Positions 1 through 64,000 of a stretch of DNA of 64,000 bases are shown here, one piece after another. Positions within the stretch are counted from its first letter, which is position 1; the number at the start of each line of letters is the position of its first letter. The stretch is from an uncultured Phycisphaerae bacterium (GTDB taxonomy: Bacteria; Planctomycetota; Phycisphaerae; UBA1845; Fen-1342): the NCBI GenBank assembly GCA_937928595.1, contig CALGJV010000013.1, positions 62,001 to 126,000 of the forward strand. Direction: 5' to 3'. The notes under the pieces were generated by a model. It saw only the letters and a program-made list of their open reading frames with translations. It was not told the origin of the DNA and did no database searches. The position numbers were made by a program, and so were the translations under genes.

Positions 1-236
1 CACAGCAGACCGTTGCGGACCACGGGCTGCACGCGGCCCGCGACGCTCGTGACGCGGTCGGGATGCCAACGCCAGACGATCTGGGCGTCGCCGGCCGGCG
101 GCAGCCCGACGTTTTCCGGCGAGAACCCGGAACGAGCTGCGTCGTGCTGCAACTGCGGCCAGTCGTCGCCGCACGCGACGGGGGCGAGCAGCAAGACACC
201 GGCGGCCAGCGCCGCCACCCATGGGGTCTTACGCAT
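1..236 (-). CDS. PQQ-type beta-propeller secreted protein, 5' part only
   Basis: Reading from an ATG at 236 down to the window edge gives the first 78 residues; the 3' end lies outside. A hydrophobic signal peptide (MRKTPWVAALAAGVLLLAPV) is followed by a start typical of PQQ-like/BamB-like beta-propeller proteins, with WPQLQHDAARSGFSPENV near residues 26-43 and then IVWRWHP. Such proteins are exported and often serve as scaffolds or quinoprotein-like domains; no cofactor residues are visible in this fragment. A good ribosome site (AAGGAG) lies 6-7 bases before the ATG. An AT-rich patch at 292-300 could hold the -10 element. The family call rests on the WPxxxHDAxRxG pattern; the precise function is unknown. 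Confidence 0.7.
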   Translation of the reverse strand, partial: MRKTPWVAALAAGVLLLAPVACGDDWPQLQHDAARSGFSPENVGLPPAGDAQIVWRWHPDRVTSVAGRVQPVVRNGLL

Positions 237-336
237 CCGATACTCCTTTCCAGATGGCAATGACGAGGTGCGCACCTTCTCAGCGCCCCCAATAATAACA
301 CTCCGACCCACCGGCAATTCAAGGTTAGTGTTGCGC

Positions 337-369
337 AAGGCGGCCTCGGTCACCCGAGCGGGCGGCCTT
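337..369 (-). terminator. Long hairpin beyond dut, weak terminator
   Basis: The arms 337-345 and 361-369 pair over 8 of 9 positions, and an inner TCGG/CCGA stem (346-349/354-357) closes a 4-base loop. It lies 44 bases past the dut stop codon. The 3' flank lacks a clear T run in either direction, so termination is an inference from position and stem strength. Confidence 0.35.
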
Positions 370-412
370 GCGACGGCGGCAGGGCGTCGCGGGGGCGATA
401 CCCCCGTGGGCC

Positions 413-859
413 TCAGTGGCCGGTGTGCCCGAATCCGCCGGTTCCCCGGGTGCTGGCCTGCAACTCGTCCACGATCTCTACCCGGACGTGCGCGACCGGC
501 GCGATCACGAGCTGCGCGAACCGCATGCCGCGCGTGATGGTGTACGGCCCGCGGCCGCAGTTGCCGAGGATGACCTGAAGCTCGCCGCGGTAGTCCGCGT
601 CGATGGTCCCGGGACTGTTGGGCAGCATCAGGCCGTGTCGCAGCGCCAACCCGCTGCGGGCCCGCACCTGGCCCTCGTAGCCGACGGGGATCTCCAGATA
701 GAGTCCCGTTGGAATGAGCTTGATCTCGCCGGGTGCGATCGTGATCGGCTCGTGGTTGGCCGCGTGCAGGTCGAGGCCGGCGGCGTGCTCGCTCATGTAC
801 TGCGGCAGGGGCAGGTCCTCGGTGCCGGCGCGACGACGGATCTTCAGCACGGGCGGCAT
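413..859 (-). CDS. dut: Deoxyuridine 5'-triphosphate nucleotidohydrolase (dUTPase)
   Basis: Hydrolyses dUTP to dUMP and pyrophosphate, keeping uracil out of DNA and supplying dUMP for thymidylate synthesis in the cytoplasm. The 148-aa length fits the trimeric bacterial family. All five dUTPase motifs are visible: AAGLDLHAAN (about 26-35), RARSGLALRHG (about 62-72), GTIDADYRGEL (about 79-89), GMRFAQLVIAPV (about 104-115) and the C-terminal RGTGGFGHTG (about 138-147). Motif V has His where most homologues have Ser (FGSTG). The ATG at 859 was chosen because GGAGGA sits 6 bases upstream and the dUTPase fold begins at once; the open frame runs on to 1207 but overlaps the divergent neighbour. A TATACT -10 element lies at 909-914. 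Confidence 0.95.
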   Translation of the reverse strand: MPPVLKIRRRAGTEDLPLPQYMSEHAAGLDLHAANHEPITIAPGEIKLIPTGLYLEIPVGYEGQVRARSGLALRHGLMLPNSPGTIDADYRGELQVILGNCGRGPYTITRGMRFAQLVIAPVAHVRVEIVDELQASTRGTGGFGHTGH

Positions 860-908
860 GCTCTTCCTCCACGGCGGCGCGCAGCGCGCATCCGGCCGTC
901 GCTGTCGC

Positions 909-914
909 AGTATA
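909..914 (-). promoter_or_regulatory. Candidate -10 element for dut
   Basis: TATACT on the minus strand, 50 bases before the dut ATG, in the short divergent gap between dut and the DUF2892 gene. The same hexamer precedes rpsO and the dockerin-repeat gene in this window. No convincing -35 is visible at 17 bases. Confidence 0.45.
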
Positions 915-967
915 GCGAACGCCCGGGCGGCCCCGCTAAGATGCCCACGGGATCCAGGAGGCCGACC

Positions 968-1195
968 ATGTGCATGGAGCGGTGGATCCGGCTGATCGCC
1001 GGGACTTTCGTGCTCGTGAGCGTGGGGCTGGCGCACTTTCACAGCCCGTACTGGCTCTGGTTTACCGCGTTCGTCGGGGCGAACCTGTTTCAGTCGGCGC
1101 TGACGCGGTGGTGCCTGATGGAGGACATCCTCCGGAAAGTCGGCGTGCCCCCTTGTGAGCACGGGCAAACGGCTGTGAAGCCCCCGACGGCCTGA
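968..1195 (+). CDS. Small DUF2892 (YgaP-like) inner-membrane protein
   Basis: A 75-aa protein made of two hydrophobic segments around a short turn (RWIRLIAGTFVLVSVGLAHF, then WLWFTAFVGANLFQSALTRW), matching the DUF2892/YgaP transmembrane family. In that family conserved G/N/Q positions and a Cys near the second helix end are common; here C follows at TRWCLMEDILRKVGV. The family is often fused to, or sits beside, rhodanese domains; none is seen here. The ATG at 968 has an AGGAGG ribosome site 6 bases upstream. A TAAGAT hexamer at 937-942 may be its -10. It is followed 38 bases later by the mannose-1-phosphate guanylyltransferase gene and may be cotranscribed with it. Confidence 0.75.
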   Translation: MCMERWIRLIAGTFVLVSVGLAHFHSPYWLWFTAFVGANLFQSALTRWCLMEDILRKVGVPPCEHGQTAVKPPTA

Positions 1196-1233
1196 AACGG
1201 ACCGCACGCGGCACGGCCGCGGGAGGCGCCGGC

Positions 1234-2301
1234 ATGCGGCACGCAGTCATCATGGCGGGCGGGTCCGGTACGCGACTGTGGCCGCTCAGCCGCCGCCGCC
1301 GGCCCAAGCAGCTCCTGCGGCTGTTCGGCGGGGCGTCGTTGCTCCAGTTGGCACGGCTGCGACTGGCTGGTCTCTTCGAGCCGCGGCAGGTGTGGGTCAT
1401 CACGTCGGCGTCCTACTTGGACCAGGTGGCGGCCGAACTGCCCGATTTGCCGCGTGACAACCTGATCGGCGAGCCGATGGGCCGCGACACGGCCAACGCG
1501 ATCGGCCTGGCCGCCGAGCTGATCGGCCGGCGGGATGCCGACGCGACCATGGCGGTGTTCACCGCCGACCACGTGATCGAGCCGCAGAATGCCTTCGCGG
1601 CCGCGATTCGCGCAGGGTGCGAGGCGGCCGAGCGCTATCCGACGGCACTCGTGACGTTCGGTATCCGGCCCACGCACGCCGCGACCGGGTACGGCTACAT
1701 CCGCCTCGGCCCCGCCCTTGACGCGGGCGTCCACCGGGTGGCCGAGTTTCGCGAGAAGCCGACGCGGGAAGTCGCGGAGGCGTATCTGCGGTCGGGCGAG
1801 TACGTCTGGAACAGCGGGATGTTCGCCTGGCGGCTGGACGCGATCCGCGCGGAGTTGGCCCGCAGTCTGCCGGAGAACGCCGCGCAGCTCGCGCGCCTGG
1901 CGGCCGGGTGGGAATCGGCGGATCCGGCGGCGCGGGCGGCGACCTTCGAACGGCTCCGGCGGATCTCGATCGACTACGGCGTGCTGGAGCAGGCCCGCGA
2001 GATTCTGGTCGTGCCGATGGCGTGCGACTGGCGCGACGTCGGCTCGTGGACGGCGGTGGCGGCGGCCCTGCCCGCCGACTCAGAGGGGAACGTCGCGGCT
2101 GCGGCGCGGGTTCTCGCGGTCGACAGCGCCGGCAACCTGGTCGTGGCCGAGGACGACCACCTGATCGCCCTGCTCGGCGTGCGCGACCTTGTGGTTGTCC
2201 GGACGCCGGACGCCACTCTGATCTGTCACCGGGACCAGGTTGAGCGGATCAAGGAACTGACCGTGGAGCGAGAGCGGCACTTCGGGGAAACGTACGAGTA
2301 G
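1234..2301 (+). CDS. manC: Mannose-1-phosphate guanylyltransferase
   Basis: Makes GDP-mannose from mannose-1-phosphate and GTP, the donor for mannosylated glycans and exopolysaccharide. The N-terminus has the nucleotidyltransferase signature GGSGTRLWPLSR...RPKQ (residues about 9-29). Further family blocks are FTADHVIEP (about 109), GYGYIRLG (about 152), FREKPT (about 170), WNSGMFAW (about 190) and DYGVLEQ followed by CDWRDVGSW (about 248-273). The length (355 aa) matches the monofunctional form without the C-terminal phosphomannose isomerase domain. Start: ATG with GGAGG 7 bases upstream. The PIG-V-like mannosyltransferase at 19374-20741 uses lipid-linked mannose and is a possible indirect consumer, but is not in the same operon. 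Confidence 0.93.
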   Translation: MRHAVIMAGGSGTRLWPLSRRRRPKQLLRLFGGASLLQLARLRLAGLFEPRQVWVITSASYLDQVAAELPDLPRDNLIGEPMGRDTANAIGLAAELIGRRDADATMAVFTADHVIEPQNAFAAAIRAGCEAAERYPTALVTFGIRPTHAATGYGYIRLGPALDAGVHRVAEFREKPTREVAEAYLRSGEYVWNSGMFAWRLDAIRAELARSLPENAAQLARLAAGWESADPAARAATFERLRRISIDYGVLEQAREILVVPMACDWRDVGSWTAVAAALPADSEGNVAAAARVLAVDSAGNLVVAEDDHLIALLGVRDLVVVRTPDATLICHRDQVERIKELTVERERHFGETYE

Positions 2302-2811
2302 ATCAGCGGTTCTGGGCGAGCACGGGCAGCGACGCCTGTCGCTGCGCTGTTGATCCTCGGGAACGCGACGTCCAGTGATGATGTAACCGATAAACGGCAC
2401 GTAAACCTTGACTTCGTAACGCGTTATATTTCAGAAGTCAAACGAATTGGGGTTCGTGGTGATTTCGGGAAACATTCGGGCCGCTTTGCCCGTCGATGCG
2501 GGCGTCTCTAACAGCATTGACGGCAACCGGTTACGAGCAATCTGGCTGATGTGGATTGCACGGCACGTGGAATGCCGCCCCAGGGGAGGTGGTGCTCTCC
2601 CGAGGGTAGTGTCACGGACGGCATCGCCGGGTCTCGGCCCGGCGCTGGCAACGGATTACGTGATACAGAAAGGCCGCGTCCAACGGCCGGCGGCAGCCAG
2701 TTGTGGAGGGCTGCGTGGCACGGTGGGGCGCAGTGAATAGAGCCGCTCGCGACCAGCACGGCCGCGGGCGGCTCTTTCTTTGAGCGCCTGGGGCAGGTCC
2801 GCGGCGGGGGT
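2302..2811 (+). ncRNA. Candidate structured non-coding RNA in a 510-base gene gap
   Basis: No credible protein frame occupies this gap. From about 2537 to 2781 the plus strand folds into a row of perfect-arm hairpins: 2537-2542/2554-2559, 2561-2565/2573-2577, 2584-2588/2597-2601, 2625-2631/2638-2644, 2672-2676/2684-2688, 2693-2698/2709-2714, closed by a 13-bp terminator stem at 2739-2775. An AT-rich block with TATATT at 2425-2430 could be the promoter, giving an RNA of about 350 nt. It lacks the signature sequences of RNase P RNA, SRP RNA, tmRNA and common riboswitches, and the next gene is on the other strand, so it would stand alone. It could also be a long structured 3' UTR of manC. Confidence 0.45.
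2739..2781 (+). terminator. Strong Rho-independent terminator
   Basis: Arms 2739-2751 and 2763-2775 pair along 13 positions with one G-T pair, around an 11-base loop, followed directly by TTTCTTT. Only the plus strand has the T run, so it ends transcription coming from the 2302-2738 region and not the convergent ATP-grasp gene. Confidence 0.85.
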
Positions 2812-3864
2812 TCAGCTGAAGTCAGGGCAGCCGCGGAGCGGAGGCACGAGCTTTGGTTTGAGGTCGGCGTCGAGCGGCAGGAAGACCGCCCAGTCATACC
2901 GCAACATGCAGAGGCCGTGGCGAAAGCCGTCGAACGCGATCGTCGGCATGTCCCCGCCAAGCTCGCGGAGCAGCCACTCCGGGAAGTCGGCGCCGGCCGC
3001 AATGGAAAGCGGCGCGCCGCCGCCGAAACGCGGGTTGATCTCGATGAAGCGGATGCGGCGGTCGGGCGTGACGATGCACTGGAGCGTCACGACGCCGCGG
3101 ACCGAGCGCCCGAGTGTCTCCACGACGCGGCGGCCGGCCTCCATGATGTCGCGGTCCTTGACGGTGACGCCCTTGGAGACCTCGCCGGTCCGCACCTGCC
3201 AGCGGGCACGCGGCACCACGCAGCGGGGTTCGCCGGTCAGGCCGACGTAGACGTCCAGCGTGTGCTCCACGCCCGAGACGAACTCCTGAATGATGGGATC
3301 GGCCACTCGCCGCACGAAGTACGAGAGGTCGGCTTCGTCGTCGAGCCGGTGGACCCATTGGCTGGCACTGCCGCACCGGGGCTTGATGAAAAGCGGGTAG
3401 CGGCGCGTCGGCTGCGCCAGAAGCTCGTCGGCCGTGAACGTCTCGGGCGTGTCGATTCCGTGGGCCCGCAGGTGCCGGTAGGTCGCCATTTTGTCGCGAC
3501 AGACGTCGATGACGTCGGCGGCCCCGATCAGCGGCAGACAGCCGAGGGCCTCGATGTCCGCCCGCTGTCGGGCCAGCGCTTGCAGGTCGGTGTCTGTGGT
3601 CGGAATGAGCGCCGCGGCGCGATGAGCGCGGACGGCCGTCAGGACCGCCGGCACGTAGTCCGGCGTCGTAGCGCGGGGCATGATGACCGGGGTGTCGACG
3701 ATGGACAGGGCCGGCGCGGTCAGGTCACTGTCGAGCCCCACGACGTGCAGGGTCAGGCCCAGGCGGCGTGCGGCCGCCCGGAAGGCCTGGACCAGCTCCA
3801 CGCGGCGGCCGACGCAGGTGAAGATCAGCGTAGTCGGTTCGGTGGATTTGCCGCCCTGTGCCAT
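2812..3864 (-). CDS. ATP-grasp ligase, CarB/PylC-like
   Basis: An ATP-dependent carboxylate-amine ligase-type enzyme of about 350 aa. The N-terminal half is a Rossmann-like pre-ATP-grasp domain (IFTCVGRRVELVQAF, about 13-27; GLDSDLTAPAL follows). The ATP-grasp core shows FIKPRCGSASQWV (about 157) and the metal-binding FIEINPRFGGG (about 273-283), with GVVTLQCIV before it. The overall pattern resembles stand-alone relatives of the carbamoyl-phosphate synthase large subunit. Substrate cannot be told. The ATG at 3864 was preferred; a GTG at 3933 would add 23 residues without homology-like sequence, and neither has a clear ribosome site. It is divergent from the SH3 protein and convergent with the candidate RNA. 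Confidence 0.75.
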   Translation of the reverse strand: MAQGGKSTEPTTLIFTCVGRRVELVQAFRAAARRLGLTLHVVGLDSDLTAPALSIVDTPVIMPRATTPDYVPAVLTAVRAHRAAALIPTTDTDLQALARQRADIEALGCLPLIGAADVIDVCRDKMATYRHLRAHGIDTPETFTADELLAQPTRRYPLFIKPRCGSASQWVHRLDDEADLSYFVRRVADPIIQEFVSGVEHTLDVYVGLTGEPRCVVPRARWQVRTGEVSKGVTVKDRDIMEAGRRVVETLGRSVRGVVTLQCIVTPDRRIRFIEINPRFGGGAPLSIAAGADFPEWLLRELGGDMPTIAFDGFRHGLCMLRYDWAVFLPLDADLKPKLVPPLRGCPDFS

Positions 3865-3988
3865 ACACTGCGAAGTGTCCCGCTGGGCGGGCTCTGCGCC
3901 AAGCACGGCGGGTGGAGGCCGGCCGTTTGACACGTCCCGGGGCCGTGGCTACGGTGCCTGCGCGGGGGCTGACGGCGAGGGCGCCACG

Positions 3989-5212
3989 ATGATCCGCACG
4001 AAGGGCCGCAGGATCGACCGGGGGGCGGCAACCCGGTTCGCCGGCGCGTGTCTGCTGTGGCTGACGGGGGCGGCCATGGCCCAGACCACCGCTCCGGCTG
4101 CGACGCAGGCGGCGGAGTTCTGGATTCGCGTGACGGCCAGCGAGGTGAACGTGCGGGCGCGGCCGGATGTGAACAGCACGCCCGTGGCGCGCGTGCCGCG
4201 GGACACGCTCCTGCGGGCGACCGGCGTGGAATACGGCTGGTATCGGGTGCGGCCGCCGGAAGGAGTGTTCTCGCTGGTCGCGGCGGCATTCATCGAACGG
4301 CGGGGCGCCGACGAGGGTGTCGTGAGCCTGCGCAGCGGGGCCCTGCGGGTACGGGTGGGGAGCCTCGTCCGGGCGGTGGACCCCGAGCGGAGCGATGTGC
4401 AGACCCTGCTCGAGAACGGCACGCCGGTGCGTGTGCTGGGGGAGCAGGGGGCCTGGCTGCGGATCGTGCCGCCCGCCGGCGTGGGTTACTACGTCTCGAG
4501 CGAGCACGCCGAGCGGGTTAGTGATGAAGCGGCGGCGAAGCTGCGACCCGTGGGGGCCGTCGCGGAGCGGACTCGGCCGCCGGCGGAGCCGAGCGCGGCA
4601 CCAGCCGAAGCGCCGGACCTGAGCGGTCCGTGGGGCCGGCAATTGCTGGCCGTGGAGTCCGCCATCGCGGCGGAGGCCGAGCGGCCGGCGCTGGAACAGC
4701 AGTGGGGCGAGCTGATCGCACGGCTGCGTCCGATCGCGCTGCAACGGGAGGAGCCGATGGTGGCGGAACTGGCGCGGCGGTGGATCACGCAACTCGAGGA
4801 GCGGCTGGCGCAGCGCCAGACGCTGCGGGCGGCGGACGAGCTGATCCGCCGGTCCGCCCGCGAGCAGGCCCAGCACGAGCGCGAACTGGAGCGGATCGCG
4901 CGCTTGCGCCAGCGGGCGGCGACCCAGCCCGCGTTCACGGCGCAGGGCGAACTGCTGCGGAGCCAGGCCGTCTCCGACGCCGGCGGCCGGCGCTTCTACA
5001 AGCTCCAGGATCCGGTGACGCACCGGGTCGAAGCGTACCTGCGGACCGTACCGGGCGGCCCTGAACTGGAGCCGCACGTCGGGCGGTACGTGGGGGTACG
5101 CGGCACCCGCCACGCCGACGCGAGGCTCGGCGCCGACATCGTGGAGGTGCGCGAACTGGTGGTGCTGGGCGAGCTGGGGCCCGCCACGCAGCCGGCTTCC
5201 GGCCGCGGCTGA
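3989..5212 (+). CDS. Secreted SH3-domain protein
   Basis: A 407-aa exported protein. A twin-Arg-bearing N-terminus (KGRRIDRG) leads into a hydrophobic signal segment ending near GAAMAQ (about residue 32). The first bacterial SH3 domain is clear at about 43-100 (VTASEVNVRARPDVNS...GWYRVRPP), and a second, weaker one at about 112-175 (GSLVRAVDPE...GAWLRIVPP...YYVSSEHAERV). A Pro/Ala/Glu linker and a long Arg/Glu-rich coiled-coil-like stretch (about 230-320) follow, then a compact beta-type tail. SH3b domains usually bind peptidoglycan or peptides in the envelope. It leads a three-gene plus-strand series with the 60-aa peptide and the CsgG-like lipoprotein. Exact role unknown. Confidence 0.75.
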   Translation: MIRTKGRRIDRGAATRFAGACLLWLTGAAMAQTTAPAATQAAEFWIRVTASEVNVRARPDVNSTPVARVPRDTLLRATGVEYGWYRVRPPEGVFSLVAAAFIERRGADEGVVSLRSGALRVRVGSLVRAVDPERSDVQTLLENGTPVRVLGEQGAWLRIVPPAGVGYYVSSEHAERVSDEAAAKLRPVGAVAERTRPPAEPSAAPAEAPDLSGPWGRQLLAVESAIAAEAERPALEQQWGELIARLRPIALQREEPMVAELARRWITQLEERLAQRQTLRAADELIRRSAREQAQHERELERIARLRQRAATQPAFTAQGELLRSQAVSDAGGRRFYKLQDPVTHRVEAYLRTVPGGPELEPHVGRYVGVRGTRHADARLGADIVEVRELVVLGELGPATQPASGRG

Positions 5213-5271
5213 GCGGCGGTACACTGCCGCGCAGGCCTGGGCGTCCCGGGTACACAGAGAGGAAACGCGGT

Positions 5272-5454
5272 ATGCGACGTTGGAACTATCGACTGCGATA
5301 CGGGTTGCTGACGCTGAGTTCGGGCGCGGTGCTGACGCTGAGCGGGTGCGGGTTGACGGACCAGCAACTCGCGGGCATTTGGCAGTCCGTCATCATCGCC
5401 GGTCTGAACACGCTGGTGGGCACCGCGCTTCAGGGCGCGGTCGGCGCGGCCTGA
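5272..5454 (+). CDS. 60-residue lipoprotein-like small protein
   Basis: After a basic N-terminus (MRRWNYRLRYG) a hydrophobic stretch ends in TLSGCGLTDQQ, which resembles a lipobox with Cys near residue 26. The rest (IWQSVIIAGLNTLVGTALQG) is amphipathic or membrane-active. The frame is preceded by AGAGAGGAAA and by a TACACT -10-like hexamer at 5220-5225. It lies between the SH3 protein and the CsgG-like lipoprotein, with 59 and 116 bases of spacing. I recognise no family; small exported peptides of this style often act with the neighbouring envelope proteins, which here is only an inference. Confidence 0.6.
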   Translation: MRRWNYRLRYGLLTLSSGAVLTLSGCGLTDQQLAGIWQSVIIAGLNTLVGTALQGAVGAA

Positions 5455-5570
5455 GCGTGGCGTGAACGGCCGGTGTCGGAGGCCGGTCGGCCGGGCGGGT
5501 TCCGGCCGACCGCCGCCGCGCATCGGCGGGTGGCGCGGACGGGGGCTCGCGGGCGGAGGATGCGGGTGTC

Positions 5571-6620
5571 ATGAGCCGCAAGTGCGCCGTTCTCGGGGGG
5601 TTGTTATTGGCATTGGCGGTTTCGGCGGGCTGCGGCGGGCGCGGCGGCGCGGTCGAGTTGACGCAGTTCCCACGGTGGGAGTTTCAGCAGTACCAGCGGC
5701 TGGCGGTGGTGCCGGCCGGCGCGGTGGATTCGCGGGCCGCCGCGGATGCGCGGGTCCTGACGGATCGTCTGACGACGCTGCTGACACAGAACGGCACGTT
5801 CACGGTCCTGAGTCGCAGCGAGCTCGAGGCGGTGATGAAGGAGCAGGATCTTTCGCGGCTGGCGGACGCGGCCGACGAGAGCACGCTGCTGCCCGAGGGC
5901 AGGATCGAGATCGCGCAGGCCCTCGTCGCGGCCAAGATCACGGACTACCGGCTCATCGCCGAGCGCGCCGAGGAGACCGTGCCGATCCTCGCGGTCGATC
6001 GCCGCGGCCGACTGGTCCAGGTCGGCGAAGAGACCGTCCCGGTGTTTCGGCACGGGGCGGTGGTGGAGGCGAGCGTCCGCGTGGTGGACGCGGCGACCGG
6101 CAAGATCCTCATGAGCCACACGGCCCGCGTGGCGCCGAAGCCGCTCAGCTCGCGCGGCCAGCCGCCGCGCGTACGACCCGAGCAGATCGCGACGCAGGCG
6201 GCCGGCGATCTGGCCGCGGAGTTCTACAAGGAGATCGCGCCGACGCGCATTCGCGTCAAGCTCAAGGGCGACATGCTGATCGTGGCGACGGAGTTCTTCG
6301 ACGGGCAGTACGACAAGCCCAAGAGCCTGCCGCGCGACCGGGCGGACTTCCTGCTCGTGGTGCGGAATCTCCCCGCGGCGGCCGAGGGCAACCGCTTCAA
6401 GGCCGCGGTGTCGGCCAAGGACGGGCGGCAGAACCTGTGGGAGAGCGACGAATTCGTCTGGACGGCCGCGGCCGGCCCGCAGGGCACGGCGCTGACTGTG
6501 CCGACCGCGCCGCTGCTGGGGTCGGGTGCGTTCGAGTTCACGGCCAAGCTTTACAGCGTGGGGGATCCGCGGCCGGTGCTGGAGCGCGATTTCAAGTTCG
6601 AGAAGCCGGGGAAGGACTGA
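5571..6620 (+). CDS. Lipoprotein with CsgG/LpoB-like domain
   Basis: A 349-aa predicted outer-membrane lipoprotein: signal peptide with lipobox LAVSAGC (Cys at about 21). The domain at about 35-215 has the layout of the CsgG / LpoB / GNA1162 group: RLAVVPAG, LTDRLTTLLTQNGTFTVLSR (ADP-ribosylation-like alpha/beta core), ALVAAKITDYRLI and VSVRVVDAATGKILMSH-type strands ending in ETVPVFRHGAVVEASVRVVD. The C-terminal third is a separate beta-rich region. CsgG relatives form export pores or activate peptidoglycan synthases; which applies here cannot be told. GGAGGA lies 11 bases before the ATG. It converges with the ABC operon 44 bases later. Confidence 0.6.
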   Translation: MSRKCAVLGGLLLALAVSAGCGGRGGAVELTQFPRWEFQQYQRLAVVPAGAVDSRAAADARVLTDRLTTLLTQNGTFTVLSRSELEAVMKEQDLSRLADAADESTLLPEGRIEIAQALVAAKITDYRLIAERAEETVPILAVDRRGRLVQVGEETVPVFRHGAVVEASVRVVDAATGKILMSHTARVAPKPLSSRGQPPRVRPEQIATQAAGDLAAEFYKEIAPTRIRVKLKGDMLIVATEFFDGQYDKPKSLPRDRADFLLVVRNLPAAAEGNRFKAAVSAKDGRQNLWESDEFVWTAAAGPQGTALTVPTAPLLGSGAFEFTAKLYSVGDPRPVLERDFKFEKPGKD

Positions 6621-6664
6621 GGGGGGCGGCGCGTCGTGCGGCGCTGCACGACGCGGCATCGCGC

Positions 6665-7888
6665 TCAGGCCTTGCGCAGCGCGACGATGATGTTGAGGCG
6701 GGCGGCCCGCAGGGCCGGCGCCAACGTGCCGGCGACGCTGACGGCCGTCGCCACCAGCAGGGCCGTCGCGACGATGCCGGGGGTCATCCGCAGTTCGTAC
6801 GCCAGCACCGTCCACGTCGTGTCCGAGAGGAAATCCTGCCGCGTGCCGCTGGACGCGGCGCTGACCGCGAGACCGCAGGCGCTGGCCAGCAGGCACAGCA
6901 GCAACGACTCGACCAGCAGCGCGGCGACGATCGAGCGCCGCGCGAAGCCGAGCGCCCGCAGCATGGCGAGCTCGCGCCGGCGGCTGTCCACGGCCGCGTA
7001 CATGGTGGTCGCGACGGCGAACGCCGCGCCGATGCCCATGATGCCGACGAGCACGCTCGTCAGCACGACGATCTCGCGCGTCTTCTCGGCCAGGTCGCGG
7101 TAGTACTGGAGTTCCGGCTTGGCCTCGAGCCCCACCGACGGCCCGTTGATGTACGCCACGGCCGGGGCGACGGCCGCCTCGTCCCGCACTTGCAGGCAGA
7201 CGCTCGAGGCCAGCCGGCGGTGAAACGAATCGGCGATCATCGTGCGCGGCGCCCAGAGCTCGCTCTCCAGCGCTCCGCCGCCGGCCGTGAAGACGCCGAC
7301 GACCTTGTACGCGCGTTCGCCCTTACGGCCGAGCGGCACCGTGGCCCCGAGCTCCAGGCCGGCGAAGCGCGCTTGCGCGGCGGCTCCGACGATGACCTCG
7401 AGCGCGCCGGGGGTGAAGAGCCGGCCGGCGCTGATCCGCACATCCGCGTGCAGCGCGAACGCGATGTCGTCGACTCCGCGGACCGCGACGTTGGCGGCCG
7501 CGCCGCCGGCCCGGCGCGGCAGCATCGTCTGCACGGCCAGCTCCTGGCTGAGCAGCGGCTCGCCGACGCGGAGGCGGCCGGTCGCGAAGGCCTCCGCCGC
7601 GGCCGAGGTCCCGGTCAGCGGCGTGGCAAGGGCCAGCCCGGGCGTCTGGATCAGCGGGCCGAGGTCGTCCAGCGGAATCAGGCTCGTGCTTTCGGCGGTC
7701 GCGCCAGGTTTGAGCACGATGATGTTGCGCGGCGAGCCGGTCGCGCCGAGCGAGGCGCGAATGCCGGCCACGAACGACAGCAGCAGCGACAGCACGAACA
7801 CGACGAAGGCGACGATCAGGAACGTCAGGGTGCTTGAAAGTTTGCGGGCGACCAGGTTGCGCGCGTTGTAGGTCAGCGGCAGCGCCAT
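6665..7888 (-). CDS. ABC transporter permease, MacB/FtsX type (copy A1)
   Basis: A 407-aa inner-membrane permease of the MacB_PCD/FtsX class: one N-terminal membrane helix (STLTFLIVAFVVFVLSLLLS), a large extracytoplasmic domain (about 45-265), then three C-terminal helices, the first with VLVGIMGIGAAFAVATTMYA and followed by the conserved coupling segment RRRELAMLRALGFARRSIV. It ends the five-gene operon transcribed from 12.2 kb and starts 3 bases after the preceding stop. It is clearly homologous to the permease at 9079-10266 (both start MALPLxYxxRN). The cargo is unknown; MacB-like systems move lipoproteins, peptides or drugs, or work mechanically. Confidence 0.88.
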   Translation of the reverse strand: MALPLTYNARNLVARKLSSTLTFLIVAFVVFVLSLLLSFVAGIRASLGATGSPRNIIVLKPGATAESTSLIPLDDLGPLIQTPGLALATPLTGTSAAAEAFATGRLRVGEPLLSQELAVQTMLPRRAGGAAANVAVRGVDDIAFALHADVRISAGRLFTPGALEVIVGAAAQARFAGLELGATVPLGRKGERAYKVVGVFTAGGGALESELWAPRTMIADSFHRRLASSVCLQVRDEAAVAPAVAYINGPSVGLEAKPELQYYRDLAEKTREIVVLTSVLVGIMGIGAAFAVATTMYAAVDSRRRELAMLRALGFARRSIVAALLVESLLLCLLASACGLAVSAASSGTRQDFLSDTTWTVLAYELRMTPGIVATALLVATAVSVAGTLAPALRAARLNIIVALRKA

Positions 7889-7891
7889 GCG

Positions 7892-9055
7892 TCACTCCAG
7901 CGCCCGAAACGCGACGACGGGCCGCAGCCGCGCCGCCAGCCAGACCGGCCACGCCGCCGCGATCAGCCCGACCGCCGCGGCGATGCCCACGGCCTGCGCG
8001 CAGACGGCCAGCCGCACGTCGAGCGACTGGATGAGCGGCACCGTGAAGCGGCGCAGCGGCGTGTAGGTGAACGCGTACCACGGCCCGAGCGCGCCGAGCG
8101 CCCCGGCGCTCACGCAGATCGCCAGGCTCTCGAACTGGATCAGCGCGAAGACGAGCGCGCGGCCGAAGCCGAGTGCCTTGAGCGCGGCGTACTCGGCCAG
8201 GCGGTCGCGGAAGTTCATGCTCATCGTGTTGGCGGCGGCGATAATGGCGACCACCACGGTCAGGGCCGAAAGGATCGTGAGGTTGCGCGGCAGGTCGAAC
8301 TGCTGCGCGATGAACTGGCTCATGAAGGCCTTCTCGTCCTGCGTGAGCGTCGGGTCGGGCGTGTTGGCGAAATGCGCGTCGATCGCCGTGCGGTAGAACT
8401 CGAGGTCGTCCGACGAGCGGCACTTGGCGAAGAAGAAGCTGACCAGCCCCTCGGGGTAGCCCTGCCGCTTGATCTCCTCCTCGAGGTAGTCGCCGCGACA
8501 GAACAGCGTGACCGGGTCGACCACGTCCTGGGCCGTCGAGACGACGTGGAACGGGATCGCCGAGTAGGGCGGGACCGACGCGCGGATGGTGATCCGGTCG
8601 CCCACGCGCCAGCCGAACTGCGCGGCCGTGCCGCGCCCCACGACGATGGCCTGCCGGTCGCGCTCCCACGCGGCGCGTTCGGCCGGATCGGTCAGGTACT
8701 CGGGAAACGTCGCGGGAAACGTGTCGGGGTCGGCGGCAAGCGTGGAGAGCGGCTGGGGCTTGTCCTCGACCTTGCCGCCGATCCAGCGCATGGCGCAGAC
8801 CGTGATGGGCCGGCTGTGGTCGAGGGCCTCGATTTTCCCGCGGTAGCCGGCCGGCAGGGGGTAGACGATGGACGATTTGTGGGTGATGGCCAGGCGGAGC
8901 TGGCGGGCGGAGTTGTCGAGAAAGCGGTTGATGCCGTCCACGACGGCCACCGAGAGCACGAAGATGGTGATCGGCAGGCCGACCGCCAGGCCCGTCATCA
9001 GGACACGCAGCGGGTTGCGCCAGATATTGCGGTGCAGGTAGCTCAGGATCAGCAT
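7892..9055 (-). CDS. ABC transporter permease, MacB/FtsX type (copy A2)
   Basis: A 387-aa permease starting MLILSYLHRNIWRNPLRVLM, then a first helix, a large periplasmic domain and three C-terminal helices (LTVVVAIIAAANTMSMNFRD; the coupling segment RLAEYAALKALGFGRALV follows). It pairs with the copy-B2 gene at 10304-11473: shared landmarks include MRWxGGxV, TLxADxDTxP, VARQYGWxVGDR-like and FANTPDxTxxxxExAFxxxF. The ATG at 9055 was chosen from the alignment with copy B2; the frame is open to 9445. It is separated from the next upstream gene by 23 bases. Confidence 0.86.
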   Translation of the reverse strand: MLILSYLHRNIWRNPLRVLMTGLAVGLPITIFVLSVAVVDGINRFLDNSARQLRLAITHKSSIVYPLPAGYRGKIEALDHSRPITVCAMRWIGGKVEDKPQPLSTLAADPDTFPATFPEYLTDPAERAAWERDRQAIVVGRGTAAQFGWRVGDRITIRASVPPYSAIPFHVVSTAQDVVDPVTLFCRGDYLEEEIKRQGYPEGLVSFFFAKCRSSDDLEFYRTAIDAHFANTPDPTLTQDEKAFMSQFIAQQFDLPRNLTILSALTVVVAIIAAANTMSMNFRDRLAEYAALKALGFGRALVFALIQFESLAICVSAGALGALGPWYAFTYTPLRRFTVPLIQSLDVRLAVCAQAVGIAAAVGLIAAAWPVWLAARLRPVVAFRALE

Positions 9056-9078
9056 GGCACGGTTCGCACGACCTCCGC

Positions 9079-10266
9079 TCACCCCTCGCGCAGCGCGCTG
9101 ACCGCCTGCACGCGCGCCGCCCGCCACGCCGGCACGAGCGCCCCCAGGGCTCCGACCAGCACGACGGCCGCCAGCGCGACCGCGGCGATCATCGGCGTCA
9201 AGCGGATCTCGAACGCCAGCGTCGTGAAGCTCGACGCCCCCAGCATGTCCTTGGTGCGGCCGACGAACTGGAGCCAGGCCAGACACAGTCCGCAGCCCAG
9301 CCCGCCGCCCAGCAGCGCCAGCAGCACGGCCTCGAGCACGAAACCCACCAGGATGCGCCCGCGGCCGAAGCCGATCGTCCGCAGCATGGCGATCTCGCGC
9401 GTGCGGCCGGCGACGGCCGAGAACATCGTGTTGGCGATCGAGCATACGGCCGCGACGCTCATGATCAGCACGAGGCCGGTCACGATCACGAGGTAGCCGC
9501 GCACGAGCCGCAGCTGCTCGTGCCAGTAGGCGGCCTCGGTCTTGGCCGTGAGCTGGATGGCCGGCCCCTCGATCTGCTCGATCACCTTCTGGGGGTCTTC
9601 GTCCGGTGCGACGCGCAGGGCGGCCGACGAATAGGCGTTGCGGCTGTAGGCGTTCATCAGCGACGGGAGGTAGCCCCAGATCTCGCTTTCGAGCGGCCCG
9701 CCGTCGGCGGTGAAATAGCCGACCACCCGGTAGCCGCGGTCGTTGCCGAAGCCGAGGTTCACCACGTCGCCGAGCCGGAGGCCGGCGAACTGCTCCGCCG
9801 CCTTGACGCCGACGATGATCTCCTGCGCGCCGGTCGCGAACACCGGGCCCTGGAGCCGCACGTTGCGGTGCACGGCGAAGGCCCGCTCGGGGTCGACGCC
9901 GCGCACGGCGACGTTGGCGGTCGTGCGACCGGCGTCGCGCTTGCGGGGCAGGGCGACCTGCACGGTCATCTCGGGGCTGACCAGCGGCCGGCCGGTCTGC
10001 GGGTCGCGCGCCACGCCGGTGACCTGGCTGAGCTTGTTGAACTCGGCGGGCGGCAGCGCGCTGGTGCCTTCGGAGGTCGAGCCGCGGCGGATGACGATGA
10101 TCTTGTGGGTGTCGCTGGCGACGGCCAGCGAGCCGCGGAGGGCGGCGGCGAAGCCCAGGATCCAGCCGAGCAATCCGACGACGGCGGCCACGACGAGGAT
10201 CGTCAGCGTGGTCGTCGTGGGCCGCACGAAGACGTTGCGCCAGTGGTACACCAGCGGCAGAGCCAT
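9079..10266 (-). CDS. ABC transporter permease, MacB/FtsX type (copy B1)
   Basis: A 395-aa permease with the same plan as copy A1: N-terminal helix (TTTLTILVVAAVVGLLGWIL), an extracytoplasmic domain with TANVAVRGVDPERAFAVHRN that aligns with ANVAVRGVDDIAFALH of copy A1, then three helices with TREIAMLRTIGFGRGRILVG as the ATPase-coupling segment. It lies third in the operon, 37 bases after copy B2. Paired permeases of different subfamily in tandem suggest that each transporter is a heterodimer. Confidence 0.88.
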   Translation of the reverse strand: MALPLVYHWRNVFVRPTTTTLTILVVAAVVGLLGWILGFAAALRGSLAVASDTHKIIVIRRGSTSEGTSALPPAEFNKLSQVTGVARDPQTGRPLVSPEMTVQVALPRKRDAGRTTANVAVRGVDPERAFAVHRNVRLQGPVFATGAQEIIVGVKAAEQFAGLRLGDVVNLGFGNDRGYRVVGYFTADGGPLESEIWGYLPSLMNAYSRNAYSSAALRVAPDEDPQKVIEQIEGPAIQLTAKTEAAYWHEQLRLVRGYLVIVTGLVLIMSVAAVCSIANTMFSAVAGRTREIAMLRTIGFGRGRILVGFVLEAVLLALLGGGLGCGLCLAWLQFVGRTKDMLGASSFTTLAFEIRLTPMIAAVALAAVVLVGALGALVPAWRAARVQAVSALREG

Positions 10267-10303
10267 CCGGTCCGATCTCCTGCGCCGGCGCGGGCCGGCC
10301 GAG

Positions 10304-11473
10304 TCAGGCGACGCGCCGCAGCGCGTCGGTCGTTCGCAGGCGCAGCGCCTGCCAGGCCGGCCAGAAGCCGGCCGCGATGCCCACGATCAGGCCGATCGAC
10401 AGCGAGCCGAGCACCGCCAGCCACGACAGCTCGGGCGGGCTGAACGCGCCCCAGCGCAGGTGGTCGGGCGGAATCAGCGTCAGGCCCGCGACGATCGGCA
10501 GAATCCCCAGGGCCGAGCCGAGCAGCGCCAGCAGGACGCTCTCGGAGAGCACGATCAGGAACACGCGGCGCGCCGAGAACCCGAGCGCCTTGAACACGGC
10601 GAGTTCGCGGATGCGCTCGCGGAAGCTCATCATCATGGTGTTGCCGGCGACCAGCGCGACGATGATCACGACGACCGTGGCCATGGCCTGCGCCAGGCTG
10701 GGCAGGTCGCCCACGGCCTGCACGAACCCGGCCACGAAGGCGTTCTCGTCCTCGCTGCGGGTCTCGTCGGGCGTATTGGCAAACAGGGCGTCGATCTCCT
10801 GCTGGAGGGAGCGGAGCGCGGCCGCGTCGACGCACTTGACCCAGAAGATGCTGCACCCGGTGCCGACCTGGCCCTCGCGCTCGAACGCGTCGAGCAGGTA
10901 GTCGCGGCGGAAGTAGAACGTCATCGGGAACGGCGATTCGTCCCAGATGCGGATCAGGCGGAATTCCAGTTGCCGATACGGTGGGATCGTGCTCTCGAGC
11001 ACGACACGGTCCCCGACCTTCCAGCCGTACTGCCGCGCGACGCCGCCGGCGACGATCGCCGCGCGGCGCTCGCGCTGCCACTCGGTGATCTCGGCCTCGG
11101 TCAGCCCGATGTCGCTGTAGACGATCGGCAGCGTGTCGGCGTCGGCGGCCAGGCTCTGGAGCGTCTGCTGCGTCCCGGGCACACGGCCGCCGAACCAGCG
11201 CATGCCGCAGACCGCCCGCAGGCGCGTGCGCTGCGGGTCGAGCTCCTCGATCTTCCGGCGGTGGCCATCGGGCAGGAAGTTGGTCAGCGACACGCGGTGG
11301 TGCACCCCCAGCCGGAGCTCCTGCTCCAGAGCGGCGCTGGTCTTGACGAACCCGACCACCAGCGACAGCGCCAGCACGAACACGGCCATCGGCAGGGCGA
11401 ACGCCACGGCCGTCAGGCCGGTGCGGAGCCGGTTGCGCCTCAGGTTCTGAAGCAGGACATAGGACAGCGTCAC
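10304..11473 (-). CDS. ABC transporter permease, MacB/FtsX type (copy B2)
   Basis: A 389-aa permease beginning [20 protein letters not shown], followed by the first membrane helix, a periplasmic domain of about 220 aa and three C-terminal helices ([20 protein letters not shown]; coupling segment [19 protein letters not shown]). It is the first permease after the ATPase, 13 bases downstream of its stop. The family link to copy A2 at 7892-9055 is plain across the whole length. Confidence 0.88.
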
Positions 11474-11486
11474 CGAAGCTCCTCGC

Positions 11487-12209
<723 letters not shown>

Positions 12210-12285
12210 GCCCGGCTCCGGTGGCGCGGCCGGCCGCTCCGCGATTCCCGACCGGCGCGGCCCGCGGACGCGCGCGGGACGCCGC

Positions 12286-12291
12286 ATTATA
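12286..12291 (-). promoter_or_regulatory. Consensus -10 element of the ABC operon
   Basis: A perfect TATAAT on the minus strand, 76 bases before the ATPase ATG, in a background of over 75% GC. The best -35 candidates (around 12309-12317) are weak. Confidence 0.55.
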
Positions 12292-12332
12292 GTCCGGCGC
12301 CGGCCCCGCGGACGAACGGCCCGGGGGCGTTG

Positions 12333-12358
12333 AAAACCGGCCGGCGGCGCGGGGCCGG
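12333..12358 (-). terminator. Rho-independent terminator after pepT
   Basis: On the minus strand CCGGCC (12353-12358) pairs with GGCCGG (12337-12342) around a 10-base loop and is followed by TTTT (12336-12333). It lies 19 bases beyond the pepT stop and just before the ABC operon promoter. Confidence 0.6.
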
Positions 12359-12376
12359 CGCGACGGAGCCGGCATG

Positions 12377-13606
12377 CTATCGCTCGCGCCCCCACAGCTC
12401 CGCGAGCTTCAGCAGGACACGGACCGCGGACTCCATCTCCTCGAGGCAGGCGAACTCGAGCGGCGAGTGGTAGTTGTGCATGCCGGCCGAGAGGTTCGGC
12501 GTGGGCAGGCCCAGCTCGCTGAGCCGCGAACCGTCCGTGCCGCCCCGGATCGACGTGAACTCGGGCTTCAGCCCGACGGCTTCGTACGCCTGCGCCGCCA
12601 GCCCCACGGCCCGCGGCTCGCGTGCCAGGTGCTCCCGCATGTTGCGGTACTGCTTGCGCACGTCGACCGCGATGCGCGCCCGCGGGTGCTCGGCCGCCAG
12701 CGTGTCGGCGACGCTGCGCAGCAGCGCGGCCTGTGTCTCGAGCTCCGCCGTCTCGAAGCTCCGGAGCAGGATCTTGAGCTTCACCTCGGGCACGCCGCCC
12801 TCGACCAGGTAGGGGTGCAGGAATCCGTCGCGGCCGCGGGTGGTCTCCGGCGCGAGCCGGTGCCACGGCAGACGCTCGAGAAACTGGCCGGCGAGGCGAA
12901 TGGCGTTGACCATCTTGCCGCAGGCCAGGCCGGGGTGGATGTTCACGCCGGTGATCGTCACGGTCGCGAGGTCGGCCGAGAACGTCTCCTGCTCGATCTG
13001 GCCCGCCCCCTCGCCGTCGAGGGTGTAGGCGCAGACGGCGCCGAGGCCCGGCACGTCGAGCTTGTCGACGCCGCGGCCGATCTCCTCGTCGCAGGTGAAG
13101 ACGATGCGGATGGGCCCGTGCTTGCGGTTCCTGTCGCGCAGCAGCTCCGCGGCGGCGGTCATGATGACGGCCACGCCGGCCTTGTCGTCGGCACCGAGCA
13201 GCGTGGTGCCGTCGGTCGTGATGAGCGTCCGGCCCTTCAGTTCGGCCAGGATGGGCGTGTCCGCGACGCGAATGACCTTCGACGGGTCGCCGGGCAGCGG
13301 GATGTCGCCGCCGGCGTAGTGGCGGATCACCTGCGGGTGGACGTCGCGGCCGCTGTACTCGGGCGAGGTATCGAGGTGCGCGAGCCAGGCGATCGTGGGG
13401 GCGCCCGGCGCGGTGCCGGGAAGCGTAGCGGTGACGATGCCGTCGGCGCTGATCGCGACGTCGGCGGCCCCGAGCGCCCGGAGCTCGTCGGCCAGCAGCC
13501 GCCCGAGCGTGAGCTGGCCCGGGGAACTGGGGTACTGCGGCGCGTCCTCGACGGCCGTCGTCTCGATCTGCACGTAGCGGCAGAAGCGGTCCAGCAGCGT
13601 GTCCAC
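12377..13606 (-). CDS. pepT: Tripeptide aminopeptidase (peptidase T, M20B)
   Basis: A zinc aminopeptidase of 409 aa that removes the N-terminal residue from tripeptides in the cytoplasm. Metal and catalytic motifs are present: AHLDTSP (His and Asp, about 78-84), TTLLGADDKAGVAV (about 138-151), FTCDEEIGRG (about 175-184), YTLDGE (about 199) and the late zinc His in GMHNYHSPLEF (about 376-386). GTG at 13606 is used because the PepT family starts MxxLLxRFxRYVxxxT, exactly VDTLLDRFCRYVQIETT here. It lies 26 bases after the stop of a POT-family peptide transporter, so uptake and hydrolysis are probably cotranscribed. Confidence 0.95.
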   Translation of the reverse strand: MDTLLDRFCRYVQIETTAVEDAPQYPSSPGQLTLGRLLADELRALGAADVAISADGIVTATLPGTAPGAPTIAWLAHLDTSPEYSGRDVHPQVIRHYAGGDIPLPGDPSKVIRVADTPILAELKGRTLITTDGTTLLGADDKAGVAVIMTAAAELLRDRNRKHGPIRIVFTCDEEIGRGVDKLDVPGLGAVCAYTLDGEGAGQIEQETFSADLATVTITGVNIHPGLACGKMVNAIRLAGQFLERLPWHRLAPETTRGRDGFLHPYLVEGGVPEVKLKILLRSFETAELETQAALLRSVADTLAAEHPRARIAVDVRKQYRNMREHLAREPRAVGLAAQAYEAVGLKPEFTSIRGGTDGSRLSELGLPTPNLSAGMHNYHSPLEFACLEEMESAVRVLLKLAELWGRER

Positions 13607-13632
13607 GTTCGTCTCCGCGCGCGGCGGGCGGG

Positions 13633-15423
13633 CTACCGCGTGCCGCCGCCGGTGAGGTTGTGCGCCGCCGACCGGGGCAGCGCGAGGCGGTTGTACAAGA
13701 GGAAGATCGCGGCCGTCAGCACCATGATGACGCCGAACGCGGCCCACATCAGGTCGGGCCGTTGCATGTCGCGGGCGAGCTTGCCGTAGAGCTGGCCCGA
13801 GAGGATGCCGCCGAAGAGATTGCCCAGCGCGACGGCGACGAAGTAATAGCCCATGTAGAGCGCGACCTTGTCGCGCGGGGCGATGCGGCCGACGTACTCC
13901 TGGCTCGTCGGACTCGACATCATCTCGCCGAACGAGAAGATCAGGATGCCGGCGCAGACGATCCAGACGGAGCCGCCGGGCCCGGTCAGGCCCTGGTCGC
14001 CGGCCAGCGCCGACAGCCCGATCCCCACGGCGGCCACGAGCATCCCGATGACCATCGACGTGAACTGGTGGAAACGCGAGATCAGGTACGAGACGAGGAC
14101 CTGGAAACAGACGATGCCCAGCGCGTTGAGGTTGACGATGAACTCGGGGTTGAACTGCCGACCGCGGGCGATGGCCCGGTCGGCCACGTTGTCGGGGGTG
14201 GCGTCGGCGGCGCTGAACAGCTCGCGCAGCTCGGCCGGTCGCAGCCGCACCTTGTTTTGGAGCAGGTCGCGCGCCGCGGCCTCGAAGACCGCGTCGTCGC
14301 GGTCGGGGCTCGCCAGCAGCTCGGTCATCTTCTTGACGATTTCGGCCCGTTCGTCCTTGTTGATCGTCGCGACCCGCTCGGCGGCCCCGGGTCCCAGAAC
14401 GCGCTCGGCGGTGTGGATCAGCGGCCGGGTCTCGGTGAAGTCGCGGATGTACTCGGGCATGGTCAGGAAGATCTGGTTGAACGCGGTCCAGAAGCCCGAC
14501 AGGATCAGGAGGAAGAGCGCGAAGCGCCAGTTGCTGCAATGCATCCGCTGGAGCAGCGCGGGGCGGGCGGGCGTGCCCGGGGGGGCGGGGCGGCCGCTGC
14601 CGGCCGGCAGCACCGCATCCCACAGGAAGTTCAGCGCCAGCCAGGCCGCGACGAAGATGGCGCAGCGTGTCCAGGTGAACCACGGGTATTCGAGGTTCGC
14701 GACCATCAACGCGACGAGCGTCACGAGCACGGTCAGGCCGAAGCGCGGGTTGCCGATCACCTCGTACGTGTTCGCGAGGACCTGCTTGAGCGAGCGCCGC
14801 GTCGCGGAACCGGCTTCGGAGGTCGGCTCGCGGTAGAACAGCGACACGATGATGAGGTTCACCACCGCCCAGCCCGAAGACGCCAGGAACACGTAGTCCC
14901 ACGACAGGCCGCGCACCACGCCCGCCACGATCGGCCCCACGAACCCGCCGATGTTCACCATCATGTAGAAGATGCCGAAACCCATCCGCGAGTTCGCCTC
15001 ACCCGTCACCCGGGCCACCGTGCCGACGACCACGGGTTTGAAGATCGCGGCCGCGACCGCGACGCAGAAGAACGCGGCCAGGAACCCGGGCATGCTCTTG
15101 AACTGGCCCAGGGCGTAGTAAAAGACGGCCATGCCGACGTAGGCCAGCAGGAACATCTTCTTGTAGCCGTAGCGGTCGGCCAGCGCGCCCGTCAGCACCG
15201 GCATGAGATACAGCAGGAACGGGATGATGGCCTGGATGGCGCCGCGCTGCTCGGAGGTGAAGCCCAGGCCGCCGGTCTCGCGGGGGCCCGTGATGTAGAG
15301 CGACGACACGGCGAAGAAGCCGTACCACGCCATCCGTTCGAAGATCTCCATCGTGTTGGCGACCCAGAACGTGGCGGGGAAGCTGCGAATTTGCGCGAGA
15401 AAGCCGGGCTGGGGTGCGCTCAC
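13633..15423 (-). CDS. POT/PTR-family proton-coupled oligopeptide transporter
   Basis: A 596-aa major-facilitator transporter. The proton-coupling ExxER motif is at residues 26-30 (MEIFERMAWYGFF), and the family signature FxxFYxxxNxG-like block appears as FGIFYMMVNIGGFVGPIVAG (about 150-169). Twelve or more membrane helices are predictable. A hydrophilic insert of about 90 aa (roughly 345-435: ERVLGPGAAERVATINKDER...LFSAADATPDNV) interrupts the second half; a similar extracytoplasmic or inter-bundle domain occurs in some bacterial peptide transporters. It directly precedes pepT and follows the exported tricorn protease gene, pointing to di/tripeptide uptake as its job. Confidence 0.92.
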   Translation of the reverse strand: MSAPQPGFLAQIRSFPATFWVANTMEIFERMAWYGFFAVSSLYITGPRETGGLGFTSEQRGAIQAIIPFLLYLMPVLTGALADRYGYKKMFLLAYVGMAVFYYALGQFKSMPGFLAAFFCVAVAAAIFKPVVVGTVARVTGEANSRMGFGIFYMMVNIGGFVGPIVAGVVRGLSWDYVFLASSGWAVVNLIIVSLFYREPTSEAGSATRRSLKQVLANTYEVIGNPRFGLTVLVTLVALMVANLEYPWFTWTRCAIFVAAWLALNFLWDAVLPAGSGRPAPPGTPARPALLQRMHCSNWRFALFLLILSGFWTAFNQIFLTMPEYIRDFTETRPLIHTAERVLGPGAAERVATINKDERAEIVKKMTELLASPDRDDAVFEAAARDLLQNKVRLRPAELRELFSAADATPDNVADRAIARGRQFNPEFIVNLNALGIVCFQVLVSYLISRFHQFTSMVIGMLVAAVGIGLSALAGDQGLTGPGGSVWIVCAGILIFSFGEMMSSPTSQEYVGRIAPRDKVALYMGYYFVAVALGNLFGGILSGQLYGKLARDMQRPDLMWAAFGVIMVLTAAIFLLYNRLALPRSAAHNLTGGGTR

Positions 15424-15563
15424 CGCGGTGCTCTCCGTCGGAAGGGACCGAAACGCCGGCGCGCGCAGCCGACAGGACCGCGCCGGTACGCGGACAAGCT
15501 ACTCGCAAGGCCGGGCCGCGGCAAACGGCCGCCGTGGAGGCGCCGAGCGCCCACGCCGCCGCG

Positions 15564-18500
15564 CTACCGATCCTCCTCCGGAATGCCCATCCCGCGGCGG
15601 TCCGGCGCCTTCGGCCGCTGCGGCGGCGTGTACGGCGCGCGCGCGATCTCGGCCAGCATGAGCTCGATGCCCTTGTCGAGCTGCGGGTCGCCGCCGCTCA
15701 CCATCAGCGACGGATCGTCCACGACCTCGATGTCCGGGTCGACGCCGTGGCCCTCGACGCCCCAGGTGCCGTCGGTCTTGTAAAACCCGAACGTCGGCAC
15801 GGTGATGCCGGCGCCGTCGATCAGGCCCGGGTTGCCGCTGATGCCGACCAGCCCGCCCCACGTGCGCATGCCGATGAGCGGGCCCAGCTTGCTCTGCCGG
15901 AAGTAGTAGGGGAACGCATCGCCGCCCGAGCCCGCCAACCCGTTGATCAGCATGCACTTCGGGCCCTGGTGGGCGTCGTCCGGGTTCGGCCAGTCGCGGC
16001 CGTCGCGCCGCGCCCAGTAGTTCGTGATGGGGCGGTTGAGCAGCTCGATGAAGCGGTTCGGAATCTGCCCCCCGCCGTTCCAGCGCTCGTCGATGATCAG
16101 CGCGGCCTTGTCGCGCTGGCCGTAGAACTGGCGGAACAGCTCGTTCTGGCCGTTCACGCCGGTGTCGGGCACATGGATGTAGCCGACGCGGCCGCCGGTC
16201 TTGTGCTCGACGTAGGCGCGGTTGCGCTCCACCCAGTCGCGATAGCGCAGGCCGCCCTCGTCGCCGAGCAGCGTCACGATGAGTTCGCGCTGGCCGGTCT
16301 TGGTCGGCTTCCCGGAGTCCTGCTCGTCGCCCTTGTGCTCGGCCGGCGTTGTGTCCGTCGGCCGGGTGGCCGCGTCAGCGGGCTGCGACTCGGCCGCCGC
16401 CGTCTGTGTCGTCGGATCGGCGAGCGTGGGCTGGTCGCTGACGGTCAGCGTGACGGTACGGCCGGCGAGGCCCTGGAACGCGGCCCACGGGTCGCGGGTC
16501 GCGTCCACCGGCACGCCGTTGACGGCCAGCAAGTAGTCGCCGACCTGGACGTTCACGCCCGGCTGGCCGAGCGGCCCGCGGGCGTCGAGGTCCCACGGGG
16601 CGCCGCCGAGGATGCGGGCGATGCGGTACGCCCCGCGGTCGAGCTCGAAGTCGACGCCGAGCAGGCCGACCGACACGCTGGGCTCGTCGCCGGTGTCGTT
16701 GCCGAAGTAGTACGCGTGCCCGATGTTGAGCTCGCTGATCATCTCGCGGATCAGGAAACCCACGTCGGCCCGCGACACGCAGTCGTCGAGCATGGCGGCG
16801 TACTGGTCGCGGATCGCCGGCCAGTCCACGCCGTGCATGTTCGCGACGTAGAAGTAGTCCCGCTGGATGCGCCAGGCGTCGAGGAAGAGCTGGCGCCACT
16901 CTTCGCGCGGGTGGATGACCACGGCCAGGTCGGACAGCGGGACCGACTTGCTCATGTTCTGGCCGGGGGCCGCGTCGACGATGGCGAACGTGTTGCCCTG
17001 CCGGGCGAGCAGCTTCTTGCCGTCGGCCGTCAGGCGGAACTCGCCCACGCCGTCGAGCACGGTCTTCTCGGTCTTCTCCTCGTCGCCCAGATCGAGGAGC
17101 TTGATGCTCGGCGCGCCGCCGCCCGCGCCGGGCTGCCGCACGTACAGCAGCTTGCCCTCGTGGTTGACGGCCAGGTGCGCGAAGGCACCATGTCCGACGG
17201 GGATCTGGATGGCGCGGCGCTCGAAGCCCTCCAGGTCGATCTGGAGCTTCTTGGGCTCGTCCTTCCGGGCCTCCGCCTGCGCTGCGCCGTCGGCCGCCGG
17301 CGCGGACGCGGTCGCGGGCGCGGAGTCCTGGGCCCGCAGGCCGGCGCTGCGGGTGTCGTCGTCGCCTTCGTCATCCTCGCCGTCGTCGTCCGCCGGCGGC
17401 GGCTGCGGTGCGGGCGCGTCGCCCGCGCCGTCCGGCTGGTCGCCGGGGGCGTCTTTCTTCTCGTCCTTCTTCTCCTCTTTCTTCTCCGGGCCGGGTTCCT
17501 CGTCCGACTGGGGCGCCCACGGCGACGGCAGGTCCGCCCGCAACGGCACCACGACCAGCACGTCCGTGCGGGTGTAGACGAACGTGCTGCCGATGTCCTC
17601 GTAGATCGGATCGGCGAAGCGCGCGTTGGTCGCGTAGAACAGGTAGTCGCCCTTGCGGTCGAACGCGGGCCACGACACGTTGAACATCCCGCTCGTGACC
17701 TGGTGCTTCTCCCCGGTCGGCACGTGGTACAGCCAGAGCGCCTGCTGGTGGTTGTCGCCGCCGCGCGGATACGCCAGCCACGTCGAATCGTGCGACCAGG
17801 ACACGGTCGGCAGGTTCGCCCACGGGTCGGCGTCGATCAGTTTCACCGTGCCCCGCGGCTCCTCCGCCCCCGGCTCGCGGGCCGGCCACTTCTCCGGGAA
17901 CGTGTACAGGTACAGCATGCCCGCCTTGTCGCCGAAGACAATGTGCTTCGAATCCGGCGACCAGTGCGGCGCGAACCGGAACGCCTGGCCGTCGAACGTC
18001 AGCCGGTGCGGCGCGGTCTTGCCGTCCGCCGCCCGCACGTACAGCTCGTACTCGCCGGTTTCGTCAGAGAAGTACGCGATCCAGCGGCCGTCGGGGCTCC
18101 ACGCCGGGTCGCGCTCGGCCACGCCGCTGGTGCGGCTCAGGTTGCGGCTCGAGCCCTTGCGGGCGGGCACGCTCCACACGTCGCCACGGGCTTCGAGCAC
18201 CGCCCGCTGGCCGGTCGGCGAGACGTCGTAGTTCTCGATGCGGCTCTGGACGTCGACCCGCTGCGGGCGGATGTCCGGCCGATCGCCCGGCACGCTGATC
18301 TCGACCGCGCGACTGGTCCGGGTCGCCAGGTCGAGCAGGTACAGATCCGCGCCGAGCTGGAACACGATCTCGCCGCCGCCGCTGGGTCCGGGGCCGATCG
18401 CGGGCCACTTCACGTCGAACTCGGTGAAGCGCGTCACCTGCTCGCGGCGGCCGGTCGCCGGGTCGTAGACCCAGATGTTGCCGCGATGCTCCGGGCCGCC

Positions 18501-19193
18501 GTCGCTGAGGTAGTAAAGCTTCTCGCCGTGCCACATCGGCTGGCTGTCGTTGCCCTCCCAGTCCGTGGCCTTCCGGGCGGTGGGGTCCTTGAGGTTGAAC
18601 AGCCAGATGTCCGGGGCCATGCCGCCGCGATAGCGCTTCCAGGTCGACGTGTCGATCGTGTGCGGGATGTACGCCAGCCACGTCCCGTCCGGGCTGATCG
18701 CCCCCGTCGCGCCGTAGGGGACTGGCAGCTTCTCCGGCAAGCCGCCGGTCGGCGCGACCGTGAACAGGTGACTCTGCCGCCCGAGGCCCTGATAACCCCG
18801 GACGAAGAACAGCAGCCGCCCGTCGGGCGTCCAGTCGCACAGGACCTCGGCCGCCGGGTGGTGCGTGACCCGCACCGGCACGCCGCCGGTCACGGGGATC
18901 GTGTACAGGTCGCGGTTGCCGTCGTAGTTGCCGACGAAGGCGATGGTCCGGCCGTCGGGGCTGAAGCGCGGAAAAGCCTCGCCGCCGGGCGGGCTGGCCA
19001 GCGGGGTGGCGAGGCCGCCGTCGCGCGATACGAGCCAGAGGTCGTTCTGGTAGGCGAAAACGATCTGCGTCGCACTGACGTCGGGGAAACGCATCATGCC
19101 GGCGTGCGGCTTGCGGTCCGCGTGGGCGGTCGCCACGGCCGCCAGGCCGGCGACCAGCATGGGGAGTACACGGAGCGCGGGGCTCAGGAGCAT
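15564..19193 (-). CDS. Exported tricorn protease homologue (S41-type)
   Basis: A 1209-aa tricorn-core peptidase. A signal peptide (PALRVLPMLVAGLAAVATAHA) indicates export. Two beta-propellers follow: WD40/TolB-like blades such as FPRFSPDGRTIAFVG (about 77-91) and RDPAWSPDGRWIAYFSDE. Then come a PDZ domain (GVNVQVGDYLLAVNGVPVDA, about 880) and the S41 catalytic part. The nucleophile equivalent is Ser at about 1089 in LAGSGGDAFPYYFR, and EGHGVDPDIEV supplies late active-site residues. At about 560-650 there is an unusual Lys/Glu/Asp/Ala/Pro-rich insert (EKKEEKKDEKKD) between domains. The ATG at 19193 has GAAAGGA 6 bases upstream. It is followed by the POT transporter and pepT. Confidence 0.92.
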   Translation of the reverse strand: MLLSPALRVLPMLVAGLAAVATAHADRKPHAGMMRFPDVSATQIVFAYQNDLWLVSRDGGLATPLASPPGGEAFPRFSPDGRTIAFVGNYDGNRDLYTIPVTGGVPVRVTHHPAAEVLCDWTPDGRLLFFVRGYQGLGRQSHLFTVAPTGGLPEKLPVPYGATGAISPDGTWLAYIPHTIDTSTWKRYRGGMAPDIWLFNLKDPTARKATDWEGNDSQPMWHGEKLYYLSDGGPEHRGNIWVYDPATGRREQVTRFTEFDVKWPAIGPGPSGGGEIVFQLGADLYLLDLATRTSRAVEISVPGDRPDIRPQRVDVQSRIENYDVSPTGQRAVLEARGDVWSVPARKGSSRNLSRTSGVAERDPAWSPDGRWIAYFSDETGEYELYVRAADGKTAPHRLTFDGQAFRFAPHWSPDSKHIVFGDKAGMLYLYTFPEKWPAREPGAEEPRGTVKLIDADPWANLPTVSWSHDSTWLAYPRGGDNHQQALWLYHVPTGEKHQVTSGMFNVSWPAFDRKGDYLFYATNARFADPIYEDIGSTFVYTRTDVLVVVPLRADLPSPWAPQSDEEPGPEKKEEKKDEKKDAPGDQPDGAGDAPAPQPPPADDDGEDDEGDDDTRSAGLRAQDSAPATASAPAADGAAQAEARKDEPKKLQIDLEGFERRAIQIPVGHGAFAHLAVNHEGKLLYVRQPGAGGGAPSIKLLDLGDEEKTEKTVLDGVGEFRLTADGKKLLARQGNTFAIVDAAPGQNMSKSVPLSDLAVVIHPREEWRQLFLDAWRIQRDYFYVANMHGVDWPAIRDQYAAMLDDCVSRADVGFLIREMISELNIGHAYYFGNDTGDEPSVSVGLLGVDFELDRGAYRIARILGGAPWDLDARGPLGQPGVNVQVGDYLLAVNGVPVDATRDPWAAFQGLAGRTVTLTVSDQPTLADPTTQTAAAESQPADAATRPTDTTPAEHKGDEQDSGKPTKTGQRELIVTLLGDEGGLRYRDWVERNRAYVEHKTGGRVGYIHVPDTGVNGQNELFRQFYGQRDKAALIIDERWNGGGQIPNRFIELLNRPITNYWARRDGRDWPNPDDAHQGPKCMLINGLAGSGGDAFPYYFRQSKLGPLIGMRTWGGLVGISGNPGLIDGAGITVPTFGFYKTDGTWGVEGHGVDPDIEVVDDPSLMVSGGDPQLDKGIELMLAEIARAPYTPPQRPKAPDRRGMGIPEEDR

Positions 19194-19373
19194 CGGAGGT
19201 CCTTTCGGGGTCTGCGGCGACGGCGCGTCCCAAAGGACCCCGGCCCAGGGGTCGCGGGCGCCGTTCGCGGCGATCGTGGGGGGTAGCCTCTCGCAGCCGT
19301 CGGCATTCGTCAATATGACGGCGTGAGCGGGGTCCATCCGGTCGAAAAACGCGCATCGCATCGGGCCGCGCAC

Positions 19374-20741
19374 TCAGCCCGACCACTCGTCGAGCCCGAA
19401 GCGGAAAGCCCAGGCGGCTTGAAGGAGGACGAAGAACGCAAGCAACGCCGCTCGGCCGCCCCAGCGCCACTCCCGCACCGTCCAGACTGCCAGCACGACG
19501 ATCGCCGGCAGCGAGACGGCCATGTACCGCCCGATGGGCTCGACGCCGAACGTGGCCCCGCCCGAAGCCAGGTACGCGTGCAGGAACACCAGCGGCGGCA
19601 GCGCGAGCAACGGCCGGAAGCTGCGCGGGACGCGCGGCAGACCGGCGAGGCTGACGGCGAGCAGGAACAGGTTGAGCGGCATGTTCCACGCGAACGGGTT
19701 CGCAAGCTGCACCAGCCCGACCGGAAACCCCGCCAGCGCGTGGCCGAAGTACTTGAACTGGTCCCAGACGCGCGCCAGCGTCAGGTACTGGAACCAGTCG
19801 GCGCGCTTCGCGTCCGGGACCCAGCCGGCCTTGAAGTTCGCCAGGTAGACCAGGGGCGAGCCGTACCGCATGGTCAGGAACACGGCGTAGACGATGAGAC
19901 CGGCTGCCGCCACGAGCCCCAGCGGCACGAGCCGCCGCAGGCGGCGCCTCCAGTCGCCACCGCCGTTGCACCAGTACGCCAGCGCGCTCACGGCGGCCAG
20001 GGCCAGCGCGGTGGGGCGGCTGGCGGTCGCGAGGCCGCTGCACACGGCGGCGCTGCCGAAGCGCCGCGCGTCGAGCAGCCAGAGCGTCGCCGCGGTCAAC
20101 CCAAGCGTGGTGCTCTCGGCATAGCCGAAGCTGAAATAGCACGCCGACGGCAACGTGAGCAGCAGCGCCACGGCCGTGAGAGCCGTGGCCTCGTCGATGC
20201 GCCGCCGGATCCAGAGGTAGAGCAGCGCGGCGGCGCTCAGGGCGGCGACGTGCGAGACGAGCACCATTGCGGGGAAAGTGCCGAGCCAGCGCGCGAGCGG
20301 TCGGCAGAGCAGCGGATACAGCGGGAAAAACGCGATGTTCTGCTCGAGTTTCTTCCGGTCGGTCTCGCCGGGAGCGGGCCGGATGTAGCGGTAGCCGCCC
20401 TCGATGATCGAACGATAGTGCCCACCGTCGAACCGACAGAGGGGGGCGAAGTTGCCCAGCAGCTCGGCCGCCCGCTGACGGGCCGGGCTGTCCGGGTCGC
20501 CGAGCGCCGCGCCCATCGCGCGGGTGTGCTTCTCCCAGGGGGGCGTGAGCCCGTGCTCGATGCGGAACTGCATCAGTGCCCCGGAGTACGCGGCCACCCA
20601 CACCACCAGCCGCGTCGCGAGGAAGATCAGCAGCACCCGCAGCAGCCCGCTGATCAGTCCGGCGCGCGGAGCATCGGTCGCCGCGGGCGCGGTCGTTGGG
20701 AGCGGTGGCGGATCGTCGAACAGCAGAGGCCGTTTCTTCAT
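19374..20741 (-). CDS. PIG-V-like multi-pass mannosyltransferase
   Basis: A 455-aa membrane protein with about 10-12 helices. The blocks CRFDGGHYRSIIEGGYRY (about 109-126) and NIAFFPLYPLLCRPLARWLG (about 143-162) are the hallmarks of the PIG-V / GPI-mannosyltransferase-2-like family, whose members use polyprenyl-phosphate mannose and carry catalytic acidic residues in the first extracytoplasmic loop. The acceptor in bacteria is unknown. It starts 9 bases after the pgeF stop, so it is the last gene of the murI operon. The tail beyond it is a 180-base gap before the tricorn gene. Confidence 0.75.
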   Translation of the reverse strand: MKKRPLLFDDPPPLPTTAPAATDAPRAGLISGLLRVLLIFLATRLVVWVAAYSGALMQFRIEHGLTPPWEKHTRAMGAALGDPDSPARQRAAELLGNFAPLCRFDGGHYRSIIEGGYRYIRPAPGETDRKKLEQNIAFFPLYPLLCRPLARWLGTFPAMVLVSHVAALSAAALLYLWIRRRIDEATALTAVALLLTLPSACYFSFGYAESTTLGLTAATLWLLDARRFGSAAVCSGLATASRPTALALAAVSALAYWCNGGGDWRRRLRRLVPLGLVAAAGLIVYAVFLTMRYGSPLVYLANFKAGWVPDAKRADWFQYLTLARVWDQFKYFGHALAGFPVGLVQLANPFAWNMPLNLFLLAVSLAGLPRVPRSFRPLLALPPLVFLHAYLASGGATFGVEPIGRYMAVSLPAIVVLAVWTVREWRWGGRAALLAFFVLLQAAWAFRFGLDEWSG

Positions 20742-20750
20742 GGGAGTCAG

Positions 20751-21542
20751 CTAACCGGTGGACGGCTCGATCGGGGTCGCCGGGCCGTCCGGCCGGAGCG
20801 CGGCCATCAGCCCGAAGTGCCCGCAGCCGGCCTTCTCGCGGCGGAACGAATACAGCAGGTCATTGCGGCAGAGCGTGCAAAGCCCGGCGAACTCGACCTG
20901 CTCCGGCGGCACGCCCGCCGCGGCGAGCTGAGCCAGGTTCGCCCGGCCGAGGTCGAAGTATAGGCGACCGTCGCGGCGCTGAAAGGCGGCGTCGCGCTCG
21001 GGCAGGTCGCGGGCGGCGTCGTACACGTCCTGCTGTACCTCATAGCAGCACGGCCCGGCCCTGGGGCCGATGCCGACCCGCAGGTCGCCCGGGCGGGCAC
21101 CAAACTCCGCCGCCAGGGCCCGCACCGCCCGCTCGGTCAGCCGGGCGACCGTGCAGCGCCAGCTCGCATGCACGAGCCCCAGCACGCGGCGTCGCGGGTC
21201 GTAAAGCACGATCAGCGGGCAATCGGCCGAGAACGACATCAGCGGCACGCCCGGCACATCGGTCAGTACGGCGTCGCAGTCCTCCAGTCGGCCGCGCGGC
21301 CCGGTCGCGGTGACGCGGGCGATGCGCGTCTCGTGCACCTGTTCGCAGTAGCACAGGGCGGCGGGGTCGAGGGCGAAGTCGCGGGCCATCGCGGCGCGGT
21401 TCGCCGCCCGGCGGTCGGCGTGCTCGTCCGTTCGCAGCGAAACATCCAGCCCGCGCGTCGAGTACGCGTGGATCAGGCCGGGCGCGGCGCGGAGTCCGTC
21501 GAACTGGAGGTAGCGGCGATCGCCGATTGTCAGGGTGTGCAT
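20751..21542 (-). CDS. pgeF: PgeF/YfiH copper-type (laccase-domain) protein
   Basis: A 263-aa member of the YfiH/PgeF family, which in E. coli edits peptidoglycan precursors by removing L-Ser misloaded on UDP-MurNAc and in other bacteria acts as a multicopper-like oxidase or purine nucleoside phosphorylase. The metal-site motifs are present: YCEQVHETRI (about 65-74), SADCPLIVLYD (about 104-114), GLVHASWRCTVARL (about 120-133, the W-His block) and IGPRAGPCCYEV (about 153-164). The late CTLCRNDLLYSFRRE is the family's C-terminal Cys block with an extra CxxC. Its start codon sits in a 15-bp tandem repeat and has no clear ribosome site, which suggests translational coupling. Co-occurrence with murI supports a wall role. 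Confidence 0.88.
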   Translation of the reverse strand: MHTLTIGDRRYLQFDGLRAAPGLIHAYSTRGLDVSLRTDEHADRRAANRAAMARDFALDPAALCYCEQVHETRIARVTATGPRGRLEDCDAVLTDVPGVPLMSFSADCPLIVLYDPRRRVLGLVHASWRCTVARLTERAVRALAAEFGARPGDLRVGIGPRAGPCCYEVQQDVYDAARDLPERDAAFQRRDGRLYFDLGRANLAQLAAAGVPPEQVEFAGLCTLCRNDLLYSFRREKAGCGHFGLMAALRPDGPATPIEPSTG

Positions 21543-21571
21543 GGCGGGGTCACGGATGGCGGGGTCACGGA
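21542..21571. repeat. 15-bp perfect tandem duplication
   Basis: Two exact copies of TGGCGGGGTCACGGA (21542-21556 and 21557-21571) span the 3' end of the dehydrogenase gene and the pgeF start. The second TGA created by the repeat (21550-21552) lies 15 bases after the first. Confidence 0.9.
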
Positions 21572-22548
21572 CGGATGAGGACTTTCACATGGGCCGGGTC
21601 GGCCGCGGCGGCGAGCGCAGCGACGCCGTCGCGCAGTGCGTATGTCGCGGTGATGAGCGGAGCGACATCGACCGCGCGGCGCCGCAGCAGTTCGAGCGCG
21701 CGCCGCAACGTGCCGCACCGGCTGCCGATGACGTGCAGCTCGCGGATCACGACCGGCGCCAGATCCACCGGCTCCGGCTCCGCGTACGTGCTCTTGAGCA
21801 CGATCGTGCCGCGCGGCCGCGCGAGTTGCAGCGCCAAGCGCAGCCCGTCGGGTGCGCCCGTGCACTCGACGACCACGTCGTAGTCCGCCTGCGGCCGCAG
21901 GTTCTCGAGCGACACCGTCTCCAGTCCCCACGCGCGACACAGCGCGAGCGTGCGCGGGTTGCGACCGATGACATGCAGCGTGCCCGGCCCGGGCTGCCCC
22001 GTGGCGCTGGCCGCCCGCAGGACCTGCGCGACGAGCAGGCCCAGCCGGCCGGTGCCGAGCACGGCGACGCGGGTCTGCCGCGACAGCGATACGTCGTCGA
22101 GCACATGCGCGGCGGCCGCGAGCGGCTCCGCGAACACTGCCTCGCTGTCCGACACCTCATCCGGGACGACGTGGCAGTTGGCCGCGGGGATCGTCAGGGT
22201 TTCGGCGAACGCGCCGTCGCGTCCGGCGATGCCGAGCACCGTGCGGTGGGGGCAATGATGGCCGTGCCCGGCGCGGCAGAGCGCGCAGGTCCCGCAGGGG
22301 CAGTTGATGTCGGCCACGACGCGGCGGCCGCGCAGCGCCGGCGGGCCGTCGGCCACGACGCCGACGAACTCGTGTCCCGGCACCCCGGCGAACCGCATGT
22401 AGCCCCGCACGATCTCGAGATCCGTCGCGCAAACCCCCGCGAGCGTCACGCGGACACGGACTTCATCGGGGCCCGGTTGCGGCTCGGGGTAGTGCTCGTC
22501 GACCGCGACTGCGCGGGGGTTTCCAGCCGGTACGACCAGCGCCCGCAC
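21565..22548 (-). CDS. Zinc-dependent medium-chain dehydrogenase
   Basis: A 327-aa member of the zinc alcohol dehydrogenase/threonine dehydrogenase superfamily. The catalytic zinc site is visible as GVCATDLEI (Cys, about 36) and GHEFVGVV (His-Glu, about 55). The structural zinc cluster has cysteines in CPCGTCALCRAGHGHHC (about 78-94), and the Rossmann fold reads VAVLGTGRLGLLVAQ (about 150-164). NAD(P) preference and substrate cannot be read. The N-terminus MRALVVPAG from a GTG at 22548 matches the family; only 8 bases separate it from the preceding stop. It lies in the murI-HEAT-adh-pgeF operon. Confidence 0.87.
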   Translation of the reverse strand: MRALVVPAGNPRAVAVDEHYPEPQPGPDEVRVRVTLAGVCATDLEIVRGYMRFAGVPGHEFVGVVADGPPALRGRRVVADINCPCGTCALCRAGHGHHCPHRTVLGIAGRDGAFAETLTIPAANCHVVPDEVSDSEAVFAEPLAAAAHVLDDVSLSRQTRVAVLGTGRLGLLVAQVLRAASATGQPGPGTLHVIGRNPRTLALCRAWGLETVSLENLRPQADYDVVVECTGAPDGLRLALQLARPRGTIVLKSTYAEPEPVDLAPVVIRELHVIGSRCGTLRRALELLRRRAVDVAPLITATYALRDGVAALAAAADPAHVKVLIRP

Positions 22549-22556
22549 GGTGCGCC

Positions 22557-23378
22557 CTACTCTTTCTTCCCCGGCCAGAGCCAGAGGAAGACCTGCCGCG
22601 TGTCGTACATGGATTTCTCGAAGCCGTTGCGGTACGGCGGGCGGCGCGACTCGGGGATCTGGCCCGCCCGGGCGAAGAGCCCGTCCGCGTGCTCGGCCAC
22701 CCAAACTTCCCAGGCGGCCGGATCGCTGTTGTGCGTGACGCCCGTGAGACGCACGAGCGCGTCCTCGCAGTGGTACACCACGGCGTATTCGCTGTCCCGC
22801 AGGCCGCCGATCAGCGTGCGGACGGCCTCCGCATCCGGGAAGTACCCGAGACCGCGGGCGGCGGCGAGCCGGACGTACCGGTCCGTGTCGTTGCGGAGCA
22901 GCCGACACAGCGTACGCACGGCGCTGTCGCGATACTCGTCGGGGACCTGGCCGCGCTGCGCGAGCGTCGCCAGCGCCTCGGCACAGTCGGCCCGCACCAG
23001 CGGCACGGGGGGCCAGACCTCGGCGGGGGGATAATCGGCGTGGTTGAGGATCTTGAGGCAGGTGTCGGCCGCGCGGATGTCCCCGGTGCGGGCCAGGGCC
23101 CGGATCGCGACGCAACGCGTCTGGGCGTTGCTCTCGAGCAGGGCGATCGCGACATAGCCTTTCAGCGCCCAGTCGCGCTTGGCGTCCTTGCTGCGGGAGA
23201 TCCGCGCGACGGCGTCGCGGCGCACGTCGGGGTCGTCCGAGGACACCGCCAGCAGCATGTACTGCTGCGGCGTGCGCTGCGGCGTGAAGAGCTTCTTGAA
23301 ACCCGCGTCGAGCGTCGAGTCGATCGTCGCGCCGCCGCACCCCGTCAAGGCCGCCGCGATGGTGAACACCCCGGCCAC
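22557..23378 (-). CDS. HEAT-repeat lipoprotein
   Basis: About 273 aa. A short hydrophobic leader with lipobox ALTGCGG (Cys at about 14) is followed by HEAT/PBS-lyase-like helical repeats: DDPDVRRDAVARISRSKD, NAQTRCVAIRALARTGD, NDTDRYVRLAAARGLGYFPD and EAVRTLIGGLRDSEYAVVYHCEDALVRLTG. Such repeats make protein-binding solenoids. The start is uncertain: GTG at 23378 gives the most compact signal peptide and leaves 16 bases to murI, but no ribosome site is clear. Function unknown; the operon context (murI, pgeF) hints at the envelope. Confidence 0.7.
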   Translation of the reverse strand: MAGVFTIAAALTGCGGATIDSTLDAGFKKLFTPQRTPQQYMLLAVSSDDPDVRRDAVARISRSKDAKRDWALKGYVAIALLESNAQTRCVAIRALARTGDIRAADTCLKILNHADYPPAEVWPPVPLVRADCAEALATLAQRGQVPDEYRDSAVRTLCRLLRNDTDRYVRLAAARGLGYFPDAEAVRTLIGGLRDSEYAVVYHCEDALVRLTGVTHNSDPAAWEVWVAEHADGLFARAGQIPESRRPPYRNGFEKSMYDTRQVFLWLWPGKKE

Positions 23379-23394
23379 AAGGCCCGCGCGCCGC

Positions 23395-24237
23395 TCAAGG
23401 GCGTTCGCTGGGCTGGCGGGCGAGGTTGACGTAGCGCTCCGGCTCAACGAACTCCACATGCTCGATCGACTCGTTGAGGAACCACGACCCCACCCGCTGG
23501 AAGCGGGCGGGATTGTCGCTGACGTAGCAGCGTAGCGTACCGGGCGTGCGGCGCCCGGACAAGGCGGCCCGCGCGGCGAGGTGCTGCTGCACGACAAGCG
23601 ACGTTTCGCGCCCGCTGTCGACGATCTGCACGTCCGGCCCCAGCAGCTCCGCGATGGCCTCGCGCAGCAGGGGATAATGGGTGCAGCCGAGCACGACGAC
23701 CCGCACCCCTTGCGACCGCAACCCGCCGAGGTAAGTCTCGACCGTCATCCGCACGAGTGGATCGCCGCTGTTGCGGCCCTCCTCAACGAGCGGCACGAAG
23801 AGCGGGCAGGCCTTCGAGATCACCGGCTGGGTGGGCTGCACCGCCCGGATCGCCCGCAGATAGGAGCCGCTCGCGATCGTCGCCTCGGTGCCCAGGACGG
23901 CAATCGGCGCGCCGCCCGCCAACGGCACCGCGGCCCGCGCCCCCGGCTCCACCACGCCGATCACGGGCACCGGCATCGCCTGCATCAGCTCATCGAGCGC
24001 CAGCGCGCTGGCGGTGTTGCACGCCGCGACGATCAGCTTGGGGTCGAACTGGAGCAGAAAACCGGCGGTCTCGAGCGCGAACTGCACGACCGTGGGCTGC
24101 GATTTGGTGCCGTACGGCACGCGCGCGGTATCGCCGAAATAGACGATGTCCTCGCGCGGCAGAAGCTGCCGCAGGTGTCGGACCACCGAGAGCCCCCCGA
24201 GGCCGGAATCGAACACCGCGATCGGGCTGTCGCTCAT
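23395..24237 (-). CDS. murI: Glutamate racemase
   Basis: Interconverts L- and D-glutamate for peptidoglycan; cofactor-independent with two catalytic cysteines. The N-terminal IAVFDSGLGGLSVVRHL (about 6-22), VYFGDTARVPYGTKS (about 32-46), the first Cys in VAACNTASALALDEL (about 69-83), and the second Cys in VLGCTHYPLL (about 182-191) are all present. The 280-aa length is normal. GGAGGA lies 6 bases before the ATG at 24237, so the long frame upstream is not used. First gene of the operon reaching to 19374. Confidence 0.95.
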   Translation of the reverse strand: MSDSPIAVFDSGLGGLSVVRHLRQLLPREDIVYFGDTARVPYGTKSQPTVVQFALETAGFLLQFDPKLIVAACNTASALALDELMQAMPVPVIGVVEPGARAAVPLAGGAPIAVLGTEATIASGSYLRAIRAVQPTQPVISKACPLFVPLVEEGRNSGDPLVRMTVETYLGGLRSQGVRVVVLGCTHYPLLREAIAELLGPDVQIVDSGRETSLVVQQHLAARAALSGRRTPGTLRCYVSDNPARFQRVGSWFLNESIEHVEFVEPERYVNLARQPSERP

Positions 24238-24335
24238 GCCGTCCTCCGTGACGTCAGGCCGTCCGTTTTCCACAGGATAGCGAGGCGCGGCCCCGCGGGG
24301 CCAGCGCGAAACCGCACGGGCGAAGCCTGCGGGCG

Positions 24336-25565
24336 TCAGCCGCGCACGGCCGCGCCTTCGCGCAGCTGCGCCAGATCGCCCGCCGCCACCTCGTCGCCGG
24401 CATTCAGGCCGCTGACGACCTCCGCGGACGCGGCATCCCGCGCGCCGAGCTGGACGGACACACGGCGCCAGCGCCCGTCGCGGGCGACGTAGACGTGGGT
24501 GGTGCCGTCCGCGTCCGTCACCACGGACGAGAGCGGGACGCGCAGCGCCGTCGCCTCCGCCGCGGCTTCCCACGGCGGCTCCGTGAAGAACTGCACCTGC
24601 GCCGCCCCCTCCACTCGCAGGTCGGCATCCGGCTCGAAGATGCGGACTTTCACCTGCACGGTGGCCTTGGCGTAGTTCGCGCCGGGGTCGATCCACAGGA
24701 CCTCACCGCGATACCGGCGGTCCTTGTGGGCGTCGGGCACCACGAGGCACGGCATGCCGCGTCGCAGCCGCCGGATGTCCAGCTCGCTGACGTCGACCTC
24801 CACCCGCAGCTTCGACATGTCCGCGATCGCTCCGAACTGCGCGTTGGCCATCGCGCCGCGGCCGCCCTCGGCCGCGACGAAATCGCCCACCTCGACGTTG
24901 CGCTCGAGAATGACGCCGTTGATCGGCGCGACCACCTGACAGTCGCGCAGCAGTTTCTCGGCGAATGCCAGCAGCGCCTCGTCCGCCGCGACCTGCGCAC
25001 GGGCCTCGTCGAGGGCCCGCCGGGCGTCGGCAAACTCGATGTCGGACGCCTGGCTCTGGGCGTGCAGCCGACGCACGCGATCGAAGTTGACCTCCTGAAA
25101 CGCGAGATTCGCGCGGGCCTTCTCAAGCGTCGCCGCGGCCTCGTCGCGCCGCGCGCGATACGTGTCCGACTCGATCTCCGCCAGGACTTGTCCCCGCTCC
25201 ACCGTGTCGCCCTGCTCGAAATGCAGTGCCACCACCTGCCCCGAGACCTTCGTCTGCACTTCCACGAGATGGTCGGAAACGATCTTTCCGGTCGCCGTCA
25301 GCACGGGCGTGGCGGCCGCGATCGGCGCCGCGACCACGCGCACGCTCCTCACCGCCGCGGCGGGGGCCGCCTTGGACCGGCCGGCCCAGGCAGCGAACCG
25401 GTCGCCGAACCGCTCCCAGCCGAAATACCCCGCCAGCCCGAGCACGCACATCGCGAGCACCGCCGTCCACGGCCCCCGTCGCGGGCGGGCCGACGGTCCG
25501 GGCCGGCGGTCGCGCGGAATGCTGAGCGTTCGAAGCTGGTCCCGCAGTTGGTCGGAATCCGCCAT
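24336..25565 (-). CDS. Periplasmic adaptor (HlyD/MacA-type membrane-fusion protein)
   Basis: A 409-aa adaptor with an N-terminal membrane anchor (GPWTAVLAMCVLGLAGYFGW, about 31-50). The lipoyl half-motifs VSGQVVALHFEQGDTVERGQ (about 105-124) and VVAPINGVILERNVEVGDFV (about 213-232) flank an alpha-hairpin coiled coil (about 135-200), then beta-barrel and membrane-proximal domains. Adaptors of this kind link inner-membrane ABC or RND transporters to outer-membrane channels. No transporter gene adjoins it. The ABC permeases at 6.6-11.5 kb lack an adaptor and are candidate partners. It is separated from the murI operon by 98 bases and preceded upstream by a perfect 12-bp inverted repeat. Confidence 0.85.
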   Translation of the reverse strand: MADSDQLRDQLRTLSIPRDRRPGPSARPRRGPWTAVLAMCVLGLAGYFGWERFGDRFAAWAGRSKAAPAAAVRSVRVVAAPIAAATPVLTATGKIVSDHLVEVQTKVSGQVVALHFEQGDTVERGQVLAEIESDTYRARRDEAAATLEKARANLAFQEVNFDRVRRLHAQSQASDIEFADARRALDEARAQVAADEALLAFAEKLLRDCQVVAPINGVILERNVEVGDFVAAEGGRGAMANAQFGAIADMSKLRVEVDVSELDIRRLRRGMPCLVVPDAHKDRRYRGEVLWIDPGANYAKATVQVKVRIFEPDADLRVEGAAQVQFFTEPPWEAAAEATALRVPLSSVVTDADGTTHVYVARDGRWRRVSVQLGARDAASAEVVSGLNAGDEVAAGDLAQLREGAAVRG

Positions 25566-25622
25566 ACCGCAATTCTAGCGACGGGCAGCCGGTGTGCACG
25601 AGGGGCCCGCCGTCCGCAACGA

Positions 25623-25666
25623 CAACGCCGGTGAACCGCCCCGCTCAGGGCGTGTCACCGGCGTTG
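25623..25666. repeat. Perfect 12-bp inverted repeat
   Basis: CAACGCCGGTGA (25623-25634) and its exact reverse complement (25655-25666) enclose 20 bases. It lies between the adaptor gene start (25565) and the dockerin-repeat gene stop (25705). There is no T run on either side, so it is more likely an operator, an RNA stem in the adaptor leader or a bidirectional barrier than a simple terminator. Confidence 0.8.
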
Positions 25667-25675
25667 CGAGCCTCT

Positions 25676-25700
25676 AAAAGGCCGCCAGCGGCGGGGCGGC
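25676..25700 (-). terminator. Rho-independent terminator of the dockerin-repeat gene
   Basis: On the minus strand GCCGCC (25700-25695) pairs with GGCGGC (25686-25681) around 8 bases, then C and TTTT (25679-25676). It begins 5 bases after the stop codon. Confidence 0.65.
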
Positions 25701-25704
25701 TGCC

Positions 25705-26565
25705 CTACGGGCAGGTCGCGCCGATGCGGGCCACGAACGCGTCGATGTCGTCGAAGTTCACCGAGCCGTCGTTGTTGCAGTCGCCGTTCAGCCACGGGCA
25801 GTTCGGGTACGGCCAGCCGGCACCACCCGGGTAGCTCAGGGCTTCGACGAACCGGTCGATGTCATCGAAATCCACCAAGCCGCTGCAATCCATGTCGCCC
25901 GCGCAGGGCGTCGGACCCGTCGCGACCGTGAAGCTGATCTGCGCACCGGCCGTGTTGACCGTCGCCTGCGCCACCGGCGAGTAAGCCGGCGGCGTGCCAA
26001 TCGACGTGAGGACGTTCGCCAGCCCGTTGGTCAGGCGGAACGTGTATGTCCCCGGCGTCGAGGGCGCGAGGAACGAGCCGCTGAGCACGTGCTGCGGCTG
26101 GGCGCCCTGGCCGATCCCGCCGTTCACCGTGAAGTCCTGGCCGATGCCGGTCGGGCCGGCCGCGCCGAACGTGTTCTGCGCGCCGCCGATCTGGATCAGG
26201 TTCTTCTGGCCCGCCGTGCCGCGCTGCACGCCGATGTAGCCGGTCGTCGCGCTGCCCTCGCCGGGGTTGCTGATACCCAGCGGACGGCTGAAATCGTCCA
26301 TCGTCGTGTCGATGCTCGCAACGTCCCCCGGCGGAATGTCGAACTTAGCCGGGTTGGCCGCATCCTGCACCAGGTCGCACGCGATCAGGGCCAGGCCCTG
26401 ATTGTCGCCGGTCGACACGGCCACCCGGATCGTCCAGTCAATCGGGGTGCCCGGCTGGACGGTCTGTCCGTTCTTGGTCGACTGCAGAGACAGCGTGACC
26501 GTCGCGGCCTGCGCCACCACGCACAGAGCAACGAGGATCGCCAAGGTGCTTAGAGTTCGTCGCAT
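25705..26565 (-). CDS. Secreted protein with C-terminal dockerin-type repeats
   Basis: A 286-aa secreted protein: signal peptide (LSTLAILVALCVVAQAA), a single beta-sandwich-like domain (about 22-215) rich in Gly/Thr/Asn, and two EF-hand-type calcium loops at the C-terminus, DMDCSGLVDFDDIDRFVEAL (about 226-245) and DCNNDGSVNFDDIDAFVARI (about 263-282). The WPYPNCPWLNGDC linker and paired loops are characteristic of planctomycete dockerin-like tails. These may sort or tether proteins at the surface; true cohesin partners are not known here. The ATG follows GGAG; promoter at 26709-26737, terminator directly after the stop. Divergent from the large glycoside hydrolase. Confidence 0.85.
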   Translation of the reverse strand: MRRTLSTLAILVALCVVAQAATVTLSLQSTKNGQTVQPGTPIDWTIRVAVSTGDNQGLALIACDLVQDAANPAKFDIPPGDVASIDTTMDDFSRPLGISNPGEGSATTGYIGVQRGTAGQKNLIQIGGAQNTFGAAGPTGIGQDFTVNGGIGQGAQPQHVLSGSFLAPSTPGTYTFRLTNGLANVLTSIGTPPAYSPVAQATVNTAGAQISFTVATGPTPCAGDMDCSGLVDFDDIDRFVEALSYPGGAGWPYPNCPWLNGDCNNDGSVNFDDIDAFVARIGATCP

Positions 26566-26708
26566 GCTCCATTCTCCCACTTTGGTTCCGTCGGAACGAA
26601 CAGCCTTCCGCCTTGCTTCTGAGCGGCCCGCACGGGGACCGCACACGACCTGAGATGCCGCCGCTCGAACCGGCGTCTGTCCGCGACGCCGGCCCGAGAT
26701 TATGCGTG

Positions 26709-26737
26709 AGTATAACGCCGCTTCCAACCCCACGCAA
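26709..26737 (-). promoter_or_regulatory. Promoter of the dockerin-repeat gene
   Basis: On the minus strand TTGCGT (26737-26732), a 17-base spacer, and TATACT (26714-26709). The leader to the ATG at 26565 would be about 137 bases. The spacing and hexamers match those found before rpsO. Confidence 0.6.
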
Positions 26738-27048
26738 GCACAAAAGACAATATCGTCGCTTTGACATTCCGCTCCGCAGGCCGACCCGCCGGGGGGGGGC
26801 CCGGGATCCGATCCAAACAGCTGCCAACGCAGCGGTCAGGTCGTACGTTGAATCACATAAGGTATTTCAAATAAACGCTTTACGATCTACGATGACCGAT
26901 CATCGGGAGGACCGGCTCCGCCGTCGCTTCCCGCGGCCGTATTCACACGAACGTGAAAATGCGCTAGCAAACCAACGCCGCAATTAACTTCTTTGTAACC
27001 GTCGCTGAGACTTTCCTTCGGAGGCGGGACGGCCGGCGCGGTGAAACG

Positions 27049-27054
27049 TACAAT
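27049..27054 (+). promoter_or_regulatory. Candidate -10 element for the glycoside hydrolase gene
   Basis: TACAAT followed by GCGCGC, placing a start of transcription near 27061, 34 bases before the ATG chosen at 27095. No good -35 is seen. Confidence 0.4.
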
Positions 27055-27094
27055 GCGCGCCGCGCGCGACCGCCGAAGAGCGCGCCGCGCGCGA

Positions 27095-29881
27095 ATGGAG
27101 GTTCCTGTGCTCGCTTGTAGACAACGCATCACGGCAAGCGCTTTCATCGCAATGCTGTCCCTTTCGCTCGCGCGCGCCGCGGACCTCTCCGATCCGCAGA
27201 CGTTCGCGACCGACGAGGCCCTTACCGGCTGGGAGTTCAGCAACGGCCCCGAGTGGCCGGGCGCCCGCGGCAGTCTCGAACGGCGGGCCTCAGGCGGCCG
27301 CGACAACGACGGCGTATTGGTCCTCTCGTACGACTTCGAGGACGGGGGCCACTACACGGCCGCGCTGGTCAAGCTGCCGGCCGATCCGCCGGTCGTGGCG
27401 GTGCGGCTGTGGGTGAAGAAGCCGGCTGCGAACCTGATGATCTTCCGGGCCGTGGACGCGGATGGGGAGACATTCCAGAAGGACTTATGGTTCGACTTTG
27501 ACGGGTGGCAGCAGCTGGAGGTTGCGCTGGACGGCTGGGCCCATCACTGGGGTGGGGACGGCCGGTTCGCTCCGCCCGCGCGGCGGTTCGACATCCTGCT
27601 CGAGAACCAGGGCGGGAACCGGAAGGGCGAAGTGCTGATCGACGATGTGCAGTGGGTCTACCGCCGCGCGGACGAGGACCGGCTGCGGCGCGCGACGTAC
27701 GTCGAATCGACGTTCGCGGCGACGGACGGTGGGTCGGTGGAAGGCGGGCGGCTGGACGGCGACACGCTCCACTTCGATTTCGCGGGGGAGCGCACCGCGT
27801 GTCGCCTGAACTGGGGCCGGTCACTGCTCGCCCGGCCGCAGGCGCTGCGCCTGACCGTCGAGAGCGACGGCGGGGGGCACGAGTTGCGGGCCGTGGTGGG
27901 CTCCCACTTCCAGAACTTCGAACGGAGCCTCGGCGTGTTGAGCGAAGCGGGTCCGCAGAGTTTCGAGGTACCGCTCGGCGACCTGAAGACGTGGGCGCAC
28001 TCCGGCGGCGAGGACGACGGCCTGGTGCGCTATCCGCTGCGGCTGGAGGCATTGATCCTGAAGAAACAGGGGGCGGCGACCGCCGGCACAGTGACGTTGC
28101 GGAAGCTCGAAATCACGACCGAGTACGAGCCGTCGCACGCCGTTGTCTTGGTCCCGCGCGTTCGCCAGGACGGCCGGAAGCTGCGGTTCACGGCGGAGCT
28201 CCGCAGCCTGCACCCGACACCGCTGGCCGGGCTGTTGCACGTCGCGCTGCGCGGTTTGGACGGCACGTTCGAGCAGCGCGTGGAGCCGTTCGAGATTCCC
28301 GCGCTGGGCCGCGCCATGCACGAGTTGGACGCCGAGTTCGGGGGCCGCGCCATGGTCGAAGGCGAGTTCGAGTTCGCGGCCGACGGCGTTACGTCCGGCC
28401 GCCGGTCGGTCACGATCGCCCGCGTCCCGCCGGGGCCGGAGCGACCGGCGCTCGACCCGGACAGCGCCGTCGGCGCCGGCCTGTACCTTTACCGCTTCCA
28501 CGGGCACCCGCAGGCCCGCGCGGAGATGGACAAGCTGTGTCACCTCGCGGCGGCCGCGGGCGTGAAGTGGACCCGCGAGGAGTTTCACTGGAACTGGATC
28601 GAGCGGCGGCCGGGCGAGTTCGATTTCTCGTTCTTCGACCAGCTCGTCGAGTCGGCCACGGCGCACGGCATCAGCGTATACGGCCTGCTGTGCTACTACA
28701 CCGAGTGGAACCAGCCGCCGGTGACGGACGAGTTCATCGCGCACTACTGCAACTACCTGAAGACGGTGGTGACGCGCTACAAGGACCGGATCCGGCACTG
28801 GGAAATCTGGAACGAGCCGAACATCTTCTTCTGGCCCGGGCCGAAGGACCGCTACCCCGTGCTGCTGAAGCGGGCCTACGAGACGATCAAGGCGGTCGAT
28901 CCGCGGGCGGAGGTGCTCGGCTGCTCGACCGCCGGGATCGACACGGGCTTCATCCGGATGGTGCTCGACGCCGGCGCGCCGTTCGACGCGCTGACGGTGC
29001 ACCCGTACCGCGGCGAGCTCGAGCCGGTAGGCTTCATCCGCGAGCTGCGCGCAGTGCGCGAGCTCGTCGGCGGGCGCGACGTGTGGATCACCGAGATGGG
29101 CTGGCCGAGCCCGATCGGCGGGCACAGCGAGCGCGCCCAGGCCGGATACGTCGCGCGCACGTACATCGCGGCGCTGGCGTCCGGGGCGGCGCGCAGCGTC
29201 GCGTGGTACGACTTCCGCGAGGACGGCGTGGACCCGTTCTACGAGGAGCACCACTTCGGCCTCGTGCGACATGACCTGACGCCGAAAATCGGCTACCGCG
29301 CGCTGGCGGCCGTCGGGCGACTGCTGGGGCCGACCCGCGCGGGCGAGCAGCACGAGCTCGCCGAGGGCCTGCTGGCGTTCTCGTTCGTGCCGCGTCCGGG
29401 CGCTGCGGGTGCGCGCCACGTGCTGGCGCTGTGGTCGCCCGACGCCACGCGCGCCGTCCGGCTGGGAGTCACGCCCGCGACGGCCGAGCTTTACAACACG
29501 CTCGGCGAGCCGCTGGGTCCGGCCGGGACCGACCTGCGTCTGCTGCGGCTGGAGCAGAACCTGCCGGTGTACATCGCGGCCGACGCACCGGTCCGGGCCG
29601 CCGCGATGCCCCCGCCGATCGCGCTGCGGGCCGCGCCGGCGAGCGTGCATCCCGGAACGGCGGTGCAGATCACCTGGCGGGCGGATGCCGGCGTGACGAT
29701 CGAGTCGGCCGTGGCCCCCGGCGGATGGGCCGTGGCGACGGAGCGGAGCGTGATCCGCGTGACGCCGCCGGCGTGGGCGGCGCCCGGCCGTCACGAGGTG
29801 CGCATCCTGGTGGAGTTCGACGGGGAGCCGCTGGAGCTGCCGGTCCTCGTGAACGTCGTGCCGGCGCTGCTACGCGGCTGA
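27095..29881 (+). CDS. Large secreted glycoside hydrolase, clan GH-A fold
   Basis: A 928-aa exported enzyme. A signal peptide (ASAFIAMLSLSLARA) leads into two jelly-roll/CBM-like modules (about 25-180 and 190-345; blocks WFDFDGWQQLEVALDGW and LENQGGNRKGEVLIDDVQWV) and a short Ig-like part. The (beta/alpha)8 barrel spans about 470-780: KWTREEFHWNWIERRPGEFD, HWEIWNEPNIFFW with the acid/base Glu at 574, and VWITEMGWPS with the nucleophile Glu at 667. The 93-residue gap and NEP motif fit clan A; the closest look is GH39 or a related uncharacterised family. C-terminal beta-modules follow. The ATG at 27095 was preferred to a GTG at 27041 because of the TACAAT element and signal peptide. Confidence 0.8.
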   Translation: MEVPVLACRQRITASAFIAMLSLSLARAADLSDPQTFATDEALTGWEFSNGPEWPGARGSLERRASGGRDNDGVLVLSYDFEDGGHYTAALVKLPADPPVVAVRLWVKKPAANLMIFRAVDADGETFQKDLWFDFDGWQQLEVALDGWAHHWGGDGRFAPPARRFDILLENQGGNRKGEVLIDDVQWVYRRADEDRLRRATYVESTFAATDGGSVEGGRLDGDTLHFDFAGERTACRLNWGRSLLARPQALRLTVESDGGGHELRAVVGSHFQNFERSLGVLSEAGPQSFEVPLGDLKTWAHSGGEDDGLVRYPLRLEALILKKQGAATAGTVTLRKLEITTEYEPSHAVVLVPRVRQDGRKLRFTAELRSLHPTPLAGLLHVALRGLDGTFEQRVEPFEIPALGRAMHELDAEFGGRAMVEGEFEFAADGVTSGRRSVTIARVPPGPERPALDPDSAVGAGLYLYRFHGHPQARAEMDKLCHLAAAAGVKWTREEFHWNWIERRPGEFDFSFFDQLVESATAHGISVYGLLCYYTEWNQPPVTDEFIAHYCNYLKTVVTRYKDRIRHWEIWNEPNIFFWPGPKDRYPVLLKRAYETIKAVDPRAEVLGCSTAGIDTGFIRMVLDAGAPFDALTVHPYRGELEPVGFIRELRAVRELVGGRDVWITEMGWPSPIGGHSERAQAGYVARTYIAALASGAARSVAWYDFREDGVDPFYEEHHFGLVRHDLTPKIGYRALAAVGRLLGPTRAGEQHELAEGLLAFSFVPRPGAAGARHVLALWSPDATRAVRLGVTPATAELYNTLGEPLGPAGTDLRLLRLEQNLPVYIAADAPVRAAAMPPPIALRAAPASVHPGTAVQITWRADAGVTIESAVAPGGWAVATERSVIRVTPPAWAAPGRHEVRILVEFDGEPLELPVLVNVVPALLRG

Positions 29882-30023
29882 CGCGCGCGGCGCCGCGCGC
29901 GTTGCGGCCGGTGCGTTGTTCGGATCGCGATGAGCGGGGACGGCGCCGCGTGGGCGCGCGGTTCGGCGTCTGTCCACTGCTCGAGAGCAGTGGCACCGGG
30001 CGGCGTCCGGATGCGCCCCCCGC

Positions 30024-30055
30024 TCCCTCAATCCCTCGGTCCCTCAATCCCTGTC
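30024..30055. repeat. 16-bp imperfect tandem repeat at the cinA 3' end
   Basis: TCCCTCAATCCCT occurs at 30024-30036 and again at 30040-30052, one 16-base period apart, covering the cinA stop codon (30028-30030). It looks like local slippage. Confidence 0.8.
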
Positions 30056-31290
30056 ATGGCCAGCCGCAGCATGTTCAGCGCTGCATGCGTCGCGCGCTGC
30101 CGGATCACGTCGCGCGGCGCATCGTGCCCGAAACGGAACTCGCGCACCGTGGTCTCCCGCGGCGTCCGCAGCCCGATGAACACGAGCCCGACCGGCTTGT
30201 CGGCCGTGCCGCCCGTAGGGCCCGCGATGCCGGTCACCGCCAGCGCGTAGTCGGTGCCCAGCCGCGCCGCGACGCCCGCCGCCATCGCCTCCGCCACCGG
30301 CGCGCTCACCGCCCCGTGCCGCGCAATCCGCTCCGCGGGCACGGCGAGCACGGCGGTTTTCGCCTCGTTCGCATAGGCGACCACCCCGCCGCGAAAGTAG
30401 GCACTGCTGCCGGGAATGTCGGTCAGCGCGGCCGCGATCATGCCGCCCGTGCAGGACTCGGCGGTGCTGACGGTTCGCCCGAGCGCCGCCAGCCGCCGTC
30501 CGACGACCACAGCGAGCGTCTCGTCGTCCACGCCGAAGACGATCTCGCCCAGCCGGGCCCGCAGCTCCGCCTCGGCCTGGTCCAGCATCCGCCGCGCGGT
30601 CGTCTCATCCGGCCCGGCGGCGTTGATCCGCACGCCCACCACGCCGTACCCCGCGGTCGTGCCGACTTCGGGGTTGCGCCCGCGGGCCATCAGGTCGGCG
30701 ATGAGCGCGCCGAGTTCCGACTCGCCCAGCCCGAACGTGTTGAGCTTGCGGCACAACAGCACGGCTCCGGCCGTCGCCGCCCGCAGCTCCGGCTCGACCG
30801 AACCGGTGAACATCGCGTACATCTCGAGCGGCACGCCCGGCAGGGCATAGCACGGCGTGCGGCCGAGCCTGATCGCGATTCCGGGGGCGGTGCCCACCGC
30901 GTTCGGCAGGGCCCGCGCGCCGCGCGGAATCAGGGCCTGCACGGCATTGGCCGGCGGCATCATCCGCCCGCGCGCCCCGAAGAACGCGTGCAGGTGCGCC
31001 AGGCTCGGCGCGTGCTCCTCCAGCGGGACCCCGGCCACCGCCGCCAGCGCGTGCCGGGTCAGGTCGTCGGCCGTCGGCCCCAGCCCGCCCGTGACGAGCA
31101 CCAGGTCCGCGGCGTCGGCGGCCTGGCGCAGCACCGCGACGATGTCCGGCTCCTCGTCCGCCACGGTCGCATGGCGTGTCGGGCGGATGCCCAGGGCGCG
31201 CAGCCGATGGGCCAGCCAGGCGCTGTTCGTGTCCACGGTCTGGCCGAGGGCGAGTTCGGTGCCGATCGATACAATCCAGGCGGTGCGCAT
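30028..31290 (-). CDS. cinA: CinA family protein, MoCF domain plus nicotinamide-nucleotide amidase
   Basis: A 420-aa two-domain protein. The N-terminal half is a molybdopterin-binding-like (COG1058) domain with SIGTELALGQTVDTNSAWLA (about 8-27), VLVTGGLGPTADDLTR (about 64-79) and the FALPGVP-like CYALPGVPLEMYAMF; in characterised CinA proteins it hydrolyses ADP-ribose. The C-terminal half (about 255-415) is the PncC-type amidase, turning NMN into nicotinate mononucleotide, with TVSTAESCTGGMIAA, YANEAK and AVTGIAGPTGG. Start ATG at 31290; a TACAAT -10 lies at 31333-31328. The NAD-repair enzyme NnrE lies elsewhere in this window, but not as a linked unit. Confidence 0.92.
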   Translation of the reverse strand: MRTAWIVSIGTELALGQTVDTNSAWLAHRLRALGIRPTRHATVADEEPDIVAVLRQAADAADLVLVTGGLGPTADDLTRHALAAVAGVPLEEHAPSLAHLHAFFGARGRMMPPANAVQALIPRGARALPNAVGTAPGIAIRLGRTPCYALPGVPLEMYAMFTGSVEPELRAATAGAVLLCRKLNTFGLGESELGALIADLMARGRNPEVGTTAGYGVVGVRINAAGPDETTARRMLDQAEAELRARLGEIVFGVDDETLAVVVGRRLAALGRTVSTAESCTGGMIAAALTDIPGSSAYFRGGVVAYANEAKTAVLAVPAERIARHGAVSAPVAEAMAAGVAARLGTDYALAVTGIAGPTGGTADKPVGLVFIGLRTPRETTVREFRFGHDAPRDVIRQRATHAALNMLRLAMTGIEGPRD

Positions 31291-31377
31291 GCACACGATC
31301 CGTTCTACGGGTTTGCCGTCCGCGTCGATTGTACCGGCGGGCCGCCACGGCGGGCGGCCCGTCGGCGGAGTGTCGCG

Positions 31378-32421
31378 ATGAGCCCGCTGTCCCCGTTCGC
31401 TGAAGCCCGCGCCTACGCCGGGGCAAAGCTGCGCGACGTGCGCGGCATCCGGCTGGCAGCGCGTTTCGGCGATCCGGCCGCCGAGTACGACGCGGCGCGC
31501 TCGGGTGCGGTGCTGCTCGACCGCAGCGATCGCGGCCTGCTGGCCGTGCACGGTCGCGACGCCCGCGCGTGGCTGCACAACCTCGTCACGAACGCCGTGC
31601 GAACGCTGGACGACGGCGCGGGCAACTACGCCTTTGCCTGCAATGTGAAGGGCCGCGTGCTCTTCGACCTGAACGTCCTCGCGGTCGGCGACGGTCTCTG
31701 GCTCGATCTCGACCGTGCGACGATCCCGGCCGCGCGGGCCCACTTTGATCGGCACCTGTTCACCGAGGAGGTGCGGTTCACGGACCTCACCGGCCAGACC
31801 GCCCGTCTGGGCTGCACCGGCCCGCGGTGCGTCGAGCTCGCCCGCGAGCTCGGCGTCCCGCACTTCGCAGCGCTGCCCGCGCTCGCGCACGTCGGCCTTT
31901 CGGAGGAGGTCCGCTTCGGGCGGCACGACTTCGCGGGCGGCCCCGGGTTCGAGCTCGTCGTGCCGCGCGGGACGGCGGCCGCCTGGTGGGACCGCCTCGC
32001 CGCCGCCGGCGCGACGCCCGCGGGCTACGACATGCTCGATGTCCTGCGCATCGAGGCCGGTCTGCCCTGGCTCGGGCGCGACATCGACGAGACCGTCCTG
32101 CCGCCGGAGACCGGGCAGGTCGAGCGCGGCGTCTCGTACCAGAAGGGCTGCTACCTCGGCCAGGAAGTGCTGGAGCGCATGCGGGCCCACGGGGCTCTGG
32201 CGCGGCGGCTCGTCCGGCTGGCGATGGACGACGGCCGCGACGTCGTCCTGCCCGCGCCGTTGATTCAGGCCGGGGCGGACGTGGGGCGCATCACGTCGCT
32301 CGTGCCGCACCCGCGGACCGCCCGCTGGATCGGACTGGGCTACGTACGGACGACGGTGACGAGTGTCGCGGACATCGTGGTCGGCGCGCCGCCTCGCGCC
32401 GTGACGGTGCTTTCCGGGTAG
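31378..32421 (+). CDS. ygfZ: YgfZ/GcvT-like folate-binding Fe-S cluster factor
   Basis: A 347-aa GcvT-fold protein. The diagnostic YgfZ motif is present as QKGCYLGQEVLERMRAHG (about 258-275, with the conserved Cys), while the aminomethyltransferase catalytic Asp context of GcvT is absent. YgfZ-type proteins use tetrahydrofolate and are needed for full activity of several Fe-S enzymes, including the tRNA thiomethylase MiaB. The N-terminus (VLLDRSDRGLLAVHGRDARA, LHNLVTNAV) matches the family. It lies immediately before tRNA-Leu(UAA) and an Nfu-type Fe-S carrier. The TAG stop at 32419 forms part of the tRNA's TAGAAT -10-like element. Confidence 0.9.
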   Translation: MSPLSPFAEARAYAGAKLRDVRGIRLAARFGDPAAEYDAARSGAVLLDRSDRGLLAVHGRDARAWLHNLVTNAVRTLDDGAGNYAFACNVKGRVLFDLNVLAVGDGLWLDLDRATIPAARAHFDRHLFTEEVRFTDLTGQTARLGCTGPRCVELARELGVPHFAALPALAHVGLSEEVRFGRHDFAGGPGFELVVPRGTAAAWWDRLAAAGATPAGYDMLDVLRIEAGLPWLGRDIDETVLPPETGQVERGVSYQKGCYLGQEVLERMRAHGALARRLVRLAMDDGRDVVLPAPLIQAGADVGRITSLVPHPRTARWIGLGYVRTTVTSVADIVVGAPPRAVTVLSG

Positions 32422-32424
32422 AAT
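32419..32424 (+). promoter_or_regulatory. Candidate -10 element of tRNA-Leu
   Basis: TAGAAT, 32 bases before the first tRNA base, overlapping the ygfZ stop codon. No -35 at the usual distance is convincing, so read-through from ygfZ is equally possible. Confidence 0.35.
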
Positions 32425-32455
32425 CCGCGGGCGGTGAAGCCGGGCGCGTGCCGCC

Positions 32456-32529
32456 GGGTCAGTAGCCCAATCGGCAGAGGCAGGGGACTTAAAATCCCCC
32501 CAGTGCGGGTTCGAATCCCGTCTGACCCA
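32456..32529 (+). tRNA. tRNA-Leu(UAA) with a short variable loop
   Basis: Seventy-four bases fold into a full cloverleaf: acceptor GGGTCAG/CTGACCC with discriminator A; T arm GCGGG-TTCGAAT-CCCGT; anticodon stem GGGGA/TCCCC with loop CTTAAAA, so anticodon TAA (reads UUA). The D stem is 3 bp with a C-A mismatch, as is common for Leu tRNAs. The variable region is only 5 bases (CCAGT), although leucine tRNAs normally have a long variable arm. CCA is not encoded. A37 lies in an A-A-A context, the usual target of MiaA/MiaB. Confidence 0.9.
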
Positions 32530-32597
32530 CTGACCCGCGGCCCGTGCCGCCGGAGAAGACCGCAGAAGGCCCCGGTGGCCGTTACTTGGAGAACTGC

Positions 32598-32849
32598 ATG
32601 CCCGACGCACAACCCGCCCCCGCCCCGCTCGAAACCCGCGTCCGCGACGTCATCGACGGCCTGCGGCCGTACATCCAGGCGGACGGCGGCGACATCGAGC
32701 TCGTTAAGATCGAGGAGGGTTGGGTCCACGTACGCCTCAAGGGCGCGTGCCGCGGGTGCCCCCATGCCGCCATGACGCTTCAGCACGGCGTCGAACGGCA
32801 CGTGCGCGAACGCGTGCCCGAGATCCACGGCATCGTCAACGTGCCGTAG
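32598..32849 (+). CDS. Nfu-type iron-sulfur cluster carrier (NifU C-terminal domain)
   Basis: An 83-aa protein made of a single NifU C-terminal domain. The CxxC cluster ligands appear in VRLKGACRGCPHAAMTLQHG (about 49-68), preceded by the family's IDGLRPYIQADGGDIELVKI (about 17-36) and followed by VERHVRERVPEIHGIVNV. Such proteins bind a [4Fe-4S] cluster between two subunits and hand it to enzymes such as LipA and MiaB. TGGAG lies 8 bases before the ATG at 32598. It lies 68 bases after the tRNA and 176 bases after ygfZ, another Fe-S factor. Confidence 0.93.
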   Translation: MPDAQPAPAPLETRVRDVIDGLRPYIQADGGDIELVKIEEGWVHVRLKGACRGCPHAAMTLQHGVERHVRERVPEIHGIVNVP

Positions 32850-32968
32850 CGGCTGCCCCGCGCCCCATCCGGCCGCGCGGAGGCCGGCCGGGATTCTTCC
32901 GGTCGCCCGCCCGCGAAAGCCGGGGCGCGGATTCGCGCCGCGCGGCGCTGCCGTCGCAGGAGCACCCC

Positions 32969-33961
32969 ATGCCGACCGGGCCGGATCGCGTACACCTCAT
33001 CGCCCACGCGAACCCGCTGGAGCCGTACCTCCCGCGCTTCGGCCTCACGACGGCCGAGGAGTTCGTCGCGCTGGCCCGCGCGCACCTGCCGCGGCCGCTG
33101 CGCGTCACGTGCAACCTCCGGCTGCTCAAGGTCGTGGAGGATGAGTGGCACGCCGGTCGCGGCGACGACGCGGCCCGCGTCCGCGACGTGAACGCGGCGC
33201 TGGCCGACCCACGGACGCTGGCGATCGTGTCGGCTGCCGGCGGGGCGTACTTCACGCGCATCCTGCCGCACCTCGATTTCGCACCGCTGCGCCGCCGGCG
33301 GCACCGGCTCTGGGCGCTGGGCTTCAGCGAGATGACGACGCTCGTCAACCATGTGGCGGCCTTCCCGCGCGGCCGCGGGCTCTACTGGCTCGGTCCGGCC
33401 TGGATCGGTTCGCACTTCCCGCCGGAAACGGCCCGCGCGGCGCTGGGCGAGTTCTGGCGGATCCTGCCGGAACTTTGGGCCCGGCGGCGGCCGGAGCGGC
33501 TCGAGCACCTCGATCTGCGGCCGATCCGGGGCACCGTCGCACAGGGCCGCGTGCGGCCGGGGCGGGTCCGGCTGATCGGCGGGTGTCTGGCGGTGCTGGC
33601 GGGGGCGGCGGGCGGGCCGCTGCGGCGGGCGCTGCGGCCGGCGGGCAAGTGGCTGATGATCGAGGATGTGAAGGAGTCGCCGTACCGGATCGACCGGCAC
33701 CTGGCGGCGCTGAAGGTCGCGGGCTGGCTGGATGCGCTCGCGGGCGTGCTGGTCGGCGACTTCCGCATGACGCACCGCGATACGCAGGACGCGGTGATCG
33801 CTTGCCTGCGCTACCACCTGCCGCGGGGCGTCCGCGTGCCGATCGTGACGACCCGTTCGGTCGGGCACGTTTGGCCGCTGGCGCCGGTGCTGCTGAACCG
33901 ACCGGCGGTGGTGGAGGTCCGCGGCGCGGAGGTGACGATCGACACGTTGCGGCTGCGGTAG
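32969..33961 (+). CDS. S66 family LD-carboxypeptidase-like protein
   Basis: A 330-aa relative of murein tetrapeptide carboxypeptidase LdcA, which trims the terminal D-Ala during wall recycling. The nucleophile elbow is intact as GFSEMTTLVNH (about 113-123, Ser). The Glu region reads LMIEDVKESPYRIDRHLA (about 228-245), and the His block is VPIVTTRSVGHVWPLAPVLL (about 290-309). The upstream loop usually written RGGYG is GGAYFTRILPHLDF here (about 86-99), a departure that may change substrate. The ATG at 32969 follows AGGAG; the frame upstream overlaps nfu and is not used. Confidence 0.8.
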   Translation: MPTGPDRVHLIAHANPLEPYLPRFGLTTAEEFVALARAHLPRPLRVTCNLRLLKVVEDEWHAGRGDDAARVRDVNAALADPRTLAIVSAAGGAYFTRILPHLDFAPLRRRRHRLWALGFSEMTTLVNHVAAFPRGRGLYWLGPAWIGSHFPPETARAALGEFWRILPELWARRRPERLEHLDLRPIRGTVAQGRVRPGRVRLIGGCLAVLAGAAGGPLRRALRPAGKWLMIEDVKESPYRIDRHLAALKVAGWLDALAGVLVGDFRMTHRDTQDAVIACLRYHLPRGVRVPIVTTRSVGHVWPLAPVLLNRPAVVEVRGAEVTIDTLRLR

Positions 33962-33992
33962 GCCGGCGGCTGTCCGGGGTTGCGGCGGCGGC

Positions 33993-33998
33993 TACACT
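33993..33998 (+). promoter_or_regulatory. Candidate -10 element giving a leaderless LOG transcript
   Basis: TACACT ends 7 bases before the ATG at 34006. A start of transcription at the normal distance would coincide with the start codon, so the mRNA would be leaderless; there is also no ribosome-binding sequence. Confidence 0.5.
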
Positions 33999-34005
33999 GC
34001 GCAGC

Positions 34006-34533
34006 ATGTCGCAGCGCACGATCACCGTGTTCGGCAGCGCCCGCTGCGAGCCCGGAACGCCGCCCTACGAAACCGCCCGCGAACTCGGCCGGCTGATTGC
34101 CGCCACGGGTTGGAACCTGTGCAACGGCGGGTACGGCGGCACGATGGAGGCCGCCGCCCGCGGCGCGACCGAGGCCGGCGGTCATACCATCGGCGTTACT
34201 TGCGCGCTCTTCCGTGACCGCCCCGGTGCAAACGCGTTCATTCGCGAGGAGATTCCCACGCCCGACCTGCCGGCAAGGCTGCGAGTGCTGGTCGAGCGCG
34301 GCGACGGCTACGTCGTGCTGCCCGGGGGCACCGGCACGCTGCTGGAGCTCGCGCTCGTCTGGGAGCTGGTGAACAAGGGCCTCGCGCCGCGCCGGCCGAT
34401 CGTCCTGCTCGGCCCGCACTGGACGCCGGTTGTCGGGCCGGTGCAGGTCGAGCAGCCCGATACGATGGACCTGCCGGTCGCCCGCACGCCCGCCGAGGCC
34501 GTCGCGCTGCTGCGCGCCGCGCTGGAGGCCTGA
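34006..34533 (+). CDS. LOG-family (cytokinin-activating/TIGR00725-like) protein
   Basis: A 175-aa Rossmann-like protein of the LOG family, whose members cleave nucleoside 5'-monophosphates to free base and ribose 5-phosphate. Motifs: TVFGSARCEPGT (about 6-17), WNLCNGGYGGTMEAAARGA (about 36-54) and the signature GYVVLPGGTGTLLELALVWE (about 101-120, PGGxGTxxE). The conserved Arg and Glu of the active site are present in these blocks. The start is preceded only by TACACT seven bases away. Wall peptidase and Fe-S genes lie upstream, a DUF423 gene converges downstream. Confidence 0.85.
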   Translation: MSQRTITVFGSARCEPGTPPYETARELGRLIAATGWNLCNGGYGGTMEAAARGATEAGGHTIGVTCALFRDRPGANAFIREEIPTPDLPARLRVLVERGDGYVVLPGGTGTLLELALVWELVNKGLAPRRPIVLLGPHWTPVVGPVQVEQPDTMDLPVARTPAEAVALLRAALEA

Positions 34534-34550
34534 GCCGCCGCGGTCGCCGG

Positions 34551-34600
34551 GAACCGATCAGCGCCATAAGCGCGTCGACCCGGGCGAAGTCCACGTTGCC
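34551..34600 (-). pseudogene. Possible remnant of a dockerin-type repeat
   Basis: Read on the minus strand, this non-coding stretch gives GNVDFARVDALMALIGS, close to the dockerin loop GSVNFDDIDAFVARIG of the protein at 25705-26565. A stop lies eight codons upstream and no signal peptide or second loop is seen. It may be chance or a decayed C-terminus. Confidence 0.3.
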
Positions 34601-34674
34601 CTTGGCGAGGACTTGGCATCAACTGCCGTTGCCGCGTTGCCGCCCATCACGCGCGCTCCGGCGTCGTATCCCGT

Positions 34675-35049
34675 TTACGTAGGCCGTTTGCGCCGCAGCG
34701 CTGCCACCGCGAGTGACGCCCAGCCCGCGAGAAAAAGTGCGCCGCCGATCGGCGTGACAGCGCCCCACCGGTCCACCTGCGTCAGCGCCAGCACGTACAG
34801 GCTCCCGCTGAAGACGATGGTGCCCGCCAGGAAGCAGCCGCCGGCGACGCTCGTCCACCGGCCGCGGCCCAGCCCGGCGACTGCCAGCAGGGCCAGGGCG
34901 TGGTACATCTGGTAGGCCGCGCCGGTCTTGAACACGTCGAGGTATCGGGGCGGGAGCTCTCGGAGGGCGTGCGCTCCGAAGGCGCCGGCCGCCACGGCCA
35001 CCAGGCCGCTGATCGCCCCCGCTGCGAGCCACGAGCGCTGCGTCGCCAT
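34675..35049 (-). CDS. DUF423 (YgdD-like) inner-membrane protein
   Basis: A 124-aa four-helix membrane protein of the DUF423 family. The family's N-terminal block GAISGLVAVAAGAFGAHAL (about 11-29), then YLDVFKTGAAYQMYHALALL (about 36-55) and GGCFLAGTIVFSGSLYVLAL (about 70-89) are typical. Function is unknown throughout the family. It is convergent with the LOG gene and divergent from putA. Confidence 0.9.
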   Translation of the reverse strand: MATQRSWLAAGAISGLVAVAAGAFGAHALRELPPRYLDVFKTGAAYQMYHALALLAVAGLGRGRWTSVAGGCFLAGTIVFSGSLYVLALTQVDRWGAVTPIGGALFLAGWASLAVAALRRKRPT

Positions 35050-35232
35050 GAGATCCTCGGGCGGCCGGACCGGTTATCAGGCGAACCTCCGCCGGGGCCG
35101 GGCTCATTCGGACCGGCCCCGACCGGGGTCGCGCGTTCGCGGGCCCCTTTGCTCGCGAGCGGCAGGGCCACTAGCATACCGGACTCGGACGCGAAATCGG
35201 TTCCCACCGCGCGTTCCGGCACAGGATCGGCC

Positions 35233-38200
35233 ATGCCCGCGACGACGCTTGCTCGCCACATCGAGTCTCGCACCCAGGCCCTCGGCCACGAGATGTTCGC
35301 CCGCATGCGCGGCAGCACGCCCAGCCCCCTCGAGTTCGCCTGGTGGCAGGAGAAGATGCTGCGGCTGTGCATGCAGGACGAGTGGTTCAAGGTCCAGGCG
35401 TTCCGCTTCATCGACGTGCTGCCGACGATGCGCGACCAGCGCGAGGTCGCCCGGCACCTCAAGGAGTACTTCGTTCTCCCGCAGCACGCGGCCCGGGCCC
35501 GCAACGGCGGGAACGGTCACGGGCACGCGTCCGGGTTGCACGCTCACGCCCACGCCGCCAATCACGAAGCCGCCCTCCGCGAGCTCGACCACCGTCCGGC
35601 CGTTCGGAGCGCGGTCGAGTGGCTGTCGTGGCTGATGAACTTCCGGCGGGAGGATTCGCCGCTGGCCCGGCTGCTGTCGGTCGTCGCCCGGAAGGGGGCG
35701 GGCATCATGGCGGGCAGTTTCATTGCCGGCTCGAACATCGCGGAGGCCGAGCAGGCGATCCTGAAGCTCCGCGCCAAGCAGCAAGCGTTCACGATCGACG
35801 TGCTCGGCGAGGCCGCGGTGTCCGCGGCGGAGGGGGAGGCCTACCTGCAGACGTACCTCGAGCTGGTCAACTCGCTGCCGGCGCGGGCTGCGAGGTGGGC
35901 CGCGGTGCCGCGCGTCGACGAGGGCGACGGCCAGCCGCTGCCCCGCGTGAACGTATCGGTGAAGATCACCTCTTTGTATCCGGGGTTCGACCCGATCGCC
36001 TGGGACGCGGCCAAGGCCCGGGCCAAGGACATCCTGCGGCCGATCCTCCAGGCCGGGATGCGGCACGGCGAGCACATCCACATCGACATGGAGCACTATG
36101 CGATCAAGGATCTGACGCTCGCGGTGTTCGAGGAGCTGCTGCTGGAGCCGGATTTTCGCGACTATCCGCACTTTGGCATCGTGCTCCAGGCGTACCTGAA
36201 GGATGGTGACGCCGACGCCGAGCGGCTGATCGCGTTCGCGCAGCGACGCGGCGCGCCGCTGTGGGTGCGGCTGGTGAAGGGGGCCTACTGGGACTCGGAA
36301 ACCGTCTGGGCCGCGCAGCGGCACTGGCCCGTGCCGGTCTGGGAGCAGAAGTGGCAGTCGGACGCCTGCTATGAGCGGATGACGCGGCGTCTGCTGGAGA
36401 ATTACCGGCATGTCCGCTGCGCGTTCGCCAGCCACAACGTCCGCAGCCTCGCGCACGCCATGGCCGTGCGCGAAGCGCTCGAGGTGCCGCACTGGGCGTT
36501 CGAGCTCCAGATGCTGTACGGCATGGGCGACCCGATCAAGGCGGCCGCCACGCAGCTCGGCCAGCGCTGCCGCATCTACACGCCGTACGGCAACATGCTG
36601 GCCGGCATGGCGTACCTGATCCGCCGCCTGCTCGAGAACACCGCCAACGAGTCGTTCCTGCGGCACACCGCCGATGACGACGTGGACGAGGCCGCGCTGC
36701 TGTCCGACCCCCGCGTCATCGGGCAGCGGACGCCGCCCCCGCGCAAGCCGGTCGTGGTTCGCCACGAGTTCGAGGAACCGATCATGAACCCGTTCGAGAA
36801 CGTCGCCAACACCGACTTCGCCCTCGCCGAGAACCGCCAGCGGATGGAGACCGCGCTGGCCGCGGCCCGCGCCGCGTTCGGACGCGAGGTGCCCTTGCTG
36901 ATCAACGGCGAAGCCGTCACGACCGGTCGCTGGTTCGAGACGCGCAACCCCGCGCGCCCGACCGAGGTCGTCGCCCGGGCGGCGGAGGCGGACTCGAAGA
37001 CGGTTGAGCGGGCCGTGGCCACGGCGGAGGCCGCGTTCCCGGCCTGGCGCCGGGTGCCGGCCGCGGAGCGGGCGGCGATCATCACGCACCTGGGCGAGCA
37101 ATTGCAGGCGCACCGTTTCGAGCTGGCGGCGCTAATGGTCTACGAGGTCGGCAAGACGTGGCGCGAGGCGGACGCCGACGTGTCCGAGGCGATCGACTAC
37201 TGCGCGTACTACGCCAAGGAGCTCCTGCGGCTGACCGAGCTGGCCCGCCGGCGCGACATCGACGGCGAGACGAACGAGTACTTCTTCGCGCCGCGCGGCG
37301 TCACCGCGGTGCTCAGCCCGTGGAACTTCCCGCTGTGCCTGCTGGCGAACATGGCGGCCGCGGCGCTGGTGACCGGCAACACGATCGTGCTCAAGCCGGC
37401 CGGTGCGGCGTCGGCGATCGGCGCGCGGTTCGCCGAGTTGTGCCTGACGGCCGGCGTGCCGGCGGGGGCCGTGAACCTGATCCTCGGCCCCGGTAAGCTG
37501 GTCGGCGAAGCACTCGTGAAGCACCCGCACGTCGCGACCGTCGCGTTCACCGGGTCGCGCGAGGTCGGGTGCCGCGTGCATCGCCTCGCGGCCGAGACGC
37601 CGATGGCGCGGCCGGGGATCAAGCGGGTCGTGCTGGAGATGGGGGCGAAGAACGCGATCATTGTGGACGGCAACGCCGATCTGGACGAGGCCATCAAGGG
37701 CGTGCTGGCGAGCTGGCTCGGCTATGCGGGCCAGAAGTGCTCCGCCGTGTCGCGGGTCATCGTGCTCGAGGGGCTGCATGACCGCTTCGTCGAGCGGCTC
37801 GTGGCCGCGGCCGGCTCGAAGGGGGTCGGCCCGGCGGAGGCCGCCGCGACGGCCATACCGCCCGTCATCGACCAGGCCGCCTTCGATCGGATTCGCAACT
37901 ACATCGAGATCGGCAAGAAGGAGGCCAAGTGCGTGCTGGCGGTGGACACCACGGCGCTGGTGCGCGAGACGGGAGGCTACTTCATCGGCCCGCACATCTT
38001 CGACCTCGTGCCGCCCACCGCTCGGATCGCGCAGGAGGAGATCTTCGGCCCCGTGCTGGCGATCCTGAGGGCCCCCGATTTCGCGACCGCCGTCCAGCTC
38101 TTCAACCAGTCGGACTACGCCCTGACCGGCGGCATCTTCTCCCGCAGTCCGGCCAACATCGAGCGGGCCCGGGCGGAGTGCGAGTGCGGCAACTTCTACA

Positions 38201-38388
38201 TCAACCGGCCGATCACCGGTTCGCGCGTCGATCTTCAGCCATACGGCGGGTTCAAGATGTCAGGGCTGGGCACCAAGGCGGGCGGGCCCGACTACCTCAT
38301 TCAGTACATGGACGCCCGCACGGTCACGGAGAACACGCTGCGGCGCGGGTTCGCGCCGAGCGCCGAGGTCCTGGAAGCGCTCGGCTGA
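35233..38388 (+). CDS. putA: Bifunctional proline dehydrogenase / delta-1-pyrroline-5-carboxylate dehydrogenase
   Basis: A 1051-aa enzyme that oxidises proline to glutamate at the membrane, with FAD then NAD+. The PRODH barrel spans about 130-500: NVSVKITSLYPGFDP (about 239), HIDMEHYAIKDLTL (about 285), VRLVKGAYWDSE (about 345) and RIYTPYGNMLAGMAYLIRRL (about 447). The ALDH part (about 535-1040) has VLSPWNFPLCLLANMAAAAL, VAFTGSREVG, the catalytic Glu in VLEMGAKNAII and Cys in GYAGQKCSAVSR. There is no N-terminal DNA-binding domain, so it is not a self-repressor. A His/Gly-rich insert at about 91-111 (seven His) is unusual. ATG at 35233 is the first plausible start after the neighbour. Confidence 0.95.
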   Translation: MPATTLARHIESRTQALGHEMFARMRGSTPSPLEFAWWQEKMLRLCMQDEWFKVQAFRFIDVLPTMRDQREVARHLKEYFVLPQHAARARNGGNGHGHASGLHAHAHAANHEAALRELDHRPAVRSAVEWLSWLMNFRREDSPLARLLSVVARKGAGIMAGSFIAGSNIAEAEQAILKLRAKQQAFTIDVLGEAAVSAAEGEAYLQTYLELVNSLPARAARWAAVPRVDEGDGQPLPRVNVSVKITSLYPGFDPIAWDAAKARAKDILRPILQAGMRHGEHIHIDMEHYAIKDLTLAVFEELLLEPDFRDYPHFGIVLQAYLKDGDADAERLIAFAQRRGAPLWVRLVKGAYWDSETVWAAQRHWPVPVWEQKWQSDACYERMTRRLLENYRHVRCAFASHNVRSLAHAMAVREALEVPHWAFELQMLYGMGDPIKAAATQLGQRCRIYTPYGNMLAGMAYLIRRLLENTANESFLRHTADDDVDEAALLSDPRVIGQRTPPPRKPVVVRHEFEEPIMNPFENVANTDFALAENRQRMETALAAARAAFGREVPLLINGEAVTTGRWFETRNPARPTEVVARAAEADSKTVERAVATAEAAFPAWRRVPAAERAAIITHLGEQLQAHRFELAALMVYEVGKTWREADADVSEAIDYCAYYAKELLRLTELARRRDIDGETNEYFFAPRGVTAVLSPWNFPLCLLANMAAAALVTGNTIVLKPAGAASAIGARFAELCLTAGVPAGAVNLILGPGKLVGEALVKHPHVATVAFTGSREVGCRVHRLAAETPMARPGIKRVVLEMGAKNAIIVDGNADLDEAIKGVLASWLGYAGQKCSAVSRVIVLEGLHDRFVERLVAAAGSKGVGPAEAAATAIPPVIDQAAFDRIRNYIEIGKKEAKCVLAVDTTALVRETGGYFIGPHIFDLVPPTARIAQEEIFGPVLAILRAPDFATAVQLFNQSDYALTGGIFSRSPANIERARAECECGNFYINRPITGSRVDLQPYGGFKMSGLGTKAGGPDYLIQYMDARTVTENTLRRGFAPSAEVLEALG

Positions 38389-38623
38389 ACACGCCCGGTT
38401 CCCGGACTCAGACGTGACCGCGGGACGCACGCCAGGCACCGTCTCTTCGCGGCCTGCCTACGGGGCGCCTGCTTCCTCCGCCTTCGTCCCATAAAGCCGG
38501 ACGGGGACCGCCGCCCGCGACTCGCCGCGCGCCGACTATGATGCTCGCGAGCGGCCGACCCATGCCTCCGCCGCAACGTACCGATGAGTCAAAGGAAGTT
38601 GCCTGCTCGGGAGCTCTGCGAAC
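38389..38623. other. 235-base gap, possible promoter only
   Basis: No gene is supported. TATGAT at 38537-38542 is a plausible -10 for the PHP gene, with a leader of about 75 bases. Nothing else stands out. Confidence 0.35.
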
Positions 38624-39367
38624 GTGGCTCGCTCGCTGAAAGTCGTCATTCACGCGCACACGAACTACTCGTACGACGCCAACACGTCGCCGGAAGCGCT
38701 CGTCGCCACCGCGCGGGCGCAGGGGGTCGACTGCGTGGCCGTCACCGATCACGACGAGATCGATGGGGCCCTCGCGGCTCGGGCCGTCGGCGGCGTCCGG
38801 ATCATCGTCGGGGAGGAAATCAGTTCCGCGGACGGCCACATCATCGGGTTGTTCTTGGAGGAGTGGGTCCCGCCCGGGCTCACGGCGGAGGAAACGGCCC
38901 GGCGGATCCGTGCCCAGGGCGGGCTGGTCCTGGCGCCCCACCCGTTCGCGACGCTGTGCGACAGCAGCCTGCACGCGGTCGGCCTGGCGCGGCTGCGGCC
39001 TTTCCTGGACGCGGTCGAAATCCACAACGCCCAGAACCCGCTGCCATGGCAGGACGCTCGGGCGGCGGCGTATGCGCGGGCTGAGGGCGTCGTGCCCTAC
39101 GTCGGGGCCGACACGCACATCCGGGGCTACCTCGCGGCCGCAGTGCAGGTCATGCCCGACTTTGACGGGGCAGCGGCCTTTCTCGCGGGACTGCGTGAGG
39201 CGGAATTCCGGCGGGGGCGGTTCGGGCCGGGTTACTTCGCGCGGATGGGATTTCGACACGTCTGGGACCGTTTGATGGGCCGTCGCCTGTCCGGCTTCGG
39301 CGCGAATGTGCGCCCGCGACCCGGGGCGCGGCGCGGCTCGGAGGGCGAGGTGGTTCCCGCCCGCTGA
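38624..39367 (+). CDS. PHP-domain metal-dependent phosphoesterase
   Basis: A 247-aa PHP protein. The metal ligands appear in order: VVIHAHTNYSYD (about 7-18, HxH), VAVTDHDEIDGALAA (about 38-52, TDHD), GEEISSADGHIIGLFL (about 63-78), LAPHPFATL (about 102-110) and VEIHNAQNP followed by GADTHIR (about 128-167). PHP phosphoesterases act on nucleotides, histidinol phosphate or sugar phosphates; the C-terminal region here does not narrow it. The start is a GTG with GGGAG upstream. Stands alone between putA and glutamine synthetase III. Confidence 0.85.
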   Translation: MARSLKVVIHAHTNYSYDANTSPEALVATARAQGVDCVAVTDHDEIDGALAARAVGGVRIIVGEEISSADGHIIGLFLEEWVPPGLTAEETARRIRAQGGLVLAPHPFATLCDSSLHAVGLARLRPFLDAVEIHNAQNPLPWQDARAAAYARAEGVVPYVGADTHIRGYLAAAVQVMPDFDGAAAFLAGLREAEFRRGRFGPGYFARMGFRHVWDRLMGRRLSGFGANVRPRPGARRGSEGEVVPAR

Positions 39368-39558
39368 GTCGGCGGCCGTTGGGCGTCAGAGGCCGGGCGC
39401 GGGTCTCCGCGGGTCGGCGGTTTTCGCTTGTGGACGGACGGGGCGCTGTGTACGCTGCCGCGTTCTATTCGGTGGCGCGGCAACGAGTGGACGCTCGCGC
39501 GGGCCGCATCGAACCGCCGGCCGCGCGGGTCGGATGACAGTGGTGGAGGTCTGGTGCG

Positions 39559-41691
39559 ATGAAGAACAGCAATGGCGGAACGGTGGCGTCCGAAGCGTTC
39601 GGCTGCCGCACGTTCAGCGGCGCGGTGATGCGCAACTACCTGCCGGAGGACGTCTACCGGAAGCTGAAGCTCACGATGGAGCGCGGCACCCCGCTGGATC
39701 CGGCCATTGCCGGCACGGTCGCGGCCGGCATGAAGAAGTGGGCCATGGAGCACGGGGCCACGCACTACACGCACTGGTTCCAGCCGCTGACCGGCTCAAC
39801 GGCGGAGAAGCACGATGCGTTTCTGACGCCGACGACGGACGGCGGGGCGATTGAGCGCTTCTCGGGCGATCAGCTCGTGCAGGGCGAGCCCGACGCCAGC
39901 TCGTTCCCCTCGGGCGGCATTCGGGAGACGTTCGAGGCCCGCGGCTACACGGCCTGGGACGCGACCAGCCCGGCGTTCATCTTCCGCACCGGCGATACGC
40001 CCACGCTGTGCATCCCGACGGCGTTCGTCTCGTGGACCGGCGAGGCGCTCGATCACAAGACCCCGCTGTTGCGCTCGATTCAGGCCGTCAGCCAGCACGC
40101 GCTCCGCATCCTGCGGGTCTTCGGCACGCACGTCGGCGTCTCGCAGGTCATCACGACGATCGGCTGCGAGCAGGAATATTTCCTGGTCGACCGTGCGTTC
40201 TACGACCGGCGCGAGGACCTGCGGCTGTGCGGCCGCACGCTGCTGGGCGCCCCCGCGGCCAAGGGTCACCAGCTCGACGACCACTACTTCGGCGCGATCC
40301 CCGAGCGGGCGATGGCGTTCATGAGCGAGGTCGAGCAGCGGGCGTACGAGCTGGGCGTGCCGCTCAAGACGCGGCACAACGAGGTCGCGCCGAATCAGTT
40401 CGAGTTCGCGCCGGTCTTCGAGAACGCCAACGTCGCGACCGACCACCAGATGCAGATCATGCAGCTCCTGCGCACCGCGGCCGAGCACCACGGCCTGGTG
40501 TGCCTGCTGCACGAGAAGCCGTTCGCCGGGATCAACGGCTCCGGCAAGCACAACAACTGGTCCATCGCGACCGACACGGGCGTCAACCTGCTGGACCCGC
40601 GGGAGGAAGCCCACACGAACATGCAGTTCCTGGTGTTCCTGCTGGCCGTCGTTCGCGCGGTGGACCTGCACGCCGACCTGCTGCGGGCTGCGGTGGCCAG
40701 CGCCGGCAACGACCACCGGCTCGGCGCGAACGAGGCCCCGCCGGCGATCATCTCGATCTACCTCGGCGACATGCTCAGCGACATCCTCGCTCAGCTCGAG
40801 AAGGGCGCGCCGCGCGCGACCAAGAAGGGCGGCCAGCTCCACCTGGGCGCCCACACGCTGCCGCAGCTGCCGCGCCACAGCGGCGACCGCAACCGCACCA
40901 GCCCCTTCGCCTTCACCGGCAACAAGTTCGAATTCCGCGCGGTCGGCTCCAGCCAGAACATCGCCTGGCCCAACACCGTCCTCAATACGATCGTGGCCGA
41001 ATCGCTGGATCACATCGCGACCCAGCTCGAAAAGCGCGTCGGCCGCAGCGCCGGTCCGGCCCGGCTGGAAAGCGCCGTCAAGGGCCTGCTGCGCGAGCTC
41101 GTCCGGCAGCACAAGCGCATCGTGTTTGACGGCGACAACTACTCGGCCGAGTGGCACGCGGAGGCCGCCCGCCGCGGCCTGCCGATCCTCAAGACCACGG
41201 CCGACGCGCTCCCGGCCCTGGCCGCGAAGTCGGCCGTCGCGCTGTTCGAGAAGTACGGCGTGCTGACGCGCCGCGAGCTTCACGCCCGCGTCGACGTGAA
41301 CCTCGAGAAGTACAATCGGACCGTCGGCATCGAGGCCCGCGCGCTCGTGTCCATGCTCAAGCGCGAGGTCCTGCCGGCCGCCCTTCGCTTCCAGACCGAG
41401 CTCGGCCACTCCGTCGGGGCGCTCCAGGCCGCGAACGTCGACGCCCGCGAGACCAAGGCCCAGCTCGAGTACGTCGTCGATTTGACCGGCCGGCTGCATC
41501 GCCAGATCGAGGTCGTCGAGCACGCCGAGGCGCACAAGGCCGACAGCCCCAAGACCCACGCCGAGCACGTCCGCGACCGGTTGCTGCCCGCCATGGCCGA
41601 GGCCCGCGCCCTGTCCGACGCGCTCGAGCAGATCATCCCCGACGACCTGTGGCCGCTGCCGCGCTACGCGGAGATGCTGTTCACGCGCTGA
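39559..41691 (+). CDS. glnN: Glutamine synthetase type III
   Basis: A 710-aa glutamine synthetase of the GSIII class, joining ammonia and glutamate with ATP in the cytoplasm. GSIII landmarks: [18 protein letters not shown] (about 20-37), [19 protein letters not shown] (about 68-86), [12 protein letters not shown] (about 201-212), [18 protein letters not shown] (about 275-292) and [10 protein letters not shown] (about 329-338). The length fits GSIII dodecamers rather than the 450-aa GSI. These enzymes are not adenylylated. A 190-base leader precedes it with TACGCT near 39450 as a poor -10. With PutA nearby it would move proline nitrogen to glutamine. Confidence 0.95.
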
Positions 41692-41825
41692 CCCCCCCGC
41701 GCCGTCGACACGCTGTTCCCGGGGCGCCCGCGGTCGGGCTACCATGCCCGGTCGCGGGCGCGTCTCGTTCGTGCCGTCCCGCGCGGGACGGCGGGCGGGT
41801 GCGGGCCCCCGGTGCGAGAAGCATC

Positions 41826-43094
41826 ATGCGCACCCCCGTCCGGCTCGCCGTTTTCGCTGCCCTGCTGCCGACCCTCGCAGCGGCGGCGACCGTTCAGTTC
41901 GTCGTCGTAGCCCCGGACACCGGCCCCGACGCCCTCGAGCGGATTCACCTTGCGTCCTCGCTGGACGGCTGGGATCCGGCCGGCCGGCCGGTGCCGCGGG
42001 TTGCCACGGGCCTCTACGCCGCTACGTTCGAGCTCCCGCCGGCCGCGACACTCGAATACAAATTCACCCGGACCGGCAGCTGGGAAACGGTCGAGAAAGG
42101 GGCGGGCGGCCAGGAAGTCGGCAACCGACGGCTCGTCGCGCAGGCCGAGGACGCTGACCGCGTGATCGTCGTCGGAATCGCCCGCTGGGCCGACCGCGCG
42201 GCCGCGGCCCCGCGGCGTCTCGAATGCGACGGTGCTCCGGGAGCGGCCTCGACCACGCGGGCGGCCAGTACCCGCACGGGCACCTTCCGCACCCATGACG
42301 TCCCGGCGGCGCAGCTCGGCGGCGAACGCCGCGTGACGGTCTGGCTGCCGCCGGGCTACGACGAGCACCCCGACGAGCGGTACCCGGTGGTCTACTTTCA
42401 TGACGGCAACAACGTCTTCGACGCGGCGACCTCGTTCGCCGGCGTCGAGTGGCAGGCCGACGAGACCGCGGACCGCCTGATCCGCGCCGGGCGGCTTCGT
42501 CCCGCGATTCTGGTCGCCATCGACAACAGCCCGCAGCGCGTGGCCGAGTACACGGCCTGGCCCGAGGCCCCGCGTGGCGGCGGCCGGGCCGACGAATACC
42601 TCGAGTTCCTGGTCCGCACGGTCAAGCCGCTCATCGACCGCACCTACCGCACGCGGCCCGGCCGCGCGGACACGGCGACCGTCGGCTCGTCCCTCGGCGG
42701 CCTGGTCGCGCTGTACGCGGCGTACCGCCACCCGGACGTGTTCGGGGCGGCCGCGGCGCTGTCGCCCTCGCTTCACTGGGCCGACGGCGCGCTGATTCGG
42801 CACGTGCAATCGCACCCGCTCTCCGTTCCGACCCGCTTGTGGTTTGACGTTGACGCCCCGGCCGGTACGACGACCGGCGCGAGTCGGCCCGCTGCGGACA
42901 CCGACACCGATCGCGTCACCGTGCACGTGCGTCGCGCGCGGGAACTGGCGGAAGTCCTCGCGTCGAGCGGCGCCGTGCGCGACCGCGATTTCGTGTGCGA
43001 GGAGCTGCCCGGCGGCGAGCACCATGAGCGGGCGTGGGCGGCGCGCCTGGACCGCGTCCTGATCTTTCTGCTCGGTCCCCCCGAACGGCCTTGA
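41826..43094 (+). CDS. Secreted esterase with N-terminal CBM20/48-like domain
   Basis: A 422-aa exported hydrolase. After a signal peptide (RLAVFAALLPTLAAAATV) comes a beta-sandwich of the starch-binding/CBM20-48 type (about 20-115, with SSLDGWDPAGRPVPRVATGL and LEYKFTRTGSWETVEKG). The catalytic alpha/beta-hydrolase domain of the esterase D/Fes type spans about 165-420: VTVWLPPGYDEHPDERYPVV, YFHDGNNVFD, the nucleophile in VGSSLGGLVALYA (Ser at about 290) and HHERAW with the likely His near 400. Related proteins hydrolyse siderophore esters or polysaccharide acyl groups. It converges with a DUF4230 gene 15 bases later. Confidence 0.8.
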   Translation: MRTPVRLAVFAALLPTLAAAATVQFVVVAPDTGPDALERIHLASSLDGWDPAGRPVPRVATGLYAATFELPPAATLEYKFTRTGSWETVEKGAGGQEVGNRRLVAQAEDADRVIVVGIARWADRAAAAPRRLECDGAPGAASTTRAASTRTGTFRTHDVPAAQLGGERRVTVWLPPGYDEHPDERYPVVYFHDGNNVFDAATSFAGVEWQADETADRLIRAGRLRPAILVAIDNSPQRVAEYTAWPEAPRGGGRADEYLEFLVRTVKPLIDRTYRTRPGRADTATVGSSLGGLVALYAAYRHPDVFGAAAALSPSLHWADGALIRHVQSHPLSVPTRLWFDVDAPAGTTTGASRPAADTDTDRVTVHVRRARELAEVLASSGAVRDRDFVCEELPGGEHHERAWAARLDRVLIFLLGPPERP

Positions 43095-43109
43095 ACGCGG
43101 TGTCGCGCG

Positions 43110-43709
43110 TCAGCGCCACTCGATCGTCAGTTCCCAACCCAGCTCGCGGTAGAACGCGCCGAGCAGCTCCGCGACGCGCTCCTTGGCCTGCACGACGAAC
43201 TCCGGGTTCCGCACTGCCTGCTCCACGGCTTCCTGGGCCGCGCGCATGCTCTCGGCCAGCAACTGCGGTCGTGGATCCGCGAAGGGATTGAGCAGCGCCA
43301 GTCCCGTCTTCTCGATGGCGTAGACGCGGGTCCGGCTGTGGTCCACACGCGGCCGATCGGGTGCGGGCGTCGGCAGGCGGAGGCACGCCCGGCGCTGCTC
43401 GTCGTCGCGCTCGGCCAGCGCGATGCCATCGAGATCGACCGCGATGTCGCAGTCGCCGCGGACCAGCACGACCGCGCGCCCGCCGCCGGTGCGCCCCTCG
43501 ATGACGTCGGCCACCTGGACGCGGAGCACCCCGAGGCGTGCGATGCGCCGCACATCCTCGATGCGCGGTCCGGCCGACAGGATCGTCGTGCCCGTGCCGG
43601 GCCGGCCCAGCTGGGTCATCGTCCAGATGACGGCGAGCACGCCCGCCGTCAGCAGCGGCCAGGCGATCACGGCCGGCAACCGCAGTCCGCCACTCTCGAT
43701 GCCGCGCAT
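43110..43709 (-). CDS. DUF4230 membrane-anchored protein
   Basis: A 199-aa protein with an N-terminal anchor (LPAVIAWPLLTAGVLAVIW) and a DUF4230 domain: ILSAGPRIEDVRRIARLGVL (about 43-62), RAVVLVRGDCDIAVDLDGI (about 78-96), RVYAIEKTGLALLNPFAD (about 128-145). The family is of unknown function; the conserved G-x-x-D-x-G-x-D-L pattern (RGDCDIAVDL) is present. GGAGG lies 6 bases before the ATG. It lies 23 bases after a small peptide gene, probably one transcript. Confidence 0.8.
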   Translation of the reverse strand: MRGIESGGLRLPAVIAWPLLTAGVLAVIWTMTQLGRPGTGTTILSAGPRIEDVRRIARLGVLRVQVADVIEGRTGGGRAVVLVRGDCDIAVDLDGIALAERDDEQRRACLRLPTPAPDRPRVDHSRTRVYAIEKTGLALLNPFADPRPQLLAESMRAAQEAVEQAVRNPEFVVQAKERVAELLGAFYRELGWELTIEWR

Positions 43710-43732
43710 CCAAACCTCCGCAGGATATGGAG

Positions 43733-43891
43733 TTATGGGCTCTCGACGGTGATGGCCCCCACGGATTGCCAACTCGTCGGCCCGCCGGTGCACGCGCACG
43801 CATGGAGCTTGGCGATCCCCAGGAGCCCGAGGAATATGCCCAGCGCCGCCAGCCGCCGACCGCGCCACAGCCGCCGCTTCCACCGCATCAT
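43733..43891 (-). CDS. 52-residue signal-peptide-like small protein
   Basis: A short basic N-terminus (MMRWKRRLWRGRR) is followed by one hydrophobic segment (LAALGIFLGLLGIAKLHA) and a Cys-containing tail (CACTGGPTSWQSVGAITVES). A strong GGAGGT ribosome site (43901-43896) sits 4 or 7 bases before two successive ATG codons (43891, 43888). The frame could be a small membrane protein or a lipoprotein-like secreted peptide. It precedes the DUF4230 gene. I recognise no family. Confidence 0.55.
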   Translation of the reverse strand: MMRWKRRLWRGRRLAALGIFLGLLGIAKLHACACTGGPTSWQSVGAITVESP

Positions 43892-43956
43892 CCCGACCTC
43901 CATGTCGCCCGTCCATCGTACCGCGCAACGGCCGCGAAGTGGCACCGGTGGGGCGG

Positions 43957-43985
43957 TTGCAGGTGGCCGGACGGGCTCCTATACT
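43957..43985 (+). promoter_or_regulatory. Promoter of rpsO
   Basis: TTGCAG (43957-43962), a 17-base spacer and TATACT (43980-43985). The leader of about 80 bases carries two small hairpins (43991-44003 and 44002-44023), which overlap and could switch, as expected for an S15-regulated leader. Confidence 0.65.
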
Positions 43986-44073
43986 GATGACCTGTTGAAC
44001 AGGCAGGCTGCTCTGGGGCTGCCGTCGGCCCGCGGCGCATCTGGAGCACGCCCAAGTGGAAAGGACTGGGCCC

Positions 44074-44343
44074 ATGGCACTTAGCGCGGAACAGAAGACG
44101 CAATTGGTGCAGACGCACCGTCGGCACGACCAGGACACCGGCTCGGCCGAGGTGCAGATCGCCATTCTGACCACCCGCATCACGCAGCTCACGGAACACC
44201 TGAAGAACCACAAGAAGGACCACTCGTCCCGCCGCGGGTTGCTCAAGATGGTCGGGAAGCGTTCCGCCTTACTGAAATTCCTCGCCCGCCACGATCGCGA
44301 GCGTTATCTCAACGTGATTGGCAAGCTGGGCCTGCGCAAGTGA
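44074..44343 (+). CDS. rpsO: 30S ribosomal protein S15
   Basis: An 89-aa protein matching S15 along its length. The four-helix signature is present: [20 protein letters not shown] (about 21-40), [20 protein letters not shown] (about 42-61) with the rRNA-binding [12 protein letters not shown], and [20 protein letters not shown]. It binds 16S rRNA early in 30S assembly and often represses its own translation. AAAGGA lies upstream of the ATG at 44074. The rpsO-pnp gene order is widely conserved. Confidence 0.97.
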
Positions 44344-44347
44344 ACCG

Positions 44348-44375
44348 GCCGCCGAGCCCGGGGGCTCCGGGCGGC
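44348..44375 (+). promoter_or_regulatory. rpsO-pnp intergenic stem-loop
   Basis: Outer arms 44348-44353/44370-44375 (6 bp) and inner arms 44354-44359/44362-44367 pair with a 2-base bulge, starting 4 bases after the rpsO stop. There is no T run, so it may be an RNase III processing site or 3'-end protector, as in the E. coli rpsO-pnp transcript. Confidence 0.55.
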
Positions 44376-44529
44376 GTAGCGCTGGCACGACATGCACCGG
44401 GGGGCGCCGCGTGAGGGGTGCGCGCGGCAGGGGCCCGGTCGCCCGCTGGCGGCCGGCCGCCGGCAACGAACTATGAAGAAAAAAACAGTCAAAGAAGAGC
44501 AGAGCGCACGGAGCGCAGAAGGAACCGGC

Positions 44530-46644
<2,115 letters not shown>

Positions 46645-46797
46645 GGCTAATCGGTCGCGCGCGCCCGGTCACTTCGATTCGCTTTTTGCTCCGGGTGTTC
46701 CCGCTCCCGGGCCGGCACACGTCATTTGTCACCGGCCGGCGCGGCGCGCGGGACCACGGCTCGGATGGTGGCGTCCGAGCGGTGCCCGGGTCGGTGA

Positions 46798-46818
46798 GTC
46801 CGGCCAGGCCGGGCTTTT
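46798..46818 (+). terminator. Rho-independent terminator between pnp and the cold-shock gene
   Basis: GTCCGGC (46798-46804) and GCCGGGC (46808-46814) pair over 7 positions with a 3-base loop, then TTTT (46815-46818). It can end pnp transcripts, or attenuate transcription into the cold-shock gene whose ATG lies 54 bases further. Confidence 0.65.
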
Positions 46819-46871
46819 GTACAGGAGCCGTGTGCGGGATCACGTCTGGGCGGCTCCGGAGGTCTGTCGGC

Positions 46872-47093
46872 ATGACGGACGGCGCAGTGAAGTGGTTCGA
46901 CACGAAGAAGGGCTACGGCTTCATTATCGGACCCGAGGGCAAGGACGTCTTCGTTCATTACAGCAGCATCGAGGGAGACGGATTCCGGTCGCTGCGCGAG
47001 GGGGAACAGGTCAGCTACGAGCTCGTGGAGACCAGCAAGGGGCTGGCGGCCGCGCATGTGCGGCCGGTTCTGGAGAAAGCCCTGAAGAAGTAG
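46872..47093 (+). CDS. Cold-shock protein (CspA family)
   Basis: A 73-aa nucleic-acid chaperone. RNP1 is KGYGFIIG (about 13-20) and RNP2 is DVFVHYSSI (about 25-33); the N-terminal GAVKWFDTKKGYGFI and the C-terminal GLAAAHVRPV complete the five-strand barrel. Relatives melt RNA secondary structure or act at low temperature. GGAGGT lies 9 bases before the ATG. It follows pnp, and both proteins act on RNA; the terminator at 46798 lies in its leader. Confidence 0.95.
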   Translation: MTDGAVKWFDTKKGYGFIIGPEGKDVFVHYSSIEGDGFRSLREGEQVSYELVETSKGLAAAHVRPVLEKALKK

Positions 47094-47249
47094 TCACGAG
47101 CGGCCCGGCCGGATCCTGTGGGCGTCGGCCGAACGGTTTGGTTGATCTGCGGCGGACTTTCCGGTAGATACGCCCGGTCCGCGGTGTCCGGTGCGGCGGG
47201 CGCCAGCGGTGCGCGTGTCGCCGGATACCGCGGGCCAGGAGTTGTACGG

Positions 47250-48920
47250 GTGGCCACGCTGATCGTGCTCCAGGGGCCGGACAAGGGTCGCACGCTCCGC
47301 ACGAGCGACGACACGGTCTTGTTGGGCCGCGGCAGCGACCAGGTCCCGCTGACCGACCAGACCATCAGCCGCCGGCATGCCGAGCTCACGCTGAGCGAGG
47401 GCGGGTGGGTGCTCACGGACCTGAACAGCGCGAACGGCACGTACCTGAACGGCGTGCGCGTCCAGAAGCCCACCCGCCTCAAGCACGGAGACCAGATCCG
47501 GCTCGGCAGCACGCTGCTCGTGTACGCCGGCGACGAGTCCGTGCAGCAGTTCTCCGGCGGCGGCATTCCCAGCGACCTCGTCACGCTCGACGCGGGCAGC
47601 CTGACCGACGCCGCCGTCGTCTCCAGCGTCCCGTCCAGCGAAGACAGCATCGTCATGGCCGCGCCCGAGACGGCCTACGCCGTCAAGGCCTGGAACGTGA
47701 TGCGCGAGCTGACGAACGTCATCGGCAGCCTCCTGTCGACGGACCAGATGCTGGCGCGCGTGATGGACATCATCTTCGCGGAAGTCGAGGTCGACCGCGG
47801 CGTGATCTTCGTGCGCGACGAGCAGACGGAGGAGCTGCTTCCGGAGGTGGTGCGGTTCCGCGGCGGGCGCGGCGCGCCGGCCGAGACGGAAGCGGGCGGC
47901 ATCATCGCCTCCCGCACGATCATCAACCACGTCGTCGGCTCGCGCGAGGGCGTGCTGTGCTCGAACGCCGTCGCGGACAAGCGCTTCCAGAGCGGCAAGA
48001 GCGTGCAGAACCTGGGCATGCGCTCCGTCATCTGCGCGCCGATCGTCGCCCGCGACCGCGTGCTCGGCATCATCCACCTGGACTGCCCCTTCACCCGGCA
48101 CACGTACAACGATTACGAGCTGCGCCTGATCACGCTGGTCGGCTACCAGACCGGGCTGGCCATCGAGAACGCCCGCCTGGTCCAGTCCCACCTGGAGCGG
48201 GAGCGGCTGGCCGCGGCCGGCGAGACCGTCGCGTACCTGTCGCACTACATCAAGAACATTCTCCAGGGCATGCGCGCCGGCGCGGACGTTGTGCAGCGCG
48301 GGCTCGAGCGGCGCGACCTCGCGACCGCCGCCCAGGGCTGGCGCATCGTGCAGCGGAATCTCGACCGCTCGTACAACCTGATGCTCAACATGCTGGCGAT
48401 CAGCAAGGATCGCGAGCCGCGGCTCGAGCCGCTCCAGGTCAATCGGATCGTCGAGGAGGTCGTGCGGCTCGTGCAGAAGGAGGCCGATGACAAGCAGGTC
48501 GTGCTCCTGGCGGATCTCGATGACACCGTCCCGGCCATCCCGCTCGATTACGACGGCATCCACCAGGTGGTGCTGAACATCGTCACGAACGCGCTCGACG
48601 CCGTGCAGCCCGACCGCGGCATCATCAACGTACGCACGCGCTACGATGCGGCCGGCCGGCGCGTGCTGGTCGCCGTGCAGGACAACGGCCCCGGCGTGCC
48701 GCCGGACGCCCGCGAGCGCATCTTCCAGCCCTTCTACTCGTCCAAGGGGCACGCCGGCACGGGCCTCGGCCTCGCCGTCGCGCGCAAGATCGTCCGCGAA
48801 CTCGGTGGAGAGATCCGGCTCGTTGACCCCCCGGACGGCGGGGCCGAGTTTCAGGTCACCCTCCCCACGACGAGCGGTTTGCCGGACAAGGCCGGCGACA
48901 CGCTCGGCCCGCCGCGCTGA
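47250..48920 (+). CDS. FHA-GAF sensor histidine kinase
   Basis: A 556-aa soluble kinase with no membrane segment. FHA domain at about 1-92: LLGRGSDQVPLTDQTISRRH and DLNSANGTYLNGVRV carry the phospho-Thr-binding Arg, Ser and Asn. A GAF domain follows at about 150-310 (GVIFVRDEQTEELLPEVV, SVICAPIVARDRVLGIIHLD). The H-box at about 318-345 has the phosphoacceptor His 332 in AYLSHYIKNILQGMRAGADV. The ATPase domain has the N box VVLNIVTNALDAV, G1 VQDNGPGVP and G2 GTGLGLAVARKIV. No response regulator is adjacent. A GTG start with AGGAG upstream was chosen, since the N-terminal extension from 47118 is low in information. Confidence 0.88.
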   Translation: MATLIVLQGPDKGRTLRTSDDTVLLGRGSDQVPLTDQTISRRHAELTLSEGGWVLTDLNSANGTYLNGVRVQKPTRLKHGDQIRLGSTLLVYAGDESVQQFSGGGIPSDLVTLDAGSLTDAAVVSSVPSSEDSIVMAAPETAYAVKAWNVMRELTNVIGSLLSTDQMLARVMDIIFAEVEVDRGVIFVRDEQTEELLPEVVRFRGGRGAPAETEAGGIIASRTIINHVVGSREGVLCSNAVADKRFQSGKSVQNLGMRSVICAPIVARDRVLGIIHLDCPFTRHTYNDYELRLITLVGYQTGLAIENARLVQSHLERERLAAAGETVAYLSHYIKNILQGMRAGADVVQRGLERRDLATAAQGWRIVQRNLDRSYNLMLNMLAISKDREPRLEPLQVNRIVEEVVRLVQKEADDKQVVLLADLDDTVPAIPLDYDGIHQVVLNIVTNALDAVQPDRGIINVRTRYDAAGRRVLVAVQDNGPGVPPDARERIFQPFYSSKGHAGTGLGLAVARKIVRELGGEIRLVDPPDGGAEFQVTLPTTSGLPDKAGDTLGPPR

Positions 48921-48930
48921 GCGCCGCCCG

Positions 48931-50139
48931 TCAACTCGCGGCGCCCGCCGGCTCCGCTGCGCGCCGCTGGGCCCGCGTCGGCAGGCCCTCCAGCCGCTTC
49001 TTGAGCTGGCCGAAGAGCCGCTCCACCGCGGCGTCGTAACGCTGGCCGAGTGACGCGTTCGCAGCACCGACGCCGCCGCGCCGGGCCGCGGCCTCTTCCT
49101 GCTGCTGCTGCCGCTTGCGCAGCAAGTCGCGCCGCTGCGCGACCGACCGGTAGGCCGCCCACGCCGACTGCTGCTGCGCGTCGTCGAGCCCGTACTTCGC
49201 GATGAACTCCCGCACGTGCCGCGCCCACGGATCGGGATCCGCGGCCGCCGCTGAAGCGCGCCGGCCCGGTTCGACCGCGCCGGCCGGCGCGGGCTCGGGC
49301 GACCCTCCCTCGGCCGCGCCGGCCGCCCGCTCGCCGCGGGCCGGGAGCGGCGGCTGAGCCGCGCCGTCCTCCGGCGCGGCGGTAACATCCGCCGGCCGCT
49401 GTATCGCCGCCCGCTGCTGGATCGGGTCACGATCCAGCCCCCAGTCGCTCGGCGACCACTGGCCCTGCGCCCACCTCTGCCGCATCTCGGTGACGCGCTC
49501 GAGTCGCCGCTCGGCGGCTGCCATGTCCGACCGCAAGAGCTCCTGCTGCGTCGGGTCGAGCGTCGGCAGCATCTCGTTCATCACGCCCGTGAACCGCCGA
49601 CGCGCCGTCTCCGACATCGGGGCGAGCGTCTGGGCCCAGCGGGCCACCTGCTCCGGCGTGAAGCCCACGCCGCTGGCCCGGGTCTGCACGAACTCGGTGA
49701 ACACCGGCAGTGCGTCCGCCGCGTGCGCCATGAAGACATCGCGCAGCGCCTCGAAGCTGCGTTCCCGCAGCATCTGCTCCTGCTCCTCGTCCAGCAGGTA
49801 GCGGTCGCTCACCAGGCCGAAAAGGGTGTCCATGCGTCCTTGGAAGTCCCACGGCGGCACCGAGTGCACCGCATCGATCAGCTGGAACGAGAATTGGTCG
49901 GATTCGGATGTCCAGCCGTTCTGCTGGTACACGTCGGTCAGGGCGGACTGGATGTAGGCGTGTTGCTGCTCCCACGGTCCCAGCTCGCGCACCGCCCGCA
50001 TCATCGTGCGGAACTGCTCGAACAGCGGCCGCGGAGCTTCCTCGCCGGGGTCCCGCATGCGTCCACCGCGCGGGCCCTCCGGCGGGCCGTTCTGCGCGCA
50101 CGCCGCCCCCGCCAGTACGATCGTCAACAACCAGCGCAT
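48931..50139 (-). CDS. Secreted helical protein of unknown function
   Basis: A 402-aa protein with a signal peptide (MRWLLTIVLAGAACAQ, where AGAACAQ could be a lipobox). The body is mostly charged helices (Arg/Glu/Gln-rich) with two LTxxQ-like or helical-hairpin stretches, such as FTPEQVARWAQTLAPMSETA (about 155-174) and LDPTQQELLRSDMAAAERRL (about 190-209). A Pro/Ala-rich linker (about 245-295) and a second helical part (YGLDDAQQQSAWAAYRSVAQ, about 325-344) follow. The two repeated x-D/E-Q-Q patterns resemble periplasmic Spy/CpxP-type chaperone domains, but weakly. It is convergent with the kinase gene by 10 bases. Confidence 0.55.
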   Translation of the reverse strand: MRWLLTIVLAGAACAQNGPPEGPRGGRMRDPGEEAPRPLFEQFRTMMRAVRELGPWEQQHAYIQSALTDVYQQNGWTSESDQFSFQLIDAVHSVPPWDFQGRMDTLFGLVSDRYLLDEEQEQMLRERSFEALRDVFMAHAADALPVFTEFVQTRASGVGFTPEQVARWAQTLAPMSETARRRFTGVMNEMLPTLDPTQQELLRSDMAAAERRLERVTEMRQRWAQGQWSPSDWGLDRDPIQQRAAIQRPADVTAAPEDGAAQPPLPARGERAAGAAEGGSPEPAPAGAVEPGRRASAAAADPDPWARHVREFIAKYGLDDAQQQSAWAAYRSVAQRRDLLRKRQQQQEEAAARRGGVGAANASLGQRYDAAVERLFGQLKKRLEGLPTRAQRRAAEPAGAAS

Positions 50140-50291
50140 TACGCCGACTCCGGTTTCACCGGTGTCCCCGCCAGCCTGTCGCAGGGAGAGATTATAGCCG
50201 CCGGCTGTCGGCCGTCGCGGGGATGGACTCCGGGACGTACACTTACTCAGGCGGAGGCCGTCCGCCGGCGCCCCGCCCGCAGGGTTCGTCC

Positions 50292-51113
50292 GTGTTACGG
50301 TTTCTGCTCATTCTGACCTTCCTGGGCTGCGCCGTCGCCGGCGGCTGCCGGCGCGAGCCGCCGCCCGCGAGCCAGCCCGCCGCATCCGCCGCGCTCACGC
50401 TGCTGACGCCCGAGTGGTCCACGTGGTCGCGCGAGGCGGCCGTTGCGCGGCTCGCGGAGCAGGGGACCGCGCTGAGCGCCGCCGCCCGGCTGGTTCGGCT
50501 GTCCGGACAACCGGCGCTGTGCCTGCCGGAAGAGTTGACGGATGCGACCGTGCGCCGCCTGCGCATCCTGCGACTCGATGAGCGGCAGTGGGCGTTCGGT
50601 CTGGCGGATGTCCACGACGCCCGCGTGATTCGCGGACCGCTCCTGATTGCGGAGGACGGGAGCGTGACGCACCCGGCGGACGGCGTTGAGGAGGAGGTGC
50701 TGGCGCTGTACGTGTCCGCGGATGCGGACACCTTCCCGCACGTCCTGCTCCAGCCCGACCGGGTCAGCCTGATCGGCGAGGAGGTCGAGCCGGCCATCGT
50801 GCTCAAGGAGGGTCGGGAAGTCCGCTTCGCGCTGCGGCAGGAGCGGGGCATTCCGTACATTGCGCTGGTGCAGGCGGCGGGCTCGGAACCGGGCGAGCTT
50901 GCCCGGTTCGTCTGGTCGCCCGTGGAGCTCGAGTTTCGCGGCCCCGCGGGCGGACCGCTGCCGGATCCGCCGGGCGGGCGCTTCGTGCTCGATCTAACTG
51001 CCAGCGGCCGTCTCGTGCCGATCGGGGGCGACATCCCGCCGCCCGAGCCGATCCGCCCGCGGCGTCCGCCGCCGCGCGACGTGCCGGTGGATGACGAGTC
51101 CTCGCCGGCTTGA
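50292..51113 (+). CDS. Predicted lipoprotein of unknown function
   Basis: A 273-aa lipoprotein: MLRFLLILTFLGCAVAGGC (from a GTG) with lipobox AVAGGC (Cys at about 19). A folded-looking alpha/beta body of about 220 aa and a Pro/Arg tail (PPEPIRPRRPPPRD) follow. No motif is recognised. A TACACT hexamer at 50238-50243, 49 bases upstream, is a likely -10. It converges with the ccsA gene 39 bases later. Confidence 0.6.
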   Translation: MLRFLLILTFLGCAVAGGCRREPPPASQPAASAALTLLTPEWSTWSREAAVARLAEQGTALSAAARLVRLSGQPALCLPEELTDATVRRLRILRLDERQWAFGLADVHDARVIRGPLLIAEDGSVTHPADGVEEEVLALYVSADADTFPHVLLQPDRVSLIGEEVEPAIVLKEGREVRFALRQERGIPYIALVQAAGSEPGELARFVWSPVELEFRGPAGGPLPDPPGGRFVLDLTASGRLVPIGGDIPPPEPIRPRRPPPRDVPVDDESSPA

Positions 51114-51152
51114 GCCGCAGACGCGCGGGGGCTCGCGCCGCGGCGCCCGGCC

Positions 51153-52964
51153 TCACGCGTAGCTATGCAGGCCGACGATGTAGAAGTTCACGACCCACCA
51201 GTTGAACGCCATCATGGCGCAGCCGGCCAGCGAGAGCCACGCCGTCCACAGGCCTTTGTTCTTCACGACGTACCGCACGTGCAGCAGGATCGCGTAGACG
51301 AGCCACGTGTTGAGCGCGAAGACTTCCTTGGGGTCCCAGCCCCACGGCCGGCCCCAGGAGTAGTCCGCCCACGCGGCCCCCAGCACGAGCCCGCCGAAGA
51401 ACAGCAGCACGAAGCTCATGTTGAGGATGATCAGGTGGCACCAGTCGAGTTGGTGCAGCCAGGTCGGCAGCGCCGTCCCGCGTACTTCGTCGCCCGGCAG
51501 CGCACCCGCGAGCACGGGCCGCTCCCGCAGCAGCTCCACGGTGGACAATGTCTGGGCGCTGAACGCCGGTCCCCACGCGTCGGCCGGTCCGCCCGCGCCG
51601 GCCAGCGCCACGGCGGGGCCGCGGGCGCGCCCGACCGGTTCGCCGCTGCCGTCGCCGCCGGGGCCGCGCCGGACACTCGTGTAGTAGCCGATCAGGTACA
51701 CGACCGCGATCACGGCGGCGAGGAAGATCAGCGCGTACGCCGAGATGATCGTCGTCGTGTGGATCCGCAGCATCAGGTCGTCGAGAATTCCCATGATGGA
51801 CTGGAGCTCGCCGTCCAGCTTGAACTGGGCCAGCAGCAGCGCGGCGGTGCCGAGGAAGCTGGCCGCCACGGCGAACACGCGGGTGCGGTAGACGATCTCG
51901 AGCACCAGCGCGATGGCGACCCCGACCCACGCCGAGCTTGTGATCGCCTCGAACATGTTGGCGACCGGGATGCGGTCGAGGATGTACCACCGCAGCCCGA
52001 TGCCGTAGGCATGCAATCCCAGCGCGCCGAGCAGCAGCACGACCGCGGCCACCCAGGGGCCGCGCCAGCGGGTCAGCAGGGCCCAGACGCTCACGAGCAC
52101 CGCGAGAAAGTACACCACGTAGCCCCAGGTGAACTTGCCGAAGCGGTAATACCGCACCTCGGCGGCGCGCTGCGCGGCGGTCGGGTACGACCCGGCCGGC
52201 GCCAGCGTCGGCAGGACCTCGGCGAGGCGGTCGAGCTGGGCCTGCGCGGCGGCGGCGTCGCGGGCCTGCCACGCTTCGACGAGGCGGTGCCAGGGCCCGG
52301 CCACCATCAGGGCCTGGTCCTGCGAGATGCCCGGCACGATGGGCCCGCGGCCGACCGCGTTCGGCAGGATTTCGTCCGGCGTGTGCCACTCGGCCAACGG
52401 ATCGTCGCCGGGCTGCGGCACGATGAGGAGCATCCGGTCGAGCACCATCGCGACGGCCTGGGCGTGGCGGACGCGCCCGATCGCCCGGCCCGTGTCGAAC
52501 CGGCCCTCGAGCTGCTGGATGCGCTCCTGAACGGTGGCGTCGGCCAGCTCCCGGATCGACATGAACCCGGTGCGCTGGATGCGGTCGCGCGGGGCCGCCT
52601 CCATGTGCGCGCTCAAGTGAACCCGCAGCCCCTTGTCGCGGATGCGGATCATCGGCGTGTCGACGTACGCCGCGCGGTTGCAGACCAGCTCCAGCAACGA
52701 CGCCATGGGCGACAGGCCGGGCAGGTGCTCCGCGCCGCACATGGCGGCCAGGCTCTCGCGGGCAAACGACTCGAGCGCCTTGAACCGCCGCGCGTCCTGT
52801 ACGACGATCAGGCCGGCGCGGCTCCAGTTGATCTGCCGGTCCAGTTCGACCGCACCGGCGGCGGGCTCGAACGGCGGCCGGCCGGCCGCGGCCGGCGGTG
52901 CGAGCAGCAGCGCAGCGCCGACAAGCAGCGCCGGCGCGAAAGACCTGGCCAGACGACGGGTCAT
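51153..52964 (-). CDS. ccsA: Cytochrome c biogenesis protein CcsA/ResC with N-terminal extension
   Basis: A 603-aa inner-membrane heme handling protein of System II. The heme-binding tryptophan-rich WWD block is ADYSWGRPWGWDPKEVFAL (about 540-558), with the conserved His in LDRIPVANMFEAI-type and LLHVRYVV surroundings. About eight helices occupy residues 290-600. The N-terminal 270 residues form a signal-bearing extracytoplasmic domain (IVVQDARRFKALESFARESL) like the extension in Bacteroidota/Planctomycetota CcsA. A hydrophilic Gly/Ala-rich loop lies at about 430-490. Its ATG overlaps the resB stop (ATGA), so the two are translationally coupled. Confidence 0.92.
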   Translation of the reverse strand: MTRRLARSFAPALLVGAALLLAPPAAAGRPPFEPAAGAVELDRQINWSRAGLIVVQDARRFKALESFARESLAAMCGAEHLPGLSPMASLLELVCNRAAYVDTPMIRIRDKGLRVHLSAHMEAAPRDRIQRTGFMSIRELADATVQERIQQLEGRFDTGRAIGRVRHAQAVAMVLDRMLLIVPQPGDDPLAEWHTPDEILPNAVGRGPIVPGISQDQALMVAGPWHRLVEAWQARDAAAAQAQLDRLAEVLPTLAPAGSYPTAAQRAAEVRYYRFGKFTWGYVVYFLAVLVSVWALLTRWRGPWVAAVVLLLGALGLHAYGIGLRWYILDRIPVANMFEAITSSAWVGVAIALVLEIVYRTRVFAVAASFLGTAALLLAQFKLDGELQSIMGILDDLMLRIHTTTIISAYALIFLAAVIAVVYLIGYYTSVRRGPGGDGSGEPVGRARGPAVALAGAGGPADAWGPAFSAQTLSTVELLRERPVLAGALPGDEVRGTALPTWLHQLDWCHLIILNMSFVLLFFGGLVLGAAWADYSWGRPWGWDPKEVFALNTWLVYAILLHVRYVVKNKGLWTAWLSLAGCAMMAFNWWVVNFYIVGLHSYA

Positions 52965-54631
52965 GACGAACTCCCGACCATATCCGTGACCGCCCCCGTG
53001 CGGGCTGGTGCCGTTTCCGGCGCCGCCGAGCGCGCCCAGCGACTCCGCAGGATCAGCGGTTTGACGTAGAACGCATACAGACAGCCGAGCGTGACCAGGA
53101 TCGAGCCCAGGGTCATCGGCGTGATCCCCGTGCGGTTGCCCACGCCCAGCCCGGTCCAGCTCCAGTGGTCCCCGGCCGCGTTGCTCTGGAACAGTGTCCA
53201 CCGGCCGGCGGTGAAGGTGTGGTTCGTGTGGACGGCGGCGGCCTCCGGCGGCTGACCGGGGACCTGCACGATGAAGTCGCTGCGCCACGACTCGACCGCG
53301 TTCTTGCCGGGGAAAAACGTCACGGCCAGCCGCCGGCCCGTGAGGGCGAAGCCCAGTTCGCGCACATAGCGGCTGAAGAGCAGCTCCCACGTGCTGCCGT
53401 CGGGCCCGGCGACGCGGAGCGGCTGGGCGTCGATGTCCGGGTAACTCTGGAAGGGCAACCAGCGCGTCATCGTCCAGCCCGCGTGCTCGTTCTTGCCGGT
53501 CAGGCGGACCCGGATGGCCGATTGCCCGCGGCCCTGGCTCGGGCGCCGCATCTCCAGCGGCACGACCCGGGGCACCGCGACGAGCTGCTCGGCCGCAAAC
53601 CGGCCGATGTCCCCGCGCGCGACGGCCTGGCCGTCCGTGGTGTAGAGGTCGGAATCTCCGGCGGCGATGTAGGGCAGGTAGCCGGTGACGCTCACGTCAA
53701 ACGGCAACTCGTCCTGCGTGATCGCGATCGGCAGGCGCCAGCGCTCGAACCAGCCCGTGGGCAAACGCAGCGGTCCCAGGCCGATGGCCGGCGCGGTCCG
53801 TTTTGACGGCACTGCGCGTCCCGCCGTGTCGCGCACGACGTACCCGTCGTCCGTGTAGCGCTCGCGGTACCACGGCAGGCCGAGGATCGGCGCGCAGCGC
53901 CGCGCGGTCGCGGGCGTGCTGACCCTCTGAAAGTACAGCGCGGGGATCCGGTCGTCGTAGAACGACACCACCGGCGCGAACGTGCGGAGCTGGACCAGCA
54001 GGCCCGGCCGCACCTCGGCGGCCGTGTTCGCCGGCAGATCCAATTGCTGCTGGGGCGCCGCAGTCCCGATCGCCACGGCCAGCGTCACGCCCCGCACCGG
54101 CTGCGCGCCCTCGCCGTCGACCGCCAGCACGCGCACCTCGACAGGGTCCGCCGGCGACAGGTCACCGTGCCATGTCTGCCCGCGCTCCGCCAGCAGCTGT
54201 CCGATCCGCTGGCGGCCGACCATCGGACCCTCGGCCACGATCTCGACGCGCGGCGAGAGCAGCAGCGTGTCGCCCTCGATCTTCGTGCCGAAGTACCACG
54301 CCGACCCGACGGTCAGCACGAGCAGGCCGACATGCACGATAATCGCGCCCAACCCGAGCAGGTTCCAGCGGCAGCGGAACACGGTGGCCGCGACCAGCGA
54401 GACCGTGAACGCCGCTACCACGGCGACGAAGAACCAGTGGCTGAAGGCCTCCATTTCGCTCATTTCCAGCGCGCCGCGCACCTGCGGCAGCGCCGAGACG
54501 ACCGACGCATACACGAGGATCACGACCAGCAGGCCGATACCGAACCAGATACTCGTCAGCAGTCGCAGGATCGGATCGCGACGCCAGATGGGCAGCGGGG
54601 AGGCGAGATCAGAGTCAGGCCGCGTGCTCAC
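52961..54631 (-). CDS. resB: Cytochrome c biogenesis protein ResB
   Basis: A 556-aa partner of CcsA. ResB-type membrane helices at about 20-45 (LLTSIWFGIGLLVVILVYAS), 70-95 (FSHWFFVAVVAAFTVSLVAA), 105-125 and 520-545 enclose a large soluble domain of about 390 residues. ResB and CcsA together form the System II heme-transport and apocytochrome ligation complex. The GTG at 54631 with GGAG 8 bases upstream was chosen; the frame extends to 54748 with Arg/Pro-rich sequence that looks unlike a start. It heads a two-gene operon, divergent from yhbY, with TATTCT/TAGAAT-type hexamers at about 54808-54813 in the gap. Confidence 0.85.
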   Translation of the reverse strand: MSTRPDSDLASPLPIWRRDPILRLLTSIWFGIGLLVVILVYASVVSALPQVRGALEMSEMEAFSHWFFVAVVAAFTVSLVAATVFRCRWNLLGLGAIIVHVGLLVLTVGSAWYFGTKIEGDTLLLSPRVEIVAEGPMVGRQRIGQLLAERGQTWHGDLSPADPVEVRVLAVDGEGAQPVRGVTLAVAIGTAAPQQQLDLPANTAAEVRPGLLVQLRTFAPVVSFYDDRIPALYFQRVSTPATARRCAPILGLPWYRERYTDDGYVVRDTAGRAVPSKRTAPAIGLGPLRLPTGWFERWRLPIAITQDELPFDVSVTGYLPYIAAGDSDLYTTDGQAVARGDIGRFAAEQLVAVPRVVPLEMRRPSQGRGQSAIRVRLTGKNEHAGWTMTRWLPFQSYPDIDAQPLRVAGPDGSTWELLFSRYVRELGFALTGRRLAVTFFPGKNAVESWRSDFIVQVPGQPPEAAAVHTNHTFTAGRWTLFQSNAAGDHWSWTGLGVGNRTGITPMTLGSILVTLGCLYAFYVKPLILRSRWARSAAPETAPARTGAVTDMVGSSS

Positions 54632-54868
54632 GCGCGAAGCTCCTTTCCGAAACGGCCGCTCGGTCGCCCCGGGCCGGCGGGTCGGCGGCGGGACCGTTGC
54701 CGCGCGAGGGACCGCACTCAGCCGGGATCGCCGCCGTATGACTGACAAAGCTGGCAGAACTGCGGAAGAACGTCGACGCGCCCGTCCAGACTTCGCTCAC
54801 CGCCGAGTAGAATAGCGGACCGACCCGCGCTTGGCCAGTCAAGCCCCGTCGGGTTCGGAGAAGTCGCG

Positions 54869-55159
54869 ATGCCCCTGTCGTCCGCGCAGCGCCGCGCCCT
54901 GGCGGCCGAGGCCAACCGCCTCAAGGCGACCGTGACCGTGTCGGCCGGCGCCCTGGGCGACGCCGTCGTCTCGCACGTGCGGACGGCGCTCGGGAGCCAC
55001 CCGCTGGTGAAGGTGCGAATCCACGCCGACGACGCGGCGACCTGCGACGCGGCCGCGGCCGAGCTGGCGGCGCGGGTGCCGTGTGAGCTCGTGCAGCGGG
55101 TGGGGCGCGTCGCGCTGCTGTTCCGCCCGCCGGAGTCGGACGCGCCGGGCGGCGCGTGA
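54869..55159 (+). CDS. yhbY: CRS1-YhbY RNA-binding protein
   Basis: A 96-aa CRM-domain protein, the bacterial YhbY type that associates with pre-50S ribosomal particles. The N-terminal PLSSAQRRALAAEANRLKAT (about 2-21) and following TVSAGALGDAVVSHVRTALG, with SHPLVKVRIHADD, match the family layout; the usual GxxG loop is degenerate here (SAGALGD). GGAGAAG lies 9 bases before the ATG. It converges with the hydrolase gene 9 bases later. Confidence 0.88.
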   Translation: MPLSSAQRRALAAEANRLKATVTVSAGALGDAVVSHVRTALGSHPLVKVRIHADDAATCDAAAAELAARVPCELVQRVGRVALLFRPPESDAPGGA

Positions 55160-55168
55160 CGTCGGCCC

Positions 55169-56137
55169 TTAGCGCCCCGCGTCGTTCAGGAACGCCGTGA
55201 TCCGGTCCGTCAGCCCCGTGTAGTCGGCCTCCAGGAGCGCCAGGTGTTCACCACCCGGCACCTGCCACAACGTCTTCGGCTCGCCCGCGGCCGCATGCAG
55301 CTCCGACCCCAACTCCGGGAAGCAGATCTCGTCCCGCGCGCCCGTGATCACGAGCAGCGGCCGCGGCGCGATCCGGCCGACCACCGCGATCGGGTCGTGG
55401 CCCGCCGAGATGGCCGCTGCCGCGAGGAGATTGGCGAGGGGGCGCCACAGGACGCGCCGCTGGAGGTGCGCGGCCGCGATGCCCCGGTATCGTCCGAACG
55501 TCGCCTCGGCGATCACGCCCCGTACCTCCGGCCGGTCGGCCGCGACGACGACACCGACGGCGCCGCCCAGCGATTGCCCGTAGACGAACAGCGGCAGCGC
55601 GCGGCAGTCGGCGCGGGTCCGCACGTAGTCCAGCGCGGCGTGCCCGTCGCGGATCGTGCCGGCGCGCGTCGGCCGGCCGGTGGAGCGGCCGAAGCCGCGG
55701 TAGTCGAACATCAGGACGTGGTAGCCGCGCTGCGGCAGCCAGCTCACGAGCGGCAGATGATTCGAGATGTTGGCGGCGTTGCCGTGGAAGTGGACCACGA
55801 CGCCGCGCGGTTCGCCCTCCGCCGGCAGAAACCAGCCGTGCAGCGTCTCGCCGTCCGCCGTGGCGAACGTGACGTCCTCGGCCGCGAGGCGCAGCTCGGC
55901 CGGCGTCGTGTAGGTGACGTCGTCGGGGTAGTAGAAGAAGCTGTCGAAGCCCACCAGCGTAACGTACCCGGCGGCGAGCCCGACGACACCCAGCCGGATG
56001 CCCCAGCGCAGGCGGCGCCGGCGGCTCCGCCGCGCCGCCGGTGCGTCGGTCGGACTCGCCGTCGTCGCCGACGGCCCGCCCGGGCCCGGATCCGGCGGGT
56101 CCGACGCGTCCGGCATGCGTGGGGCGGGCGTGCTCAT
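55169..56137 (-). CDS. Membrane-anchored alpha/beta hydrolase (BEM46-like)
   Basis: A 322-aa hydrolase with a Pro/Ala N-terminus, one membrane anchor at about 43-60 (LGVVGLAAGYVTLVGFDSFF) and an extracytoplasmic alpha/beta-hydrolase fold. Motifs: GVVVHFHGNAANISNHL (oxyanion loop, about 115), MFDYRGFGRSTGRPTRAG (about 140), nucleophile in VYGQSLGGAVGV (Ser at about 176), Asp in LLVITGARDEICFPELG and His in GGEHLALLEADY. Similar proteins include BEM46 and serine aminopeptidases; the natural ester or amide is unknown. Next in the same direction is the DegP-like protease gene, 39 bases upstream. Confidence 0.85.
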   Translation of the reverse strand: MSTPAPRMPDASDPPDPGPGGPSATTASPTDAPAARRSRRRRLRWGIRLGVVGLAAGYVTLVGFDSFFYYPDDVTYTTPAELRLAAEDVTFATADGETLHGWFLPAEGEPRGVVVHFHGNAANISNHLPLVSWLPQRGYHVLMFDYRGFGRSTGRPTRAGTIRDGHAALDYVRTRADCRALPLFVYGQSLGGAVGVVVAADRPEVRGVIAEATFGRYRGIAAAHLQRRVLWRPLANLLAAAAISAGHDPIAVVGRIAPRPLLVITGARDEICFPELGSELHAAAGEPKTLWQVPGGEHLALLEADYTGLTDRITAFLNDAGR

Positions 56138-56176
56138 CGGTCGAAAAGTACGGCTGCCCCCAAACGCGACACGGCG

Positions 56177-57595
56177 TCAGGGGGCGATGGTACGCGCCCC
56201 CTGGCCGCGGACGATCACGACGACGTCGCTGCGCGCGTTGCGGACCCGGGCGAGGAGGTCGGCCACGCCGTCGACTTTCTCGCCGGCGACGGCCTCGATG
56301 ACCTGGCCGATCTGGATGCCGGCCTGTTCACCGGCGCTGCGCGGCAGCACGTCGATGACGGCGATGCCGCGCACGTCGTCCGTCACGCGCAACAGGCGGC
56401 GGACGTCCGGCGACAGGTCGACGATCCGCAGGCCGCGCCAGAGCACCGCCCCGCCCCGCATCCAGCTCACGCGGCTCACGTCGCGCACGTCGATCGTGGC
56501 CACGACGGTCAGCGGCGCGCCCTCACGCAGCAGCGTCAGGGTGACCTGGCGACCGACCTCGGTGCGGCCGACGAGGTCGGCCAGGTGGCCGGGGCTGCGG
56601 ACGGGCTGGTCGTCGTACCGCAGCAGGGCGTCGCCGACCCGCACACCGGCCTGCGCGGCGGGGCCGTGCGGCTCGACCTGATCCACGATGACGCCGCGGG
56701 TCGCCGCCGGCGCGCGCTCGCCGTCGGCCGCGTCGGCGGTGCGCACGGACGCCCCGAGGTAGCCGTACTGGATCGGCCGACCCTGCACGAGCTGGTCGAT
56801 GATCCGCCGGCGCGCGGGCGACATGGGGATCGCGAAGCCGATGCCCTCGTCGGACGGGGCCCGGGTGTGCATGGCCGTGACCACGCCGATCAGTTCGCCG
56901 CGGATGTTGAAGAGCGGCCCGCCGGAGTTGCCCGGGTGGATCGGCGCGGTCGTCTGGATCATGTCGTGGTAGAAGCGGTCGTCGACTTCGCCGAGGCCCG
57001 GCAGGCTGCGGTCGAGGTTGGCGACGACGCCGACCGAAACCGAGAGCGAGCCGTCGCCGGCCAGGCCGAACGGATTGCCGAGAGCGATCGTCCAATGGCC
57101 GCGCGCGACCTGGGACCAGTCGCAGAACGTCGCGACCGGCAGGTCGCGGCGGTCGATGCTGAGAACCGCCAGGTCGCTCCGCGGGTCGGAGGCGAAGACC
57201 GTGCCGCGGAGCTTCTGCCCGTCGAAGCACAGCACCTCGATCTCGGTCGCTCCCTGGACGACGTGCTCGTTCGTCAGGATCAGTCCGCCGGGGGCCACGA
57301 CCGTGCCGCTGCCGTTGACGAGCAGGCGCGTGGCATCCCCCGCCTCACTCTCGCCCGGGCCGCGGCGCTGGGCGCGAATCCCCACCACGCTCGGCGACAC
57401 GCGCTGCACCACCTGGTCGAACGCGCGCTGCAGCGCATCCAGGTCGGCCGCGGCGACGCCCGGTGCCACCGGCGGCTCGGCGGCCGACGCCCGGATTCCC
57501 TCCGGTGCGACCGCGAGCGCGGCCAGCGCGAGCAGCAGCGGCAGCACGCCGCGCGAGTATCCGTGTGGACGTTCGAGAGCGCAGTACAGGGCCAT
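56177..57595 (-). CDS. DegP/HtrA-like serine protease with two PDZ domains
   Basis: A 472-aa exported S1C protease or chaperone. A signal peptide (GVLPLLLALAALAVAPEG) precedes the trypsin-fold domain. The triad is complete: His in LILTNEHVVQG (about 110), Asp in DPRSDLAVLS (about 142), Ser in HPGNSGGPLFN (about 224). The substrate pocket loop reads GEVDDRFYHDMIQTTAPI. PDZ 1 is at about 275-355 (GVIVDQVEPHGPAAQAGVRV) and PDZ 2 at about 385-465 (VIDVLPRSAGEQAGIQIGQV). It degrades or refolds misfolded envelope proteins. A TACACT hexamer (57677-57672) is a probable -10, and a 7-bp palindromic stem (57618-57634) lies in the leader. Confidence 0.93.
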   Translation of the reverse strand: MALYCALERPHGYSRGVLPLLLALAALAVAPEGIRASAAEPPVAPGVAAADLDALQRAFDQVVQRVSPSVVGIRAQRRGPGESEAGDATRLLVNGSGTVVAPGGLILTNEHVVQGATEIEVLCFDGQKLRGTVFASDPRSDLAVLSIDRRDLPVATFCDWSQVARGHWTIALGNPFGLAGDGSLSVSVGVVANLDRSLPGLGEVDDRFYHDMIQTTAPIHPGNSGGPLFNIRGELIGVVTAMHTRAPSDEGIGFAIPMSPARRRIIDQLVQGRPIQYGYLGASVRTADAADGERAPAATRGVIVDQVEPHGPAAQAGVRVGDALLRYDDQPVRSPGHLADLVGRTEVGRQVTLTLLREGAPLTVVATIDVRDVSRVSWMRGGAVLWRGLRIVDLSPDVRRLLRVTDDVRGIAVIDVLPRSAGEQAGIQIGQVIEAVAGEKVDGVADLLARVRNARSDVVVIVRGQGARTIAP

Positions 57596-57671
57596 ACGGG
57601 TCTTCGACTTCCGGGACGGTCGGCGCCGCCGACCCGCTTTTCGGACTCCCGGCGTGGAGTCCGCCACCGGA

Positions 57672-57677
57672 AGTGTA
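57672..57677 (-). promoter_or_regulatory. Candidate -10 element of the DegP-like gene
   Basis: TACACT on the minus strand, 76 bases before the ATG, between recA and the protease gene. No clear -35. The stem GGTCGGC/GCCGACC at 57618-57634 lies in the leader. Confidence 0.4.
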
Positions 57678-57758
57678 CCAGCGCATCGGCCCGCCGTGCG
57701 CGAAACATTCGGAGCGGCGGTCCGGCGCGGGTCGGCGGCCGACCGCCGGGCCCATGCA

Positions 57759-58907
57759 TCAGCGTTTACGGGACACGCCCGCCGCAGGCTTGCGGGCGGA
57801 CGCCTCCTTGGCACGCGGGGTCCGGCCCACCGATGAACTATCGGGCGCCGCGACATCGGCAGCCGGGGCCGATACCGGCGTGGGGCGCGGACGCTTGGCT
57901 TCGAGCGTCTGCTGGCGGATGGCGGCGCAGACCTCGGGGTTGTCGCGCAGGAACTGGCGCGCGTTGTCGCGGCCCTGGCCCAGGCGCAGCTCGCCGAAGC
58001 TGAACCATGTGCCGCTGCGCTGGACGATGCCCGTGTCGGCGGCGAGATCGATGAGGTCTCCCTCGCGGCTGATGCCGGAGTCGAACAGCATGTCGAACTC
58101 GGCCTCGCGGAAGGGCGGCGCGACCTTGTTCTTCACGACTTTGGCCCGCACGCGGTTGCCGATGGCGACTTCGTTCTCCTTCAGCAGCCCGATCTTGCGG
58201 ACGTCAATCCGCAGCGAGCTGTAGAACTTCAGCGCGCGGCCGCCGGGCGTGGTCTCGGGGCTGCCGTACATCACGCCGATCTTCTCGCGGATCTGGTTGA
58301 TGAAGATCACGCTCGTGCGGCTCTTGGCCGAGATGCCCGTCAGCTTGCGCAGGGCCTGGCTCATGAGGCGGGCCTGCACGCCGACGAACGAGTCGCCCAT
58401 CTGGCCCTCGAGCTCGGCCTTCGGCACGAGGGCCGCGACCGAGTCGATCACGATGATGTCCAGCGCGTTCGAGCGGACCAGCAGCTCGCAGATCTCGAGC
58501 GCCTCCTCGCCGCTCGAGGGCTGGTTGATCAGCAGCGCTTCGAGGTTCACGCCGATGCGCTTGGCCCAGGACGGGTCGAAGGCGTGCTCCGCGTCGATGA
58601 ACGCCGCCGCCCCGCCGGCCCGCTGGGCCTCGGCGATGATGTGCAGCGTCAGCGTCGTCTTGCCGGACGACTCCGGGCCGAAGACCTCGACGATGCGCCC
58701 CCGCGGGATGCCCACGCCGCCCAGCGCCAGGTCGAGCGAGAGGCAGCCGGTCGACACGCCGTCCACGGTCGCCGACTGCTGCTCGTTGAGATACATAATC
58801 GCGCCTTTGCCGAACGACTTCTCGATCTGCTGCACGGCCCGCGACAGGGCGTCTTTGCGGTGCTCCTCGCGCTCCTCGGACGTGACGTTCTTCTTCGCGT
58901 CGGACAT
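57759..58907 (-). CDS. recA: Recombinase A
   Basis: A 382-aa RecA that forms filaments on single-stranded DNA, catalyses strand exchange and triggers LexA cleavage. Walker [14 protein letters not shown] (about 78-90), [13 protein letters not shown] (about 104-116), Walker B-like [19 protein letters not shown] (about 150-168), L1 [20 protein letters not shown], and the [21 protein letters not shown]2 region (about 221-240) are intact. The C-terminal tail (about 330-382) is Ala/Pro/Lys-rich rather than acidic. The ATG at 58907 begins [14 protein letters not shown]. Promoter at 58986-59013. Confidence 0.98.
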
Positions 58908-58985
58908 GACGTGCGCCCTCGCATCTGCCCCGTCGGGGGCGGTTCGGCGACCAACCGCGGGCCCTGGCCCGCGCTCACCGGTTCC

Positions 58986-59013
58986 ATCGTACAAACAAAT
59001 ACCTAACTGTCAA
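58986..59013 (-). promoter_or_regulatory. recA promoter
   Basis: On the minus strand a consensus TTGACA (59013-59008), a 16-base spacer and TACGAT (58991-58986), in an AT-rich island unlike its surroundings. The -35 lies in the last codons of nnrE. Repeated ACAAA blocks at 58991-59000 may be an operator, but no known LexA box is recognised. Confidence 0.7.
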
Positions 59014-59707
59014 CGGCTTCCCGCCCCGGGATCCAATCCGCCGGCAACCCGATGTCCACTACGACCACCCGTCCCACCCAGTCCGCCGCCGCGGCGAATC
59101 CCACCTTCGCCGCCACCATCGTCGCGGTCACGTGCGCCCGGAAGCATGGCTCGGCCGGTGTGCCCGTATCCCCGTCCAGGCCGGACGGGAGGTCGATCGC
59201 GATCCGCCGGGCCCGGGGGGCCGCGTTCGCCGCGACGATGAGCTCGGCGATCGTCCCGCGGGGGGCCCCGCGCGACCCCGTCCCCAGCAGCGCATCGACG
59301 ATCGCGTCCGCCGCCGCGAGGCAGGCCCGGGCGGCGGCCGCCCCGGCCGGCTGGTCGGCCCGCAGCAGCGGGAATCCGGCCCGCTCCAAAACCCGCAGGT
59401 TGACCCCCGCGTCGCCCCCGGACTTCTCCGGGGGGGCCGCCAGGATGACGTCGACGCGTACTCCCGCGTTCCGCAGGTGCCGGGCCACCACGAACCCGTC
59501 CCCCCCGTTGTTGCCCGGACCGCACAGGATGGCCACGCGGGCCGCGGCCGGCGTGGCAAGCTCGGCGTAGACCACCTCCGCGGCGCCCCGCCCGGCGTTC
59601 TCCATCAGCACGAGGCCCGACAGGCCGAGCCGCTCGCTCGCGAGCGCGTCCAGCTCGCGCAGTTGCCGGCATGACAGCGGGCGTCCGGGAACGTAGGGCA
59701 GAGGCAT
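59003..59707 (-). CDS. nnrE: NAD(P)H-hydrate epimerase (YjeF N-terminal type)
   Basis: A 234-aa stand-alone YjeF_N domain. It equilibrates the R and S forms of damaged, hydrated NAD(P)H so that a dehydratase can repair them. Family blocks: [18 protein letters not shown] (about 30-47), [19 protein letters not shown] (about 61-79), [17 protein letters not shown] (about 128-144) and [12 protein letters not shown] (about 163-174) with the catalytic Asp. The C-terminal dehydratase domain found in fused homologues is missing and is not seen elsewhere in the window. The ATG at 59707 gives [20 protein letters not shown]. Confidence 0.93.
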
Positions 59708-60118
59708 TGTCTCACCGTGCGCGCCGTGCGCCGGGCCGGTCGCCGTCCGCAGCGCGGTCGCGGGCAGCACGCGCCGGACCGGCCGGGGGCCGGCCCCGGT
59801 CGGCCCTGCCCATGGTAACCCCCCGGGCGGGCCGGACTCCATCCGTGGCCGGGCTGGTTGCTTGGGCTGCGGCGAGGGGGCACGAAGGGGTGGCGTGCGG
59901 CTTGGCAACGGCCGGGCGGCTGCGTATCATCCGCGGAACCACTGGGGCGAACCGCCGAAGGGCAGGAGCATTGCGGCCTGCGACGGGCCGCCGGCGGCGC
60001 CCGAACGTCAGCGAAACCGCGGGTCGGGGTGCCCGGCCCTTGCGGGGCGCGTTGGCTCTCGCTAGAACCTTGCGGGCCCGGGCCACGGTGGTTCCCGGTC
60101 GCGAAGGAGGATCGACTC
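59708..60118. other. 411-base divergent gap with the acpP leader
   Basis: No gene is supported. The acpP promoter is at 59902-59930 and the leader of about 180 bases runs to 60118. The long minus frames across it are GC shadows. Confidence 0.6.
59902..59930 (+). promoter_or_regulatory. Promoter of acpP-fabF
   Basis: TTGGCA (59902-59907, 5 of 6 consensus), a 17-base spacer and TATCAT (59925-59930, 5 of 6). Confidence 0.7.
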
Positions 60119-60379
60119 GTGCCGGACGTTGCCGAAGTTGAAGCGAAGGTCAAGAAGATCGTGGCGGAGCAGATGGGCGTCGCCGAGTCGGAGATCAGCC
60201 GCGACACCTCCTTCGTGAACGATCTCAACGCGGACTCGCTCGATACCGTCGAGCTGGTCATGGAGTTCGAGGATGAGTTCGAGATGAGCATCCCCGACGA
60301 GGAGGCGGAGAAGATCCAGACCGTCGGGATGGCCATCGATCACATCGTCAAGCATCTGAGCAGCGCGAACAAGGCGTAG
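60119..60379 (+). CDS. acpP: Acyl carrier protein
   Basis: An 86-aa acidic four-helix protein carrying the growing fatty acyl chain on a phosphopantetheine arm. The attachment Ser is in [20 protein letters not shown] (DSL, Ser at about 39). [12 protein letters not shown] and [19 protein letters not shown] complete the family. A GTG start is supported by an ideal AAGGAGGA ribosome site 7 bases upstream. It precedes fabF by 18 bases, the common acpP-fabF pair. Confidence 0.97.
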
Positions 60380-60397
60380 GCCGGGCGGAGGGCATCC

Positions 60398-61636
60398 GTG
60401 GGCGAACGGCGCGTCGTCGTGACCGGCATGGGGGCCGTCACTCCGCTCGGCAGCACGGTCACCGCGTACTGGGATGGGTTGGTCGCCGGTCGGTGCGGCA
60501 TCCGGACGATCACGCGCTTCGAGCACGCCCAGTTCGACGTGCACTTCGGCGGGGAGTGCCCGGACTTCGAGGCCGGCCGGTACTTCGACGTGCGGCAGGC
60601 GAAGCGCATGGACCGCTTCGCCCAGATGGCGTTCGTCGCGGGGCAGGAAGCGTACGCCCAGTCGGGATTGCAGGCCGGTCAGTTCGAGCCGATGCGGGCG
60701 GGCATCTATCTCGGCGCGGGGATCGGCGGCCTGCGTGAGATCGAGGAGCAGCACCTGCGGCTGCTCGAGAAGGGCCCCTCGAGGGTTTCGGCGTTCACGA
60801 TTCCGAAACTGATGGCCAACGCCGGACCGGGGCACCTGGCGATCGCGCTCAACTTTCAGGGCCCGTCGGCGTCGTTCGCGACGGCCTGCGCCTCCGCCGG
60901 CTCGGCGATGGGCGAGGCCTGGTACGCGATTCGCCGCGGGGATCTGGACGTGGTGCTGACGGGCGGCGCCGAGGCGGCCCTTACGCCGCTGGGCATCGCC
61001 GCGTTCGCCGCGATGAAAGCCCTGAGCACGCGGAACGACGATCCGGCCCGGGCCTCGCGCCCGTTCGACAAGGACCGGGACGGCTTCGTGCTCAGCGAGG
61101 GCGCCGGGCTGCTCATGTTCGAGGAGCTCGAGTTCGCCCGCCGCCGCGGGGCGCCGATCCTGGCCGAGGTGGTGGGCTTCGGCGCCAGCACCGACGCGGG
61201 CGACATCGTGCAGCCCGACCCGGAGGGGCGGGGCGCCGCGCGGGCCATGTCGGCGGCCCTCCGTAGCGCGAACCTGCGGCCCGAGGACGTCCACTACATC
61301 AACGCGCACGGCACCAGCACGACCCTGGGGGACATCGCCGAGACCAAGGCGATCAAGGCCGTGTTCGGCGCGGCCGCCCGCCGCGTGCCCGTGAGCAGCA
61401 CCAAGAGCGCGATCGGCCACCTGCTGGGCGCCAGCGGCGGCGTCGAGGCGATCGCGAGCGTGTTGGCGATCCGCCACAAGACACTGCCGCCGACGATCAA
61501 CCTCGCGCACCCCGATCCCGAGTGCGATCTGGACTACGTGCCGAACACGGCGCGCGACGCCCAGGTGCACGTGGCCATGAGCAACTCGTTCGGCTTCGGC
61601 GGGCACAACACCTGCATCGTCTTCCGCAGCGTGTAG
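60398..61636 (+). CDS. fabF: Beta-ketoacyl-ACP synthase II
   Basis: A 412-aa condensing enzyme extending acyl-ACP with malonyl-ACP. The catalytic Cys is residue 164 in FATACASAGSAM; the two active-site histidines are in INAHGTSTTLGD (about 303) and KSAIGHLLGASGG (about 337-349). The FxxDRDGF-type block (PFDKDRDGFVLSEGAG) and the Gly-rich NSFGFGGHNTCIV end are typical of KAS II. Begins with GTG, 18 bases after acpP. It ends 29 bases before the convergent cation ATPase gene. Confidence 0.96.
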   Translation: MGERRVVVTGMGAVTPLGSTVTAYWDGLVAGRCGIRTITRFEHAQFDVHFGGECPDFEAGRYFDVRQAKRMDRFAQMAFVAGQEAYAQSGLQAGQFEPMRAGIYLGAGIGGLREIEEQHLRLLEKGPSRVSAFTIPKLMANAGPGHLAIALNFQGPSASFATACASAGSAMGEAWYAIRRGDLDVVLTGGAEAALTPLGIAAFAAMKALSTRNDDPARASRPFDKDRDGFVLSEGAGLLMFEELEFARRRGAPILAEVVGFGASTDAGDIVQPDPEGRGAARAMSAALRSANLRPEDVHYINAHGTSTTLGDIAETKAIKAVFGAAARRVPVSSTKSAIGHLLGASGGVEAIASVLAIRHKTLPPTINLAHPDPECDLDYVPNTARDAQVHVAMSNSFGFGGHNTCIVFRSV

Positions 61637-61665
61637 CTCCACTCCCGCCTTCCGCCGGACCGTGA

Positions 61666-64000
<2,335 letters not shown>

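Follow-up and report, generated by a model that had tools for sequence, protein, structure and literature searches.

CrfA of Caulobacter crescentus is a sponge of the small RNAs (sRNAs) SisA-D of the alphaR8 family, and acts through Hfq (PMC12559287). In each of the sibling sRNAs SisA-D, a short single-stranded core of the anti-Shine-Dalgarno type, UUUCCUCCCU, lies next to a Rho-independent terminator, and these sRNAs are bound by a separate RNA with a G/A-rich complement (PMC12559287). SroC, a sponge of GcvB, and 3′ETS-leuZ, a sponge of RyhB and RybB, are further noncoding RNAs that sequester sRNAs by base pairing (PMC12559287). For the PVC group as a whole, a review counts no more than eight sRNA families derived from Rfam (PMC9029176). 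In the literature searched, no characterised sRNA was found for the bacterial group of the DNA studied here. Plant target mimics of the IPS1 type carry a decoy site with extra bases in its middle, as does the site described below; they differ in being eukaryotic and based on microRNAs and Argonaute.

The window, by which we mean the whole 64,000-nucleotide stretch analysed (G000:C13:62001-126000), belongs to a planctomycete genome of 3.7 Mb. This genome is denoted G000, and other G numbers denote relatives. The RNAs considered are a candidate noncoding RNA encoded after manC and a partner sRNA. CrfA appears to be the closest known system, a likeness on paper that carries no evidence of common descent. 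The resemblance to CrfA and SisA-D is that sibling sRNAs, two in each genome, have a terminator and a CU-rich core, and that the complement lies on a separate RNA. The sequences and the phylum are different, however, and no Rfam model matches; the partner core GCUUCUUUCCCCUCC resembles that of SisA-D only in being CU-rich and anti-Shine-Dalgarno, and Rfam may lack an alphaR8 model. The pairing predicted here is longer than that of CrfA (about 20-25 nt), reaches into the terminator arm and is interrupted by a bulge or hairpin. The dependence of CrfA on Hfq has no detected counterpart either: Hfq (PF17209) was not above the cut-off in 31 genomes of the order, including the window's own, and five control genomes were positive. 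A divergent Hfq, or another chaperone, may possibly have been missed. The result fits a long pairing that proceeds without that chaperone. Whereas SroC and 3′ETS-leuZ are processed from mRNA or tRNA precursors, the relatives' RNAs have their own terminator, and that of G022 has its own sigma-70-like promoter candidate (TTGACA-17-TACCTT, read by eye).

The stretch downstream of manC

The following features define the locus.

1234 to 2301, plus strand: manC (mannose-1-phosphate guanylyltransferase-like; Pfam PF00483, NTP_transferase, and PF22640, ManC beta-helix), the syntenic upstream neighbour
2425 to 2781, plus strand: candidate noncoding RNA, with the bounds of the preliminary description; gene-free stretch with a terminator and with syntenic counterparts in seven other genera
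2739 to 2780, plus strand: intrinsic terminator, a 13-bp stem plus two pairs and then TTTCTTT; same-strand terminators occur in all eight genomes
2812 to 3933, minus strand: ATP-grasp gene with a PylC-like N-terminal domain (Pfam PF02655, PF21360), the convergent neighbour

The preliminary description had reported a 510-base gene-free stretch with a strong terminator, and both observations were reproduced. The stretch occupies 2302-2811, between manC and the convergent ATP-grasp gene; the hairpin at 2739-2775 folds as a 13-bp stem with two more pairs and is directly followed by the T-rich run, at the previously given distance of 438 bases from the manC stop. The terminator is the solid part of the earlier observation. 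It places the 3′ end of the candidate RNA at about 2780; the 5′ end could lie anywhere upstream of about 2588. An AT-rich start at 2425 had been proposed, but no recognisable sigma-70 promoter is present there, and none was identified for the window copy. A sigma-54 promoter at 2561-2576, a weak counterpart of the sequence in G009 that prompted the idea (see below), was rejected, as 67 such sites occur in the window against 95 expected, which is chance level.

The RNA had also been said to lack signature sequences of RNase P, SRP, tmRNA and the common riboswitches. A search of 2302-2830 against Rfam gave no match at the gathering threshold and nothing credible at E <= 10, and Rfam 15 run on the whole window at the gathering threshold returned a tRNA and nothing else. 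The sole tRNA of the window is a tRNA-Leu (TAA) at 32456-32530. Neither the after-manC RNAs of the relatives nor the partner sRNA had an Rfam match. When the stretch was checked for a protein-coding signal, as had been proposed, no reading frame was common to the relatives. A small coding gene (frame 2447-2740) was considered and discarded; it had no Pfam match, and the frame is not conserved across relatives.

The preliminary description had read the row of hairpins as exceeding chance and as defining a new structured RNA. The z score of 2425-2800, which includes the terminator, is indeed low (-4.15), but it rises to -1.87 when the terminator is left out (2425-2735). This lies inside the range of background windows of 311 nt from the same contig (mean -0.41, sd 1.10; 5 of 90 at -2 or lower), and the minus strand of 2425-2735 scores lower than the plus strand (-2.98). 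Much of the original value is thus due to the terminator, and the hairpin row is no evidence for a structured RNA. The hairpins other than the terminator are neither unusual nor found in relatives, and the conserved part of the RNA is instead a linear motif complementary to another small RNA. A structured RNA defined by its hairpins is therefore hardly credible.

Conservation among relatives

Searches with blastn in 100 relatives found no homologue of the whole stretch or of the hairpins at 2425-2590, chance matches only, and the stretch is unique within its own genome. The best match to the stretch (L010) was rejected because it sits in a ribosomal-protein-like coding stretch, and a genome-contig search for related loci with the ATP-grasp protein yielded nothing. 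The convergent pair was located via the manC and ATP-grasp proteins, and seven other genomes of the same family (G002, G003, G010, G013, G016, G022 and G024) were read in detail. The gap between the two genes measured 26-141 bases in five of the seven, 335 in G022 and 623 in G013. The three long gaps, in the window, G013 and G022, have GGTGCTYTCC(C)GAGGG in common; the comparison of manC/ATP-grasp intergenic regions suggested in the preliminary description thus did uncover a shared motif.

A motif search located the same sequence after manC in G009, G011, G014 and G021; G023 has it there with a single change. Together with G000, G013 and G022 this makes eight of the 22 same-family genomes tested, and the RNA is kept in eight genera. 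Seven of the eight after-manC regions contain GGTGCTTTCC, and the eighth contains GGTGCTCTCC. Outside words within the motif no 9-mer is widely common to the eight regions (in shuffles, no 9-mer occurred in more than three). As no other long word is widely shared by the eight genomes, the evidence points to a lineage-specific gene whose conserved core is a sequence and not a fold. The functional part of the RNA would be an anti-sRNA site made up of three elements.

2591 to 2606, plus strand: conserved motif GGTGCTCTCCCGAGGG (= GGUGCUCUCCCGAGGG), complement of the sRNA core GCUUCUUUCCCCUCCGGAGAGCACC; evidence from its recurrence downstream of manC in eight genomes and from duplex energies
2609 to 2666, plus strand: stem-loop GTGTCACG ... 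CGTGATAC, an insertion between the half-sites, predicted from the minimum-energy fold
2667 to 2673, plus strand: AGAAAGG, putative degenerate second half-site (AAGAAGC in relatives), from comparison with the relatives

In the other genomes the place of the stem-loop is taken by a bulge or hairpin that differs in length and sequence; the insertion of G011 could form a short hairpin (CGTGCC/GGCACG). Six of the eight genomes have AGAAGC beyond the variable insertion, and the insertion lengths are not divisible by three. This spacing, together with the lack of a start codon after the site, argues against a coding or plain mRNA-target role. A terminator-like hairpin lies downstream of the motif on the same strand in all eight genomes. 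The length and content of the RNA outside the site vary widely, and by appearance it is much shorter in G011 and G022. In the G009 copy (L131, G009:C97), TTGGCACGGACGTTGCA, a perfect-looking sigma-54 promoter sequence, is present upstream of the motif.

The earlier claim of a free RNA with a strong terminator has thus gained support from eight syntenic genomes that combine the motif with a same-strand terminator and have no shared frame and no Rfam match. These comparisons make it very probable that an independent noncoding RNA is encoded downstream of manC.

Across the order, the exact two-part pattern is confined to the family of the window genome, where it is always found after manC. Elsewhere in the window GGTGCTYTCC also occurs at 15427, beside the start of a gene, and at 32406, within the last part of a coding frame; both were taken as chance. 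Copies with one mismatch elsewhere in the family, apart from the after-manC site of G023, were mostly coding-like where read. In another family of the order, GGTGCTTTCCGAGGG occurs in apparently non-coding DNA at L135 (G059), L137 (G097) and L139 (G083), with AAGAAGC downstream of it at L135. These are possibly distant sponge copies.

The partner sRNA and its predicted pairing with the after-manC RNA

A motif pattern search gave matches in 92 of 101 relatives, while a backward control pattern was found in few. Most of these matches proved to be the exact reverse complement of a second small RNA. Its core is GCUUCUUUCCCCUCCGGAGAGCACC / GCUUCUUUCCCCUCCGGARAGCACC, of which the motif at 2591-2606 is the complement. 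Read in its own sense, the sRNA has the form GCTTCTTTCCCCTCCGGARAGCACC-loop-GGTGCYYTC-TTTTT, an intrinsic terminator placed after an unpaired CU-rich stretch. This exposed anti-Shine-Dalgarno stretch makes the core complementary to ribosome-binding sites. The T-run terminator was present in 126 fetched copies, and two-sided changes were observed in four of the 12 pairs of the stem (20 sequences). The sRNA occurs almost throughout the order in about two copies per genome; beyond the order, a 25-mer search allowing one mismatch did not find it in any of 293 genomes of the phylum. Two forms can be distinguished, a longer one with a 5′ hairpin and a short one in which a TTGACA-17-AATACT-like promoter, recognised by eye, lies just before the core. 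The genome of the window contains two copies, one with the 5′ hairpin and the other starting almost at the core.

G000:C24:4944-4968 (L129): sRNA copy, GCTTCTTTCCCCTCCGGAGAGCACC plus terminator
G000:C19:97307-97331 (L130): sRNA copy, GCTTCTTTCCCCTCCGGAGAGCACC plus terminator

At L127 (G015:C1:2116015-2116030), an ATG follows shortly after the sRNA-sense core GCTTCATTCCCCTCCGGAGAGCACC, and the usual terminator is lacking.

Duplex energies were calculated between the sRNA core and the 600 nt after manC. They ranged from -32.3 to -40.7 kcal/mol in the eight genomes, against a mean of -24.0 for 500 overlapping background windows, of which 0-2 were as low as each of the eight. The low energies were limited to the plus strand, and an antisense query gave ordinary values, as did the other 19 genomes tested (14 family members and five outgroups). 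The predicted pairing comprises ten pairs on the terminator arm of the sRNA, up to five on CCCUC and up to seven or eight on the CUUCUU end. The window copy forms the weakest duplex (-32.3) and has a degenerate 3′ half, in which GAAAG can pair with CUUUC of the sRNA. For the window copy alone, energy is weak evidence, given that the background windows overlap one another and that chance sites elsewhere in the window come close to the same values. Cofolding of the full-length RNAs gave the motif duplex as the optimum for G011, G013, G021 and G022 and only in part for G014 and G023; for G000 and G009 it was not the optimum. No compensatory change between the two RNAs was found, because the sRNA core is nearly invariant. 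A site complementary to the sRNA seed is thus present in the eight syntenic genomes as a group and weak in the window copy. Synteny, motif conservation, the terminators, a group complementarity far above background and the lack of Rfam matches are computed results; the weight of the case appears to lie in the synteny and the exact motif.

As its one conserved part is the complement of a widespread sRNA, the RNA may act as a decoy. With moderate confidence, we read the after-manC RNA as a putative sponge or decoy for the anti-Shine-Dalgarno sRNA; our confidence is lower for the window copy because its second half-site is degenerate. The sRNA would occupy the ribosome-binding sites of mRNAs, and the after-manC RNA would present the same kind of site with no start codon behind it. 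Such a site without a gene behind it implies competition for the sRNA, which the RNA would bind and sequester, or destabilise, as a target mimic or sponge. We infer transcription of the RNA, its binding inside cells and the direction of the effect.

The same complementarity would fit the opposite direction, in which the RNA has some other function and the sRNA controls its level or processing. The wide differences in length and content outside the site could be accommodated by such a regulated target, but nothing is conserved there apart from the terminator, which leaves no conserved carrier for another function, and neither a start codon nor a reading frame lies behind the site. We consider this direction unlikely. 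It is very unlikely that the RNA works independently as an sRNA whose G-rich motif binds other CU-rich RNAs or a protein, with the partner sRNA as only part of its range. The RNA does have its own terminator and its own position, and G/A-rich stretches are able to bind several partners; the motif, however, spans exactly the sRNA core and takes in the terminator arm GGARAGCACC, a sequence peculiar to this sRNA and not a general anti-Shine-Dalgarno sequence.

The locus might also be a non-functional trace, either an inverted fragment of an sRNA gene or a decaying manC 3′ UTR with an ordinary terminator. Of the 22 family members tested, 14 lack the RNA after manC, yet nearly the whole family has the sRNA, and the window copy has the degenerate 3′ half-site and no promoter that was found. 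Against decay, the motif is exact in several genera while all flanks have diverged, sharing is limited to the complementary core and does not extend to the sRNA loop or flanks, and the insertions are placed between the two half-sites. A trace is therefore quite unlikely.

A candidate mRNA target and the proposed circuit

A relaxed form of the pattern, GGTGCTTTCC(A/T)GAGGAGGAA(A)GAAGC, was found in G021 and G010 immediately in front of the ATG of a gene for a small coiled-coil protein. Of 101 relatives, 94 possess this gene, for which no Pfam or NCBIfam family scored above its cut-off.

G000:C4:112936-113211 (L155), and orthologues: small coiled-coil gene (MNEAEFQKRL...)

The ribosome-binding site of this gene, (G)AGGAAAGAAGC, fits the sRNA core. 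Pairing of its 5′ UTR with the sRNA gave energies of -43.8 (G021), -40.2 (G010), -36.1 (G013) and -27.7 (G000), and of -23 to -32 in most other family members, compared with a mean of -19.8 and a minimum of -29.7 for a small control set of 27 other Shine-Dalgarno-led starts. These energies suggest that the sRNA blocks ribosome-binding sites, and make the coiled-coil gene the best candidate target found for it. In six relatives of the order (G039:C325, G042:C11, G045:C50, G054:C7, G057:C1 and G099:C37) the coiled-coil gene has a neighbour within about 1.5 kb that is homologous to the ATP-grasp gene located after the RNA in the window.

The three elements can tentatively be assembled into a circuit that would operate in an order of Phycisphaerae without detectable Hfq, consisting of an order-wide sRNA family, the coiled-coil mRNA as one of the targets whose ribosome-binding sites it would occupy, and a family-specific sponge gene after manC. 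Within this circuit the sponge would, equally tentatively, copy the site of the target and split it with a hairpin or bulge. A conserved sRNA whose sequence matches both a candidate target and a candidate sponge would offer a testable entry to RNA regulation in bacteria lacking detectable Hfq. If the reading is true, it would suggest that sponge control of anti-Shine-Dalgarno sRNAs arose outside the Proteobacteria too.

What the first reader, a model, noticed from the sequence alone, without database searches (positions are those of the whole stretch)
12377..19193. Peptide-use module: exported tricorn, POT transporter and PepT
Three same-strand genes encode successive steps: a signal-peptide-bearing tricorn peptidase, a proton-coupled peptide transporter with the ExxER motif, and a tripeptide aminopeptidase. 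PepT starts 26 bases after the transporter stop. Tricorn is usually described as a large cytoplasmic processor in archaea; here an export signal would place it outside the cytoplasm, feeding a transporter. With PutA and GSIII nearby it sketches a peptide-scavenging system.
Basis: partly seen in the sequence, partly recalled or inferred. Interest (0 to 1): 0.5.

Follow-up and report, generated by a model that had tools for sequence, protein, structure and literature searches.

The report
Peptide-use gene cluster with exported tricorn
In a Phycisphaerae-type bacterium a gene for a secreted tricorn peptidase lies beside genes for a peptide transporter and a cell-internal tripeptidase; relatives often cluster the same kinds of genes but with a different tricorn copy, so this looks like a locally re-assembled protein-feeding kit rather than a new system.

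Summary
On the minus strand lie a tricorn peptidase with a clear signal peptide (19193-15564), a POT-type transporter (15423-13633) and PepT (13606-12377, 26 bases after the transporter stop).

(1) Export is not special: a simple rule finds signal-like N-termini in 66 of 80 named tricorns from many phyla, against 0 of 74 PepT controls.

(2) Clustering by kind is real: of 74 PepT loci in the same order, 35 have a POT, OPT or related MFS transporter within 3 kb and 8 have an exported tricorn.

(3) That tricorn is a different paralogue (TRI2). None of 19 loci of the window's own type (TRI1) has such a neighbour in the stretch fetched, and no TRI2 was found in the window genome. TRI1 seems to sit in TRI2's usual seat.

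(4) PutA and GSIII lie 15.7 and 20.4 kb away on the other strand.

(5) New here: this transporter subfamily has Asn or Gln for the TM7 coupling glutamate and a 93-368-residue insert in the TM7-TM8 outer loop; the long form is predicted all-helical. Such outer domains were reported absent from bacterial POTs.

Function is inferred, not shown.

The parts
15564..19193 (-). Tricorn peptidase, TRI1 paralogue, 1209 aa
   Evidence: Pfam domains; catalytic Ser, His and Glu aligned to 1n6d; tree
19119..19193 (-). Signal peptide of the tricorn (25 codons; cleavage after residue 23 or 25)
   Evidence: Rule-based scan with negative control
13633..15423 (-). POT-A transporter, 596 aa, GTG start
   Evidence: PTR2 and MFS_1; fold search; ExxER
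14161..14439 (-). Insert of 93 residues in the TM7-TM8 outer loop of POT-A (short form)
14476..14478 (-). Asn316 codon of POT-A, in place of the TM7 glutamate of most POTs
12377..13606 (-). PepT, tripeptide aminopeptidase, 409 aa, GTG start

Best explanation
This is a local gene set for using external protein or peptides. Step 1 (inferred from the signal peptide): the tricorn is exported to the periplasm and cuts peptides there. Step 2 (inferred from family): the POT-A transporter carries small peptides across the inner membrane. Step 3 (inferred from family): PepT in the cytoplasm splits tripeptides. The set is one version of a mix-and-match island that recurs around PepT in this order, built from PepT, OPT, POT or MFS transporters, a second M20 peptidase and an exported tricorn. 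In the window genome the tricorn seat is held by TRI1, which stood alone in the relatives examined, while TRI2, the usual island tricorn, was not found in this genome. Shown: the genes, the signal-like N-terminus and the recurrence of the kinds of genes. Inferred: localisation, substrate, direction of transport, co-expression and the history of the swap.
For: Three complete genes with conserved catalytic residues in the tricorn. Signal-like N-terminus in the window tricorn, in 15 of 18 TRI1, 14 of 17 TRI2 and 66 of 80 named tricorns, against 0 of 74 PepT. Of 74 PepT loci, one per genome, of the same order (2 further PepT genomes, G268 and G238, were not fetched because their PepT is in fragments), within 3 kb: any POT/OPT/MFS relative 35, POT with ExxER 16, OPT 17, MFS relatives without ExxER 22, TRI2 8, TRI1 1 (a remnant). 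Rough chance of a POT that near is 1-3% (assuming 5-15 copies in 4.5 Mb). Comparison: 0 of 19 TRI1 loci have any of these (Fisher p about 4e-5 at 3 kb; genomes are related and 4 of the 19 have under 3 kb on one side). POT-A orthologues lie in the same stretch as PepT in 4, as TRI2 in 4 and as M20 in 4 of 18 loci of the order. Co-directional TRI2-PepT pairs occur in two genomes of the window's own family (L048, L088).
Against: TRI1 itself is not linked to these genes in any of the 19 relatives examined, so its place here may be chance. No promoter or terminator evidence for one transcript; the tricorn-POT gap is 140 bases. POT-A lacks the TM7 glutamate. The tricorn-POT or tricorn-PepT link is absent from 80 named tricorn loci across phyla (0 POT, OPT or PepT; 1 M20; 58 of the 80 loci are at least 12 kb). 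POT-A in two genomes of another class has no tricorn, PepT, OPT or M20 nearby. In 39 of 74 PepT loci no transporter lies within 3 kb, although only 59 of 74 have 3 kb on both sides.
Confidence: 0.6

Rival explanations
1. Chance neighbour: POT-A and PepT form a real pair, but the tricorn happens to lie next to them in this genome and does general periplasmic proteolysis, as it would anywhere else.
For: 0 of 19 TRI1 loci have a POT, OPT, PepT or M20 neighbour in the stretch fetched; 140-base gap; TRI1 is much more widespread than POT-A in the order.
Against: The arrangement joins the same three kinds of gene that cluster in relatives with TRI2, all three run in one direction, and no TRI2 was found in this genome.
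Confidence: 0.28
2. POT-A is not an ordinary proton-coupled di/tripeptide importer but a POT relative with other coupling or another substrate, so the module does not work as peptide digestion, import and trimming.
For: TM7 Glu is Asn or Gln in 18 of 18 rows; score under the TIGR00924 cut-off (73.1 against 130.2); unusual outer insert.
Against: ExxER, TM4 Lys and TM10 Glu are kept in every row that covers them; PTR2 is over cut-off; PepTSo2 has Gln at the same place and binds a peptide (PMC4331665, passages); 4 of 18 relatives' POT-A loci also hold PepT.
Confidence: 0.2
3. The tricorn serves envelope upkeep or processing of the cell's own exported peptides rather than feeding.
For: TRI1 is common in the order and stood alone in the 19 relatives examined.
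Against: Here it lies beside PepT and a transporter; in relatives exported tricorns of clade TRI2 recur beside PepT (8 of 74).
Confidence: 0.15

Closest known systems
Tricorn protease of Thermoplasma acidophilum (PDB 1k32, 1n6d)
   Same: Domain families; catalytic Ser, His and Glu aligned (S965, H746, E1023 of 1n6d); E about 1e-77.
   Different: Has a signal peptide. Gly at the positions of Ser745 and Asp966. All 20 TRI1 rows have Gly at the Asp966 position; the 17 rows of clade TRI2 have Asn 11, Asp 4, Ser 1, Ala 1. That these four residues are catalytic or, for Asp966, favour basic P1 in the archaeal enzyme is recalled, not checked.
Bacterial POT/PTR2 transporters (YePEPT, PepTSo2, GkPOT)
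   Same: Fold by Foldseek, ExxER, TM4 Lys, TM10 Glu.
   Different: TM7 Glu replaced by Asn or Gln, and a 93-368-residue insert between TM7 and TM8.
Mammalian PepT1/PepT2 with a trypsin-binding extracellular domain (PMC4597091, passages)
   Same: A peptide transporter carrying an extra domain on the outer face.
   Different: There the domain is a pair of immunoglobulin-like folds (paper), between TM9 and TM10 (recalled); here it is helical and between TM7 and TM8. Docking of a protease here is untested.
Peptidase T (PDB 1fno, 1vix, 3ife)
   Same: Ordinary member, E 1.2e-100 to 1fno.
   Different: Nothing notable.

Membership tests
Tricorn peptidase | Propeller repeats, Tricorn_C1, PDZ_Tricorn and S41 core in one chain | tested here: met
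   Pfam, all four over cut-off
Tricorn peptidase | Catalytic Ser, His and Glu | tested here: met
   Aligned to 1k32/1n6d; the same in 45 of 45 rows
Tricorn peptidase | Hexameric or larger assembly (recalled) | not testable with these tools
   No complex prediction was run
Sec-exported protein | Signal peptide with AxA-like cleavage site | tested here: met
   Home-made rule with PepT as negative control; no trained predictor was available
POT/PTR2 transporter | PTR2 profile over cut-off and ExxER motif on TM1 | tested here: met
   40.8 bits against 27; E26, E29, R30
POT/PTR2 transporter | POT fold | tested here: met
   The first 36 Foldseek rows are POT-type peptide transporters; the model's mean pLDDT is only 66
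Proton coupling as in GkPOT/PepTSt | Acidic residue on TM7 (majority of PTR members, PMC4331665) | tested here: not met
   Asn316 in the window; Asn 17 and Gln 1 of 18 rows. Not defining for the whole family, since PepTSo2 has Gln, but it lowers the claim of ordinary proton coupling
oligopeptide:H+ symporter subfamily TIGR00924 | Score over curated cut-off | tested here: not met
   73.1 against 130.2
Peptidase T | Equivalog TIGR01882 over cut-off | tested here: met
   384.5 against 285.75
Conserved tricorn-POT-PepT gene set of the same orthologues | Same orthologous tricorn beside PepT or POT in relatives | tested here: not met
   0 of 19 TRI1 loci; paralogue TRI2 instead beside PepT in 8 of 74 loci, TRI1 only as a remnant in 1

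The most novel reading that the evidence does not exclude
POT-A is a bacterial peptide transporter with its own periplasmic helical domain that docks an exported tricorn (TRI2 in relatives, TRI1 here), so that peptides pass from protease to carrier. It would be a bacterial counterpart, with an unrelated domain, of trypsin docking on mammalian PepT1/PepT2. Hints only: POT-A shares an island with an exported tricorn in the window, L047, L148, L149 and L150, all short-insert forms (5 of 8 short against 0 of 8 long, p 0.026; 3 of 6 against 0 of 8, p 0.055, with one genus collapsed; a test made after seeing the data, on 16 of 19 POT-A genes, the 3 incomplete ones left out).
Probability: 0.07. Interest if true: 0.7.

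Novelty: new variant of a known kind. Interest (0 to 1): 0.36.

Why it matters
It gives a genome-based, testable route for protein use in this group of Planctomycetota. In other planctomycetes GFP and dextran were seen to reach the periplasm (PMC5394234, passages), which raises the question what digests protein there; an exported tricorn beside a peptide carrier is a candidate. It also corrects two ideas: that an exported tricorn is unusual, and that bacterial POTs carry no outer domain.

Tried and rejected
Rejected: export as the surprising feature, because signal-like N-termini are common in bacterial tricorns. Rejected: PutA and GSIII as part of the module, because they are 15.7 and 20.4 kb away on the other strand.

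Conserved flanks: of 12 other window genes between 6.6 and 26.7 kb used as queries, only an ABC ATPase (a very common type), an HlyD-like gene (24336-25565, in L049 and L081) and one weak match to 25705-26733 hit any of the relatives' loci; one of the 12 queries (the glutamate racemase region) was in the wrong frame, had 5 stops and tested nothing.

A correction of my own labels: transporters that I first called POTd and POTf lack ExxER and the TM4 Lys and are MFS relatives, not canonical POTs. The first count (POT 32 of 74 within 3 kb) includes them; ExxER POTs alone are 16 of 74. The window's own PepT was missed by the automatic labelling because of an overlapping longer frame; it is not part of the 74.

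Fold of the insert: Foldseek gave no match at E 0.001 or better. VIA-align rows (best Z 9.8, 76 residues aligned, rmsd 2.3, helical bundles, model residues about 58-135 only) mean no more than a common helical arrangement, and the rest of the domain was barely tested. Pfam found nothing over cut-off in 6 inserts.

Literature: ten searches. 'tricorn' + 'peptide transporter' + 'gene cluster' gave 0 papers; 'peptide transporter' + 'POT family' + 'bacterial' + 'periplasmic domain' gave 1 paper, on another MFS transporter (listing only). Absence is only within this library. Searches were swamped by Phaeodactylum tricornutum. Papers seen in passages only: PMC6411480, PMC7661554, PMC5394234, PMC4331665, PMC4597091; all others as listing.

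Full report
WHAT IS THERE. On the minus strand, in transcription order, are a tricorn peptidase (19193-15564, 1209 aa), a POT-type transporter (15423-13633, 596 aa, GTG start) and PepT (13606-12377, 409 aa, GTG start). The gaps are 140 and 26 bases. Upstream are a 455-aa protein without a Pfam match and a laccase-domain protein; downstream an ABC ATPase with FtsX/MacB permeases. G+C is even across the region. The window is G000:C13:62001-126000 of a 3.69-Mb genome in 46 contigs. G260, of the same order, is probably the record JAJDDV010000019.1, 'Phycisphaerae bacterium OFTM174': the contig length (17,215) and the place of the tricorn on it agree. The class name is therefore an inference from that record's title.

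PROTEINS. Tricorn: all four domain families are present. The catalytic Ser, His and Glu align with S965, H746 and E1023 of 1n6d; Ser745 and Asp966 are Gly here. Across 45 tricorns Ser, His and Glu do not vary. Transporter: PTR2 is over cut-off but modest; the first 36 Foldseek rows are POT structures. PepT is an ordinary peptidase T.

EXPORT. With a home-made rule (positive n-region, uncharged hydrophobic ten-mer, AxA-like site; the best of several possible start codons taken for every gene, control included) the window tricorn scores, as do 15 of 18 TRI1 (of 19 loci; one gave no N-terminal match), 14 of 17 TRI2 and 66 of 80 named tricorns; 4 of the 14 misses ran off the contig with no start in view. 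PepT scores in 0 of 74. Seven of 19 TRI1 relatives have a lipobox-like site; the window does not. Export is thus the common state of bacterial tricorns, and PMC7661554 (passage) already counts tricorn core protease among known extracellular peptidases.

GENE ORDER. In 114 genomes of the order (own included), PepT orthologues were found in the window genome and 76 others; 74 of those 76 loci were fetched, the two left out being fragments. Within 3 kb: any POT/OPT/MFS relative 35, ExxER POT 16, OPT 17, MFS relatives without ExxER 22, TRI2 8, second M20 2, TRI1 1. Flanks are complete to 3 kb on both sides in 59 of 74 and to 8 kb in 35, so the counts are lower bounds. The single TRI1 case (L108) is a remnant with residues 1-82 and 1080-1209 only. 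In 19 TRI1 loci, taken from the matches before their neighbours were seen, none of POT, OPT, MFS relatives, PepT or M20 lies in the stretch fetched; 15 of the 19 have 3 kb or more on both sides and 9 have 7 kb. Reading the printed, capped rows by eye, I found no other genome with a full TRI1 row near its PepT row. Outside the order, 80 named tricorn loci from Planctomycetota, Acidobacteria, Bacteroidetes, Verrucomicrobia and others show no POT, OPT or PepT and one M20; 58 of them are at least 12 kb long.

PARALOGUES. A tree of 45 tricorns separates TRI1 (20 rows, support 100, window included) from the island clade TRI2 (17 rows, support 100). All intact tricorns found in one stretch with PepT or POT-A in relatives (12 rows) are in TRI2; 5 TRI2 rows stand alone. 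The window genome's only other Tricorn_C1 match (G000:C24) is a distant long-branch sequence with no such neighbour, not TRI2 in the tree, although the tree warns about long branches. So the likeliest history is that TRI1 took, or came to lie in, the seat that TRI2 has elsewhere; the order of events is unknown. TRI1 has Gly at the Asp966 position in 20 of 20 rows; clade TRI2 has Asn 11, Asp 4, Ser 1, Ala 1 of 17, so cutting preference may differ (inference; the role of Asp966 is recalled).

TRANSPORTER. POT-A orthologues occur in 18 of 113 other genomes of the order and in 2 genomes of one genus of another class in a sample of 294 from the phylum; those two have none of the partner genes nearby. 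Of the 18 loci of the order, 14 hold at least one of PepT, M20, TRI2, OPT or another POT or MFS relative: PepT 4, TRI2 4, M20 4. The TM7 Glu that matters in GkPOT and PepTSt (PMC4331665, passages) is Asn or Gln in 18 of 18 rows. All 18 rows have a long TM7-TM8 segment (98-373 residues in the compared columns), against 27-32 in POTb, 17-39 in POTe, 17-18 in 5 of 6 POTc (174 in the other) and 10-13 in POTd; three of five POTf have 85-102. The long form (295 residues, L130) is predicted with confidence as an all-helical domain (pLDDT 86.8, pTM 0.79, 7 sequences). The window's short form is helical with moderate confidence inside a model of mean pLDDT 66. By POT topology this loop is on the outer face (inference: TM7-TM8 belong to the extracellular gate, PMC4331665). 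PMC4597091 (passages) states that the extracellular domain of mammalian PepT1/2 is completely absent from bacterial members; POT-A has an unrelated domain at another place, so the general idea needs correction.

MECHANISM. Best reading: exported tricorn cuts peptides in the periplasm, POT-A imports small peptides, PepT splits tripeptides inside. Shown: genes, signal-like N-terminus, recurrence of the kinds. Inferred: place, substrate, coupling, co-expression. PutA and GSIII are not linked to it.

VERDICT. A confirmed observation, a partly supported reading, and an ordinary pathway with one unusual carrier.

Noticed in passing
window 14161-14439 and L130:5821-6705: Inserted helical region in the TM7-TM8 loop of the POT-A transporter, 93-368 residues in 16 complete genes, no Pfam or PDB match of note.
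   Followed up: partly
L050-L053, L055, L057, L058, L061, L063: PepT-OPT-POT islands: PepT near an OPT oligopeptide transporter and one or more POT genes, a recurrent core without tricorn.
   Followed up: partly
L108:6061-6580: Tricorn remnant beside PepT with only the first 82 and last 130 residues left (or a mis-assembly).
   Followed up: no
G000:C22:3574-7291, C28, C12: The window genome has two tandem OPT transporters on contig C22 and further OPT matches on C28 and C12, none on the PepT contig.
   Followed up: no
window 7892-12209 (-): FtsX/MacB-type permease genes with an ABC ATPase directly downstream of PepT, likely a MacB-like ABC system.
   Followed up: no
L079, L080, L161-L165: Lipobox-like sites in the signal regions of 7 of 19 TRI1 relatives, suggesting membrane-tethered tricorns there.
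   Followed up: partly
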